Assembly: GCA_025934955.1 (NCBI GenBank)
Contig: JAICWE010000011.1
Location: 1-64,000 of the forward strand
Source of the DNA: Gemmatimonadales bacterium
GTDB taxonomy: Bacteria; Gemmatimonadota; Gemmatimonadetes; Gemmatimonadales; GWC2-71-9
Direction: 5' to 3'
DNA: 64,000 nucleotides
The first letter of the stretch is position 1, and each line of letters starts with the position of its first letter. This document shows, one piece after another, positions 1 through 64,000 of the stretch. The notes beneath the pieces are model-generated. The model was not told the origin of the DNA. It ran no database searches and saw nothing but the letters and a program-made list of their open reading frames with translations. The position numbers were made by a program, and so were the translations under genes.

Positions 1-2
1 GG

Positions 3-950
3 CTCCGCGACGCGTTGCCCGGCGCGCCGATCGTGCTCATCGCCGGCAACCACGATACGCCGCGCTCGGCCGAGACCGGCACGATTCTGCGGCTCTTCGA
101 GGAGCTCGGCGTGGACGTGGCGGCGGAGGAGTCGCGCCGCCTCGCGTATCCCGCGATCGACCTCAGCATTCTCGCCGTGCCGCATCAGGCGCTCGGCGCA
201 CCCCAGCGGCCGCTGCTCCGGCCCGAGGGGGCGGAGCGGCACCAGGTGCTCGTGATCCACGGCGAGGTCGAGGGCCTCTTCCCCGACCGGGGCGCGGTGG
301 AATACGGCGGCGTCGTCATCAGCGCCGCGGACATCGCGCCCGACGCCTGGAGCTACGTCGCGTGGGGCCACTACCACGTGCAGCACCAGGTCACGCCGCG
401 CGCTTGGTATGCCGGGTCGCTGGAATACGCCAGCCCGAACATCTGGGGCGAGCTCCAGGACGAAGCCGAGCGCGGGCGGCCCGCGAAGGGCTGGCTGCTG
501 GTGGACCTCGAGACCGGCGCCGTCACACCGCAGCCGATCGTGCTCGCCCGCGGCGTGCTCGATCTCCCGCCCATCCGCGGTGAAGGTCTTCCGGCCGCGG
601 CGCTCGACGCCGAGATCGCCGCGCGCATCGCCGCGCTGCCGGGCGGGTTGGATGACCGGATCGTGCGGCTCGTGGTGGAGGACGTGCCGCGTCACGTCGC
701 GCGCCAGCTCGACCACGCCGCGATCCGCGGCTACAAGGCGGACGCGCTGCACTTTCATCTCGACCTGCGCCGGCCCGAAGTGCACCGCGAGGTCGGCGTC
801 GGCGCGCCCGGGCGGCGACAGACCCTGCCCGAAATGGTGCGCGACTACCTGGCGCATCGCGCGCTTCCCGCCGAGGTGGATCGCGACGAGTTCGTGCGCA
901 CCGGCGCCGAGCTGATGGACTCGGTCGAGCGCGATCTCGCGGCGGGCTGA
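3..950 (+). CDS. sbcD: SbcD/Mre11-like exonuclease subunit, 5' end cut by window edge
   Basis: Metallophosphoesterase motif IAGNHDTPRS and VIHGEVEG; frame open to the left edge; directly followed by SbcC-like gene. Confidence 0.8.
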   Translation, partial: LRDALPGAPIVLIAGNHDTPRSAETGTILRLFEELGVDVAAEESRRLAYPAIDLSILAVPHQALGAPQRPLLRPEGAERHQVLVIHGEVEGLFPDRGAVEYGGVVISAADIAPDAWSYVAWGHYHVQHQVTPRAWYAGSLEYASPNIWGELQDEAERGRPAKGWLLVDLETGAVTPQPIVLARGVLDLPPIRGEGLPAAALDAEIAARIAALPGGLDDRIVRLVVEDVPRHVARQLDHAAIRGYKADALHFHLDLRRPEVHREVGVGAPGRRQTLPEMVRDYLAHRALPAEVDRDEFVRTGAELMDSVERDLAAG

Positions 951-3370
951 TGCTGATCAACCGCCTGCACTTGGTCAACTTCCGGCAGCACGAGGACACC
1001 GAGCTCGTCTTCGGCACCGGGCTCACCGGCATCATCGGCCCCAACGGGGCGGGGAAAACGACGCTGCTCGAGGCGATCGCCTGGGCGATGTACGGCATGC
1101 CCGCCGCGCGCGGCAGCCGCGACACCATCCGCCGCCGCGGCGCGCCGCCCCGGGCCAAGGTCGAGGTCGAGCTCGACTTCACCCTCGGCGCGCACCAGTA
1201 CCATCTCGTCCGCTCGCTGCAGAATGCGGAGCTGTATCAGGACGGCCAGAGCGCGCCGATCGCGAACAGCCTCGGCGCGGTGACCGAGCGCGTCACCCGC
1301 CTCCTCGGCATGAGCCGCGACGAGTTCTTCAACACCTACTTCACCGGACAGAAGGAGCTGGCGGTGATGGCGGCGATGTCGCCGGGCGAGCGCGCGCAGT
1401 TCCTTTCCCGCGTGCTCGGCTATGAGCGCATCCGTACCGCGCAGGACCGGCTCCGGGAGCAGCGCTCGACGCTCCGTGCCCGGCTCGAGGCGCTGCGGGG
1501 CAGCCTGCCGGATCTCGCCGAGCTGGAGGCGGAGGCGACGCGCGCTGCCGAGCGGCTTGCGGCGGCGGCGGCGGCGGAGCGCGCCGGCCGCGAGGCGCTG
1601 GCCGCGGCCGAGGCGGCGCACGCGGAAGCCGGCCCGCGCTGGGAGACGGTGCAGCGGCAGCGCGAGACGGTCGCGGCGCTCGAGACCGAGCTGCGCCTCG
1701 CCGGCGAGCGGCGGCGGGTCGCCGACACCGGCGTCGCCCGCATGTCGCGGGAGCATGCCGACGCCGTGGCCGCGCGCGCCGCACTCGACGTCGTCGCGCC
1801 CCGACTCGCCCCGCTGGCCGGCCTGCGCGCGGAGCTCGAGCGGCTGGAGCACGCGGCCGCCGCTCACACGGCGCGGAAAGGGCAGCTCGCGCAGCGCGAC
1901 GAGGTGGCGCGCCGGCTCGCCGAGCTGGACGCGCGCCTGGTCGCGCTGCCGAGCGCCGAGGCGATCGCGGCCGGGCGGACGCGCGTGGCGGAGCTGAGCG
2001 CCGCGCTGGCCGCGGTCGCGCTCGAGGTCGAGAGCCGGCGCACGTCGTGGGTCCAGGATGGTCAGGAGGCGCGGACCAAGCGCCAGGGCCTGCTCGATCA
2101 GTACCAGGATCTCCGCGACCAGCGCGACCGCATCCTGGCGGCGGGCCCGGAGGGCGCGTGCCCCACCTGCGCCCGGCCGCTCGGCGCCGAGTTCGATACG
2201 GTGATCGGCGTGCTGGACCGGCAGCTCGAGGAGGTGCAGACCAACGGCCGGTTCTACAAGGGCCGAATCGAGCAGCTGAAGGAGGAGCCGACCGAGCTCC
2301 TCGCGGTCGAGTCGCAGCGGCTCGCGTTCGAGCGCGAGCTCTCCCGCGCGACGGCGGACGAAGGAAAGCTGGAGGCCCAGGCGCAGGAGGAGGCGACGTT
2401 GCGCCGGGAACGGGCACGGCTCGCGGCGCGCGCCGCCGAGCTGGAGGCGGCGTTAGGCACGGCGCTGGGCGCGTACGATGAGGCCCGCCACGCGGCGGTG
2501 CGGCGCGAGGTGCGGGCGCTCGAGCCGCTCGCGCTCGACGCCGAGCGTCACCGCGGGCTGGCGGAGCGTGCGCCCGGGCTGGAGGAAGAGGAGCGCGCCG
2601 CCCGCGCCGAGCTCGCCGAAGCCGACCTCCTCGCCCAGACGCTCCGCGGCCGGGTGGCCGCGCTGGGCTACAGCGAGGAGACGTGGCGCGCGGCCCGCGC
2701 CGCGGCGGACGCGGCGGCGACCCGGCGGCAGCACGCCGAGATGACGTGCGTGAGGGCGCGCGCAGAACGGGAATCGGCGGAAGAAGCGGGGCGGGTGGTG
2801 GCGCGGCGGCGGGAGGAGCGCGCGGCGCGGGAGCGCGAGGCCGCCGCCGCGGCCACCGACCTGGCGCTGCGGCAGGAGCTCGACCGCGCGCTCACCGACC
2901 TCCGCACCGACCTCAACGCCGCGCTCCGTCCCGATCTCTCCGAGCTGGCCTCGAGCTTCCTGCGCGACCTGACCGGCGGCCGCTACACCGATCTCGAGCT
3001 CGACGAGAGCTACTGCGCCACCCTGGTCGATGACGGCGATCCCAAGCCCGTCATCTCCGGCGGCGAGGAGGACCTCGCGAATCTCGCGCTCCGGCTCGCC
3101 ATCAGCCAGATGATCGCCGAGCGCGCGGGCCAGCCGCTCTCGCTCCTGATCCTGGACGAGATCTTCGGCTCGCTCGACGAGGAGCGGCGCCAGGCCGTGG
3201 TGGATCTGCTGCGGAGCCTCGCCGACCGGTTCCCGCAAGTCATCCTCATCACCCACATCGACTCGGTGCGCGAGGGCTTCGACCGCGTCATCCGGGTCGG
3301 TCTCGATCTCACCCGCGGCGTCGCGATCGCGAAGGATGAGCCGCTGGAAGGGCGCGATGTGGCGGCCTGA
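950..3370 (+). CDS. sbcC: SbcC/Rad50-like SMC ATPase
   Basis: Walker A GPNGAGKTTLLEAI, long coiled coil, CPTC zinc hook, ISGGEEDLANLALRLA signature and LLILDEIFGSLDEERR Walker B. Confidence 0.88.
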   Translation: MLINRLHLVNFRQHEDTELVFGTGLTGIIGPNGAGKTTLLEAIAWAMYGMPAARGSRDTIRRRGAPPRAKVEVELDFTLGAHQYHLVRSLQNAELYQDGQSAPIANSLGAVTERVTRLLGMSRDEFFNTYFTGQKELAVMAAMSPGERAQFLSRVLGYERIRTAQDRLREQRSTLRARLEALRGSLPDLAELEAEATRAAERLAAAAAAERAGREALAAAEAAHAEAGPRWETVQRQRETVAALETELRLAGERRRVADTGVARMSREHADAVAARAALDVVAPRLAPLAGLRAELERLEHAAAAHTARKGQLAQRDEVARRLAELDARLVALPSAEAIAAGRTRVAELSAALAAVALEVESRRTSWVQDGQEARTKRQGLLDQYQDLRDQRDRILAAGPEGACPTCARPLGAEFDTVIGVLDRQLEEVQTNGRFYKGRIEQLKEEPTELLAVESQRLAFERELSRATADEGKLEAQAQEEATLRRERARLAARAAELEAALGTALGAYDEARHAAVRREVRALEPLALDAERHRGLAERAPGLEEEERAARAELAEADLLAQTLRGRVAALGYSEETWRAARAAADAAATRRQHAEMTCVRARAERESAEEAGRVVARRREERAAREREAAAAATDLALRQELDRALTDLRTDLNAALRPDLSELASSFLRDLTGGRYTDLELDESYCATLVDDGDPKPVISGGEEDLANLALRLAISQMIAERAGQPLSLLILDEIFGSLDEERRQAVVDLLRSLADRFPQVILITHIDSVREGFDRVIRVGLDLTRGVAIAKDEPLEGRDVAA

Positions 3371-4310
3371 CCGGAGTCTCCGCGGCCCCGACCGGCCGAC
3401 GCTGCGCGACATCGATCCGCTCAACCGCGTCTTCGCCGACGCGTTCACCGATCGCTACAGCCGCGACGGGCTCGTCGGCGTGCGGGTGCCGCACCTCAAT
3501 CCCGTAGTCTGGCGCTACGCCATCGACGACGCCGGCGACGGCGCCATGATCTGGCGCGACGCCGACGGCCAGATCGTCGCGTTCAACATGGTGCATCGCT
3601 CCGGCGTCGAGGGCTGGATGGGGCCGCTCGCCGTGCGTCCCGATCGCCAGGGCGAAGGCATCGGCTCGACCGTGGTGCAGAGCGGGATCGAGTGGCTGCG
3701 GTCGGTAGGCGCGACGACGATCGGCCTGGAGACGATGCCGCGCACCGTGGACAACATCGGCTTCTACAGCGGGCTCGGCTTCGTGCCGGGGCACCTCACG
3801 GTGACGCTGACGCGCGAGGTCGGTCCGCGGCCGCTCGATGCCGGCGAGCTGCTCTCCGCCGGCGCCGTCGCCGGCGGCATGGACGAGTGCCGCCGGCTCA
3901 CCGATCGGCTGATGCCGGGCGTGGACTTCACCCGCGAGCTGGCGCTCACCCACGAGCTGCACGTCGGCGACGCGACGCTGGTGCGGCGCTCCGGCCGCCT
4001 CGTCGCCTTCGCATTGTGGCACTCGACGCCGCTTGCGGCGGGCCGGCCCAAGGACGAGCTCCGCGTGCTCAAGCTGATCGCCGAGGACGACGAGGCGCTC
4101 GACCGCCTGCTCGAGGGCGTCCGCGCCGCCGCGCACCGCGAGCGGGTGCGCCGCATCGGGGTACGCTGCCAGACCGTGTACGGCGACGCGTACCTCCGCC
4201 TCGTAGGCCAGGGGTTCCGGGTCCACTGGACCGACCTGCGGATGACGTTAGGCGATCACCCGGAGCGGCCGCCGGCACGCGGGGTGGTGATGTCCAACTG
4301 GGAGATCTGA
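3357..4310 (+). CDS. GNAT family N-acetyltransferase
   Basis: GNAT-like MGPLAVRPDRQGEGIGSTVVQSGIEWL and GFYSGLGFVPGH; ATG at 3357 chosen (ORF open from 3336). Confidence 0.75.
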   Translation: MWRPDRSLRGPDRPTLRDIDPLNRVFADAFTDRYSRDGLVGVRVPHLNPVVWRYAIDDAGDGAMIWRDADGQIVAFNMVHRSGVEGWMGPLAVRPDRQGEGIGSTVVQSGIEWLRSVGATTIGLETMPRTVDNIGFYSGLGFVPGHLTVTLTREVGPRPLDAGELLSAGAVAGGMDECRRLTDRLMPGVDFTRELALTHELHVGDATLVRRSGRLVAFALWHSTPLAAGRPKDELRVLKLIAEDDEALDRLLEGVRAAAHRERVRRIGVRCQTVYGDAYLRLVGQGFRVHWTDLRMTLGDHPERPPARGVVMSNWEI

Positions 4311-4322
4311 CTCAGGCGTACG

Positions 4323-4724
4323 TCAGGAAGGCAGGCGATCCGCGGCGGGCACGCCGCCGCGCAACAGCAGCCACGCGAATGCGCTCGCGAACGTGCCGGT
4401 CACCAGCATCGTCACCCAGAGGGCCGGGTTGGCCGGCTCGTCCATCACCGCCCGCAGCAGCACCAGCGCGCTGATGCCGCTCTGCGCCATATTGGCCGCG
4501 ACGACCGGCCGCCCGTAGATCCCGCCGAGCACCATGCCCCGAGCCAGCCAGTCGAGCGCGCCGAATCCGAGCAGCGCCGCCCCGAGCAGCTGGGCGACGT
4601 GGAGGCCGACCGGCGACACCGACGCGCCGTAGAGCCGGAGCAGCTCGCCCGGCGCGAAGAGCAGCGCCGCGCCGGCGGCGAACAACACGGCGGCCGCGGA
4701 CGTCACGACCGCGCGCGAGCGCAA
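4323..4724 (-). CDS. small multi-TM membrane protein
   Basis: 133-aa ORF with several hydrophobic segments, between confident genes. Confidence 0.55.
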   Translation of the reverse strand: MRSRAVVTSAAAVLFAAGAALLFAPGELLRLYGASVSPVGLHVAQLLGAALLGFGALDWLARGMVLGGIYGRPVVAANMAQSGISALVLLRAVMDEPANPALWVTMLVTGTFASAFAWLLLRGGVPAADRLPS

Positions 4725-4758
4725 GTGTCCTGTGCCCGCGCCGCCGATGCCTCCGCCG

Positions 4759-7440
4759 TCATCGGCCGGCGACCAGCCGGTCGAAGCGCGGGTTGCCCCG
4801 GAGCGGCGCGAGGTTGGGATCGATCCGGAGCCAGGCGGGCGAGAGATAGTACGGGATCTTGAGCAGCGGTTCCAGCGCGTCCACCGCCTTGTCCGGCTCG
4901 CCGACGATCGTGTAGATGCGGGCGAGCTGGTGCTGCATATAGGTGCCGTTCACCTGATCCACCGTCGGCGGCTTCATCGCGGCGCCGCGCATGCCATCCT
5001 GGATCGCCTCGGCCTTGCGACCCAGATACGCCAGCATGAGCCCCCGGAAGACGAGGCTCTGCGCGTCGGACGGGTTCGCCGCCAGCAGCTTGTCGATCGC
5101 CCCGAGGGCGGTGTCGGCGTACGCCCGGACGTGCGCGGCATCGCCGCGGAGGGCGTAGGTCTCGGCGAGCACCGCCGCCCAGGTCGCGCGATCGCCGTCG
5201 TAGGCGCTCGGCGCGAGACGGAGCACGAGCTGCTGCTGCGCGTCGTCGAGCACCCAGTACAGATCCCAGATGTTGGCGACGGCGGCCACGAGCGTCGTCG
5301 GCGGCACATCCGCCGGTGCCGACTGGATCACCTGCCTGGCGCCCTGGAGATCGCCTTGGGCGACGTACACCATCGCCTTCGCCTCGAGCGTGCCGATGTC
5401 GGTCGGCGCGAGCACCAGCGTCTGGTTCGCCGCGGTGAGCGCCTCGGGGTAGCGCCGGAGCCGCAGGTACGTGCGCGCGAGCGCGCCGAACGTCGCCGCG
5501 GAGCGCGGGTCGAGGGAGCGCGCATGCTCGAGGCTCTGGAGCGACTCGTTCCACTTGCCCACGCTCTGCATCGCGCCGGCGGCCTGAACCAGCAGGTCGG
5601 TGTTGTCCGGCGCCACTCGAAGGCCCGCCTCCGCCGCGGCAACCGCCTCGCCGTACTCGGCCCGCACCAGCCGGTCGTACACCGCGAGGGCGAGCTGGGT
5701 GGCGGGCCGCCCCGGCGCGAGGGCCACCGCCCGATCCACGGCGGCCTTCGCGGCGGCGGCGGTCGCCGGGTCAGGCGAGAAGTTGGCGTATTGATACGAT
5801 CGCGCGCGGGACAGCTCCGCCCACGCCTGCGCGAACGTCGAGTCGAGCGCCACCGCCTGCTCGTACGCCGCCACCGCGGCCTTGAGGCTCGGCGCGTCGA
5901 AGGTCGCCGTGACTTTCGCCTCGCCCTTGAGGAACGCGTCGTACGCCGCGAGGCTCTGCGTCGGCTGCTCCGCGATCGTCCGCTGCTGGCCGGCGCCGAG
6001 CGCCACGTTGAGCGCCGACGCGACCCGCCCCGCGATGTCGGCCTGCACCTGGAAGACGTCGGTGAGCGCCGCATCGAACGGCTGCTGCCACTTGGTGTTC
6101 GGAGCGCCGCTCTGGCTCACGTCCACCAGCTCAGGGCTCACCTCGACCCGGCTGGTGCCGTCGGCGTGCCGGGCCGTGCGGATCCGGCCGTAGAGGAGAT
6201 AGCTCGCGCCGAGCTCGCGGCCGATGACGCCCAGGTCCTTGCTGCTGTGCCGGTACTCGTTGGAGCTGCGGCTCGCGATCACCCTGAGGCCGGGGAGGGC
6301 GGAGAGCTTCCCGCGGACCGCGTCGGTGATGCCGTCGGCGAAGTACGCCGTGCTCGAATCGCCGAGGTTCTCGAACGGAAGCACGGCGACCACCTTGGGC
6401 CCCGCGCCCGCCTCGGCGGTTCCGGTGCTGCGCCGCCACGCGAAGAGCACGCCCAAACCGACCAGAAAGCCGATGCCGAGCGCGGTGGCCACCAGCGGCA
6501 GCCGGCGGCGGCGGCCCGGCGCAGTACCGGCGGCAGGCACGCGGGCCGTCGGCACGGCCGCGCCCGGCGGGACCGGCACCGAGGGCACGGCGGTCGGTGT
6601 CGCCACCGTCGCGCCGCTCGCGAGGGCGCGCGCAAAATCGGCGGCGCTGCCGAAGCGGTCGGCCGCGATCGGTGCGAGCGCGCGCTGGATCGCCGCATCG
6701 GTCGTCTCCGGTACCGTGTGGCGCGCCTTCCGCACGCTCGGCACCGGCTCGCTGAAGCGCTTCATGATGACGGCCTGCGCCGTCGGGCCGGTGTAGGGCG
6801 GCTCGCCGGCGAGCATCTCGTACAGCACGGCGCCGAGCGAATAGACGTCGGTCCGCGCGTCGATGGTTCGCTCGCCGCTGGCCTGCTCCGGGCTCATGTA
6901 CGCCGGCGTGCCGATCGCCATCCCGGTCTCGGTGAGCCCGGCCTCGCCGCCTAGCGCCCGCGCGATGCCGAAGTCGGCGACCAGTGTGTCGCCTTCCTTC
7001 GTGAGCAGGATGTTCTCCGGCTTGATGTCGCGGTGCACCACGTTGTGCCGGTGGGCGTAATCGAGGGCGCGCGCGGTCTCGGTCGCGACCCGGAGCGCCT
7101 CGTCCACCGGAAGCTGCCGCTCGCGCCGGAGCCGGTCGCGCAGCGACTCGCCCTCGACGTACGGCATGGTGAACCAGAGCTGGCCGCCCGCGTCGCCCGA
7201 GTCGTACACCGTCAGGATGTGGGGATGCTGGAGCCGCGCCGCCAGTTCTATCTCGCGCTGGAACCGCTCGGGGCCGAGGCTCGCGGCGAGCTCGGGATGC
7301 AGCACCTTGAGGGCGACCGGCCGCTTGTGCCGGACGTCCTGCGCGAGATACACGGTGGCCATGCCGCCGCGCCCGAGCTCACGCTCGAGCGTGTAGCGGT
7401 CACGCAGCGATTCGGCGAGCTGGGCCGGGATGTTGGCCAC
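4759..7440 (-). CDS. Ser/Thr protein kinase with TolB/FlgO-like and TPR regions
   Basis: GRGGMATVYLAQD, VVHRDIKPENILL, DFGIA, GTPAYMSPEQ; single TM; VVAVLPFENLGDSS...FADGITDAV; TPR-like C terminus. Confidence 0.9.
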   Translation of the reverse strand: MANIPAQLAESLRDRYTLERELGRGGMATVYLAQDVRHKRPVALKVLHPELAASLGPERFQREIELAARLQHPHILTVYDSGDAGGQLWFTMPYVEGESLRDRLRRERQLPVDEALRVATETARALDYAHRHNVVHRDIKPENILLTKEGDTLVADFGIARALGGEAGLTETGMAIGTPAYMSPEQASGERTIDARTDVYSLGAVLYEMLAGEPPYTGPTAQAVIMKRFSEPVPSVRKARHTVPETTDAAIQRALAPIAADRFGSAADFARALASGATVATPTAVPSVPVPPGAAVPTARVPAAGTAPGRRRRLPLVATALGIGFLVGLGVLFAWRRSTGTAEAGAGPKVVAVLPFENLGDSSTAYFADGITDAVRGKLSALPGLRVIASRSSNEYRHSSKDLGVIGRELGASYLLYGRIRTARHADGTSRVEVSPELVDVSQSGAPNTKWQQPFDAALTDVFQVQADIAGRVASALNVALGAGQQRTIAEQPTQSLAAYDAFLKGEAKVTATFDAPSLKAAVAAYEQAVALDSTFAQAWAELSRARSYQYANFSPDPATAAAAKAAVDRAVALAPGRPATQLALAVYDRLVRAEYGEAVAAAEAGLRVAPDNTDLLVQAAGAMQSVGKWNESLQSLEHARSLDPRSAATFGALARTYLRLRRYPEALTAANQTLVLAPTDIGTLEAKAMVYVAQGDLQGARQVIQSAPADVPPTTLVAAVANIWDLYWVLDDAQQQLVLRLAPSAYDGDRATWAAVLAETYALRGDAAHVRAYADTALGAIDKLLAANPSDAQSLVFRGLMLAYLGRKAEAIQDGMRGAAMKPPTVDQVNGTYMQHQLARIYTIVGEPDKAVDALEPLLKIPYYLSPAWLRIDPNLAPLRGNPRFDRLVAGR

Positions 7441-7552
7441 GTCGGGGCTCGATGATGGGGGAAGAAGCTACCGAATCTACTGCGGCAGCGCCGCCGCCGC
7501 CGCCGCGGGCCAGTGCTCGCGCGGGTCGGGCAAGCGGTGCCTGAATGTCGGA

Positions 7553-7577
7553 GTAGAGGGGCCGGGAGTCCCTCTAC
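7553..7577. repeat. inverted repeat GTAGAGGG-N9-CCCTCTAC
   Basis: Perfect 8-bp arms downstream of msrA on the minus strand; no U-tract. Confidence 0.5.
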
Positions 7578-7601
7578 CATAATGGCGCGCTCAGTCGCGC
7601 G

Positions 7602-8273
7602 CTACGCGTCGCCCCGTTCGCGCCACAGCGCGGGGTACTGCTTCTTGAGGTGGACCAGCTTTGGTGCGTCGTTGATGACGATGTACGGCGCGTCGGGATG
7701 GTGCTCCAGGAAATCCTGGTGGTATGCCTCCGCCGGATAGAACCCGCGGAGCGGCTCGACCTGCGTCACGATCGTCCCGCGATACACCTTGGCGCGGCCC
7801 AGCGCCACGATGTATGCCTCGATGGCCTGCTTCTGCGCGGCATTGCGATAGAACGCGATCGAACGGTATTGGGTGCCGTAGTCCGGCCCCTGGCGGTTCA
7901 GCTCCGTGGGGTCGTGCGCCACGGTAAAGAAGACCTGCAGCAGCTGTTCGTAGCTGATCACCGAGGGATCGTAGATCACCCGCACCGACTCGGCGTGACC
8001 GGTCGTCCCGGTGCTCACGAGCTCGTACGACGGCGCCGCCGCCGCCCCGCCGGCATAGCCCGACTCGGCCGACAGCACGCCCTTCACATGGTCGAACACG
8101 CCCTCCACGCCCCAGAAGCAGCCGCCCGCGAAGACGGCCGTGTCGGCCGCCGCGACCGGCCGTTGTGCGACGGGCGCGCGGCCGGCGGCGGCGAGCGCCG
8201 GCGCGGCGGAAGCGGTGAGCGCGAGCACGGCGGCCAATGCCGGCCCGCCGCGGCGATGGATTCTCGGGAACAT
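7602..8273 (-). CDS. msrA: peptide-methionine (S)-S-oxide reductase MsrA, exported form
   Basis: FAGGCFWGVEGVFDHVKGVLSAESGYAGG; N-terminal signal-like segment from MFPRIHRRGG (ORF open to 8345). Confidence 0.9.
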   Translation of the reverse strand: MFPRIHRRGGPALAAVLALTASAAPALAAAGRAPVAQRPVAAADTAVFAGGCFWGVEGVFDHVKGVLSAESGYAGGAAAAPSYELVSTGTTGHAESVRVIYDPSVISYEQLLQVFFTVAHDPTELNRQGPDYGTQYRSIAFYRNAAQKQAIEAYIVALGRAKVYRGTIVTQVEPLRGFYPAEAYHQDFLEHHPDAPYIVINDAPKLVHLKKQYPALWRERGDA

Positions 8274-8355
8274 CCTGTGGTCTCCGCGTGATGGACACCG
8301 ATGGAACGCCGCTGAGCGCATTCCGGTTCTCCTGCCGTGCCGCATTGCCTTCAGG

Positions 8356-8547
8356 CTACCTGACCGTTGGCCCGGTGGGGCGATCCCGCACCGCGATCCA
8401 GCGCACCAGCAGGATCACCGCCAGCGCGTAGAGCAGGTGGGCGGCCCCGCCGCCGAGCGGCCGTGCCGTCCCGGCGTCGATCGGGTGCAGGAAGCCGAAG
8501 TAGATCCACAGCATCAGGGCGACGATCGCGCCGAGCAGGGTCAGCAT
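8356..8547 (-). CDS. small membrane protein (about 63 aa)
   Basis: MLTLLGAIVALMLWIYFGF...LLYALAVILLVRWIAV; two hydrophobic segments; internal ATG chosen because upstream part overlaps the ncRNA region. Confidence 0.5.
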   Translation of the reverse strand: MLTLLGAIVALMLWIYFGFLHPIDAGTARPLGGGAAHLLYALAVILLVRWIAVRDRPTGPTVR

Positions 8548-8569
8548 CGCTGTCCTCGGGAAAAGTGTA

Positions 8570-8598
8570 TTGCGTCCCTCCGTCCCGCTCTCTATCTT
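8570..8598 (+). promoter_or_regulatory. sigma70-type promoter for ncRNA
   Basis: TTGCGT - 17 nt - TATCTT, predicted start about 8603-8606. Confidence 0.55.
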
Positions 8599-8602
8599 AA
8601 TC

Positions 8603-8803
8603 GCCGTTGGGCGACAGCGGGGAGCCACGTTATTGAGCCGATAAGTCCGGTGATGGGTCCACATGCCGTGGCTGATGCCATGCCCCTCGGGGGAAGGCAG
8701 ACGTCAAGGTGAGGATGCCAAGCGTTCTCATTGGGCTTCAATAATCCTCTTCGTTGCCGCTCTCTGACGGCTGAGACGCCGGCCCAGGTGGGCCGGCGTT
8801 CTC
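8603..8803 (+). ncRNA. ssrS: probable 6S RNA
   Basis: Non-coding ~200 nt unit with own promoter and terminator; closing stem GCCGT/ACGGC and AGCGG/CCGCT; contains TGAGCCGATA, also present in the E. coli 6S RNA sequence as I recall it. Confidence 0.5.
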
Positions 8804-8807
8804 TTTG
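8776..8807 (+). terminator. Rho-independent terminator
   Basis: ACGCCGGCCC-AGGT-GGGCCGGCGT perfect 10-bp stem followed by TCTCTTT. Confidence 0.8.
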
Positions 8808-8858
8808 TGTGCCGAGGGTGTGCTAGCTTTCGACCCTGTCACCTCCGGGATCCGCCGA

Positions 8859-9272
8859 ATGCCGCGATGCAGCGTGACGCGGCGCGTGCACTTCAACGCC
8901 GCGCACCGTCTTCATAACCCGAAGCAGAGCGACGAGTGGAACCGGCGGACCTACGGGAAGTGCAACAACCCGAACTTCCACGGCCACAACTACGAGATGG
9001 ACGTCACCGTGACGGGCGAGGTCTCCGGTGAGACCGGCTATGTCATGGACCTGGACGAGCTCAAGCGCATCACCGAGCGGGTGGTGCTCTCGCGGCTCGA
9101 CCACGCCAATCTCAATGTGGACGTGCCGTGGTTCCGCGATGTGATTCCCAGCGTCGAGAACATCGCCGTCGTCTGCTGGCGCGAGCTGCGCGCCGCCCTG
9201 CCCGCGGAGCTGGCGCTCCGCCTCCGTCTTTGGGAGACGCCGAGGAACTATGTCGAGTATGAAGGCCATTAG
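8859..9272 (+). CDS. 6-pyruvoyl-tetrahydropterin synthase family protein (PTPS-II-like)
   Basis: [55 protein letters not shown]5HGH Cys spacing. Confidence 0.88.
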
Positions 9273-9888
9273 GCCCGAGCGCACTGCGCTCACCCATCCG
9301 GAGCTGGAAGAGGAGCCCACCCTCGAGCCGATCGCGGCGCACGTGCGCGAGATCCTCGCCGCCCTCGGAGAGGACCCCGGCCGCGAGGGGCTGCTCAAGA
9401 CGCCGGAGCGGGTGGAGAAGGCGCTCCAGTTCCTCACCCAGGGCTACCGGGTGAGCGTGGCCGACGCGGTGGGCGACGCGCTCTTCGAGGAAGAGCACCA
9501 GAGCATGATCATGGTGCGCGACATCGAGCTCTACTCGCTCTGCGAGCACCACCTGCTGCCGTTCTTCGGCCGGGCGCATGTGGCGTACATCGCGAACGGG
9601 CGGATCGTCGGGCTCTCCAAGGTGGCGCGAATCGTGGACGTCTTCGCCCGGCGGCTCCAGGTGCAGGAGCGGCTCACCGACCAGATCGCGGACGCCATCA
9701 TGGAAGTGCTCGAGCCCCACGGCGTCGGCGTGGTGATCGAGGCGGCGCACTTCTGCATGATGATGCGCGGCGTCGAGAAGCAGAACTCGCGCACCGTGAC
9801 CAGCGCGCTGCGCGGCATCTTCCGCAACGATTCGCGCACCCGCGAGGAGTTCCTCCGTCTGGCGTACAGCGGCAGGACCAACGAGTAA
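9250..9888 (+). CDS. folE: GTP cyclohydrolase I, type IA
   Basis: [63 protein letters not shown]. Confidence 0.95.
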
Positions 9889-9892
9889 CGCC

Positions 9893-10588
9893 GTGCGCCC
9901 GCTGGCGGGACGCACCGCGCTCGTCACCGGCGGTTCGCGCGGCATCGGCGCCGCGGCAGCCGCCGCGCTCGCCGCGGCCGGTGCCGGCGTGGTGCGGGTC
10001 GCGCGCGGGCTCACGCCGGGCGAGCACGATGGCTTTCTCGATATCCCGGTCGACATCACCGATCCCGCAGCGGTCGAGCGCCTCGCGGCCCAGGTCGCCG
10101 AGCGGGCGGGTGCGGTGCACATCGTGGTCAACGCCGCCGGCACCTTCGACCTCGTGCCGTTCGAGGAGACGTCGGTCGCGGCATTCGCGGCTCAGCTCGC
10201 GGTCAACCTCACCGGCGCGTTCGCCGTCGCCCGCGCCTTCGTTCCCGCGATGCATGCGCGCGGCGACGGCCACGTCGTCACCGTCGGCAGCGTCGCCGAC
10301 CACACCGCCTTTCCCGGCAACGCGATGTACGCCGCCGGCAAATTCGGCCTCCGCGGCCTGCACCGGACGCTGGTCGCCGAGTACCGCGGGAGCGGCGTGC
10401 GCTTCAGTCTCGTCTCGCCCGGGCCGACCGACACCGGCGTCTGGGACCCGGTGAACCCCGACACCCGGCCCGGCTTCGTCAAGCGCGCCGACATGCTGCG
10501 TCCCGCCGACGTCGCCGAGGCGATCGTCTTCGTGCTGACCCGGCCGCCGGGGGTGCAGGTCGAATCGCTGCGGCTGGGGCCCGCCTAG
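9893..10588 (+). CDS. short-chain dehydrogenase/reductase, possible sepiapterin-reductase role
   Basis: TGGSRGIG Rossmann motif, VNAAGT, YAAGKFGL; GTG start 4 nt after folE stop. Confidence 0.82.
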   Translation: MRPLAGRTALVTGGSRGIGAAAAAALAAAGAGVVRVARGLTPGEHDGFLDIPVDITDPAAVERLAAQVAERAGAVHIVVNAAGTFDLVPFEETSVAAFAAQLAVNLTGAFAVARAFVPAMHARGDGHVVTVGSVADHTAFPGNAMYAAGKFGLRGLHRTLVAEYRGSGVRFSLVSPGPTDTGVWDPVNPDTRPGFVKRADMLRPADVAEAIVFVLTRPPGVQVESLRLGPA

Positions 10589-10628
10589 CCGTGTGCCGTC
10601 CCGCCTAACGCCACCGCCAGGAGATCGC

Positions 10629-12200
10629 GTGCGCCTGCCCCTCGTGTTCGCCGCAGTCCTTGCATCGTCGCTTGCCGTTCCCCTCGCCGCTCAGGCCCCG
10701 CCGCTACCGCCGCTTCCCGACTCCACCGGCTGGGGTGTGCACGTGCTCGCCGCGGCGCGCGACTCCGCCGGCGGGACCTGGGTCGGCAGCTACGGGCTCG
10801 GCATCTTCCATCTGCCGAAGGGCGCGGCCGAGTGGGAGCACATCGTCCGCGATACCAGCGGCAGCTCGATCTCGTTCGACTTCGTGAACGGCTTCGGCTT
10901 CGGGCCGCGCGGAGAGGTGTGGTACGGCACGGTGGGGAACGGGTGGGGCCTCTCGACCGACGGCGGACACACATGGCGCAACTGGGAGCTCACGCAGCTC
11001 GGGCCCGAGTGGCAGTACGTGGCGCCGAATGGCGTGATCGCCCGCGGCGACACGACGGCGATCGGCACCGCCGACGGTATTCAGATCACCACCGACGACG
11101 GCGCGCACTGGACCGCGATCGGCGATACCGTCGGGCCGCGTGCCAGGGGCCCGGCCGACACGGCACTCGCGCTGCTGGACAACGAGTACGTGCTCCGGCT
11201 CGGCCGCGTCGCGAATCGGTGGTATGCGGTGACGCTGCGGGGCATCGCGTGGCTCCGCGCCGATTCTTCCGGCTGGCGCCGCGTGCCCGGCCCGCGCATC
11301 GCCCCGCCCGATGGCGGCATCGCGCTGGCGGGCACCGACCTCGTCGGCACCCACTGCGGGCTCCAGCGGCGGGGCCACCTGCATCCGTGCCTCCCGCCGA
11401 CCGCGCCCGCGGCATCGGCGCCGCGGAAGCCGTACACCACCTGGTTCGCCCGCCCGATCGCGCTCACCGATCAGCCGTACATCGACCAGACCTACCGCTA
11501 CGGCTCGACCATGGGCGGCTACTTCCAGCAGCACCAGGGCGTCGAGTTCAATAATCCCGACGGCACGCCGGTCCACGCCATCGAGGCCGGCGACGTCGTC
11601 TATGCCGGCCGCGCGGAGGAGGGCGCCAACACCGTCGCCATCCGCCACGACACCACCGTCGCGGGTCCGGACGCCGCCCGGCTCAGGATTTTTTCGGTCT
11701 ACTATCACAACACCCGGCTTGCGGTGAAGGTGGGCGACCGGGTGCAGCGGGGGCAGGTGATCGCCTTCGTCGGGAACACCGGCCGCGCCACCAACGATCA
11801 CCTGCACCTCGAGGTGCACGCGTCGCCCACCGATTCGGTGCCCGCCATTGTGGATTCGCTCAACCGCTATCCGCCGTACACCACCAATCCCGAGCTCTGG
11901 ATCCAGCCCCTCCCCGGCACCGGCATCGTCGCGGGCCAGGTGCTCGACGGGAGCGGCCGGCCGGTCCCGCAGGCCCGGGTCTACGGCATCGTCAAGGCGC
12001 GCCCCACCGAGACGCCGTTCTCCTACGCCGAGACGTACGGCGAGCACAATCACCCGCATCCGCTGTATCACGAGAACTTCGCGGTGAGCGATGTGCCGCC
12101 CGGCCGCTACACGCTCGGCGTCGAGATCGGCGGGAAGAAGGTGTACCGGCGGGTGACGGTGAAGCCGGGGCTGGTGACGTGGGTCGTGCTCCAGCCCTGA
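10629..12200 (+). CDS. secreted M23 (LytM) peptidase with N-terminal beta-propeller-like region
   Basis: Signal peptide VRLPLVFAAVLASSLAVPLAAQ; HQGVEFNNPDGTPVHAIEAGDVVYAG and GDRVQRGQVIAFVGNTGRATNDHLHLEVH; ORF open from 10593. Confidence 0.82.
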   Translation: MRLPLVFAAVLASSLAVPLAAQAPPLPPLPDSTGWGVHVLAAARDSAGGTWVGSYGLGIFHLPKGAAEWEHIVRDTSGSSISFDFVNGFGFGPRGEVWYGTVGNGWGLSTDGGHTWRNWELTQLGPEWQYVAPNGVIARGDTTAIGTADGIQITTDDGAHWTAIGDTVGPRARGPADTALALLDNEYVLRLGRVANRWYAVTLRGIAWLRADSSGWRRVPGPRIAPPDGGIALAGTDLVGTHCGLQRRGHLHPCLPPTAPAASAPRKPYTTWFARPIALTDQPYIDQTYRYGSTMGGYFQQHQGVEFNNPDGTPVHAIEAGDVVYAGRAEEGANTVAIRHDTTVAGPDAARLRIFSVYYHNTRLAVKVGDRVQRGQVIAFVGNTGRATNDHLHLEVHASPTDSVPAIVDSLNRYPPYTTNPELWIQPLPGTGIVAGQVLDGSGRPVPQARVYGIVKARPTETPFSYAETYGEHNHPHPLYHENFAVSDVPPGRYTLGVEIGGKKVYRRVTVKPGLVTWVVLQP

Positions 12201-12213
12201 TGCCCGCGCGCCG

Positions 12214-12816
12214 ATGTTCATCGAGCTGACCGATCATCTGCGCTGCCCCGAGCCGCACGAGGAGCAGTACCTCGTGCTGCTGCCCGACGATGTCGAGCAC
12301 CGCATCGTGCGCCGGGGCGAACTGGGCTGCCCGGTCTGCGGCCGTATCTATCATCTGCGGGACGGTGTCGTCGAGTTCGCCGCCGCCGCCGCGCCGCGCG
12401 GATCGGCGGCTCCGCTCGACGCTGCGGGGCTCGCGGCGCTCGTCGGACTCGGCGGGCCGGGCGGCTACATGGTGCTGGTCGGAAGTGCCGCCGACGCGGC
12501 GACCGAGCTCGCGGCGGCGGTGCCGGGTGTCGCGCTGGTGCTGGTGAATCCGCCGCACGGTCTCGCGCTTCCGCCGGACGCTCCCGCGTTCAGCGTGCTC
12601 CGCGCCTCCACACTGCCGCTCAAGAGCCGCTCGATGCGCGCCGTGGTCCTCGGCCGCGGTTTCGGTGATGCGCCGGCGTGGGTCAGCGACGCCGCGCGGG
12701 TGGTCCTCCCCGGCCTGCGCGTCGTGGGCGAAGGCGGCGAGCCGTCGGACAACGGGCTCGAGCTGCTGGCGACGGCCGGTGGCTGGTGGGTCGCGGCGCG
12801 AACCAGCTCGGCGTGA
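12214..12816 (+). CDS. Trm112-like zinc-ribbon domain protein
   Basis: N-terminal FIELTDHLRCPEPHEE...LGCPVCGRIYHLRDGVVEF. Confidence 0.5.
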   Translation: MFIELTDHLRCPEPHEEQYLVLLPDDVEHRIVRRGELGCPVCGRIYHLRDGVVEFAAAAAPRGSAAPLDAAGLAALVGLGGPGGYMVLVGSAADAATELAAAVPGVALVLVNPPHGLALPPDAPAFSVLRASTLPLKSRSMRAVVLGRGFGDAPAWVSDAARVVLPGLRVVGEGGEPSDNGLELLATAGGWWVAARTSSA

Positions 12817-12883
12817 CCCGCGTTACGGCGTCCGCTCGCGCCTCGGGTTGATCGTGCCGGTGCACTCGGGCCGGGAGGCAGAG

Positions 12884-12976
12884 ATGGGCTTCGACATCAT
12901 CGCGGGCGCAATCATCGGCGTGGTGCTCGCCATCTGGCTGGTGCTCCGGCTGCGCAGCCGCCGCGGCGCGCCGTAG
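12884..12976 (+). CDS. 30-aa single-TM small protein
   Basis: MGFDIIAGAIIGVVLAIWLVLRLRSRRGAP with GGGAGGCAGAG upstream. Confidence 0.35.
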   Translation: MGFDIIAGAIIGVVLAIWLVLRLRSRRGAP

Positions 12977-12979
12977 GCG

Positions 12980-14785
12980 CTACTCCCCGGGTCGGGACGT
13001 CCGGTACAGCTCCTCGATGCGCTGCTGATGGTTCCGCTCCACTACCCGCCGCTTCACCTTGAGCGTCGGCGTCAGCTCGCCGCTCTCGATGCTGAAGTCC
13101 TCCGGCAGGATCATGAGCCGCTTCGGCAACTCGAAGTGCGCCAGGTCTTTCAGCGTCTCCATCACCTCCCGCTCGATCGCCTCGACCGTCTCCGGCCGGT
13201 TGAGCAGCGCGGGCAGGTCGCCGCTCGGGAGCCCCCGCGCTTCCGCCCAGGCCCGCACCGTTTCCCGGTTCGGCACCACGATGAGCAGGGGAAACCTGCG
13301 GCGATCCCCCAGCATCACGGCGTTCGTCACCCACCGGCTGCTCTTTGCCCGGTTCTCGATCGGCTGCGGCGCGATGTTCTTGCCGCCCGCGGTGACGATG
13401 ATGTCCTTCTTGCGGTCGGTGATCACGAGATAGCCCTCGCCGTCGATCACGCCGATGTCGCCGGTGTGGAACCAGCCGTCGGCGTCCAGCGCCTCCGCCG
13501 TCGCCTCGGGCCGCTGGAAGTAGCCCAGCATCACATGCGGCCCGCGGGTGAGGATCTCGCCGTCGGCCGCGATCCGCACCTCGACCCCGGCCAGTGGCCG
13601 GCCCACGGTGCCGATCTTGAGCTGCCCGGGCGAGTTCACCGCGATGACGGGTGACGTCTCGGTGAGGCCGTAGCCCTCGAGCACCGGCAGGCCCGCCATG
13701 AAGAAGAAACGGGCGATGTCGGGCGCGAGCGGCGCGCCGCCGGCCACGAAGAAACGGACGCGCCCGCCGGTGCGGGCCCGCAGCTTGGCGAAGACCAGGC
13801 GGTCGGCGATGGCGTGCCGGAGCACCAGGCCGCGCGGCAGCGGCCGCCGCGCCAGCACGTAGCCGGTCCACCGCTCGCCCGCCGAGCGCGCCCAGTCGAA
13901 GATGCGCCGCTTGAGCGGCGACGCCGTCGCGCTCTCCAGCACCCGGGCGTGGATCTTCTCGTAGAACCGCGGCACCGCGCAGACCACGGTGGGTCGCCGC
14001 TCGAGCAGCTCCGCCGGGACCGCCGCCAGACTGGTCGCGTAGCTGATCACCGCGCCCGACTGGATCATGCAGTAGTGACCCGCCATCCGTTCGAAGATGT
14101 GGGAGAGCGGCAGCAGCGACAGGCACTCGTCGCTGTCCCGGAGCGGCAGCACGGCGAGACCGGCGACGACGTCGAACGTGATGTTGCCGTGGCTGAGCAT
14201 CACGCCCTTGGGGTCGCCGGTGGTGCCCGAGGTATAGATGATGGTGGCGAGGTCGTCCAGCCGCGCCGCCAGCGCGTCGTCGCGCCAACCGGGGTGCCGC
14301 GCGCGCGCCGCGCGACCGCGCTCGGCGACGGCGTCGAGACTCAGCGCCTCCGCGCCGGCGATCTCCCGATCGAAAACGATCACGTGGCGGAGGTCGGGCA
14401 GCTCGGCGCGGATGTCGCGGACCTTGGCGAGCTGCGTGGCGTCGCCCACCAGCACCGCCACGGCGCCGGCGTCGCGCAGGATGTAGGCGATCTGCCTTGG
14501 GGGAAGCGTGGGGTAGATCGGCACATCCGCGGCGCGGGCGCACAGGCAGGCGAAGTCGCCGATCGCCCACTCCGGCCGGTTCTCCGAGAGGATCGCGACG
14601 CGATCGCCCGGCGCTACGCCGAGCTCGATCAGGCCGATGCTCACCGCCTCGACCTGCTCGGCGACTTCCTCGTAGCTCAGGTCCCGCCACGCTCCCGCGC
14701 GCCTGGCGCGCAGCATCACCGGTCGGCCGCGAAATCGCTCGAGCGCGCCGAAATACAGCTCCGTGAGGGTGCGCGGCGGGATCAG
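12980..14785 (-). CDS. long-chain acyl-CoA synthetase (AMP-forming)
   Basis: TIIYTSGTTGDPKGVMLSHGN, GYGLTETSPVIAVN, GWFHTGDIGVIDGEGYLVITDRKKDIIVTAGGKNIAPQPIE; start uncertain, CTG overlapping the previous stop is the closest option. Confidence 0.88.
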   Translation of the reverse strand: MIPPRTLTELYFGALERFRGRPVMLRARRAGAWRDLSYEEVAEQVEAVSIGLIELGVAPGDRVAILSENRPEWAIGDFACLCARAADVPIYPTLPPRQIAYILRDAGAVAVLVGDATQLAKVRDIRAELPDLRHVIVFDREIAGAEALSLDAVAERGRAARARHPGWRDDALAARLDDLATIIYTSGTTGDPKGVMLSHGNITFDVVAGLAVLPLRDSDECLSLLPLSHIFERMAGHYCMIQSGAVISYATSLAAVPAELLERRPTVVCAVPRFYEKIHARVLESATASPLKRRIFDWARSAGERWTGYVLARRPLPRGLVLRHAIADRLVFAKLRARTGGRVRFFVAGGAPLAPDIARFFFMAGLPVLEGYGLTETSPVIAVNSPGQLKIGTVGRPLAGVEVRIAADGEILTRGPHVMLGYFQRPEATAEALDADGWFHTGDIGVIDGEGYLVITDRKKDIIVTAGGKNIAPQPIENRAKSSRWVTNAVMLGDRRRFPLLIVVPNRETVRAWAEARGLPSGDLPALLNRPETVEAIEREVMETLKDLAHFELPKRLMILPEDFSIESGELTPTLKVKRRVVERNHQQRIEELYRTSRPGE

Positions 14786-15486
14786 GGCGTGCTCGGGAAC
14801 CGGACGATGAACTGTTGGCCCGAGCCCGGCACCGGCACGCCGTGCGCGCGGGTGGCGCTCACCGCGACGATGGCGCTGTCGGGCGGGGCGACGCCGGGAA
14901 CCCGGCTGATGGAGACGGGAATGACCGGCTGGCCGTCGGCGCCGGTCGTGACCGTGTCGGCGAGCGCGCCGCTGGGGAACTCGACCGTGCGATCCGCTGC
15001 GGACGCGAACACCGGCTGGATGATCGTGTACACCAGCGTGCCGCCCTGGAGAGGTCCCGGCGGCGTACTCGTCGTGAGCTGGGCGACGAGCGGCACCGAT
15101 GCCGGGTCGCCCGGCTGGACCGACGACGTGTCGGGGCCGATGAGCACGACGGAGTCGGCGCGAGCAGTGACGCTGAGCGCGACGGGATCGGAGCTCAGCG
15201 AGCCGACCACCGCCTGCACCCGCCCGACGCCCGGCGCATGGCCGGTGACCAGGCCGGCGCCGTCCACCACCACCGTCGTATCCACCGAGCGCCAGCCGAT
15301 CTCCGTGGCCACGCTGTCGCCCAGCTTGTCCAGGGCGCGGGCGCTGAGTCGCACCGTGTCGCCGACCTCGATGCTGGTGACCGCCGGCGCGCGCACCTCC
15401 AGCGCCACCACGCCGCCGCCGGTGTCGGTCAGGCTGCTGCAGCCGAGCGCCGCCGTGAGGAGCAGCAGGCGGGCTCGCGCGATCAC
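14782..15486 (-). CDS. Ig-like (BIG2-type) surface lipoprotein
   Basis: LLLLTAALGCSSLTDTGGG lipobox-like N terminus, repeated Ig-like segments; GTGA overlap with upstream TPR gene. Confidence 0.6.
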   Translation of the reverse strand: MIARARLLLLTAALGCSSLTDTGGGVVALEVRAPAVTSIEVGDTVRLSARALDKLGDSVATEIGWRSVDTTVVVDGAGLVTGHAPGVGRVQAVVGSLSSDPVALSVTARADSVVLIGPDTSSVQPGDPASVPLVAQLTTSTPPGPLQGGTLVYTIIQPVFASAADRTVEFPSGALADTVTTGADGQPVIPVSISRVPGVAPPDSAIVAVSATRAHGVPVPGSGQQFIVRFPSTP

Positions 15487-15926
15487 AGCGTCTCCGGCGC
15501 CGGCGAGCTCGCGATCTCGCGGAGCGCGGTCTCCGCGTGCCGCACCCAGCGCTCGGCGTCCGCCCCCTTGGGAGGCCGCGCCAGGAAGGCACGGAGGTGC
15601 TCGGCGGCCTGCTGGGTGTCGCCCCGCTTGAGCAGGAGGAACGCGACACCGTAGTGCGCCCCGCCCAGCGAGCTGTCCAGCTCCAGGGCGCGGCGGTAGT
15701 GCCTGATGGCCTCTTCCGGCTGGCCGGTCTTGGTGAAGGCGATCGCCATGTTGAGGAGGATCCGCGAATCGTTGGGGTCGTCGCGGTAGGCCAGGCGATA
15801 CGAGGTGAGCGCACCCTCGTAGTCGCCCTGACGCTCCAGCGCGAGCCCCTCGTTCAGATAGTCGAGGCGCTGGGGGCGGAGGCTCTCGCTCCGCTCCTTG
15901 CCGGTCAGCCGTCGCCAGAAACTCAT
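15483..15926 (-). CDS. TPR repeat protein
   Basis: LNEGLALERQGDYEGALTSYRLAYRDDPNDSRILLNMAIAFTKTGQPEEAIRHYRRALELD. Confidence 0.75.
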   Translation of the reverse strand: MSFWRRLTGKERSESLRPQRLDYLNEGLALERQGDYEGALTSYRLAYRDDPNDSRILLNMAIAFTKTGQPEEAIRHYRRALELDSSLGGAHYGVAFLLLKRGDTQQAAEHLRAFLARPPKGADAERWVRHAETALREIASSPAPETL

Positions 15927-16079
15927 CGTGTCGGGGCGGTTCCTGATCGAAATTCGATGGGCGCGGTCGCGCGCCGCGCAGGACGGGTAAAGCTAGTCCC
16001 GCCAACGAGGACCCGCAAACGCAACGGCGTGTCTTGCCGCGGCTTGGGGCGCGCCGTAGGTTGACCGGACGGAGGCGCC

Positions 16080-16595
16080 ATGCGTCGCAGCAATCCCAGT
16101 GGTCCCCGCGGCACCCTCGAGGTGGACTGGACGTTCTTCGGCGAGATCTGCCGCGCCCTGGCACTGCGCGTCGCCAACGAGTACCAGCCCGAGGTCGTGC
16201 TCGGTATCGCCAAGGCCGGCGTGATCCCCGGCGTGGTCGTCGCCTCCATTCTCCAGTGCGACTTCGCCTCGATGGTCGTGACCCGCCGCGAGGGCGGCGA
16301 CGAGCCGGTGCTCGTCACCGGGCCGCCGCCGTCGGTGCGGGGCCGCCGCGTGCTCGTGGTGGACGAGACCTGCGACACCGGCAGCACCATGAAGCTCGCG
16401 TTGAGCGAGGTCCGCGCGCTCCGGCCCCTGGAGGTCAAGAGCGCCGTCTCCTTCCGCACCGGCGACTACGCGCCCGACTACCAGGCCTTCGCCACGGAGA
16501 ACTTCATCATCCTGCCCTGGGACCGCGAAATCGTGCAGAACGGCGAGCTCATCGTTCGGCCGGACTACGCCGCGCGGCTGGCGTCCACCGGGTAG
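16080..16595 (+). CDS. phosphoribosyltransferase family protein
   Basis: VLGIAKAGVIPGVVVASIL and PRPP loop VLVVDETCDTGSTMKLA. Confidence 0.8.
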   Translation: MRRSNPSGPRGTLEVDWTFFGEICRALALRVANEYQPEVVLGIAKAGVIPGVVVASILQCDFASMVVTRREGGDEPVLVTGPPPSVRGRRVLVVDETCDTGSTMKLALSEVRALRPLEVKSAVSFRTGDYAPDYQAFATENFIILPWDREIVQNGELIVRPDYAARLASTG

Positions 16596-16675
16596 CGCCG
16601 CCCTCGAACCTTTTCGCGCCGCGCCCCATCCAAGCCCTGGCCGTTCCCGAATCCTCCCAGCCAGGAGCCCGCGTC

Positions 16676-17722
16676 ATGCGTCCCGTCTCCCTCATGGTCG
16701 CCGCCGCACTCAGCGTAGCTGCCACCGCGCCGCTCAGCGCTCAAGCCGGGCGGCAGTACACCGTCGGCGGCAACAGCGTCGCGATCTACAATCTCGCCGG
16801 CAGCGCGCAGCTCGAGGCCGGCAGCGGCTCCGAGGTGCAGGTCGAGGTGACGCCCGCCGGCGCCGACGCCGCGAAGCTCACGGTGGAGCAGGGGGAGATC
16901 GGCGGCCGCAACACGCTCCGCGTCATCTATCCGTCCGACCACATCGCATATCGCGACAGCCGCTGGGACGGCCAGACCCAGCTCCGCGTGCGCGAGGACG
17001 GCACCTTCGACGGCGACGATCACGGCGGCCGCCGCGTCACGATCGAGAGCCGGGGGAACGGGCTCGACGCGTCCGCCGCGCTCCGGGTGCGGGTACCGGC
17101 CGGGCGAACGCTCGAGCTGCACCTCGCCGTCGGCGACCTCCGCGCGACCAACGTGAACGGTCGGATCACTTTGGAGACCGCGAGCGCCGACGTGACGGTG
17201 AAGGGCAGCCGCGGATCGCTGCGCGTGGACGTCGGCTCGGGCGACGTGGACGTGAGCGACAACCAGGGCGACCTGTCGCTCGACACCGGCTCGGGCAACG
17301 TCACCGTCGCCGGGTCCTCGGGCGACCGGCTCTCGATCGACACCGGCTCGGGCGACGTCACCGGCACCGACGTGCGCGCGTCCGACCTGAAGGTGGACAC
17401 CGGCTCCGGCAACGTGAAGCTGACCGGCGGCATCTCGGGCACGGTGGCGCTCGACACCGGGAGCGGCGAGGTGAGCATCACCCTCGCGCGCGAGCTTCGT
17501 GACGTGACCGTGGAGAGCGGCTCGGGCGATGTGACGCTGCGCATGCCCGACGGGGTCGGCGCGGATCTGGATGTGGAGACGTCGAGCGGCGAGATCGAGA
17601 GCGACTTCCCCGTGTCGGTCACGCGGCACGAGCACGATCACCTGCGCGGTACCATCGGCGGGGGCGGCGCCCGCATCCGGGTGGACGCGGGAAGCGGCGA
17701 CGTTCGGCTGCTGAAGAGCTGA
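16676..17722 (+). CDS. secreted DUF4097-type beta-strand repeat protein
   Basis: Signal peptide; repeated DTGSGDV/NVTV units. Confidence 0.75.
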   Translation: MRPVSLMVAAALSVAATAPLSAQAGRQYTVGGNSVAIYNLAGSAQLEAGSGSEVQVEVTPAGADAAKLTVEQGEIGGRNTLRVIYPSDHIAYRDSRWDGQTQLRVREDGTFDGDDHGGRRVTIESRGNGLDASAALRVRVPAGRTLELHLAVGDLRATNVNGRITLETASADVTVKGSRGSLRVDVGSGDVDVSDNQGDLSLDTGSGNVTVAGSSGDRLSIDTGSGDVTGTDVRASDLKVDTGSGNVKLTGGISGTVALDTGSGEVSITLARELRDVTVESGSGDVTLRMPDGVGADLDVETSSGEIESDFPVSVTRHEHDHLRGTIGGGGARIRVDAGSGDVRLLKS

Positions 17723-17745
17723 ACCGTCGAGCTGCCCGGAGGCGA

Positions 17746-18315
17746 TCAGCTTCCGAGCGCCTCCGCGTAGCTCAGTCCCTGCGCCATGCGCTCGTAGATG
17801 GCTGCGAGCGTTTCCGGCGCGCCGACCAGGAAGCGGCAGCGCACGTCGCTCCGGCTGCGGCACTCCACCTCCATCACCGCGGCGAGTCCGTCGGCGATGC
17901 GGCCGAAGACGTCGGCGAGCAGCCCGCACGAGAGGTGGCACGACGGGAACTCGCTGCCGCCCTCGTCGCCGGCTTCCGCCCAATTGCTGCTGTCGAGCGC
18001 GAGCACGGCGGAGCCGAGCTGGCGCACCGTCAGCCGACCCCAGCCCAGCTCGGCGAAGAATCGCGACACCGCCTCGCCGAGATACCGCGCGTCGAGTTCG
18101 GCCGGCCGCTCGACGCCGTACTCCTCGCGGCACCACGCGACCAGCGCCTGGTACACCTCGTCACCGCCGGCAAAGCCGGCTTCCTGGAGCATGCTCGCGA
18201 CGTGCGGTGCGGCGTCGCGCTCCAGGGAAGCGCGCAGCTGCAGGAGGGCGCGCCGGCCGATGCCGACGCAGTGCCGGTCGGGCTGGAACGCGGGGGTGCT
18301 CGCGGACGTGGTCAT
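17746..18315 (-). CDS. V4R-like small-molecule binding domain protein
   Basis: CHLSCGLLADVFGRIADGLAAVMEVECRSRSDVRCRFLVGAPE resembles V4R/4-vinyl reductase domains. Confidence 0.5.
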   Translation of the reverse strand: MTTSASTPAFQPDRHCVGIGRRALLQLRASLERDAAPHVASMLQEAGFAGGDEVYQALVAWCREEYGVERPAELDARYLGEAVSRFFAELGWGRLTVRQLGSAVLALDSSNWAEAGDEGGSEFPSCHLSCGLLADVFGRIADGLAAVMEVECRSRSDVRCRFLVGAPETLAAIYERMAQGLSYAEALGS

Positions 18316-18345
18316 CGGAGTGCCGGTGTTGAAGGGTGAGAGAGT

Positions 18346-21149
<2,804 letters not shown>

Positions 21150-21312
21150 GGGCCGGTCCGCGGGGAAAGGGGATAGCCCAAGATAGCGGAGACGCCGGGC
21201 GCCGGGAACGGTGCCGACCGTCAAGGAGCGCGACATGTCGTGGTCCTTGACGCGCGGCCGGCCGGCCGGGGTAGCTTGCAGGGCGCACCGGCAGGTCTCA
21301 CCAGGAGGAGCG

Positions 21313-21609
21313 ATGGACGAGGAACAGAGCGAGCGACGGCAGGCGGAAGAGGAAGTGGCGGAACGGGGGGGCAGCGCGGGCAGCTTCGTCGCCGGCGTGG
21401 TGTTCGGTGCGCTGCTCGGCGCCGGAATCGCTCTGCTCGTTGCGCCCGACCGCGGCGACAAGACGCGGCGCCGGCTCGGACGCGGCCTGCGGCGGCTGCG
21501 GGACGAGGCGCGTGACGGTCTCGACGACGTGTCGCGCGAGGCGCGGCGCGAACTGGCCCGGCGGCGGAAGACGCTCGAGCGGCTGCGCGATCGGGTCACT
21601 GACCGCTAG
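21313..21609 (+). CDS. YtxH-like small protein
   Basis: SFVAGVVFGALLGAGIALLVAPDRGDKTRRRL. Confidence 0.65.
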   Translation: MDEEQSERRQAEEEVAERGGSAGSFVAGVVFGALLGAGIALLVAPDRGDKTRRRLGRGLRRLRDEARDGLDDVSREARRELARRRKTLERLRDRVTDR

Positions 21610-22385
21610 CCGTCTTTCCTGTTCGCGATCCGGGCGAGCAGCCGCGCCGCATCGGCCTTGTAGGTCGGGTCGAGCACGTCGGCGACCGGCAGCTCCTCGA
21701 CCTTCTCGAGCTGGGCGCGCGCATCGCCGTACCGCTTGACGTCCGCGTACACCTCGGCGAGATCGAGGCGATGGTAGATGCGGCGCGGGTTCAGCTCGAC
21801 CGCCTTCTCCATGTTGCTCACCGCGCCCTGCCACGAAGCCTGATTGAAGATGCCCGCGCCGAGAAAGCTCTTCGCGAAGAAGCGGGTGATGCCGGAGAGC
21901 CGCATGATCTCCGCGTTCCATCGGCCGAGCACGTGATAGGCGCCGTCGTGATCGGGATTGAGCTCGATGGCGCGGAGCGCTTCGGCGCGGATCTCGGCGG
22001 CGCGCCTCACCCGCTCCTTCTTCCCCTTGGTGAGCGACGCACGGCCGATCGCCTGCGCCAGCACGAAATGGCCTTCGGCATCGCCCGGATCGGCCGCGAC
22101 GGCGCGGCGTGCGAGCAGTTCCGCTCGCGCGTACAGCGAGTCGCGCGACGGACTTTTCACCGAGTCGGGGGTCTGCTTGCCGATATTGATCAGCGCGATG
22201 GCGGCCCGCCAGTTGGCCTCGTAGTCGGTGGAGTCAGCGGCGAGCGCCGCCTCGTAACGGCTGAGCGCGGTCGCCGGCTCGAGCGCGTCGCGCGCGTGGC
22301 TCGTATCGCTCTGCGCCGCGAGGGGAGACGTCGCGGCCGAGAGACCGAGCGCGAGACTGACTACCGTGAGGCGAGCGATCCGCAT
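21606..22385 (-). CDS. secreted TPR-like protein
   Basis: Signal peptide MRIARLTVVSLALGLSAATSPLAAQ; YEANWRAAIALINIG and TPR-like helices. Confidence 0.65.
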   Translation of the reverse strand: MRIARLTVVSLALGLSAATSPLAAQSDTSHARDALEPATALSRYEAALAADSTDYEANWRAAIALINIGKQTPDSVKSPSRDSLYARAELLARRAVAADPGDAEGHFVLAQAIGRASLTKGKKERVRRAAEIRAEALRAIELNPDHDGAYHVLGRWNAEIMRLSGITRFFAKSFLGAGIFNQASWQGAVSNMEKAVELNPRRIYHRLDLAEVYADVKRYGDARAQLEKVEELPVADVLDPTYKADAARLLARIANRKDG

Positions 22386-22431
22386 GGGTGAGCTCCCGAT
22401 TACCGGCGGCCCGGTGCACAAGGCGGCGTGA

Positions 22432-23751
22432 ATGGTCGTGGCGAGACTGATCGAGCGCAAGCGCGACGGCGGCACCCTGAGCCCGGAGGAGTGGGCCGAG
22501 CTGCTCGACGGCTACGTCGCCGGCCGCGTGCCCGACTACCAGATGGCCGCGCTCCTCATGGCCATCATGTGGCGCGGCCTTCGGCCCGAGGAGCTCGCCG
22601 CCCTCACCGACGGCATGCTTGCCTCCGGCGACCGGCTGCGGCTCGACGGCATCGCGGCGCCCAAGGTGGACAAGCACTCCACCGGCGGCGTGGGCGACAA
22701 GACGTCGCTGCTGCTCGCGCCGCTCGTCGCAAGCTGTGGGGTGCCGGTGCCGATGATGTCGGGCCGCGGGCTGGGGCACACCGGCGGGACGCTCGACAAG
22801 CTCGAGGCGATTCCCGGCTTCCGCACCGATCTCTCGCTTCGCGACGCGGAGGCGCAGGTGGCGCGCATCGGCTGCGTCATGATCGGCCAGACGCCCGAGA
22901 TCGCGCCGGCCGACAAGCGGCTCTACGCGTTGCGCGACGTCACCGGCACCGTCGAATCCATTCCCCTCATCTGCGCCAGCATCATGTCGAAGAAGCTCGC
23001 CGAGGACCTCGACGCGCTGGTGCTCGACGTGAAGACCGGGAGCGGCGCCTTTCTTCCCGAGCTGGACCGCGCCACCGAACTGGCGGAGACGATGATCGCC
23101 ACCGGCGAGGCACGCGGCTGCCGCACCGTCGCGCTGCTCACGGCAATGGACCGACCGCTCGGTCACGCCTGCGGCAACGCGCTGGAGGTGGAGGAGGCGA
23201 TCGCCGGTCTTCGCGGCGAGGGTCCGGCGGATCTGATGGAGGTGACGCTGGCGTTGGCGGACGAGATGCTGCTGGCGGCGCGCGCGGTGCCTGACGTCGG
23301 CGCCGCGCGGGAGCTGCTGCACGCTGCGATCGCCAGCGGCCGCGCGCTGGAGCGGCTGCGACAACTCGTCGACGCCCAGGGCGGCAATCCCGCGATCGTG
23401 GACGATCCCGGCGCCTTGCCCCAGGCCCCGGAGAGCGCGGTGTACGAGGCACCGGCCGCCGGCGTCGTGAGCCGGGTCGAGCCGCGCCGCATCGGCCAGG
23501 CGATCATCGAGCTCGGCGGCGGGCGCCGCACCACCGATGATGTGATCGATCCCGCCGTGGGCTTCGCGATCACCGCGAAGCCCGGAGAGGTGGTCGAGCG
23601 TGGCCAGCCCCTCGCCACGGTTCACGCGCGCGATGCCGCCGGTGTCGCGGTCGGGCTGCGCGCGTTGGCCGAGGCGATTACGATCGGCGAGTCGGCCGCG
23701 CCGCTGCCGCTCGTCGTCCGGCGGCTCGCCCGCGAGACCGCCAGCTGCTGA
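22432..23751 (+). CDS. thymidine/pyrimidine-nucleoside phosphorylase
   Basis: KVDKHSTGGVGDKTSLLLAPLVASCGVPVPMMSGRGLGHTGGTLDKLEAIPG. Confidence 0.92.
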   Translation: MVVARLIERKRDGGTLSPEEWAELLDGYVAGRVPDYQMAALLMAIMWRGLRPEELAALTDGMLASGDRLRLDGIAAPKVDKHSTGGVGDKTSLLLAPLVASCGVPVPMMSGRGLGHTGGTLDKLEAIPGFRTDLSLRDAEAQVARIGCVMIGQTPEIAPADKRLYALRDVTGTVESIPLICASIMSKKLAEDLDALVLDVKTGSGAFLPELDRATELAETMIATGEARGCRTVALLTAMDRPLGHACGNALEVEEAIAGLRGEGPADLMEVTLALADEMLLAARAVPDVGAARELLHAAIASGRALERLRQLVDAQGGNPAIVDDPGALPQAPESAVYEAPAAGVVSRVEPRRIGQAIIELGGGRRTTDDVIDPAVGFAITAKPGEVVERGQPLATVHARDAAGVAVGLRALAEAITIGESAAPLPLVVRRLARETASC

Positions 23752-23826
23752 CGTGGCGTCGGCCGACGCGGGCGACTCGGCGCTACGTGCTGCGATCGGT
23801 CGTCATCGCTTGTCCCCGCACCGGCC

Positions 23827-26122
<2,296 letters not shown>

Positions 26123-26126
<4 letters not shown>

Positions 26127-27202
26127 CGCACCACGCCTCCGTCCACGGTCCACACCTCGAGGTCCAGGTTCTCCGGCAGCTCGTCCCGCCGCGGCGCCGT
26201 GAGGAATACCTGCCGTCCCGTCAGGAGCCGCTCCGCCAGACGCCGCTGCCGCTCCCGGTCCAGTTCGGCGAAGACGTCGTCGAGCAGGAGCGCCGGCTCG
26301 AAGCCGCAGGCATCGCGCAGCGTCGCGAGCTCGATCAGCTTGAGCGCCACGGCGCCGCTCCGCTGCTGGCCGGTCGAGCCGTAGGGCCGGAGCGCCCGGC
26401 CGCCGATCGCCAGCGCGACGTCGTCGCGGTGCGGCCCGACCGTCGTGGTGCGCCTCGCCTCATCGGCGGCGCGCGCCTCGTGCAGCACGGGGCCCCACGC
26501 ATCCGCGTCCGCCAGCTCGCTCCGGCCGCGATAGGTCAACTCCCCCTCGCCCAGCTCGTCGATGGATGCGAGCGCGTCGCGGAACGCCGAAGCGGCGCCA
26601 TCACTCCACGCGATGCGGCCGCGCACCACCCGTGCGCCCGCCGTCGCGAGCGGCGGATCGAACGCCTGCGCCAGCTCGGGCCGTCCCTGGCGGAGCGCGC
26701 TGTTCCGCTGAGCCAGCGCCGCCCGGTAGCGCGTGAGCGCCACGAGGTATCCGCGGTCGGCCAGCGAGAGCATTCGGTCGAGGTATTGCCGCCGCTCGAC
26801 CGCCGAGCCGGCCGCCAGGCCGACGTCGCTCGGCAGGAACGCCACTGCCACCCAGTGGCCGATCGCATCCGCCGTGCGGTCCACATCGGCGCCGTCCACC
26901 GCAATCCGCTTGCGGCGCGTGCTCGCCTGGAAGCCGACCGCCACCGCGTGTGCCCGCCGGTCGGGCCCGTCGCCGCCGGCGACCCGCACCTCGACCTGAA
27001 ACCCCGGTCCGCCCAGCCGCCCGGCTTCGGCGTCGCTCGCCGCGCGCAGCGAGCGGCCGAGCACCGGGTAGTAGAGCGCCTCGAGGAAGTTCGTCTTGCC
27101 CTGGCCGTTTCGGCCGAGCAGCGCCGCCCCGGCCGAGGGCAACTCGCGGTCGAGGTCGGCCAGATTGCGGAAGCCGCGAACCGTCAGCCGCTCGGCGCGC
27201 AC
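26123..27202 (-). CDS. recF: DNA replication/repair protein RecF
   Basis: RLTVRGFRNLADLDRELP, LLGRNGQGKTNFLEALYY, STGQQRSGAVALKLIEL, LLLDDVFAELDRERQRRL. Confidence 0.93.
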
Positions 27203-27624
27203 TAGCGGACGTCTATGACCCGATACGCCGTGTCACCACGGTTGCCGAGATGGTCCACACCGAAGACCAGGAAGGTGAGCTTCTGCCCCGTCAGTCCGCC
27301 GGTCCTCACCGGGATGCTGAACGTCACGGTGTCCTGCGATCCCACGAAGGGCGGGAACAGCTCGGAGGAGCCCGCGACCTGGAAGTAGACCGAGTCGACG
27401 CCGTCTCCGTCGACCGTCATGCCCACCATGCTCACCAGCGGACCCGCGGTGACCACCGTGTCGACGGTCGGGCCGATGATCTGGGAATGCGGCCCGACGC
27501 GATCACTGGGCTCCTGGAACGTGGGCCGCTCGCGGTCGGTACAGGCGCCCAGTATCGCGAGCGCGGCCACCCAGAGCGCGGCTCCGGTGATCCACTGTCT
27601 GCGTTCGCTGGCCGGCTCTGACAT
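27202..27624 (-). CDS. putative lipoprotein
   Basis: AALWVAALAILGACTDRERP lipobox; Ig-like VDHLGNRGDTAYRVIDVR. Confidence 0.5.
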   Translation of the reverse strand: MSEPASERRQWITGAALWVAALAILGACTDRERPTFQEPSDRVGPHSQIIGPTVDTVVTAGPLVSMVGMTVDGDGVDSVYFQVAGSSELFPPFVGSQDTVTFSIPVRTGGLTGQKLTFLVFGVDHLGNRGDTAYRVIDVR

Positions 27625-27664
27625 CGCGGAAAAATAGCCGGTGTGAGAGGGGAATTGGAGGGTG

Positions 27665-28447
27665 CTACCGCCCCGAAAATCCGGGCTTGCGCCGCTCCAG
27701 AAAGGCGCTCGTGCCCTCCCGCATGTCGGCCGTCGCGGAGAGCAGGCCGAAGTGGCCGGCCTCGAGCAGGAGCGCCTCGTCCACCGTCATATCGAGGCCG
27801 GCCTCCACGGCTTCGAGCACGAGCCGCACGGCGAGCGGGCCCTGCGCCAGGATCACGCGGAGCAGCTCCTCCGCTTCCGCCAGCAGCCGTTCCGCCGGGA
27901 CGACGCGGTTGACGAGCCCGATGCGATGGGCTTCCGCCGCGCCGATCATCGCGCCGGTGAGGAGCAGCTCGAGCGCGCGGCCTTTGCCGACGAGGCGCGG
28001 CAGCCGCACGGTGCCGCCGTAGCCGGGTCCGAGTCCCAGCTTCACCTCCGGCTGCCCGAACGTCGCGCCCTCGCTCGCCACGCGGAGGTGGCACGCCATC
28101 GCCAGCTCGCAGCCACCGCCGAGAGCGAAGCCGTTGACCGCCGCGATCACCGGTTTGCCGCAGCGCTCGAGCCGGCGGAAGACGAGCTGTCCGGCCTGCG
28201 CGCGCGCCTTGCCCTCCAGCGGCGTCTGCGCGGCGAGCTCGGCGATGTCGGCACCGGCGACGAACGCCTTCGGGCCCGCGCCGGTCACGACGACGCCGCG
28301 AATCGTCGCATCCTGCTCGATGCGGGTCACCGCCTCGCCCAGTTCGTGGATGACCATGGCATCGAGCGCGTTCAGCTTGTCGGGACGGTTGACCGTGAGG
28401 CGGGCGATTCCGTCGGTCACGTCGAGCAGGAGCGTGGTGAGCGGCAT
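27665..28447 (-). CDS. enoyl-CoA hydratase/isomerase family protein
   Basis: FVAGADIAELA, VIAAVNGFALGGGCELAMACHLRVASEGATFGQPEVKLGLGPGYGGTVRLPRLVG. Confidence 0.88.
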   Translation of the reverse strand: MPLTTLLLDVTDGIARLTVNRPDKLNALDAMVIHELGEAVTRIEQDATIRGVVVTGAGPKAFVAGADIAELAAQTPLEGKARAQAGQLVFRRLERCGKPVIAAVNGFALGGGCELAMACHLRVASEGATFGQPEVKLGLGPGYGGTVRLPRLVGKGRALELLLTGAMIGAAEAHRIGLVNRVVPAERLLAEAEELLRVILAQGPLAVRLVLEAVEAGLDMTVDEALLLEAGHFGLLSATADMREGTSAFLERRKPGFSGR

Positions 28448-28596
28448 GCCCGAAGATAATCGGCCCGGATCGCGGCGCCCTGGCGTTGCGCCGCCACCCC
28501 GAATCCTCTATCGTGGCCGCATCCACCGTGTGACCACCGCCACCGCGGCCCGGGGGAAGGGCTCCCGCCGGCCGGCGTTCATCTTCGGGAGGTCCC

Positions 28597-28953
28597 GTGA
28601 CCGCAATGGATCTCGCGCAGGAAGTCGCGCAGCTCCGGCTCATGCTGACCGGGGTGGAGGGCGTGCTCGCGTCGCCTAACGCGGCGCCGCGCGCGCTCGA
28701 GGACTTCAAGAGCATGGTGGACGACGTGCGCACCCGCGTCTGGGCCGTGCTTTCGGCCCAGAACGCGGAGAATCCCAGGGCGTTCAGCGCGCACTTCCGC
28801 CTGCGCCGAATCCGGGAGACCACCGAGGCGCTCGCCGCCGACCTTCGCGCCGGCGTGCTGCCGGCGACCGACCCCGAGTGCGCCGGCATCGTCGCCGCCA
28901 TGCGCGCCGCGCTCGTCGAGCTCGAGGGGCGCTCCGCCGGCGCCGCGCCCTAG
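28597..28953 (+). CDS. conserved-looking hypothetical protein
   Basis: 118-aa ORF with GTG start and high-GC codon usage. Confidence 0.45.
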   Translation: MTAMDLAQEVAQLRLMLTGVEGVLASPNAAPRALEDFKSMVDDVRTRVWAVLSAQNAENPRAFSAHFRLRRIRETTEALAADLRAGVLPATDPECAGIVAAMRAALVELEGRSAGAAP

Positions 28954-28989
28954 TCCGCCCCGGCGCGCATCGCGGATAGCTTCGTTCGC

Positions 28990-30030
28990 ATGACTCTCCC
29001 TCGACCGATCCAGTGGACCGGCACCGGCGCCGTGCGTCTGCTGGACCAGACCGCCCTTCCCGACGACGAGCGCTATCTCGACATCACCACGGTCGCGGCC
29101 ATGCGGGAGGCGATCGCGTCCCTGCGGGTACGGGGCGCACCGCTCATCGGCATCGCGGCGGCCATCGGGGTGACGCTGGCGCCGGCGGGCGGCGCGGGGT
29201 CCACGCTCGAGAACGTGCGGGCCGCGTGCGACGAGCTCGACGCCGCCCGCCCGACCGCGGTGAACCTTCGCTGGGCGCTCGACCGGATGCGGCGTTGCGC
29301 CGAGGTTGCCGCGGCCGGAGATGAACCGATGGCGCCGGCGCTCCGCGCCGAAGCGCAGGCGATCTGGGACGACGACCGCGCCATGTGCGACCGGATCGGC
29401 GAGGCCGGCGCCGGGTTGATCGCCGACGGTGACGTCGTGCTCACCCACTGCAACGCCGGTGCGCTCGCGACCGGCGGCATCGGGACGGCGCTTGCGCCGG
29501 TGTACCTCACTCATCGGCGCGGCCGGCGCGTCACCGTCGTGGTCGACGAGACGCGGCCGTTGCTCCAGGGAAGCCGCCTCACCGCCTGGGAGCTCGGCCG
29601 CGCCGGCATTCCGTACACCGTCATCGCCGACGGGATGGCCGCCGCGCGCCTGCGGCTCGGCGACGTGCGCTGCGTACTCGTCGGTGCCGCTCGGATCGCG
29701 ACCAACGGCGACGTCGCCAACAAGATCGGCACCTACGGGCTGGCGCTCGCCGCCCGGGCGCACGGCGTGCCGTTCTACGTCGCGGCCCCGCGCTCCACCG
29801 TCGATTTCGCCGCCGCCGACGGCGGCGCGATCCCGATCGAGCAGCGGGCGGCGGGCGAGGTCCGGGGCTTCCGCGGCGCGGTGTCGACGCCGGCCGGTGC
29901 CGAGGTCTGGAACCCCGCATTCGACGTCACGCCCGCCGAGCTGGTCACCGGCTATCTCACCGACGCCGGGCTGCTGGCGGCGCGCGAGCTCGGCCGCCTC
30001 GCGCCGTTGCCGGAGCTCGCGGTCCGGTGA
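28990..30030 (+). CDS. mtnA: S-methyl-5-thioribose-1-phosphate isomerase
   Basis: VRGAPLIGIAAAIGV, LTHCNAGALATGGIGTAL, VVDETRPLLQGSRLTAWEL, VGAARIATNGDVANKIGTYGLAL. Confidence 0.93.
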   Translation: MTLPRPIQWTGTGAVRLLDQTALPDDERYLDITTVAAMREAIASLRVRGAPLIGIAAAIGVTLAPAGGAGSTLENVRAACDELDAARPTAVNLRWALDRMRRCAEVAAAGDEPMAPALRAEAQAIWDDDRAMCDRIGEAGAGLIADGDVVLTHCNAGALATGGIGTALAPVYLTHRRGRRVTVVVDETRPLLQGSRLTAWELGRAGIPYTVIADGMAAARLRLGDVRCVLVGAARIATNGDVANKIGTYGLALAARAHGVPFYVAAPRSTVDFAAADGGAIPIEQRAAGEVRGFRGAVSTPAGAEVWNPAFDVTPAELVTGYLTDAGLLAARELGRLAPLPELAVR

Positions 30031-31538
30031 GCAGCGTTCTCGCGCTCGACCAGGGCACCACCGGCAGCACCGCACTGGTCATCCATCAGGACGGACGCGT
30101 GCTCGGCCGCGGCTATCGGGAAGTTCGGCAACATTTCCCGCAGCCGGGATGGGTGGAGCACGATCCCGAGGATCTCTTCGCCGGCTCGCTCGCCGCGATG
30201 CGCGAGGCGCTGGCTCAGGCGGGGGAGCGGCCGGTCGGCCTGGGCATTACGAACCAGCGCGAGACGGTCGTGCTGTGGGACCGCCGCACGCTGGCCGCGG
30301 TCGCACCGGCGATCGTCTGGCAGGACCGCCGCACCAGCGAGCGCTGCCGCGAGCTCAAGGCGAGCGGCGCCGAAGCGATGCTGCGGGCCCGCACCGGGCT
30401 CCTCGCCGACCCCTACTTCTCGGCGACCAAGCTCGAGTGGCTGCTGCGCGATCCGGTGCTCCGCCGTCGCGCCGACCGTGGCGAGCTGGCGGCGGGCACC
30501 GTCGAGAGCTGGATCGTCGCGCGACTGAGCGGAGGCGCGGCGCACGTGTCCGACCACACCAACGCCTCCCGCACGCTGCTCTATGACCTCGCGGCCCGCG
30601 GCTGGGATGACGAGCTGCTCGCATTGTTCGGGGTGTCCCGACAGCTGCTGCCGCGGATCGTGCCGAGCGCCGGCGTGGTCGCGGAAGCTCAGGCGGAGCA
30701 CCTCGGCTTCACCCTCCCGATCGCGGGGCTCGCCGGCGATCAGCAGGCAGCGCTCTTCGGCCACGGCTGCGTCGAGCCGGGTGCGGCGAAGAACACCTAC
30801 GGGACCGGCGCCTTTCTCCTGCTCTATACCGGCGACGCGCCGCCCGCGCCACCGGATGGGCTGCTCGCCACCGCGGCGTGCGGCCCGCGCGGCGCGCTGG
30901 GCTACGCGCTCGAGGGCAGCGTGTTCATCGCCGGCGCCGCGATCCAGTGGCTGCGTGACGGACTCGGCTTGCTCGACACCGCCGCCGGGAGCGAGGCGCT
31001 GGCGCGGAGCATCCCGGACACGGGCGGTGTGACATTCATCCCGGCGTTCGCCGGATTGGGAACGCCACATTGGGAGCCGGAGGCGCGGGGCACGATCACC
31101 GGGCTCACCCGCGGCACCGGCCGCGCCCACCTGGTGCGGGCGGCGCTCGAGGCGATGGCCTTCGGCACCGCCGACCTGCTCGGGGCGATGTGCCGCGGCG
31201 CCGGCCTCGAGGTGGCGGCGCTCCGGGTGGATGGCGGCGCCAGCGCCAATGACTGGCTGATGCAGTTCCAGGCCGATCTGCTGGGCGTGCCGGTGGAGCG
31301 GCCGGGGCTGGTGGAGATGACGGCGTTAGGCACGGCGGCGCTGGCCGGCATCGCGCTCGGCGTGTGGGATGCGCCGGAAGGGCTTCGGGCCGCCGCGGGC
31401 GGCCACCGCTTCGAGCCGCGGATGTCCGCCGCCGAGCGCGCGCGCCGCGCAGCCGAGTGGAACCGCGCGGTCGGCGCCGCACTCGCGTGGGCCCGCGCAT
31501 ATATTGGAAACGATTCGCACCGCGAGGCGCACCCATGA
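30027..31538 (+). CDS. glpK: glycerol kinase
   Basis: LALDQGTTGSTALV, GITNQRETVVLWDRRT, FTLPIAGLAGDQQAALFGHGCVEPGAAKNTYGTG, LRVDGGASANDWLMQFQADLLGVPVERP. Confidence 0.95.
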   Translation: MSSVLALDQGTTGSTALVIHQDGRVLGRGYREVRQHFPQPGWVEHDPEDLFAGSLAAMREALAQAGERPVGLGITNQRETVVLWDRRTLAAVAPAIVWQDRRTSERCRELKASGAEAMLRARTGLLADPYFSATKLEWLLRDPVLRRRADRGELAAGTVESWIVARLSGGAAHVSDHTNASRTLLYDLAARGWDDELLALFGVSRQLLPRIVPSAGVVAEAQAEHLGFTLPIAGLAGDQQAALFGHGCVEPGAAKNTYGTGAFLLLYTGDAPPAPPDGLLATAACGPRGALGYALEGSVFIAGAAIQWLRDGLGLLDTAAGSEALARSIPDTGGVTFIPAFAGLGTPHWEPEARGTITGLTRGTGRAHLVRAALEAMAFGTADLLGAMCRGAGLEVAALRVDGGASANDWLMQFQADLLGVPVERPGLVEMTALGTAALAGIALGVWDAPEGLRAAAGGHRFEPRMSAAERARRAAEWNRAVGAALAWARAYIGNDSHREAHP

Positions 31539-31945
31539 AGGCGGGCAGGAAGTTCCTGATCGGAGCCACCCTCATCGTGGCCAGCGTCGGACTGCTGATC
31601 GCGCAGGGCGTGAAGCAGACCGGCGTCTATTTCCTCACGCCGACGGAGCTGGCCGCCAAGACGGCGGCGGATCCGACCTTCTACGATGTCGGCATGAAGG
31701 TCGGAGCCAAGGTGGTGCCCGGCTCGGTGCGGCGCGACCCGGGGAACCGCGAGATCGACTTCCGGGTTTCGGACGGGAAGCAGATCTATCCGGTGACCTA
31801 TCGCGGACTGGTCCCCGACACGTTCACCGACGCCAACGACATCGAAGTCGTGGTCGAAGGCCGCCTCGGCCGCGACGGCGTCATCCACGCCACCGACGTC
31901 CTCGCCAAGTGCGGGTCCCGCTACGAGGCGGTCCCGAAGGCCTGA
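31535..31945 (+). CDS. ccmE: cytochrome c maturation protein CcmE, Cys-variant (CxxxY)
   Basis: Single TM, YFLTPTEL, MKVGAKVVPGSVRRD, IHATDVLAKCGSRYE. Confidence 0.85.
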   Translation: MKAGRKFLIGATLIVASVGLLIAQGVKQTGVYFLTPTELAAKTAADPTFYDVGMKVGAKVVPGSVRRDPGNREIDFRVSDGKQIYPVTYRGLVPDTFTDANDIEVVVEGRLGRDGVIHATDVLAKCGSRYEAVPKA

Positions 31946-31952
31946 GTCTCCC

Positions 31953-33995
31953 ATGACACTGCTGGGCCAGTTCTCCCTCTGGATCGCCTTTCTGCTGGCG
32001 CTCTGGTGCGCCGTGCTCGGGTTCTCGGGGCGCTGGCGCACCCGCCCCGAGCTGGCCGCCACGATCACCCGCTCGGTGTACGCCATCTTCGCGGCGCTCG
32101 CCGTCGCGTCGGTGTCGCTGTGGAAGGGGATCATCGGCCACGACTTCAACATCAAGTACGTGGCCGAGTACACCTCGCGGAACCTGCCGCCGTACTTCCT
32201 GACCTCCGCGTTCTGGGCCGGACAGCGCGGCTCGCTCCTGCTGTGGGCCGTGGTGCTCTCGATCTTCGCGTCGCTGGCGCAGCTGCTCACGTCACGGCGG
32301 CACCGGCCGCTGATGCCGTATGTCGCCGCCGTGACCTCCACCGTCACCGCGTTCTTCGTCAGCGTCATGCTGTTCGGCGGCAGTCCGTTCGAGCGGCTGC
32401 CGTACACGCCGGTGGACGGCCGCGGCCTCAACCCGCAGCTCCAGAACATCGGCATGGTGATCCACCCGCCGATGCTCTACCTCGGCTACATCAGCATCAC
32501 GATTCCATTCGCCTTCGCGATCGCGGCGCTGCTCTCCCGCCGGCTCGACACCGGCTGGATCCAGGCGATCCGGAAGTGGACCCTGGTGTCGTGGCTCTTC
32601 CTGTCCATCGGCATCACGCTGGGGATGTGGTGGGCCTATGTCGAGCTGGGCTGGGGCGGTTACTGGGCGTGGGACCCGGTCGAGAACGCCAGCTTCCTGC
32701 CGTGGCTCACCATGACGGCGTTCCTCCATTCGGTGATGATCCAGGAAAAGCGCGGCATGCTCAAGCGCTGGAACCTGGGGCTCATCATCGGGAGCTTCCT
32801 GCTCAGCATCTTCGGAACCTTCATTACCCGCTCCGGCCTCATTTCCAGCGTGCACAGCTTCACCCAGTCGAACGTCGGCTACTTCTTCCTCAGCTTCCTG
32901 CTGGTGGCGGGCACGCTGGCGTTCACGCTGCTCTACACCCGCTGGCCGGAGCTTCGGGCGGAGGTACAGCTCGAGTCGATGCTCTCGCGTGAGGCGGCGT
33001 TCCTCTTCAATAATCTGATTCTGGTGGGCATCGCGTTCTCGGTGCTGTGGGGGACGCTCTTCCCCATTCTGAGCGAAGCGGTGCGGGGCACCAAGATCAC
33101 GGTCGGCGCGCCGTTCTTCAACCGCGTGAACGTGCCGCTGGGACTGCTGCTGCTCGGGCTCACTGGCATCGGGCCGCTGATCGCCTGGCGCAAGGCGTCG
33201 TCGGCCAATCTGCGGCGCCAGTTCGCGGCGCCGGTGCTCGCCGGCGTGGTGACCCTGGTGGCGCTGCTCGCGTCGGGCATGCGCGACGTGTATCCGATCA
33301 TGGCGATCGCGCTCGCCGGCTTCGTGGCCGGCACCGTGACGCAGGAGTTCGTGCGCGGCGTGCGCGCGCGGCGCCGCATGCACGGCGAGGCGGTCCCGGT
33401 CGCGTTCGCGCGGCTGATCGGCCGGAACCGGCGGCGCTACGGCGGGTACCTGGTGCACGTCGGGGTGCTGATCTACTTTGTCGCCTTCGCCGGCATGGCG
33501 TTCAAGGTGCAGCAGACGGCGACGCTCAAGCCGGGCGAATCGGTCACGGTGCGCAGCCCCTTCGGTTACGACTACAAGTTCACCCACATCGGCGTATCGC
33601 AGTTCGAGGAGCTCAACCGGGTCGTCAGCGCGGCGACGGTGCAGGTGACCCGCGCGGGCAAGCCGGCGGGGGTCATCGTGTCGGAGAAGCGGCAACACGT
33701 GGACAGCTTCCGGCGGCCGACCTTCGAGCCGTCGACCGAGGTCGGGATCCGGAGCGGGCTGCGGGAGGATGTCTACGTGGTGTTCGCCGGCTCGGTGAAC
33801 GGCACCGAGGAGGCGGTGTACCGCTTCGACATCAATCCGCTGGTCTGGTGGGTGTGGTATGGCGGTGTGGTGCTGGCGCTCGGCGGCCTCATCACGATGT
33901 GGCCGGGCGGCGGTGGGCCGGCGGTGGCGCGGCGAACCGTCGCGGGGTACGGCGTGACGCTGGCACGTGAGGGCACCGCGGAGGCGGCACGATGA
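31953..33995 (+). CDS. ccmF: heme lyase CcmF
   Basis: Multi-TM; WWAYVELGWGGYWAWDPVENASFLPWLTMTAFLHSVMIQEKRGMLKRWN. Confidence 0.94.
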   Translation: MTLLGQFSLWIAFLLALWCAVLGFSGRWRTRPELAATITRSVYAIFAALAVASVSLWKGIIGHDFNIKYVAEYTSRNLPPYFLTSAFWAGQRGSLLLWAVVLSIFASLAQLLTSRRHRPLMPYVAAVTSTVTAFFVSVMLFGGSPFERLPYTPVDGRGLNPQLQNIGMVIHPPMLYLGYISITIPFAFAIAALLSRRLDTGWIQAIRKWTLVSWLFLSIGITLGMWWAYVELGWGGYWAWDPVENASFLPWLTMTAFLHSVMIQEKRGMLKRWNLGLIIGSFLLSIFGTFITRSGLISSVHSFTQSNVGYFFLSFLLVAGTLAFTLLYTRWPELRAEVQLESMLSREAAFLFNNLILVGIAFSVLWGTLFPILSEAVRGTKITVGAPFFNRVNVPLGLLLLGLTGIGPLIAWRKASSANLRRQFAAPVLAGVVTLVALLASGMRDVYPIMAIALAGFVAGTVTQEFVRGVRARRRMHGEAVPVAFARLIGRNRRRYGGYLVHVGVLIYFVAFAGMAFKVQQTATLKPGESVTVRSPFGYDYKFTHIGVSQFEELNRVVSAATVQVTRAGKPAGVIVSEKRQHVDSFRRPTFEPSTEVGIRSGLREDVYVVFAGSVNGTEEAVYRFDINPLVWWVWYGGVVLALGGLITMWPGGGGPAVARRTVAGYGVTLAREGTAEAAR

Positions 33996-34645
33996 ACCGG
34001 CGAGATTTATTCCGGCGCGGACTGGCGCTGCTCCCGGCGCCCGCGGTGATGGCGACGCTGACCGATCTGCTCCACGCCCAACAGCCCGGCGGCCAGGGAC
34101 CTGCGGCGGACTCCGCCGCGCAGCAGCCGGCGCAGTTGAGCGGCGAGGGAGCCATGGGCACGCTGGGCGACCCCGCCGCCGCCGGCCGGTCGCTGCCGCC
34201 GACCACGCACGGCGACAACGACCCGGGCATCAAGGCCATCGAGCAGAAGCTCACCTGCACCTGCGGCTGCACGCTCGACATCTATACCTGCCGCACCACC
34301 GACTTCACCTGCACCTACTCGCCCCGCCTCCATCGCGAGATCGTGGCGATGCACGACCAGGGGAAGACGGCACAGCAGATCGTCGATGCGTTCGTGGCCC
34401 GGTACGGCGAGAAGGTGTTGATGGCGCCAGAGCCGGCCGGCTTCAACCTGGCCGGCTACCTGGTGCCGGGCGCCGCCCTGACGGTCGCCGCCGGCGCGCT
34501 GGCGTGGGTCATCCGACGGCGCGGAGCGATGCCCGCGATCGCCGCGGTGCCCAGTGCCCCTCCGACAGGGAGTGCATCGGCCGACACCGCCTCGCCCGAG
34601 GAAATGGAGCGGCTGGCCCGCGCGCTGTCGGAAGTGGAAGACTAG
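33992..34645 (+). CDS. CcmH/CycL-like protein with atypical Cys motif
   Basis: IEQKLTCTCGCTLDIYTC...HREIVAMHDQGKTAQQIVDAFVARYGEKVLMAPEPAGFN, C-terminal TM; ATGA overlap with ccmF. Confidence 0.7.
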   Translation: MNRRDLFRRGLALLPAPAVMATLTDLLHAQQPGGQGPAADSAAQQPAQLSGEGAMGTLGDPAAAGRSLPPTTHGDNDPGIKAIEQKLTCTCGCTLDIYTCRTTDFTCTYSPRLHREIVAMHDQGKTAQQIVDAFVARYGEKVLMAPEPAGFNLAGYLVPGAALTVAAGALAWVIRRRGAMPAIAAVPSAPPTGSASADTASPEEMERLARALSEVED

Positions 34646-34647
34646 CC

Positions 34648-35178
34648 GTGCCCGCTGGGATGGCGTGGGAGACGGTGGCGGCGGCGCTCCTCGCGATCGC
34701 GGTGCTGGTGCTGGTGCTGCAACCGCTCGTCGCGGGACGGCCGACAGGTCCCATCGCGGCGCCGGCGCTGAGTCGGACCGATGTGGATCCTGAGGACACG
34801 GCGCGCGGCCTTGCGCTGGCTGCCCTGAAGGAGATCGAATTCGATCGCGAGACCGGCAAGCTGTCCGACGACGACTACGGGTTCCTCAAGGCGAAGTACA
34901 CCGCGGCGGCGATCGCGGCGCTGCGGGAGGACGATGCCGCCGCCTCGGACGACCTTGAGGCGATGATTGCCGCGCGGGTGCGAGCGCTGCGGGCGCCGCC
35001 GCCGTCGGCGGCGGTGCCGACGTGCGCCGCGTGCGGCCCGCGCCTCGAGCCCGACGCAATCTTCTGCTCCGGCTGCGGCGGCCGGCTGGCCCTGCCGACC
35101 GGATGTCCCGATTGCGGCGCCGCGCTTCCGGCTGACAGCCGCTTCTGCGAACGCTGCGGCAGTCGCGTGGCGGCCTGA
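34648..35178 (+). CDS. CcmI-like membrane protein with C-terminal double zinc ribbon
   Basis: TM then ALAALKEIEFDRETGKLSDDDYGFLKAKY; CAACGPRLEPDAIFCSGCG and CPDCGAALPADSRFCERCG. Confidence 0.6.
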   Translation: MPAGMAWETVAAALLAIAVLVLVLQPLVAGRPTGPIAAPALSRTDVDPEDTARGLALAALKEIEFDRETGKLSDDDYGFLKAKYTAAAIAALREDDAAASDDLEAMIAARVRALRAPPPSAAVPTCAACGPRLEPDAIFCSGCGGRLALPTGCPDCGAALPADSRFCERCGSRVAA

Positions 35179-35190
35179 GTGGCGGCCTGA
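35167..35190 (+). repeat. tandem 12-bp duplication GTGGCGGCCTGA x2 including the stop codon
   Basis: Direct reading of sequence. Confidence 0.9.
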
Positions 35191-35249
35191 CCCGCGCGCT
35201 CGCTCGCTGCGCGGGCCGGCCGTGCTCCGCTCCGCTACAGACCAACCAC

Positions 35250-35855
35250 CTACAACCGATATCCCAGCCCGAGCGTCAGGCTCCGGCGCCAGGTGGCGCG
35301 ACGCTCGTAGTCGGAGGTGACCTCGTCCTGGTTCAGGATGGACGACGGCAGCACCGACATACCGCCGCGCACCGCCGCGCGGAGCCGCCCACCGAGCGGG
35401 ACTTCCAGCATGGCGGCGGCGTGTCCGCCGAAGCGGGTGCGGCTGCTGGCGGACTGCACGCCCCAGATCTCCAGCAGCGGACCGCCGCCTAACGCGAGGC
35501 GACCCGCCCCGGGCAGCATGGCGAGACGGACGTCCACCTCGGGCTGGATCCCGGTCACCGTGAGAACCCCGTTGGACAGAATTGCGCCGTCATTTCCCTC
35601 CAGGGCGAAGCCGGTGCCCGCGTTGTAGCCGGCGACCGCGAAGGTCACCGCGCCGGCGGTGCGCTCCAGGCGAAGGCCGATCGTGGTGGGCCGATAGGGT
35701 CGGAACGAGCGCGGCGCCTCGACGCCCAGCTCGCGTGAGGTGCCCCAGAAGCGGCTGCCGCCGACCTGGAGCTCCGCTGTCCATTGCGCGGCGGCGGCGG
35801 GCGGCAGCAGCGTGAGGGCCGTCAGGGTGCCGAGCATGGCGACGAGCGTACGCAC
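35250..35855 (-). CDS. secreted outer-membrane beta-barrel-like protein
   Basis: Signal peptide ending PPAAAAQ; alternating hydrophobic strands and terminal aromatic GLGYRL. Confidence 0.5.
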   Translation of the reverse strand: MRTLVAMLGTLTALTLLPPAAAAQWTAELQVGGSRFWGTSRELGVEAPRSFRPYRPTTIGLRLERTAGAVTFAVAGYNAGTGFALEGNDGAILSNGVLTVTGIQPEVDVRLAMLPGAGRLALGGGPLLEIWGVQSASSRTRFGGHAAAMLEVPLGGRLRAAVRGGMSVLPSSILNQDEVTSDYERRATWRRSLTLGLGYRL

Positions 35856-35926
35856 ATGTCCTCCGGGGTTCGCGGTGCAGGCCGGATGCGGGGCGGGAGG
35901 CACGACTGCCCCCCGCCACGCGAGGG

Positions 35927-37147
35927 TCACTTCATCTCCAGCTTGAGCCAGCCGTTCGTGATGCTGTTCTCGCCCTTCACGATCCAGTTGGCGCCCGGGT
36001 AGTACTGGCCGATGACGCTATCCTGGACGGCGTTGCCGACGAGATCGTCCTGAGTGGTGATCCAGCTGTACGCCTTGCTGATCAGATTGAGAATGGTGCT
36101 GGCGCCTTTCACCGTTCGCACCAGCCCGCTGACGGTGTCCTTGGCGCCGGTGAGCGTGGCGTACGCCGCCTGGAGCTGGTTTTCGAACTGGGTGAACCGA
36201 TCCGCATCGGTCCGGATGCCGCATGCCGTGTCGTCGTCCTCCCAGACGACGATCCGGAAGTTCTGGTTCGGGTGCTGGCCCCTGTAGGCGTCGAGCTGGG
36301 CCTGGGTGAAGAGCATTACGCTGCCGGTCCAATCGAGCTGGTTCTGGTCGAAGTAGTACGGGGCGCCCGCCTTCTCGCCGGCACACTGGTAGCTCGTCAG
36401 TGAGTCCGTCGTTCCCTCCTGCCCCAGGATGTGGACCTCAAACTCGGGATTCCCCTTCAACCAGCCCTCAAACGTGCTGGTGAAATGGGCGTAGGTCATG
36501 TACAACCCGGCCGGCGGGGCGAGGTAGCCGCCGCCCGGGCCGCACTCGTCGACGTTGCAGACCCGAGCCGCCGGCGGGGCGTGGTCGAAGTCGGTTTCCA
36601 CCGGCTCGATGGCCAGAACCGGCGTGGCGGGCGGGGCGTCGGCGCTCAGGAGCTGCCGGCGGCCGTGGATGTCGAACGCCACCGGCCGGTCGTGGTCCCG
36701 CTCGGCTGTGGCGACCAGGACGTTGGTGTCGCCGGTCCACGAGGCGCGCTGGGCCGCCACCGGGAAGTACATCTCGAGCGGACGGGTTGCCCGGGCCTCC
36801 GCGTCGACCGAGGAATCGGCCTCACGGTTCAATCGCGCCAGCTCGTGGCCGAAGGCGCCGCCGGAGGCGGCGAGGAGCCGCTGGAACTGGACCTTGTGCT
36901 CGCGGAACGGCGACGCGTTGAGCGCAGTGCGCACCCGGGCGCGGAAGGCCGGATCCTGCATGGCGACGGCGACTCGGAGCGCCAGTCGCTCCATGCGGGG
37001 CTGATTGCCGACCACCAGCGCGCCGGGCGTACCGCCGGGTGTGGCCGGCGTGGCGCCCGGGTCGGTGCCGCCCGGGGTGGGCGTGCGGTCGGAACAGGCT
37101 GCGGCGATGACCAGCAATGCCGCGAGTGGTGCGAACGAGAAACGCAT
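35927..37147 (-). CDS. putative secreted lipoprotein of unknown function
   Basis: MRFSFAPLAALLVIAAACSDR lipobox; ~406 aa. Confidence 0.6.
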   Translation of the reverse strand: MRFSFAPLAALLVIAAACSDRTPTPGGTDPGATPATPGGTPGALVVGNQPRMERLALRVAVAMQDPAFRARVRTALNASPFREHKVQFQRLLAASGGAFGHELARLNREADSSVDAEARATRPLEMYFPVAAQRASWTGDTNVLVATAERDHDRPVAFDIHGRRQLLSADAPPATPVLAIEPVETDFDHAPPAARVCNVDECGPGGGYLAPPAGLYMTYAHFTSTFEGWLKGNPEFEVHILGQEGTTDSLTSYQCAGEKAGAPYYFDQNQLDWTGSVMLFTQAQLDAYRGQHPNQNFRIVVWEDDDTACGIRTDADRFTQFENQLQAAYATLTGAKDTVSGLVRTVKGASTILNLISKAYSWITTQDDLVGNAVQDSVIGQYYPGANWIVKGENSITNGWLKLEMK

Positions 37148-37269
37148 GAGGTCCTCCGGTCGGGGTGGCGCGCCGGCGCGGGGGATTCGCGCTGGCGGGC
37201 CCAACCTGGAGGTCGCCGGTGTCGCCACCGACACCGGCTTTACGCATGGCGGACGGGAAGAACGCGGGG

Positions 37270-38997
37270 CTAGTGCTCGAGTTGTTCGATGCGCCGGAAG
37301 CCGGCGCGGAGAGCGAGCATCGTGACGATGCCGCAGAGCAGCGCCACCGCCGCCAGCGCCACGATCATCTCGGCGCCGGGCGCGGCGCTCTCACCGAGCT
37401 GGCGGGCCTCGAGGTAGTGCAGCACCGGGCCCGCCTCCACCGCGATCAGCAGCGCCAGCATCGTCACGCTCGTCATCATGAACGCCAGTCCGCCGAGGCT
37501 GGTCGGAATCTGAGCGGCGTTCTCGGTGTCGAACTGCGGGAAGAAGGCGCCGAAGCTCAGCGCCATGGCGCTCGCCGCCAGCGTGAACAGGACGATGGTG
37601 GCGACGCTCAGCAGCATCATGAACGGCGTCGCCCGGAGCAGCGCGTTGGTCATGACGGTGATGAACAGCGCCAGCCCCAGCAGCGGTACGGTGCCGATCC
37701 AGTACTTGCTCCACATCAGCTGCCGGAGCTCGAGCGGGCTGGATCGCAGCAGCCAGAGCTGCCTCCCCTCGAGCGACACCGCCGGAAAGACGAACCGCGC
37801 CGCGATGGCCGCGAGCACGAAGCCGGCGAGTCCCTGATTCAGGAAGACGATCCCGGTGACGAGATAGAACGACATCCGCTCGCCGCTGAAGAGCGGCAGC
37901 GCGCGCACGTTGAAGATGTAGACCAGCACCAGGACCGCGAGCAGGATGAGCTGGCTCCACTGGGTCGCATCGCGGAAGAAGAGCCGCAGGTCCTTGAGGA
38001 TGAATTCCCGCTGGGACGGTCCCAGCCCCCGGGTGAGGCGCGCGAGCAGGCCGTCCCACCCGCGTCCGCGCACGAACCGCTCGGCGCCTTCCTGCGCCTT
38101 GGTGAAGCCGGTGCGATAGAGTGTGCGGTGCAATCCGGCGCCCATGGTCACGAACGCCGCCGCCGTCGTCCACAGCAGCACGATCGGCAGCGGGTCGGCG
38201 ATGCGCTCCAGCCAGTTCATCACCATCCGCGTCGACCACTCGCTCGGCAGGTACGGGCTGGTCGGCGTGCGCAGCGTCGTGACGAAGTCCACCAGGTTGC
38301 GGAATCCCTCGGGGCGCGCGAGCTGCTCCGGCTGCAGGAAGCGCAGCATCACCATCAAGGTGCCGACCGCGCCGATGGTGACCAGCGTGAGCAGGTCGCG
38401 GGCGCGCCGCGCCGGGAACACGTTCACCAGCAGCAGCGTGATGGCGGAGCCGATCACCGCCGGCAGCACGAGGTACGGCACGAACGCGCCGATCGCGACC
38501 AGCGGAAAGAGCACGCCGCCGTGGTACACCGTGCCGTACGCCGTGAAGAGCGGAGCCGCGAGCAGCACCACCATCCAGGACGAGTGCACCAGCGTCTCGA
38601 TCAGCTTGGCGAGATAGAGCCGCAGCCAGTCCACCGGCGCCGCGACCAGTAGGTCGAGGTCCTTCGCCAGGAAGAACGTCGAGAGCGCGGTGATCAGGTT
38701 GGAGAGGAGCAGAATCGAGAAGAAGACGACCAGGGCGACGCCGAGCAGCTTGGCCGGAAGAAAGCTGCCGATCTCCGGCGCGCTCCGCGCGTAGCGCAGC
38801 ACCCGGTACGCGACCGCGAATACGCCGGACCAGAAGGCGCCGGCGATCACCGTCAGCAGCAGGAGCTTGGCCGGGGCGCCGGAGCGCTCCTCGCGCGCGC
38901 GGGCCAGCGCGCTCCGCCACTTCGGCGTGAGCACGACGAGGAGCCCGGGCTGCGGGACCTTGCGCGCGGCGGTCGTCGTCGCCGGTCCGTCACTCAT
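37270..38997 (-). CDS. ABC-type exporter permease
   Basis: Multi-TM 575-aa protein overlapping an ABC ATPase gene. Confidence 0.7.
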   Translation of the reverse strand: MSDGPATTTAARKVPQPGLLVVLTPKWRSALARAREERSGAPAKLLLLTVIAGAFWSGVFAVAYRVLRYARSAPEIGSFLPAKLLGVALVVFFSILLLSNLITALSTFFLAKDLDLLVAAPVDWLRLYLAKLIETLVHSSWMVVLLAAPLFTAYGTVYHGGVLFPLVAIGAFVPYLVLPAVIGSAITLLLVNVFPARRARDLLTLVTIGAVGTLMVMLRFLQPEQLARPEGFRNLVDFVTTLRTPTSPYLPSEWSTRMVMNWLERIADPLPIVLLWTTAAAFVTMGAGLHRTLYRTGFTKAQEGAERFVRGRGWDGLLARLTRGLGPSQREFILKDLRLFFRDATQWSQLILLAVLVLVYIFNVRALPLFSGERMSFYLVTGIVFLNQGLAGFVLAAIAARFVFPAVSLEGRQLWLLRSSPLELRQLMWSKYWIGTVPLLGLALFITVMTNALLRATPFMMLLSVATIVLFTLAASAMALSFGAFFPQFDTENAAQIPTSLGGLAFMMTSVTMLALLIAVEAGPVLHYLEARQLGESAAPGAEMIVALAAVALLCGIVTMLALRAGFRRIEQLEH

Positions 38998-39748
38998 CCA
39001 GAATCGCGCTCAGCTCGCGATCGGCCAGGCCGCCGGTCAGCTTGAGGAACAGGTCCTCGAGGCTCGCGTCGCCCGACGCGGTCTGCTCCCGCAGCTCTGC
39101 CATCGTACCGAGCGCGACGATGCGGCCGCCCTGCACGATCGCGATCCGCTCGCACATCGCCTCGGCGATCTCCAGCGTGTGGGTGCTCATGAGCACCGTC
39201 CCGCCGCGGTCCACGAAGCCGCGAAAGAGATCCTTGAGCAGCCGCGCGCTGCGCGGGTCGAGGCCCACCATCGGCTCGTCCACCACGATCACCTCGGGCC
39301 GGTGCACCAGCGCGCTGCAGATGATGAGCTTCTGCCGCATGCCGTGGCTGTACGACTCCGTCAACTCGTCCTTCCACGGCGCCAGATCGAACAGCTCGAG
39401 CAGCTCGTCGATCCGCCGCTCCACCACCGGGCCCTGCTGGGAGTAGAGCGCCGCGGCGAAGCGGAGGAACTCGGCGCCGGTCAGCTTGTCGTACACGAAC
39501 GGCCGATCGGGGATGAAGCCGAGCCGGGACTTCGCCGAGCGCGGGCGTCGGATGAGGTCGTCGCCGCCGATGTCGACCGAGCCACCGGTCGGCTGGAGGA
39601 TGCCGGCGATCATCCGCATCGTCGTCGTCTTCCCCGCGCCGTTGGGGCCGAGCAGCCCGAACAGCTCGCCGCGGCGCACCTCGAGGTCGATGCGATCCAC
39701 CGCCGTGAAGGAGCCGTAGCGCTTGGTGAGCTGATTGAGCCGGATCAT
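38990..39748 (-). CDS. ABC transporter ATP-binding protein
   Basis: LLGPNGAGKTTTMRMI, SYSHGMRQKLIICSALVHRPEVIVVDEPMVGLDPRSARLL. Confidence 0.92.
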   Translation of the reverse strand: MIRLNQLTKRYGSFTAVDRIDLEVRRGELFGLLGPNGAGKTTTMRMIAGILQPTGGSVDIGGDDLIRRPRSAKSRLGFIPDRPFVYDKLTGAEFLRFAAALYSQQGPVVERRIDELLELFDLAPWKDELTESYSHGMRQKLIICSALVHRPEVIVVDEPMVGLDPRSARLLKDLFRGFVDRGGTVLMSTHTLEIAEAMCERIAIVQGGRIVALGTMAELREQTASGDASLEDLFLKLTGGLADRELSAILDE

Positions 39749-41283
39749 CGGGTCTCGGCGGAGGAAAGGACGCGTGGCGCGAGCCGCTGGAGCAGGGGGA
39801 TCACCTGGAACGGACGGCCCGGCGCGTCGGTGACGAGGCGCAGGTAGCTCGCCTCGGCGGGCAGCGTGCCGAACCACGGATCGGCGGGGACCCAGCCGTC
39901 CAGCCAGAGCTCCGCCCAGCTGTGATACCACCAGCGCCCGCGATCGTAGACCGCGCCGCCGGCGAGCCGGGCCGGCAGGCCGAGTCCGCGGGCAAAGGCG
40001 ACCAGCAGCGTCGCATGCGCGCTCGCGTCGCCGCGACGGACCGCGAGCGCGCGGATCGGATCCGTCGAGCCGCGCGGGTCGCGCGCCACGGATCGGGCGA
40101 CCCAGGCGGTGAGCAGCGACGCCACCACCCGGGGCCGCCGCTCCCCGCCGGCGATCCGCCGCGCCTGCGAGAGCACCGCGGGGTCACGCGAAGGCACCAG
40201 CGCATCGGGGCTGAGCGCCGGGGCGAAGGCCGTGTCGGCGTTAGGCAGCAGGTACGCCGAGGCGAGGCGGCCGCCCGCGCGCGAGATGGCCAGCGTGTCG
40301 CCGCGGAGCGCCTGGCCGGCGCCGTCGAGCGCGCTGCCGCTCCAGCGGTCCGCGTCGTCGCCGAGCCCGAGCAGCAGGGTGAGGTGGTCGGCGCGCGCCG
40401 GGACGTGGTCGAGCGCCCCCGCGACCGGTACCGCGAGCGCCGCGCTGTCCGCCACGGCGCCGGTCCGCGGCTGATACGCCTGCGTCACCAGGTCGAAGGG
40501 CCGGCGATACAACGCGAACCCGTCCGCCGTCGCCGCCTCGACCAGCTGGCCCTGGGCGTCCACCCAGAGCGTCGCGGGCGCCCCGCCGCCGGCCACCTCG
40601 ATCCGCCACGCGCGGACGGTGTCCTGGTGCGCCACCGACCAGCGGCGGGTCGCGGAGTCGAGCGCGGCGCTGTCGGCGACGGCGAAGAGCGAGTCGCCCC
40701 CGACGCGTACGTCGGCAGTCCATGGCCGGCCGCCGAGCGGATCGATCACCGGCAGGTCGAGCCGGGTGCCGGGCTCCATCCGCCCGCTGAACGCCACGCG
40801 CAGCGGAATGCTGCTGCGCGACACGGCGCCATGCGGCAACGCAAAGCGCGCCGCCGACGTGTCCGCGCGCGATTCGGCCACGGTCCAGTCGAGCAGGCCA
40901 TAGCGCACGTCGCCGCTGCTGGTGAGTGCGCCGCCTCCCCCGCCGCGCAGCGCGGTGGAGAACGACTGGAGCGCCAGCTCGCGCGTCAGGTACACCCGCT
41001 CGCCCAGCAGCATGCGCACGATGCTGTCGCCCACCGGCAGCGACACGTCGTAGCGGATCGCGAGCCGCACGCCCTGCGGCGAGGTGTCCGCCGTGCTGGT
41101 CGCGAGCCCCACCTGCCGGCCGCCCACCTCCACGGCGTAGTACGCGCTCGCCGGTCCGACGCGCCGCGCATTGGCGGCCAACTCGCGCGCCTCGCCGCCG
41201 GCCGCGCGCTCCCGCGCGACCAGCCAGCCGAGCGCACCGAACCACGCGAGCATCACCGCGGCCGCCAGCCACCAGCGGCTCAT
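39745..41283 (-). CDS. transglutaminase-like domain protein, membrane anchored
   Basis: N-terminal TM; GDASAHATLLVAFARGLGLPARLAGGAVYDRGRWWYHSWAELWLDGWVPADPWFG. Confidence 0.78.
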   Translation of the reverse strand: MSRWWLAAAVMLAWFGALGWLVARERAAGGEARELAANARRVGPASAYYAVEVGGRQVGLATSTADTSPQGVRLAIRYDVSLPVGDSIVRMLLGERVYLTRELALQSFSTALRGGGGGALTSSGDVRYGLLDWTVAESRADTSAARFALPHGAVSRSSIPLRVAFSGRMEPGTRLDLPVIDPLGGRPWTADVRVGGDSLFAVADSAALDSATRRWSVAHQDTVRAWRIEVAGGGAPATLWVDAQGQLVEAATADGFALYRRPFDLVTQAYQPRTGAVADSAALAVPVAGALDHVPARADHLTLLLGLGDDADRWSGSALDGAGQALRGDTLAISRAGGRLASAYLLPNADTAFAPALSPDALVPSRDPAVLSQARRIAGGERRPRVVASLLTAWVARSVARDPRGSTDPIRALAVRRGDASAHATLLVAFARGLGLPARLAGGAVYDRGRWWYHSWAELWLDGWVPADPWFGTLPAEASYLRLVTDAPGRPFQVIPLLQRLAPRVLSSAETR

Positions 41284-41777
41284 CCGTGTCTCGCGACGAC
41301 GGCCCGCACGGCGTCGAGCTCGTGCTCCCGCTCCACCACGATCCGGAGCTCGCGCGGCGCGTCGCCGCCGGGGCGGGCGCCGAAGGTGTCCACCAGCAGC
41401 GCCGCCGCTTCCTCGATGCCGAGCTGTCCCGCGCCGGCGCCGACCAGCGGCGCCGCGAGCACCGCCAGATTCCATTCGGCCGCGCGCTGCCACGCGCTCA
41501 TCAGCGCGCGCCGGATCTGGTCGGTCCCGGCGTCGCCACGGTCGTCCTGCACCACGACGTGCACCACCAGCGGCGCCGCGAGATCGCCGCTGCCGGTGAC
41601 CACCGCCGCGCCCGCTTCGAGCGGCGACGCCACCCGGCGCTGCGCCACGAACGCGGCGCCCGCCGAGATGTCGAGCCGGCGCATCGCCGGCGTCACCGGC
41701 TCGAGCGATCCGTCGGCCGGACGCAGCACGGCGTCCGCCCGCACGAAGGCGAGATCATCCAGCAGGACGTGGATCAT
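41280..41777 (-). CDS. macro-domain-like protein lacking canonical motifs
   Basis: [24 protein letters not shown]...[34 protein letters not shown] overlap with transglutaminase gene. Confidence 0.55.
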
Positions 41778-41857
41778 GGAGCAGGGAAGATAAGAGACTC
41801 GCCGCGCTGACACCGCGCGGTTGAACCCGCCCGCTCCTTCGGGTATCCTTCGGGGCT

Positions 41858-44737
41858 ATGGGACAGGAATACCTCCAGGTTCGCGGCGCGCGCGAGCACA
41901 ATCTGAAAAACGTGTCGGTCGCGATCCCTCGCGACCGACTCACCGTCATCACCGGGCTCTCCGGCTCGGGCAAGTCGTCGCTCGCCTTCGACACGATCTA
42001 CGCCGAGGGCCAGAGGCGCTACGTCGAGTCGCTCTCGGCGTATGCCCGGCAGTTCCTCGGCCTGATGGAGAAGCCCGACGTTGACGCGATCGAGGGTCTC
42101 TCGCCGGCGATTTCCATCGAGCAGAAGACCACCGGCCAGAACCCGCGCTCCACCGTCGGCACCGTCACCGAGATCTACGACTACCTCCGCCTGCTCTGGG
42201 CCCGCGCCGGCGTGCCGCACTGTCCCAACGACGGCAGTCCGGTCAGCCGGCAGAGCGCGGCGCAGATCGTGGACGCCGTGCTCGCGTGGCCGGAGGAGAC
42301 GCGGATCGAGCTGCTCGCGCCGCTGGTGCGCGGCCGCAAGGGCGAGTTCAAGGACCTGTTCGACGACATCCGGAAGCGCGGCTTCGTGCGGGTGCGGGTG
42401 GACGGCGAAATCTACGACCTCGGTGCCGTGCCCGCGCTCAACCGGCGGCAGAACCACGACGTGGCCGTCGTGGTGGACCGTCTCGTGGTGCGGGCCGCGG
42501 ACCGCTCGCGGCTCACCGACTCGGTGGAGACCGCGCTCAAGGCCGCCGACGGCGTGATCGAGGTGGTGCGCTACCCGCGCGCGGGCGCGCGGGACGCGAG
42601 CGCCGAGTCGGTGCTCTTCTCCGAGCGCTTCGCCTGCCCGGTCTGCGGCCTCTCGCTGCCGGAGCTCGAGCCGCGGCAGTTCTCCTTCAACTCGCCGTTC
42701 GGCGCCTGCCCCGACTGTCACGGCGTCGGCACCCGCATGGAAGTGAACGCCGAGCTGGTGCTGGGCGACCCGAGCATCTCGATCCTCGAAGGCGTGGTAC
42801 TCCCCTGGGGCGAGCCGAGCGGGTACCTGCGGAAGACGGTGCTCCCGACGCTGGCCAGAGCATTCAAGTTCGACCTCGCCGCGCCGTGGGGCGATCTGCC
42901 GGCGAGCGCGCAGAAGGCGCTGCTCTTCGGCGCGCCGGGCAAGCTCAAGTTCGCGACCGACGGCGGCCGCGGGCGCGCGTCCGATTACGAGAGCGAGTGG
43001 GAAGGCATCCTCGGGAACGTCGAGCGGCGCTACCGCGAGTCCACCAGCGACGGCGTGCGGCTGTCGCTCGAGGAGTTCATGACCGAGGCGCCGTGCGCCA
43101 CCTGCGGCGGCAAGCGGCTCAAGGCCGAGAGCCTCGCGGTGCTGCTGCACGGCCGGAGCATCGGCGACATCGTGGAGCTGCCGGTGGACCGCGCGCTCGA
43201 GTTCTTCCAGTCGGTGCCGGTGCGCCGGCCCGGCAGCGCGGGCACGGGACTCGATCCGGAGATCGCCGGCCCGATCCTCAAGGAGGTGCGCGACCGACTC
43301 CGCTTCCTCGACGACGTCGGCCTGGACTACCTGACACTGGGCCGCGGTGCCGGATCGCTCTCCGGCGGCGAAATGCAACGCATCCGGCTCGCGACCCAGA
43401 TCGGCAGCCGGCTGGTCGGCGTGCTCTACATTCTCGACGAGCCGAGCATCGGGCTGCACCAGCGCGACAACGAGCGGCTGCTCGGCACGCTGCGCGAGCT
43501 GCGCGACCTCGGCAATACGGTGATCGTGGTCGAGCACGACGAGGAGACGATCCGCGCCGCGGATCACGTGATCGACCTCGGCCCCCGGGCCGGCCGCTTC
43601 GGCGGCGAGGTGATCGCCGAGGGAACGCTGGATGACGTGCTCGCCGCGCCGGAGTCGCTCACCGGACGGTACCTCCGGGGCGAGCTGCGGATCCCGGTGC
43701 CGCGCGGCCGCCGTGAGGCGGAGCCGGGGCGCCGGCTGCGCGTGGTCGGCGCCAGGGCCAACAACCTGCGCGACCTCACCGTGGACTTTCCGCTCGGCGT
43801 CTTCGTCAGCGTCACCGGCGTCTCCGGCTCGGGGAAGAGCACGCTGGTCACCGACATTCTCTACCAGGCGCTGGCGCGCCACTTCTACCGCAACCGGGTG
43901 ATTCCCGGCGCGCACGCGAGGATCGAGGGGCTGCAGCACATCGACAAGGTCATCGACATCGACCAGAGCCCGATCGGCCGGACGCCGCGATCCAATCCGG
44001 CCACGTACACCGGACTCTTCACTCCCATTCGCGAGCTGTTCACCCAGCTGCCTGACGCGAAGATCCGCGGCTACGGCCCCGGCCGCTTTTCATTCAACGT
44101 CAAGGGCGGCCGCTGCGAAGCCTGCCAGGGCGACGGGCTGGTGAAGATCGAGATGCACTTCCTGCCGGATGTCTACGTCCCGTGCGAGGTGTGCAAGGGC
44201 CGGCGCTACAATCGCGAGACGCTGGAGGTGCGGTACAAGGGGAAGAGCATCGCCGACGTGCTGGACCTCACCGTCGCCGACGCGCTCGACTTCTTCTCCA
44301 ACCAGCGGCGCATCGCCGAGAAGCTGGAGCTGCTGAACGACGTGGGGCTGGGCTACATCCATCTGGGCCAGGCGGCGACGACGCTCTCGGGCGGTGAGGC
44401 GCAGCGGGTGAAGCTCGCCACCGAGCTGGCCAAGCGCGACACCGGCCGCACGCTCTACATCCTCGACGAGCCGACCACGGGGCTGCACTTCGAGGACGTG
44501 CGGCTGCTGCTGGAGGTGCTGCACCGGCTGGTGGACAAGGGCAACACCGTCGTCGTGATCGAGCACAACCTCGACGTCATCAAGACGGCCGACTGGATCA
44601 TCGACCTCGGACCGGAAGGCGGCGAGGGTGGCGGGACGGTCGTGGCGGCGGGGACTCCGGAAACAGTAGCCCGCGTGGCAGGGAGCCACACGGGCCGGTT
44701 CCTCCGAACCGCGCTGAACGGCCGCGACCGGGACTAG
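41858..44737 (+). CDS. uvrA: excinuclease ABC subunit A
   Basis: [100 protein letters not shown]. Confidence 0.97.
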
Positions 44738-45420
44738 CTCTTCCCGACCTTGAAGCTCGGCTCCCTGGCCGACGGGTCCACCTTGAACCGGATCCACATT
44801 CCGGAGAGCCCGTGGCCGGGCACGCCGCAGAAGATGCGATAACTGCCGTTGTCCGGCGCGGTGAAGCGCATGTTGTCCTTGGCGAACTGCGGCAGCCCCT
44901 CGACCAGCTTGTTGGTGAACGCGCGCGGAATGGCCGCGTCGCCGGCGTCGCCGCTGTTCGGCATGGGATCCTTGTCGGCGATGATCTCGGCGCTGTGCGG
45001 CGTGCCGTCGTCATTGACGAAGTTGATGACGACCGTGCTCTTCGGCGGCACGATGAACGCGGCACCGCCGCCGCCGTAGCCGTTGAAGACGAACGGGCCG
45101 GCGATCAGCTTGAGCGTCGCGGTTTTCGTGGCCGCATTCCAGGCGACGTAGTTGCTCTGGCCGCCGGCGGCGCCGGTATCGCTCGCGACGCCACTCTGCG
45201 TGGTGTCCTTCGCCGCGGCGCCGGTCTTCGCCGTCGCGCTCTTGCCGGTCGAGCTCCTGGTGCTCGCGCTGGTACGGTGCCTGGTCTTGTGTGTCGTCTT
45301 GTGCTTCACCGCGTGATGCGTGGTGTCCTGGGCCGAGGGCGTGCCGCTGCCCTGCGCCGCCGCGGGCGCGGCTGAAACGAACAAGGTCACAATTCCGAAG
45401 TAGATGGCGAATCGTGTCAT
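44734..45420 (-). CDS. sulfocyanin-like blue copper protein
   Basis: Signal peptide; [35 protein letters not shown] and [12 protein letters not shown] (CX4HX4M type 1 Cu ligands). Confidence 0.7.
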
Positions 45421-45538
45421 GCGTGCGCGTCCTCGTTGTGGTCGTGGCCGGAAAGCTACAGACTTCCCGGAGGAGCGGCTATCCTTGCTGCCGCCAGCGT
45501 GCGTCCCATTCACCTACATCTCCAGTGAGCCAAATCCC

Positions 45539-47821
45539 GTGACGCAGGTCACCCGTCGCCTCCGCGTTCCCGCGCGCCTTGCGAGCCTCGCGCTCGCCGC
45601 CGTTCTCATCGCGCCGGCGCCCGCCGCCGCGCAGCAGGCGGACAGCACGCTGCTCAGCGTGCAGCGCATCTACGGCTCGCCCGATTTCCGCCCGGAGTTC
45701 TTCGGCCCGGCGCGCTGGCTGCACGACGGCGCGTCGTACACCACGCTGGAGAAGGCGGCTGCGGGCAAGGGTCAGGACCTGGTGCGGTACGACAGCGGCA
45801 AAGGCACGCGCGAGGTGCTGGTGCCCGCCGCGCGCCTGGTGCCGCAGGGCGACAGCGTGCCGCTCACGGTCGAGGACTACAGCTGGTCGCCCGATGGCGA
45901 GCAGCTCCTCGTCTTCACCAACTCGAAGCCGGTCTGGCGGCAGAACAACCGCGGCGACTACTGGCTGCTCGACCGCGCCAGCGGCCGGCTCCGGCAGCTC
46001 GGCGGCCCGGATGCGAAGCCGTCGTCGCTCCTGTTCGCCAAGTTCTCGCCCGACGGCGGCCGCATCGGCTACGTGCGCGAGCACAACATCTACGTCGAGG
46101 ACCTCGCCAGCGGCGCCATCACCCAGCTCACCCGTGACGGCTCCCGCGACATCATCAACGGCACCTTCGACTGGGTGTACGAGGAGGAGCTGAACGACCG
46201 CGACGGCTGGCGCTGGAGTCCCGACGGCAAGTCGGTGGCGTACTGGCAGCTCAACGCCGACTCGGTGCGCAACTTCACGCTGATCGACGACACCGACTCC
46301 CTCTATTCGTACACCATTCCGATCCAGTACCCCAAGGCGGGGCAGGACAACTCGGCCGCGCGCGTCGGCGTCGTGAGCGCGGCCGGTGGCGAGACCCGCT
46401 GGCTCAACATTCCGGGCGACCCGCGGGAGAACTACCTCGCCCGGATGGACTGGGCGGCCAACTCGAATGAGCTGCTGCTCCAGCGACTCAACCGGCTGCA
46501 GAACACCGACGAAGTGCTGCTCGGTGACGCGGCGACCGGACAGGTGAAGCCGGTGCTGGTGGAGCACGACAGCGCCTGGGTGGACGTGGTGGACCAGGTG
46601 ACGTGGCTCGGCGGCGGGAAGAGCTTCACCTGGATGAGCGAGCGCGACGGCTGGCGGCACCTCTATGTGGTGTCGCGCGACGGGAGGTCGGTCCGGCTCA
46701 TCACCCCCGGCAGCTACGACGTGATCGACCTGACCGCGGTGGACGACAAGGGCGGCTACGCCTACTTCATCGCGTCGCCCGACAATCCGGCGCAGCGCTA
46801 TCTCTACCGCGCGCGGCTGGACGGCAAGGGCCGGGCGGAACGCCTCTCGCCGGCGGCGCAGAGCGGCACGCATCTGTACGACATCGCGCCCGACGCCCGC
46901 TACGCCATCCACACCTTCCACAGCTTCTCGCAGCCGCCGGTCACCGAGCTGGTGCGCCTGCCGACGCACGCGGTGGTGCGGACCCTCGTCGCCAACGAGC
47001 GGCTGCGGCAGCGCTTCGCGGCGCTGAAGCATGGGCCGGTGGAGTGGACCCGACTCGACGTCGACGGGCAGAAGCTCCCGGCGTACATCATGAAGCCCGC
47101 CGACTTCGACTCGACCCGGAAGTACCCGGTGCTGTTCTTCGTCTACGGCGGCCCCGCGACGCAGACCGTACTCGACGGTTACGGCGGCTCGCAGGAGCTG
47201 TGGTTCACCATGCTCACCCAGAAGGGCTACATCGTCGCGAGCGTGGACAACCGCGGCACGCCGGCACCGCTGGGCCGCGCGTGGCGCAAGGCGATCTACG
47301 GCCGCATGGGCGTGCTGGAAACCCAGGAGCAGACCGACGCGGCGAAGCTGCTGTCGCGCCGGCCGTACGTGGACGCGAACCGCATCGGCATCTGGGGCTG
47401 GAGCAACGGCGGCTTCATGACGCTCAACTGCCTCTTCCGCTCGCCCGACGTGTATCGCATGGGGATCGCGGTGGCGCCGGTGACCAACTGGCGCTTCTAC
47501 GACAACATCTACACCGAGCGCTACAACGGTCTGCCGCAGGACAACGCCAAGGGCTACGAGGAGGGCTCGCCGATCACGTATGCCTCCGGCCTCAAGGGCG
47601 ACCTGCTCCTGGTGCACGGCAGCGGCGACGACAACGTGCACTTCCAGAACAGCGAGACGCTGATCAACGCGCTGGTCGCGGCGAACAAGCAGTTCCAGAT
47701 GATGGAATACCCCAATCGGAACCACGGCATCTTCGGCGGCAACACCCGCCAGCACCTCTTCGGGCTGCTGACCAAGTACCTCGACGACCACCTGCTGACC
47801 GCGCGGACCGTCATGCCGTAA
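45539..47821 (+). CDS. S9B dipeptidyl peptidase IV family protein
   Basis: YWQLNADSVRNFTLIDDTDSLY, FFVYGGPATQTVLDGYGG, IGIWGWSNGGFMTLNCLF (GxSxGG-type), HGSGDDNVHFQNS, PNRNHGIFGG. Confidence 0.9.
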   Translation: MTQVTRRLRVPARLASLALAAVLIAPAPAAAQQADSTLLSVQRIYGSPDFRPEFFGPARWLHDGASYTTLEKAAAGKGQDLVRYDSGKGTREVLVPAARLVPQGDSVPLTVEDYSWSPDGEQLLVFTNSKPVWRQNNRGDYWLLDRASGRLRQLGGPDAKPSSLLFAKFSPDGGRIGYVREHNIYVEDLASGAITQLTRDGSRDIINGTFDWVYEEELNDRDGWRWSPDGKSVAYWQLNADSVRNFTLIDDTDSLYSYTIPIQYPKAGQDNSAARVGVVSAAGGETRWLNIPGDPRENYLARMDWAANSNELLLQRLNRLQNTDEVLLGDAATGQVKPVLVEHDSAWVDVVDQVTWLGGGKSFTWMSERDGWRHLYVVSRDGRSVRLITPGSYDVIDLTAVDDKGGYAYFIASPDNPAQRYLYRARLDGKGRAERLSPAAQSGTHLYDIAPDARYAIHTFHSFSQPPVTELVRLPTHAVVRTLVANERLRQRFAALKHGPVEWTRLDVDGQKLPAYIMKPADFDSTRKYPVLFFVYGGPATQTVLDGYGGSQELWFTMLTQKGYIVASVDNRGTPAPLGRAWRKAIYGRMGVLETQEQTDAAKLLSRRPYVDANRIGIWGWSNGGFMTLNCLFRSPDVYRMGIAVAPVTNWRFYDNIYTERYNGLPQDNAKGYEEGSPITYASGLKGDLLLVHGSGDDNVHFQNSETLINALVAANKQFQMMEYPNRNHGIFGGNTRQHLFGLLTKYLDDHLLTARTVMP

Positions 47822-47839
47822 GCTCAGGCGGGCGCCCTC

Positions 47840-47893
47840 GCGCCCTCCCGGACCGGGGCATACATTGCCGGAAGACCCCATCCGGGAGGGCGC
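47840..47893. repeat. 13-bp perfect inverted repeat, 28-nt spacer, abutting an ATG
   Basis: GCGCCCTCCCGGA (47840-47852) / TCCGGGAGGGCGC (47881-47893). Confidence 0.85.
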
Positions 47894-48115
47894 ATGGGCT
47901 ACGACGAGATCGTCTCCATGCTCGGCTACGCCGGCGGTCACGAGCGGCAGGTCCGCATCACCACGACCAATCGCCTCGAGGTGGTCGGGGTTCCGACCAG
48001 CGTCGATACCCACCCGACGGCTCACGAGGTCTATCTCCGCCCCGCCGGCCAGGACGACACCGAGATCGCGGTCTCGCTCGCCGCGATCTCGGCCGTCGAG
48101 CTGCTCGGCGAGTAG
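47894..48115 (+). CDS. small hypothetical protein (73 aa)
   Basis: ATG with GGGAGGG Shine-Dalgarno; soluble. Confidence 0.5.
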   Translation: MGYDEIVSMLGYAGGHERQVRITTTNRLEVVGVPTSVDTHPTAHEVYLRPAGQDDTEIAVSLAAISAVELLGE

Positions 48116-48201
48116 CATCGCGGCGCGACCACGTCTCGCCCTGAAACATCGAGCGCCGGAGCGCCGTAGGCTCCGCGTGGCCGATTACGCGAGGTAGCCG
48201 A

Positions 48202-48459
48202 ATGTCGCCGTTTCTGGTTCCGATCACCGCGTTCATCATGATTGGCCTGGTCGTGCTCGCCCGCTCGCCCATCGGGCTCGCCCTCGCCGAGCGCCTCCGC
48301 GGCCACGGCGCCGACCTCGGCCTCGTGCAGCAGCAGCTCGACGAAATGCACGGTACCCTCGAGGCGATCCGGGCCGAGCTGGCGGAAACCCAGGAGCGGG
48401 TTGACTTCGCGGAGCGCCTGTTGAGTCAGAAGCCCGACGCCGCGAAGCTCGAGGGTTGA
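48202..48459 (+). CDS. PspB-like small membrane protein, paralog 1
   Basis: N-terminal TM; C-terminal ETQERVDFAERLLSQKP. Confidence 0.65.
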   Translation: MSPFLVPITAFIMIGLVVLARSPIGLALAERLRGHGADLGLVQQQLDEMHGTLEAIRAELAETQERVDFAERLLSQKPDAAKLEG

Positions 48460-48462
48460 GGC

Positions 48463-48717
48463 GTGAACTACGACGCAATCGTCGAGTTCCCGTTGGGCCT
48501 TGTCGCCGTGGCAGGCATCGGGACCGCGATCTACGTCGGGTTCCGGCTCGCGATGGTGTTGGTCCGCCGGCTGGAGCAGCGGGTGCCCGAGCCGGGCGCC
48601 GGCGCCGGGGACCTGGTGCTGCTCCGGCAGGAGATCGCGGAGCTGCACGAGCGGGTGGACTTCACCGAGCGGATGTTGGCGCAGCGGCCGGAGCCGGCGC
48701 GCGTGGAGGGCATGTGA
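48463..48717 (+). CDS. PspB-like small membrane protein, paralog 2
   Basis: N-terminal TM; C-terminal ELHERVDFTERMLAQRP; GTG start. Confidence 0.65.
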   Translation: MNYDAIVEFPLGLVAVAGIGTAIYVGFRLAMVLVRRLEQRVPEPGAGAGDLVLLRQEIAELHERVDFTERMLAQRPEPARVEGM

Positions 48718-49001
48718 ATCCCGAGGACATCGCGCCGCTGACCGCGTTTCTGATCGCCTGCGCGACGCTGGTGCTGGTACTGCTCGGGCCGGTCGGCCGG
48801 GCGCTGGGGCGCTGGGTAGATCGCTGGGGTCGCCATGCGGATACTGAAGCCGACGCACGGCTCGCCGAACTTGAGGCGCGCCTCGCCGAGCTCGAATCCT
48901 CGCACGTGCGGAGTGCCGAGCTGGAAGAGCGGCTCGAGTTCGCCGAGCGCCTGCTGGCGCAGCAGCGGAGCCCGGCGCAGCTGAGCGAAGGAAACCGCTG
49001 A
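48714..49001 (+). CDS. PspB-like small membrane protein, paralog 3
   Basis: GTG start overlapping previous stop (GTGA); TM; C-terminal ELEERLEFAERLLAQQR. Confidence 0.65.
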   Translation: MNPEDIAPLTAFLIACATLVLVLLGPVGRALGRWVDRWGRHADTEADARLAELEARLAELESSHVRSAELEERLEFAERLLAQQRSPAQLSEGNR

Positions 49002-49369
49002 TGCCACTGCTGCTGCTCGCGCAGATACCGGCGCCGCCGGCGCCGCCACTGCCGCCGGAGATCGGGCGGATGATCTTCCAGACGCCGCCACCGTGGGTGA
49101 CCATGCCGCCGACCGCGATCGTACTGATCACGCTCGGGGTGTTTGCGGCGTGCGCGGTCGTGCTGTATCCGGTTTTCCGGGCTATCGCGCGGCGCATCGA
49201 GGGGAAGGCGGCCGACGCGGAGCTGAGGGCGGAGCTCGAGGAGCTCCGCAACCGGGTCCAGGAGCTGGAGTCGAGTCAGCTGCACGTGGCGGAGCTGGAG
49301 GAGCGGGTGGACTTCGCCGAGCGCCTGCTGAGCCAGCAGCGGGCGCCCGAGCGGCTGCCTAACGGCTGA
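49001..49369 (+). CDS. PspB-like small membrane protein, paralog 4 (Pro-rich N terminus)
   Basis: TGATG junction; TM; C-terminal ELEERVDFAERLLSQQR. Confidence 0.65.
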   Translation: MPLLLLAQIPAPPAPPLPPEIGRMIFQTPPPWVTMPPTAIVLITLGVFAACAVVLYPVFRAIARRIEGKAADAELRAELEELRNRVQELESSQLHVAELEERVDFAERLLSQQRAPERLPNG

Positions 49370-49379
49370 GGAGGTTTCG

Positions 49380-49730
49380 ATGCAGAGCGGCAAGGAATCC
49401 GGCTTCTGGGTGGCCACCACGTTCATCGGCATGGCGGTGATCGGCGCATTCGTCGCACTGTCGGTGGTCATCGGCGAAGACTTCGCGGTGCCGGCGATCA
49501 TCACCCTCGGCATCGTCGCGGCCATACTGGGCCGGGGCGACGTGGGGCGCGCGCTCGCCCGGCGGATCGAGCACGGGCCGGCCGGCGCCGCGGACGGCGA
49601 GACCCAGGCCGAGCTGGACGACATGCGCGGCCGGGTGGCGGAGCTGGAGGAGCGCGTGGATTTCGCCGAGCGGCTGCTCAGCCGCCAGCGCGAGACGGCG
49701 CAGCTTCCGGGCGACGGAGACCTGCGCTGA
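49380..49730 (+). CDS. PspB-like small membrane protein, paralog 5 (probably two TM)
   Basis: Two hydrophobic segments; C-terminal ELEERVDFAERLLSRQR. Confidence 0.65.
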   Translation: MQSGKESGFWVATTFIGMAVIGAFVALSVVIGEDFAVPAIITLGIVAAILGRGDVGRALARRIEHGPAGAADGETQAELDDMRGRVAELEERVDFAERLLSRQRETAQLPGDGDLR

Positions 49731-49794
49731 GCATCGGAGCGGGCCACGGTTGGCGGAGTTCGAGGAACGGTTAGATTTGGCCGGGGACCCACAC

Positions 49795-50190
49795 ATGATC
49801 ACGCACGACGACCTGCAGTCATTCCTCGACCGCCTCGACGGCGGCTCGGTCACGTCCACCGAGCTGGAGTCGGGTCTCTGGCTCTCGCGCAACGCCGACG
49901 GAGCGGAGGTGGTGGTGCACTACGCGCCGCCGGTCGTCATCCTGCGCGTGCGGGTGATGGAGCTTCCGGCGGGCGAGCCGCGCCAGGGCGAGCTGTTCCG
50001 CCAGCTGCTCGAGTTCAACGCCCGTGACCTCGTCCACGGCTCCTACGGCCTCGAGGGCGACCACGTCGTCCTGACCGACACGCTGGAGCTCGAGAACCTC
50101 GACTACAACGAGTTCGAGTCGAGCTTCGACTCCATCTCGCTCGCGCTGGCCTCGCACCTGTCCGCGCTCGCGGCCTACCGGGAGAGCTGA
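49795..50190 (+). CDS. YbjN/CesT-like small acidic protein
   Basis: 131-aa ORF between paralog array and pspA; fold assignment tentative. Confidence 0.45.
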   Translation: MITHDDLQSFLDRLDGGSVTSTELESGLWLSRNADGAEVVVHYAPPVVILRVRVMELPAGEPRQGELFRQLLEFNARDLVHGSYGLEGDHVVLTDTLELENLDYNEFESSFDSISLALASHLSALAAYRES

Positions 50191-50195
50191 CCCGC

Positions 50196-50969
50196 ATGGG
50201 AATCTTCGATCGTCTGTCCACGATGTTGCGGTCGAACATCAACGACCTCATCACCCGGGCCGAAAATCCCGAGAAGATGCTCAACCAGTTGATCCTCGAC
50301 ATGAAGGGTCAGCTGGCCAAGGCCAAGCAGCAGGTCGCGAGCGCCATCGCCGACGAGAAGAAGCTCGAGGCCGACGCCGCCGGCATGAAGAAGCAGGCGG
50401 AGGACTGGGAGCGGCGCGCCATGCTCGCGGTGCAGGAGGGCCGTGACGACCTCGCCAAGCAGGCGCTGGGCCGCTACAACGAGCAGCTCCAGGGTGCGCA
50501 GCAGCTCCAGGAGACGTGGCTCAAGCACAAGGCCGAGACCGAGAACCTCAAGGCCTCGCTGCGCCAGCTCAACGACAAGATCGAAGAGGCCAAGCGGAAG
50601 AAGAACATCCTGGTCGCCCGGGCCAAACGGGCGGAGGCGCAGCAGCGCATCCAGGAGACGATGTCGGGGATGAGCGACAAGAGCGCCTTCGAGTCGTTCG
50701 AGCGCATGGCGGACAAGATCGAGCAGACCGAGCGGCGCGCCATCGCTGCGGCGGAGCTCAACGAGGAAGTCTCCGGCGACGCGCTGGCGCGCCAGTTCGA
50801 CGCGCTGGAGTACAAGGGCAGCTCTGACCAGCAGCTGCTGGAGCTCAAGGCCAAGATGGGCCTCATCGGGGCCGGCGGCGGTGCGGCGGCCAAGCGGCTG
50901 GGCCGCGGCGACGACCAGGTCCACGACGCCGAGCTCGTGGAGGAAGGGGACGAGGGGACCAAGCGCTGA
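50196..50969 (+). CDS. pspA: PspA/IM30 family protein
   Basis: MGIFDRLSTMLRSNINDLITRAENPEKMLNQLILDMKGQLAKAKQQVA, long coiled coil. Confidence 0.92.
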   Translation: MGIFDRLSTMLRSNINDLITRAENPEKMLNQLILDMKGQLAKAKQQVASAIADEKKLEADAAGMKKQAEDWERRAMLAVQEGRDDLAKQALGRYNEQLQGAQQLQETWLKHKAETENLKASLRQLNDKIEEAKRKKNILVARAKRAEAQQRIQETMSGMSDKSAFESFERMADKIEQTERRAIAAAELNEEVSGDALARQFDALEYKGSSDQQLLELKAKMGLIGAGGGAAAKRLGRGDDQVHDAELVEEGDEGTKR

Positions 50970-52090
50970 TGCCGCCGGCGGCGCCGGCCGAGCGGCGGGG
51001 CTTCTCCCTCGGCTGGACCATACTCGCCGTCGCACTCATCGCCCTGCTGCTCCGGACGGTTGACGTCCTGCTGCTGCTGCTCGTCGCCTCCATCATCGCC
51101 GTCTATCTCAACGCCGTCGCGCGGGCCTTTGCCCGGTTCGGCCTGCCGCGCGACGGCGGCATCGCGGCGGCGGCGGTCCTCTCGCTCGGCATTCTCGCCA
51201 CCGTCGGGGTGCTCATCGCGCCGCCGCTGGTGGACCAGGTCCAGGGACTCGCCGCCAACCTGCCGCAGTACCTCGCCGATCTCGACCGCAACATCGCCGC
51301 GCTCGTCGCCCGCGTGCCGCTGCTCCACCACGGTCCGGTGCCGACGTCGAGCAGTCTCCTCTCCAGCACCTTCACCGAGATCATCGCGTTCGTCCGCGGA
51401 GCGGCGCTGCCGTATCTCAAGGGCGGCTTCGAGGTGCTGGTGGACGTGGTGAGCGTCGCGGTGATGTCCATCTATCTCGTCCGGCATCCGGGGATCTACG
51501 CCGGCGGCGCCGTGGCGCTGGTGCCGCCGCGCCGGCGCCGGCTCGCGGGCGCCATCCTGCACGATCTCGGCACCGCACTCCGCGCCTGGGTCATCGGCCA
51601 GATCCTGGACATGTTCATCCTCGGCGCGCTCACGACGCTCGGGCTCTGGGCGCTGGGGGTCCCGTACTTCCTCGCCTTCGGCACCTTCGCGGGCGTGGCT
51701 GCCATCGTGCCCTTCTTCGGCGTACTCTTCTCCACGCTCCTGCCGGCGCTGTTCGCCCTCGGCACGCTGGGTGTGGTGAAGGCGCTGCTGGTCGCGGCGC
51801 TCGGCGTCGTGGTCCATCTGATCGAGGCCAACTTCGTCGCACCGATGGTCATGGAGCGCCAAGTCAACGTGCCGCCGGTGCTCACGATCCTCGGCGTGCT
51901 CCTGGTCGGCAAGCTGTTCGGCCTCGTCGGCCTCATCGTGTCGGTGCCGATCCTGGTGCTCGCGATGGTGCTGGTGCGGCACATCCTGCTGGGCGAGATC
52001 TACGGCGATCCGGTGAGCGAGCTCAAGCCCGGCGGCACGGTGCCCGAGGAGCACGTGCGCACGGTCGCTACTCCACACTCCACCACCTGA
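50969..52090 (+). CDS. AI-2E family (UPF0118/TqsA-like) permease
   Basis: Multi-TM; SIIAVYLNAV, VIGQILDMFILGALTTLGLWALGVPYFLAFGTFAGVAAIVPFFG, LIEANFVAPMVMERQVNVPPVLTILGVLLVGKLFGLVG. Confidence 0.88.
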   Translation: MPPAAPAERRGFSLGWTILAVALIALLLRTVDVLLLLLVASIIAVYLNAVARAFARFGLPRDGGIAAAAVLSLGILATVGVLIAPPLVDQVQGLAANLPQYLADLDRNIAALVARVPLLHHGPVPTSSSLLSSTFTEIIAFVRGAALPYLKGGFEVLVDVVSVAVMSIYLVRHPGIYAGGAVALVPPRRRRLAGAILHDLGTALRAWVIGQILDMFILGALTTLGLWALGVPYFLAFGTFAGVAAIVPFFGVLFSTLLPALFALGTLGVVKALLVAALGVVVHLIEANFVAPMVMERQVNVPPVLTILGVLLVGKLFGLVGLIVSVPILVLAMVLVRHILLGEIYGDPVSELKPGGTVPEEHVRTVATPHSTT

Positions 52091-52093
52091 CCG

Positions 52094-53203
52094 ATGCCAG
52101 AGCTGCGCTACCTGATCCTCGCCGACGGCGACTTCGGCCCGATGACGTCGAAGACCGCCAACTCCCTCATCCGCTACCGCGCCGACCGCGTCGTCGCGGT
52201 GCTCGACCGCAGCCAGGCCGGCCGTACCGCGCAGGAAGTGCTCGGCTTCGGCGGGGGGATTCCGGTCGTCGGCTCGATGCGCGAGGGGCTGGCGCTCGGC
52301 CCGACGGCGGTGCTCATCGGCATCGCGCCGATGGGCGGGCGGCTGCCGGCCGAGTGGCGTGGGTGGCTGCTGGAGGCCCTCGACGCCGGCTGCGAGCTGT
52401 GGAGCGGCCTGCATACCTTTCTCGCCGACGATCCCGCGCTTGCGGAGGCGGCGCGGCGGACCGGCCGCGCGATTCACGACCTCAGGCGTCCGCCCGCCAA
52501 CATTCCCGTCGCGTCGGGGCTGGCCAAGCAGGTCGACCCGTTCGTGGTGCTCACGGTCGGCACCGACTGCAACGTCGGCAAGATGACGGCGCAGCTTCAG
52601 CTCACCGGCGGCCTCAATGCCCGCGGGCTGCGGACCCGCTTCGTCGCGACCGGCCAGACCGGCATCATGATCGAGGGCTGGGGCACGGCGGTGGATGCGG
52701 TCGTCGCCGACTTCCTCGCCGGCGCGGCGGAGCAGCTCGTGCTGCAGGGCGCGAAGGACGCCGACGTCGTGCTGGTCGAGGGGCAGGGCAGCATCAACCA
52801 TCCCGGCTACTCCGGCGTGACGCTCGGCCTGCTGCACGGGAGCTGCCCCGACGCGCTGATCCTCTGCCACCAGCCGACGCGGGAGTTCATCGGCGACTAC
52901 CGCGAGGCGAGCTGGCTCCGGCTGCCGCCGCTCGGTGAGTACGTGCGGCTCTACGAGCAGATCGGCTCCGCGGTGCACCCGACCCGCGTGATCGGCATCT
53001 GCCTCAACACCTACGATCTGAGCGAGGCGGACGCGCGGGCCGCCGGTGAGCGTGCCGCGGCCGAGACCGGGCTGCCGGCGACCGATCCGGTGCGGTTCGA
53101 TCCGGCGCCGCTGCTCGACGCGATCGTCCACGCGCGTGACGCATACCGGCACGCCCGCGCGCCGCGCGGGAGCCGAGCGGCGGCACCGGCGGCGCGCGGA
53201 TAG
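52094..53203 (+). CDS. DUF1611/DgcN family protein
   Basis: VLTVGTDCNVGKMTAQLQL, RTRFVATGQTGIMIEGWGTAVDAVVADFLAGAAE, VEGQGSINHPGYSGVTLGLLHGS. Confidence 0.75.
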   Translation: MPELRYLILADGDFGPMTSKTANSLIRYRADRVVAVLDRSQAGRTAQEVLGFGGGIPVVGSMREGLALGPTAVLIGIAPMGGRLPAEWRGWLLEALDAGCELWSGLHTFLADDPALAEAARRTGRAIHDLRRPPANIPVASGLAKQVDPFVVLTVGTDCNVGKMTAQLQLTGGLNARGLRTRFVATGQTGIMIEGWGTAVDAVVADFLAGAAEQLVLQGAKDADVVLVEGQGSINHPGYSGVTLGLLHGSCPDALILCHQPTREFIGDYREASWLRLPPLGEYVRLYEQIGSAVHPTRVIGICLNTYDLSEADARAAGERAAAETGLPATDPVRFDPAPLLDAIVHARDAYRHARAPRGSRAAAPAARG

Positions 53204-53204
53204 C

Positions 53205-54167
53205 ATGTCGCTGCTGGCCGCGACGGCCGCCGTGCCGGTGCCCGATTTCATCCAGCGGATCGCCGACCTGCTCGAGGTGGACGTCCACGTCGCCGTGCGA
53301 TCGCTCGCGCGGGTCGCGGTCATCTGGCTGCTCGCGTGGATCGGCATGCGGGTCATCACGCTCCTGGCGCAGCGCATCGAGCGCGCGGTGGACGACCACG
53401 ATCCGCAGATCGTCAGCCTGCGCGAGAAGCGGGGCAAGACGATCTCGCAGCTGCTCCGCAGCGTCGGCCGGGTGGTGGTGGTCGCCATCGCGCTGCTGCT
53501 CACGCTCAACGTCTTCATCGACATCGGCCCGATCCTCGCCGGCGCCGGCATCCTCGGCCTCGCGGTGTCGTTCGGCGCGCAGAGCCTGGTGAAGGACGTG
53601 CTCTCCGGGTTCTTCATGCTGCTGGAAAACCAGTTCGCCCTGGGCGACGTGATCGAGGTGGTGGGGAAGAGCGGCGTGGTCGAGCGGATCACGCTTCGGG
53701 TGGTGATGCTGCGCGACCTCGAGGGCGCGCTCCACATCGTGCCGAACGGCGAGATCAAGACGGTGAGCAACAAGACCCGCGGCTGGTCGCGCGCCGTGGT
53801 GGACGTGCAGGTGCCGTATACGGAAGACGTGGACCGCGCCATCGGAATCGTGAAGGACGAGGCGGAGAAGCTGACGCACGACGACGAGTGCGCGGCGCTG
53901 CTTGCGGGCGAGCCCGAGGTGTGGGGCGTCGAGTCGCTGTCGGAGACGGCCCTCACCATTCGCATGGTGGCCAAGACCCAGCCGGGCTCGAACGGCGGCG
54001 TGGCTCGCGAGTTCCGCCGTCGCATCCGGAAGCGGCTGGAGCAGGAGGGCATCTACGTACCGCGTCCGGCCGCGCCGCCGGTGCCGACGGCGGCTTCCGC
54101 GACCGCGCACGCCCAGCCACCGGCGGCCGGACCGGCGCGGGACACGACGCCTGAGCGGAAGGTCTGA
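53205..54167 (+). CDS. MscS family mechanosensitive channel
   Basis: ILAGAGILGLAVSFGAQSLVKDVLSGFFMLLENQFALGDVIEVVGKSGVVERITLRVVMLRDLEGALHIVPNGEI. Confidence 0.9.
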   Translation: MSLLAATAAVPVPDFIQRIADLLEVDVHVAVRSLARVAVIWLLAWIGMRVITLLAQRIERAVDDHDPQIVSLREKRGKTISQLLRSVGRVVVVAIALLLTLNVFIDIGPILAGAGILGLAVSFGAQSLVKDVLSGFFMLLENQFALGDVIEVVGKSGVVERITLRVVMLRDLEGALHIVPNGEIKTVSNKTRGWSRAVVDVQVPYTEDVDRAIGIVKDEAEKLTHDDECAALLAGEPEVWGVESLSETALTIRMVAKTQPGSNGGVAREFRRRIRKRLEQEGIYVPRPAAPPVPTAASATAHAQPPAAGPARDTTPERKV

Positions 54168-55699
54168 TGGCACTCCGACTGCACAACACGCTCACGCGGC
54201 ACACCGATCCGTTCACGCCGCTCGATCCGCCGCGGGTCTCGCTCTACACCTGCGGCCCGACGGTGTACAACTACGCCCACATCGGAAACTTCCGGACCTT
54301 CCTGTTCGAGGATCTGCTGCGCCGGTGGCTGGAGGCGAGCGGCTACGACGTCTTCCACGTCATGAATCTCACCGACGTGGACGACAAGACCATCAATGGC
54401 GCGGTCAAGGCCGGGCGGCCGCTGGCCGAATACACCCGGCAATACGTCGAGGCGTTCTTCGCCGATCGCGACTATCTGCGGATTCTGCCGGCGCACGCCT
54501 ACCCGCGCGCCACCGAGTTCATCGGACCGATGATCGCGCTGGTCGAGCGTCTGCTCGCCAACGGCGTGGCGTACCGTGGCGACGACGGCTCGGTGTACTT
54601 CGCGATCGCCCGGTTCCCGGCGTACGGGAAGCTCTCCCGCCTCGATACCCGCGAGCTCAAGACCGGCGCGAGCGAGCGGGTGAGCGCCGACGAGTACGCC
54701 AAGGAGGACGCCCGCGACTTCGCGCTGTGGAAGACGGCGCGGCCGGAGGACGAGACCGTGGGCGCGGCGTGGGACGCGCCGTTCGGCCGCGGCCGCCCGG
54801 GCTGGCATCTCGAGTGCTCGGCGATGGCGCTCGACCTGGTGGCGAAGCGATTCGGCCGCGACGTGCTGGACATCCACGCCGGCGCGGTGGACCTGATCTT
54901 CCCGCACCACGAGGACGAGATCGCGCAGAGTTGCGCGTATACCGGGGAGCCGGAGTTCGCCCGGTTCTGGCTGCACGGCGAGTTTCTCACCATGGCCGGC
55001 ACCAAGATGAGCAAGCGGTTCGGCAACATCCTCACCGCGCGCGACCTGCACGAGGAGGGGAAGGACGCCGGTGCGGTGCGGCTCCTGGTCTTCAACACCC
55101 ACTACCGGCAGAAGCTCGACTGGAGCGACGACGCGCTCGCCGCGGCGGAGAGCGGCAGCCGGCGTCTCGGCGAGTTCCGCGACCGACTGGCCGAGCGACC
55201 CGCCGGGGTGCCGGCGAAGCCGGATGAATCCGCGTGGACGGCGCTGGCGGAGCGGAGCTGGGCGCGGTTCGCCGCGGCGCTGGACGACGATCTCAACGCG
55301 CCCCAGGCGCTCGCGGCGATGTTCGACTTCGCGCGGGAGGGGAATGCGCTGCTCGACTCGGGCGTGAATCCGAGCGCCGACGCGCGCGCGGCGTGGGAGC
55401 GGATGGAGGGTGTGCTGGCGGTGACACCGGCGCCGGCGCTGTCCGGCCGGCTCCTGGCCGAACAGTCGCTCGAGCCAGCGGGTGAGCCGGCGGCGGCATC
55501 GCTCCCGGGGGAGCCGCCGGCCGATCCGGCTGCTGCCATAGCGTGGGCGACCGCTTGGGCCCGAGTCCGGCGCGAGGCCAAGGCGGCACGGAACTACCCG
55601 GAGGCGGATCGGATCCGCGATCTCCTGCGGCGGCATGGCTGGGAGATTCGGGATAACCGCGACGGGACCGTGGAGGTCAAGCGCGCCGGCTCCGCGTAG
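54167..55699 (+). CDS. cysS: cysteinyl-tRNA synthetase
   Basis: YTCGPTVYNYAHIGNFRTFLFEDLLRRWLE, WHLECSAMA, GAVDLIFPHHEDEIAQS, GTKMSKRFGNI. Confidence 0.96.
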   Translation: MALRLHNTLTRHTDPFTPLDPPRVSLYTCGPTVYNYAHIGNFRTFLFEDLLRRWLEASGYDVFHVMNLTDVDDKTINGAVKAGRPLAEYTRQYVEAFFADRDYLRILPAHAYPRATEFIGPMIALVERLLANGVAYRGDDGSVYFAIARFPAYGKLSRLDTRELKTGASERVSADEYAKEDARDFALWKTARPEDETVGAAWDAPFGRGRPGWHLECSAMALDLVAKRFGRDVLDIHAGAVDLIFPHHEDEIAQSCAYTGEPEFARFWLHGEFLTMAGTKMSKRFGNILTARDLHEEGKDAGAVRLLVFNTHYRQKLDWSDDALAAAESGSRRLGEFRDRLAERPAGVPAKPDESAWTALAERSWARFAAALDDDLNAPQALAAMFDFAREGNALLDSGVNPSADARAAWERMEGVLAVTPAPALSGRLLAEQSLEPAGEPAAASLPGEPPADPAAAIAWATAWARVRREAKAARNYPEADRIRDLLRRHGWEIRDNRDGTVEVKRAGSA

Positions 55700-55712
55700 C
55701 CCACTCAACCCG

Positions 55713-55741
55713 TTGACTCGCCAGCACCTCTCCTTTATTCT
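55713..55741 (+). promoter_or_regulatory. sigma70-type promoter for tRNA cluster
   Basis: TTGACT - 17 nt - TATTCT, ~30 nt upstream of tRNA-Thr. Confidence 0.65.
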
Positions 55742-55770
55742 ACGGGTCTGCTATTTTCGGCTTGTCTCAA

Positions 55771-55843
55771 GCTGACGTAGCTCAACCGGTAGAGCACCTG
55801 ATTTGTAATCAGGCGGTTAGGGGTTCGATTCCCCTCGTCAGCT
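55771..55843 (+). tRNA. tRNA-Thr (TGT)
   Basis: GCTGACG/CGTCAGC acceptor, loop TTTGTAA, GGTTCGATTCC T-arm. Confidence 0.95.
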
Positions 55844-55922
55844 TCCAGCGTGAGCCGGATGATCGTGACGATGACCGGCGCGATGGTTGTCGCGATGCTC
55901 GGTGACGACAGCAGTGCCCTCG

Positions 55923-55949
55923 GACCCCGCGTCCTTCTCGCGCGGGGTC
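55923..55949 (+). terminator. terminator-like hairpin inside the tRNA cluster
   Basis: GACCCCGCG-N9-CGCGGGGTC, followed by TTGC (weak U-tract). Confidence 0.35.
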
Positions 55950-56006
55950 TTGCATCACGGGGCGTCGCGGAGTGCGCCGTAGCGGGCAGGTAGTGCGGCA
56001 GGACTC

Positions 56007-56090
56007 GGTGGGGTGGCCGAGTGGCTAATGGCAGCAGACTGTAAATCTGCCGGGCTCTGCCCTACGTAGGTTCGAATCCTACCCCCACCA
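56007..56090 (+). tRNA. tRNA-Tyr (GTA)
   Basis: GGTGGGG/CCCCACC acceptor, anticodon loop CTGTAAA, long variable arm. Confidence 0.95.
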
Positions 56091-56102
56091 CTGCGGGTGC
56101 CG

Positions 56103-56138
56103 GACGCGGGTGCAGCTCAGGACGCGGGTGTAGCTCAG
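56103..56138 (+). repeat. 18-bp tandem duplication covering the tRNA-Gly 5' end
   Basis: GACGCGGGTGCAGCTCAG / GACGCGGGTGTAGCTCAG, one mismatch. Confidence 0.9.
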
Positions 56139-56196
56139 TTGGTAGAGCATCAGCCTTCCAAGCTGAGGGTCGCGGGTTCGAGCCCCGTCGCCCGCT
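56124..56196 (+). tRNA. tRNA-Gly (TCC)
   Basis: GCGGGTG/CGCCCGC acceptor, loop CTTCCAA. Confidence 0.95.
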
Positions 56197-56230
56197 TCGA
56201 AGTGTCGCTCGCGATGTCGCTGGAGATGTC

Positions 56231-56303
<73 letters not shown>

Positions 56304-56348
56304 TGAGGCAGTCGAGGACCCGGCAGGACCAGCTAAAAGGAAGGCAAC

Positions 56349-56501
56349 GTGCCGCGCGACAAGATCATTCTGGAGTGCACCGACTGCAAGAGTCGGAACT
56401 TCTTCACCGACAAGAACAAGCGGAAGCACCCCGAGCGGGTCGAGCGGCGGAAGTACTGCCCCACCTGCGACGCGCACAAGCCGCACAAGGAATCGAAGTA
56501 G
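56349..56501 (+). CDS. rpmG: 50S ribosomal protein L33 (too short for the supplied ORF track)
   Basis: GTG start; VPRDKIILECTDCKSRNFFTDKNKRKHPERVERRKYCPTCDAHKPHKESK. Confidence 0.92.
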   Translation: MPRDKIILECTDCKSRNFFTDKNKRKHPERVERRKYCPTCDAHKPHKESK

Positions 56502-56753
56502 GTGATGAGCACCGTGCACGCGCCAACGACGTCGGAGCCAGGGAAGGTCGCCGGCTGGGCCGGGCGCACCCGCGAGTTCTTCGTCACGGTCCGCGCCGAG
56601 CTGGACAAGGTCACCTGGCCCACCCGCGGCGAGCTGATCAAGGCGACGCGCATCATCATCATGCTCTCGCTCGCGCTCGGCGTCACGATCGGACTGATGG
56701 ACTACCTGCTCCAGAAGATCCTGGTCGAGGGCATCGCCCGGATCGGCCGGTAG
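56502..56753 (+). CDS. secE: preprotein translocase subunit SecE
   Basis: FFVTVRAELDKVTWPTRGELIKATRIIIML; between rpmG and nusG. Confidence 0.93.
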   Translation: MMSTVHAPTTSEPGKVAGWAGRTREFFVTVRAELDKVTWPTRGELIKATRIIIMLSLALGVTIGLMDYLLQKILVEGIARIGR

Positions 56754-56757
56754 CGTC

Positions 56758-57300
56758 ATGGAATACCGCTGGTACGCGATCCAGACGACCGCCGGCCACG
56801 AGAACAAGGTTCGGAACCTCCTGCAGAAGCGGATCGAGGACGATCCGCGGCCGGCCGAGCAGAAGCTCATCCGGCAGGCGCTGGTGCCGACGCAGGAAGT
56901 GATCGAGATCAAGAACGGCAAGAAGGTGAACGTCGAGCGGAAGCTCTATCCCGGCTACGTCCTCGTCGAGATGGCGATGGGCCAGGAAGCGCTCCACGTG
57001 GTGAACAGCATCCAGGGCGTGATCAAGTTCGTCGGCTCGGGCAAGCTGCCGCAGCCGCTCCGCCAGGATGAGGTCAACCGTCTCCTCGGCATCGCCGAGT
57101 CGGTGGCCGAGAGCGAGCCGAAGGAGGAGATCCCGTTCCTCGTCGGCCAGGTGGTCGAGATCACCGAGGGGCCGTTCAGCGATTTCAGCGGGACCGTCGA
57201 AGAAGTCCTGCCGGACAAGGGCAAGGTGAAGGTGTCGGTCAGTCTGTTCGGCCGGCCGACGGCGGTCGAGCTGGACTATCTGCAGCTTCGCGGGCACTAG
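56758..57300 (+). CDS. nusG: transcription termination/antitermination protein NusG
   Basis: WYAIQTTAGHENKV, KLYPGYVLVEM, VVEITEGPFSDFSGTVEEVLPDKGKVKVSVSLFGRPTAVELDY. Confidence 0.96.
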   Translation: MEYRWYAIQTTAGHENKVRNLLQKRIEDDPRPAEQKLIRQALVPTQEVIEIKNGKKVNVERKLYPGYVLVEMAMGQEALHVVNSIQGVIKFVGSGKLPQPLRQDEVNRLLGIAESVAESEPKEEIPFLVGQVVEITEGPFSDFSGTVEEVLPDKGKVKVSVSLFGRPTAVELDYLQLRGH

Positions 57301-57373
57301 CCCGCTCCCGCGACCGCGCGGGTCATCGCGGCAGTAGCCGGCCTTCGGGCGCGGCCACGTCATAAGGAGCGGT

Positions 57374-57799
57374 ATGGCAAAGAAGATCCAGGCAGTGGTG
57401 AAGCTCCAGTGCCCGGCCGGCGCGGCCAACCCCGCGCCTCCGGTGGGCACCGCACTCGGTCCGCACGGCGTGAACATCATGGAGTTCTGCAAGCAGTTCA
57501 ACGCCCGGACCCAGAGTCAGAGCGGGATGGTGATCCCCGTGGTCGTGACGATCTTCGCCGACCGCACCTTCACCTTCATCACGAAGACCCCGCCGGCGCC
57601 GAATCTCCTGCTGAAGGAGGCCGGGCTGGACAAGGGCAGCGCCGCACCGAACCGCACCAAGGTGGGGAAGGTGACGCGCGCCCAGGTGAAGAAGATCGCC
57701 GAGATCAAGATGGCGGACCTCAATGCCTCCGATCTGGAGAGCGCGATGCGGATGATCGCCGGCACCGCGCGCTCCATGGGGCTGGAGGTCAGCGACTGA
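57374..57799 (+). CDS. rplK: 50S ribosomal protein L11
   Basis: [49 protein letters not shown]. Confidence 0.97.
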
Positions 57800-58488
57800 T
57801 GCCGGCCACGGGCAAGAAGTTCAAGACGGCCGTCGCGCTGGTGGACCGGGCGCGCGAGTACCCGATCCCCGACGCGGTCGGTCTGGTGAAGAAGGCGGCC
57901 TACGCCAAGTTCGACGAGACGGTGGACGTCGCCGTGAACCTCGGGGTGGACCCGCGGCACGCGGACCAGGTGGTCCGCGGGACCGTGGTGCTGCCGCACG
58001 GCACCGGCAAGCCGGTGCGCGTGCTGGTCATCACCCAGGGCGATCGGGCGCGTGAGGCCGAAGCGGCCGGCGCCGACTTCGTCGGAATGGAATACATCCA
58101 GCGGCTCAAGGACGGCTGGCTCGAGTGCGACGTGATCGTCGCGACGCCGGACGTCATGGGCCAGCTCGGCCAGTTGGGCCGGGTGCTCGGCCCTCGCGGG
58201 CTGATGCCGAACCCGAAGGCGGGCACGGTCACCACCGATGTGGGCCGCGCGGTGCGCGAGATCAAGGCGGGCAAGATCGAGTTCCGGGTGGACAAGACCG
58301 GCAACGTGCACGCGCCGGTCGGGAAGGTGTCGTTCAGCGAGCAGCAGCTCGCAGCCAACGTCCAGGCGTTCATGGACACGATCGTCCGGGCCAAGCCGTC
58401 GGCGGCCAAGGGCGTCTACATCAAGTCGGCGACGGTCTCCAGCACTATGGGGCCGGGCGTGCGGCTGGAGACGGCGGGGTACCGATGA
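57799..58488 (+). CDS. rplA: 50S ribosomal protein L1
   Basis: [47 protein letters not shown]. Confidence 0.97.
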
Positions 58489-58973
58489 ACAGGACCGAAC
58501 GCCAGGAGACGGTGGAGTCGCTGGCCGCGCAGTTCAAGGCGGCGCCCAACGTCTACGTGACCGACTTCAGCGGCCTCAACGTGCTGCGGATGACCGAGCT
58601 GCGGCGCCGGCTGCGCGCCGCCGGCGTCCGGTACGTGGTGGTGAAGAACACGCTGGCCCAGCGGGCGCTGGCGGCCAACGGTATTACCGCGCTCGACGAT
58701 CATCTGGTCGGCAACACCGGCCTGGTGCTCGCGAGCGACGCGCTCGCGGCCGCCAAGGTGATCGGTGAGTTCGCCCGGGAGTTCGAGAAGCCGACGGTCA
58801 AGATCGGGCTCGTGGACGGCAAGACGATCCCGCCGGAGCAGGTGAAGCGGCTGGGCGAGATCCCGTCGCGCGACGTTCTGCTGAGCCAGATGGCCGGCAT
58901 GCTGAACAACATGATGTACACCTTCGTGGCGTCCCTCGAGGCGCTTCGTGAACAGCGGTCTTCCGCTGCTTAA
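58485..58973 (+). CDS. rplJ: 50S ribosomal protein L10
   Basis: [40 protein letters not shown]. Confidence 0.95.
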
Positions 58974-58992
58974 CCGTTAGGGAGAGAGTCCA

Positions 58993-59376
58993 ATGCCTGC
59001 TACGCTGAGCAACGAGGAGATCCTCGAGGCGATCGGAAACAAGACCGTGCTCGAGCTCGCCGAGCTCATCGACTCGTTCAAGTCGAAGTTCAACGTCACC
59101 GTCGCGGCCGCCCCGGTGGGCGGTGGTGCGGGTGGCGCCGCGGCGGCGCCCGCGGTCGAGGAGCAGACCGAGTTCTCGGTCATCCTCAAGGAGGGCGGCG
59201 CCAAGAAGATCCAGGTCATCAAGGTGGTCCGCGAGATCACCAGCCTGGGCCTCAAGGAAGCCAAGGATGCCGTGGACAACACGCCGAGTACCCTGAAGGA
59301 AGGCGTGTCCAAGGCGGAGGCGGAGGAAATCAAGAAGAAGCTCGAGGATCAGGGCGCGGTCGTCGAGCTGAAGTAG
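58993..59376 (+). CDS. rplL: 50S ribosomal protein L7/L12
   Basis: [66 protein letters not shown]. Confidence 0.97.
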
Positions 59377-59501
59377 GACGAAGTCCTGTCCCGAACCGGG
59401 CGGCGTCCCCGCCGTCCGGCGACGGATCTGGCCTTCAACCTATTTCAGCGAGACGCATGCGAGCTCGTCGCTTTTCTACCTTCGGAAGTTTGCCGAGCCC
59501 C

Positions 59502-59535
59502 GCGCGGTACCCCGCCTCCGGCGGGGGTTCCGCGC
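59502..59535 (+). promoter_or_regulatory. strong rplL-rpoB intergenic hairpin
   Basis: GCGCGGtaCCCCGCC / GGCGGGGgttCCGCGC. Confidence 0.55.
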
Positions 59536-59593
59536 TGTGGGGCCCTTTGTGCTGCATGAGAGTGACTCCGCCAGCGAGTCCGAGAGTGAGTGA

Positions 59594-64000
<4,407 letters not shown>

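What the first reader, a model, noticed from the sequence alone, without database searches (positions are those of the whole stretch)
48202..49730. Tandem array of five paralogous small membrane proteins sharing an ELEERVDFAERLLxQQR tail
Seen directly: five consecutive short ORFs (85, 84, 95, 122 and 116 aa), each with an N-terminal hydrophobic segment, and near-identical C-terminal blocks ETQERVDFAERLLSQKP, ELHERVDFTERMLAQRP, ELEERLEFAERLLAQQR, ELEERVDFAERLLSQQR and ELEERVDFAERLLSRQR. The N-termini and TM segments are otherwise divergent, so the tail is the conserved functional element. Junctions are tight (GTGA, TGATG). The tail resembles the amphipathic PspB segment (E. coli RMRERIQALESILD), and the array ends just ahead of a PspA gene. 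Inference: a multi-subunit PspB-like membrane-stress sensor in which different TM domains share one PspA- or regulator-binding helix.
Basis: partly seen in the sequence, partly recalled or inferred. Interest (0 to 1): 0.82.

Follow-up and report, generated by a model that had tools for sequence, protein, structure and literature searches.

The report
PspB-like membrane protein array beside pspA
This bacterium (phylum Gemmatimonadota) carries five small membrane proteins in a row that share one almost identical inner tail, next to the gene of the membrane-repair protein PspA; close relatives carry similar rows of up to eleven, which suggests a previously undescribed, multi-part version of a known membrane-stress system.

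Summary
Five tandem ORFs (48202-49730) encode bitopic membrane proteins with a shared tail, followed by a CesT/Tir-like gene and the genome's only detected pspA. The array is not local: 1-11 tail genes lie directly upstream of pspA in 35 of 36 genomes of the same family and one sister family (contig ends excluded), and in 0 of 13 of a second family. The genes are packed (median gap 3 bp), under purifying selection (dN/dS 0.04-0.41) and keep their order: 201 of 213 members are most like a gene in another genome, at a similar array position (r = 0.76; largest of 2,000 shuffles 0.27). Two elements are conserved: a juxtamembrane PxGxAxAxRI motif and the tail AELEERxDFAERLL. AlphaFold gives one 77-residue helix. 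PspB is the nearest known family (top NCBIfam match, 13/84, best 8.7e-7), but no member passes PspB cut-offs and pattern-preserving shuffles explain part of the score. PspC is missing from 33 of 37 genomes. The tail also sits on TM2, zinc-ribbon and two-TM proteins. Most likely: PspB-like membrane anchors that recruit or gate PspA through the tail. That link rests on synteny and probable homology, not on a binding test.

The parts
48202..48459 (+). array member 1 (85 aa): one TM helix, juxtamembrane SPIGLALAERL, tail AETQERVDFAERLLSQ at 48382-48429
   Evidence: ORF; family profile 4.2e-36 (the profile was built from the five)
48463..48717 (+). array member 2 (84 aa, GTG start), tail AELHERVDFTERMLAQ at 48637-48684
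48714..49001 (+). array member 3 (95 aa, GTG start inside the stop of member 2), tail AELEERLEFAERLLAQ at 48915-48962
49001..49369 (+). array member 4 (122 aa, TGATG overlap), tail AELEERVDFAERLLSQ at 49289-49336; nearest of the five to NCBIfam PspB (TIGR02976 2.2e-4, 21.5 bits, cut-off 51.7)
   Evidence: AlphaFold model
49380..49730 (+). array member 5 (116 aa), tail AELEERVDFAERLLSR at 49638-49685
49795..50190 (+). CesT/Tir-like (YbjN superfamily) chaperone-like protein, partner gene of pspA
   Evidence: PF22550 6.5e-28
50196..50969 (+). pspA (PspA/IM30 family, 257 aa), only copy found in the genome
   Evidence: PF04012 3e-48; own-genome search
50969..52090 (+). AI-2E family transporter-like membrane protein, often next after pspA
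   Evidence: PF01594 7.2e-50; synteny
52094..53203 (+). DUF1611 protein, syntenic neighbour
   Evidence: PF07755 1.2e-73
47894..48115 (+). 73-aa ORF of unknown function, syntenic upstream neighbour of many arrays
   Evidence: no significant Pfam or NCBIfam match

Best explanation
The five genes encode PspB-like bitopic inner-membrane proteins (short N-terminus outside, one TM helix, basic juxtamembrane collar, long cytoplasmic helix) that work as a set with PspA and, where present, the CesT/Tir-like protein. The shared C-terminal helix AELEERxDFAERLL is a common docking and oligomerisation segment. It most likely brings the single PspA to the membrane or switches its assembly there, while the different TM segments let each member partner with different membrane components or signals. 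Because PspC is missing in almost all these genomes, the array would fill the PspBC role alone. Shown: genes, packing, conservation, order, synteny with pspA, helix architecture (predicted), PspB as nearest family. Inferred: topology, oligomerisation, PspA binding, sensing.
For: Array directly upstream of pspA in 35/36 usable genomes of two families, 1-11 copies. Median gap 3 bp, 74 of 173 junctions overlap. In 15 of those 35 arrays no CesT gene intervenes, so the steady partner is pspA, not CesT. dN/dS 0.04-0.41. Members keep order across genomes. Invariant F and R with 95-97% D, E, R in the tail, more specific than a generic coiled coil needs. One TM segment in 181 of 213, net charge +2 after and -1 before it: C-terminus inside by the positive-inside rule. 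One continuous 77-residue helix, mean pLDDT 88.8. PspB is the most-matched NCBIfam family, 13/84 members, best 8.7e-7; PspC also appears (2 members). A protein of a related genome (L145/L218) passes Pfam PspB's cut-off (27.2 vs 25.6 bits) and the array profile (2.8e-12) over the same residues. E. coli PspB is found by the array profile at 19 bits, E 0.0012, with 1 of 2,000 pattern-preserving shuffles as good. PspC absent over cut-off in own genome and 33 of 37 genomes of its family. In Yersinia and E. coli, PspB self-associates and PspA joins PspBC on induction (PMC3068692, PMC5596341).
Against: No array member scanned passes Pfam or NCBIfam PspB cut-offs. Pattern-preserving shuffles score nearly as well against a small PspB model (mean 2.5 vs 4.4 bits; some shuffles reach 20), and Aeromonas PspB does not stand out (268 of 2,000 shuffles as good). 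Family f2 keeps pspA, mostly with CesT, without any array, so PspA there needs no such anchors; tail proteins there lie elsewhere. Known PspA binding in Yersinia is by the PspC C-terminus, not PspB (PMC5596341). Adjacency is not binding.
Confidence: 0.5

Rival explanations
1. The tail is only an oligomerisation helix: members form homo- or hetero-oligomeric bundles (a mixed stalk complex) whose job is structural or sensory, and the link to PspA is regulatory co-expression rather than binding.
For: Best co-linear PDB match over TM plus tail is KcsA, whose C-terminal tetrameric helix reads ALHERFDRLERMLDDNR (E 0.017), followed by NavAb-type channels with C-terminal helical bundles (E about 0.5). 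AlphaFold gives one long lone helix, as expected of a subunit of a bundle. Tail proteins occur far from pspA across the phylum.
Against: The PDB match is borderline. Invariance of F and R and of D/E/R at 95-97% exceeds what coiled coils need. The strict neighbourhood with pspA remains to be explained.
Confidence: 0.27
2. The tail is the client segment of the CesT/Tir-like chaperone encoded between array and pspA; the chaperone escorts the small membrane proteins or loads them on PspA.
For: CesT/Tir-like gene sits between array and pspA in 20 of 35 arrays; CesT/Tir-PspA dyads are known and proposed to act as assembly chaperones (PMC11237479).
Against: 15 of 35 arrays, with the same tail, have no CesT gene there (a very divergent one could be missed, but last member and pspA often leave no room). 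f2 has CesT-pspA without arrays.
Confidence: 0.1
3. The array is a Gemmatimonadota sensor family for a different partner (a kinase or other regulator); operon sharing with pspA is one of several outputs.
For: Tail proteins in 121 of 151 genomes, up to 17-20 per genome, on TM2, zinc-ribbon and two-TM domains and not next to pspA in most families. E. coli PspB binds the kinase ArcB (PMC2764110).
Against: No regulator gene was seen to recur with the array in the loci read, but only named neighbours were searched for and regulators need not be linked.
Confidence: 0.13

Closest known systems
PspB (Pfam PF06667, NCBIfam TIGR02976), E. coli/Yersinia Psp system
   Same: Small bitopic protein, N-terminal TM, cytoplasmic amphipathic helix with a similar ER..hE..L pattern, gene beside pspA; nearest family by profile.
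   Different: Upstream of pspA rather than downstream, 1-11 paralogues instead of one (occasionally two), conserved PxGxAxAxRI collar and DFxERLL tail not in the E. coli and Aeromonas PspB read here, no PspC in most genomes, no PspF over cut-off.
CesT/Tir-PspA dyad operons (Ravi et al. 2024, PMC11237479)
   Same: CesT/Tir-like gene immediately before pspA, as in the window.
   Different: That paper's main text does not mention Gemmatimonadota, AI-2E or DUF1611 neighbours, or a small-membrane-protein array (supplements not read).
PspB duplicates and PspC-PspB fusions (Ravi et al. 2024)
   Same: More than one PspB-type segment per operon has been seen.
   Different: Those are duplicates in classical pspFABC operons; here up to 11 ordered paralogues without PspC.
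KcsA C-terminal tetrameric helix
   Same: TM helix running into a cytoplasmic helix with ER.D..ER.L.
   Different: Array proteins are too short to hold a pore and selectivity filter; borderline similarity; probably convergent.

Membership tests
PspB | Match over the curated PspB model cut-off | tested here: not met
   No member over Pfam or NCBIfam cut-off; best 8.7e-7, 13/84 at E<=0.01. One non-array relative (L145) passes Pfam's cut-off.
PspB | N-terminal TM followed by cytoplasmic alpha-helix | tested here: met
   181/213 one TM, positive collar after it; one continuous helix in AlphaFold. Prediction only.
PspB | Encoded with pspA | tested here: met
   35/36 genomes in two families; not in family f2.
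PspB | Encoded and working with PspC | tested here: not met
   PspC over cut-off absent in own genome and 33 of 37 family genomes.
PspB | Sequence relationship beyond shared TM/amphipathic pattern | tested here: inconclusive
   E. coli PspB 1/2000, bridge 2/2000, but Aeromonas PspB 268/2000 shuffles as good; hhalign probability 70%, E 4e-5 in a single-pair comparison.
PspB | Self-association and participation in PspA signalling | not testable with these tools
   Needs two-hybrid or co-purification.
PspA/IM30 | Full-length match of the gene at 50196 to PspA_IM30 | tested here: met
   3e-48, residues 2-220.
CesT/Tir-like | Profile match of the gene at 49795 | tested here: met
   PF22550 97.7 bits, cut-off 27.
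Classical pspFABC operon | PspF with sigma-54 promoter | tested here: not met
   Best PspF match 301 bits, cut-off 443.55, on another contig; no sigma-54 consensus near the array.

The most novel reading that the evidence does not exclude
A PspC-independent Psp system in Gemmatimonadota in which one phylum-specific docking helix (DFxERLL), carried by many membrane proteins per genome with different TM, TM2 or zinc-ribbon domains, recruits a single PspA to many membrane sites or signals, with an ancient ordered array of PspB-like subunits at its core.
Probability: 0.35. Interest if true: 0.8.

Novelty: new variant of a known kind. Interest (0 to 1): 0.6.

Why it matters
PspB was reported as rare outside proteobacteria (PMC11237479), and the two phyletic surveys read here do not mention Gemmatimonadota in their main text. 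An ordered array of up to eleven PspB-like paralogues beside pspA, with no PspC, would be a distinct solution to how the ESCRT-III-like PspA is told where the membrane is damaged. It gives a direct test of whether PspB-type helices bind PspA themselves, and a natural series of sequence variants for mapping that interface.

Tried and rejected
Spurious ORFs: rejected (dN/dS, codon pattern, phylum-wide conservation). Recent local tandem duplication: rejected as the main process, since 201/213 members are closer to a gene in another genome, still 197/213 when foreign hits over 60% identity are ignored. Canonical PspB membership: not met by cut-offs. The 13/84 PspB matches as proof of homology: weakened by class-preserving shuffles. 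CesT as the tail's partner: weakened by 15 CesT-free arrays. Led nowhere: Foldseek against PDB (no match), PspB in viral contigs, array member in plasmids, sigma-54 site, full texts of two Yersinia PspBC papers (not held). A tail-like stretch in front of CesT occurs in the window only.

Full report
OBSERVATION. Searches show five consecutive plus-strand ORFs: 48202-48459, 48463-48717, 48714-49001, 49001-49369, 49380-49730 (85, 84, 95, 122, 116 aa). Members 2 and 3 share GTGA, members 3 and 4 share TGATG. All five end in the quoted tail. GC by codon position (for example 0.76/0.41/0.88 for member 1) matches the neighbouring genes. What follows is a CesT/Tir-like gene (49795-50190), pspA (50196-50969), an AI-2E-type transporter and a DUF1611 gene, so the array is one gene away from pspA, not directly ahead of it.

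DISTRIBUTION. A profile of the five finds 9 copies in the own genome at E<=0.01 (five in the array, four on other contigs) and relatives in 57 of 61 related genomes. Across 151 genomes of the phylum, 121 have a match at 1e-5. Genomes of the window's family (f1) carry several to about 20 copies; f2 and other orders mostly 1-5 or none. A scan of one genome per species over GTDB with the tail pattern returned 79 loci, nearly all labelled Gemmatimonadota; two labelled Chloroflexi and one Acidobacteria may be misbinned.

SYNTENY. The order prolyl-peptidase-like gene, 73-aa ORF, tail genes, CesT, pspA, AI-2E, DUF1611, with some genes dropping out, recurs in many contigs. Counted per genome: of 36 genomes of families f1 and f3 with pspA and sequence upstream of it, 35 have tail genes immediately upstream (1-11; low counts partly due to contig ends); the exception is G021. 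Two more f1 genomes were set aside because the contig ends at pspA. None of 13 f2 genomes has them; in most of those, CesT-pspA follows serine-dehydratase-like genes. In 15 of the 35 arrays no CesT gene lies between array and pspA. Median gap between array genes is 3 bp and 74 of 173 junctions overlap, so translational coupling is likely.

EVOLUTION. Among 213 array members, 201 have their best BLASTP hit in another genome. The relative array position of a gene and of its best foreign hit correlate at r = 0.76, against a largest value of 0.27 in 2,000 within-array shuffles; r is 0.65 when foreign hits over 60% identity are ignored and 0.36 when those over 50% are. First genes match first genes in 37 of 45 cases and last match last in 35 of 45. 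The array is therefore mostly an old, ordered set of paralogues. The tree has few columns and weak support and is used only as illustration. dN/dS of the closest orthologous pairs is 0.04-0.41.

ANATOMY. In 84 aligned members F and R of DFxER are invariant, the other E, R, D, E of the motif are at 95-97%, and a second block P-[VLI]-G-[RK]-A-x-A-x-R-I-x-G follows the TM helix. One TM segment is predicted in 181 of 213; the 15 residues after it carry a mean net charge of +2, those before it -1, which points to a cytoplasmic C-terminus (inference by the positive-inside rule). AlphaFold2 for member 4 with 84 sequences gives one helix, residues 37-113, mean pLDDT 88.8, pTM 0.42; Foldseek finds nothing in the PDB. 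By sequence the best co-linear PDB match is KcsA including its C-terminal tetrameric helix (E 0.017), a hint that the tail can form bundles.

RELATION TO PspB. Of 18,950 NCBIfam models the most-matched is TIGR02976 PspB (13 of 84 members at E<=0.01, best 8.7e-7); PspC TIGR02978 also appears (2 members). No PspB match reaches its cut-off (30.8 bits is the best seen for any relative, cut-off 51.7) and Pfam PspB matches no array member at E<=0.01. The array profile finds E. coli PspB among 22,565 ORFs at 19 bits, E 0.0012. A protein in relative G016 (L145/L218) matches the array profile (2.8e-12) and passes Pfam PspB (27.2 bits, cut-off 25.6) over the same residues. Controls temper this: with shuffles that preserve residue class at every position, real members score 1.9 bits above their shuffles on average and some shuffles reach 20 bits. 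E. coli PspB (1/2000) and the bridge (2/2000) stand out, Aeromonas PspB does not (268/2000). I call the family PspB-like: probably homologous, not formally a member.

PARTNERS. One pspA was found in the own genome (assembly 88% complete). PspC is not found there and passes its cut-off in only 4 of 37 genomes of the family. No PspF over cut-off and no sigma-54 consensus near the array. Outside the array the tail is attached to a TM2 domain (own genome, PF05154 6.5e-18), a zinc-ribbon membrane protein (L120, L121) and a two-TM MTFK protein: it is a reusable module.

MECHANISM. In E. coli PspB self-associates and contacts PspC through the membrane part (PMC3068692) and binds ArcB (PMC2764110); in Yersinia PspBC form a membrane complex that PspA joins on induction, with the PspC C-terminus binding PspA (PMC5596341). 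With PspC missing, the simplest reading is that the array supplies both membrane anchor and PspA-docking helix, and that diversity lies in the TM parts. The step from gene neighbourhood to binding is inferred. The main rival is a pure oligomerisation tail.

LITERATURE. Ravi et al. 2024 (PMC11237479) state that PspB is rare outside proteobacteria, report PspB duplicates, PspC-PspB fusions and CesT/Tir-PspA dyads, and do not mention Gemmatimonadota in the main text. The phyletic survey PMC9239133 likewise does not. A search for Gemmatimonadota with phage shock protein returned none, and the one for Gemmatimonadetes listed no relevant paper. Supplements and subscription papers were not searched, so novelty is provisional.

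Noticed in passing
window 49750-49785: Between member 5 and the CesT gene an in-frame stretch reads AEFEERLDLAG, a tail-like remnant; with the TTG start at 49750 it would be an N-terminal extension of CesT. It was seen in no other CesT ORF read.
   Followed up: partly
G000:C108, L123 15798-16370: A TM2-domain protein (PF05154) ends in the same tail (AELHERMDFTERLLAQ), so the tail is joined to an unrelated membrane domain in the window's own genome.
   Followed up: yes
L120 5665-6168 and L121 5668-6171: Zinc-ribbon membrane proteins end in the same tail.
   Followed up: partly
L218 2352-2654 (G016:C43): Protein that passes Pfam PspB and also carries the DFTERLL tail; it lies after a serine/threonine-kinase-like ORF, not in a psp operon.
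   Followed up: partly
L092 5214-6587, L123 7135-8121: Second recurring context of tail genes: a two-TM protein starting MTFKxxxWxPIAIVLSVIN, in L092 together with two short tail proteins; function unknown.
   Followed up: no
window 47894-48115: 73-aa ORF without any significant family match, kept upstream of many arrays.
   Followed up: no
window 55771-56303: Cluster of four tRNA genes on the plus strand.
   Followed up: no
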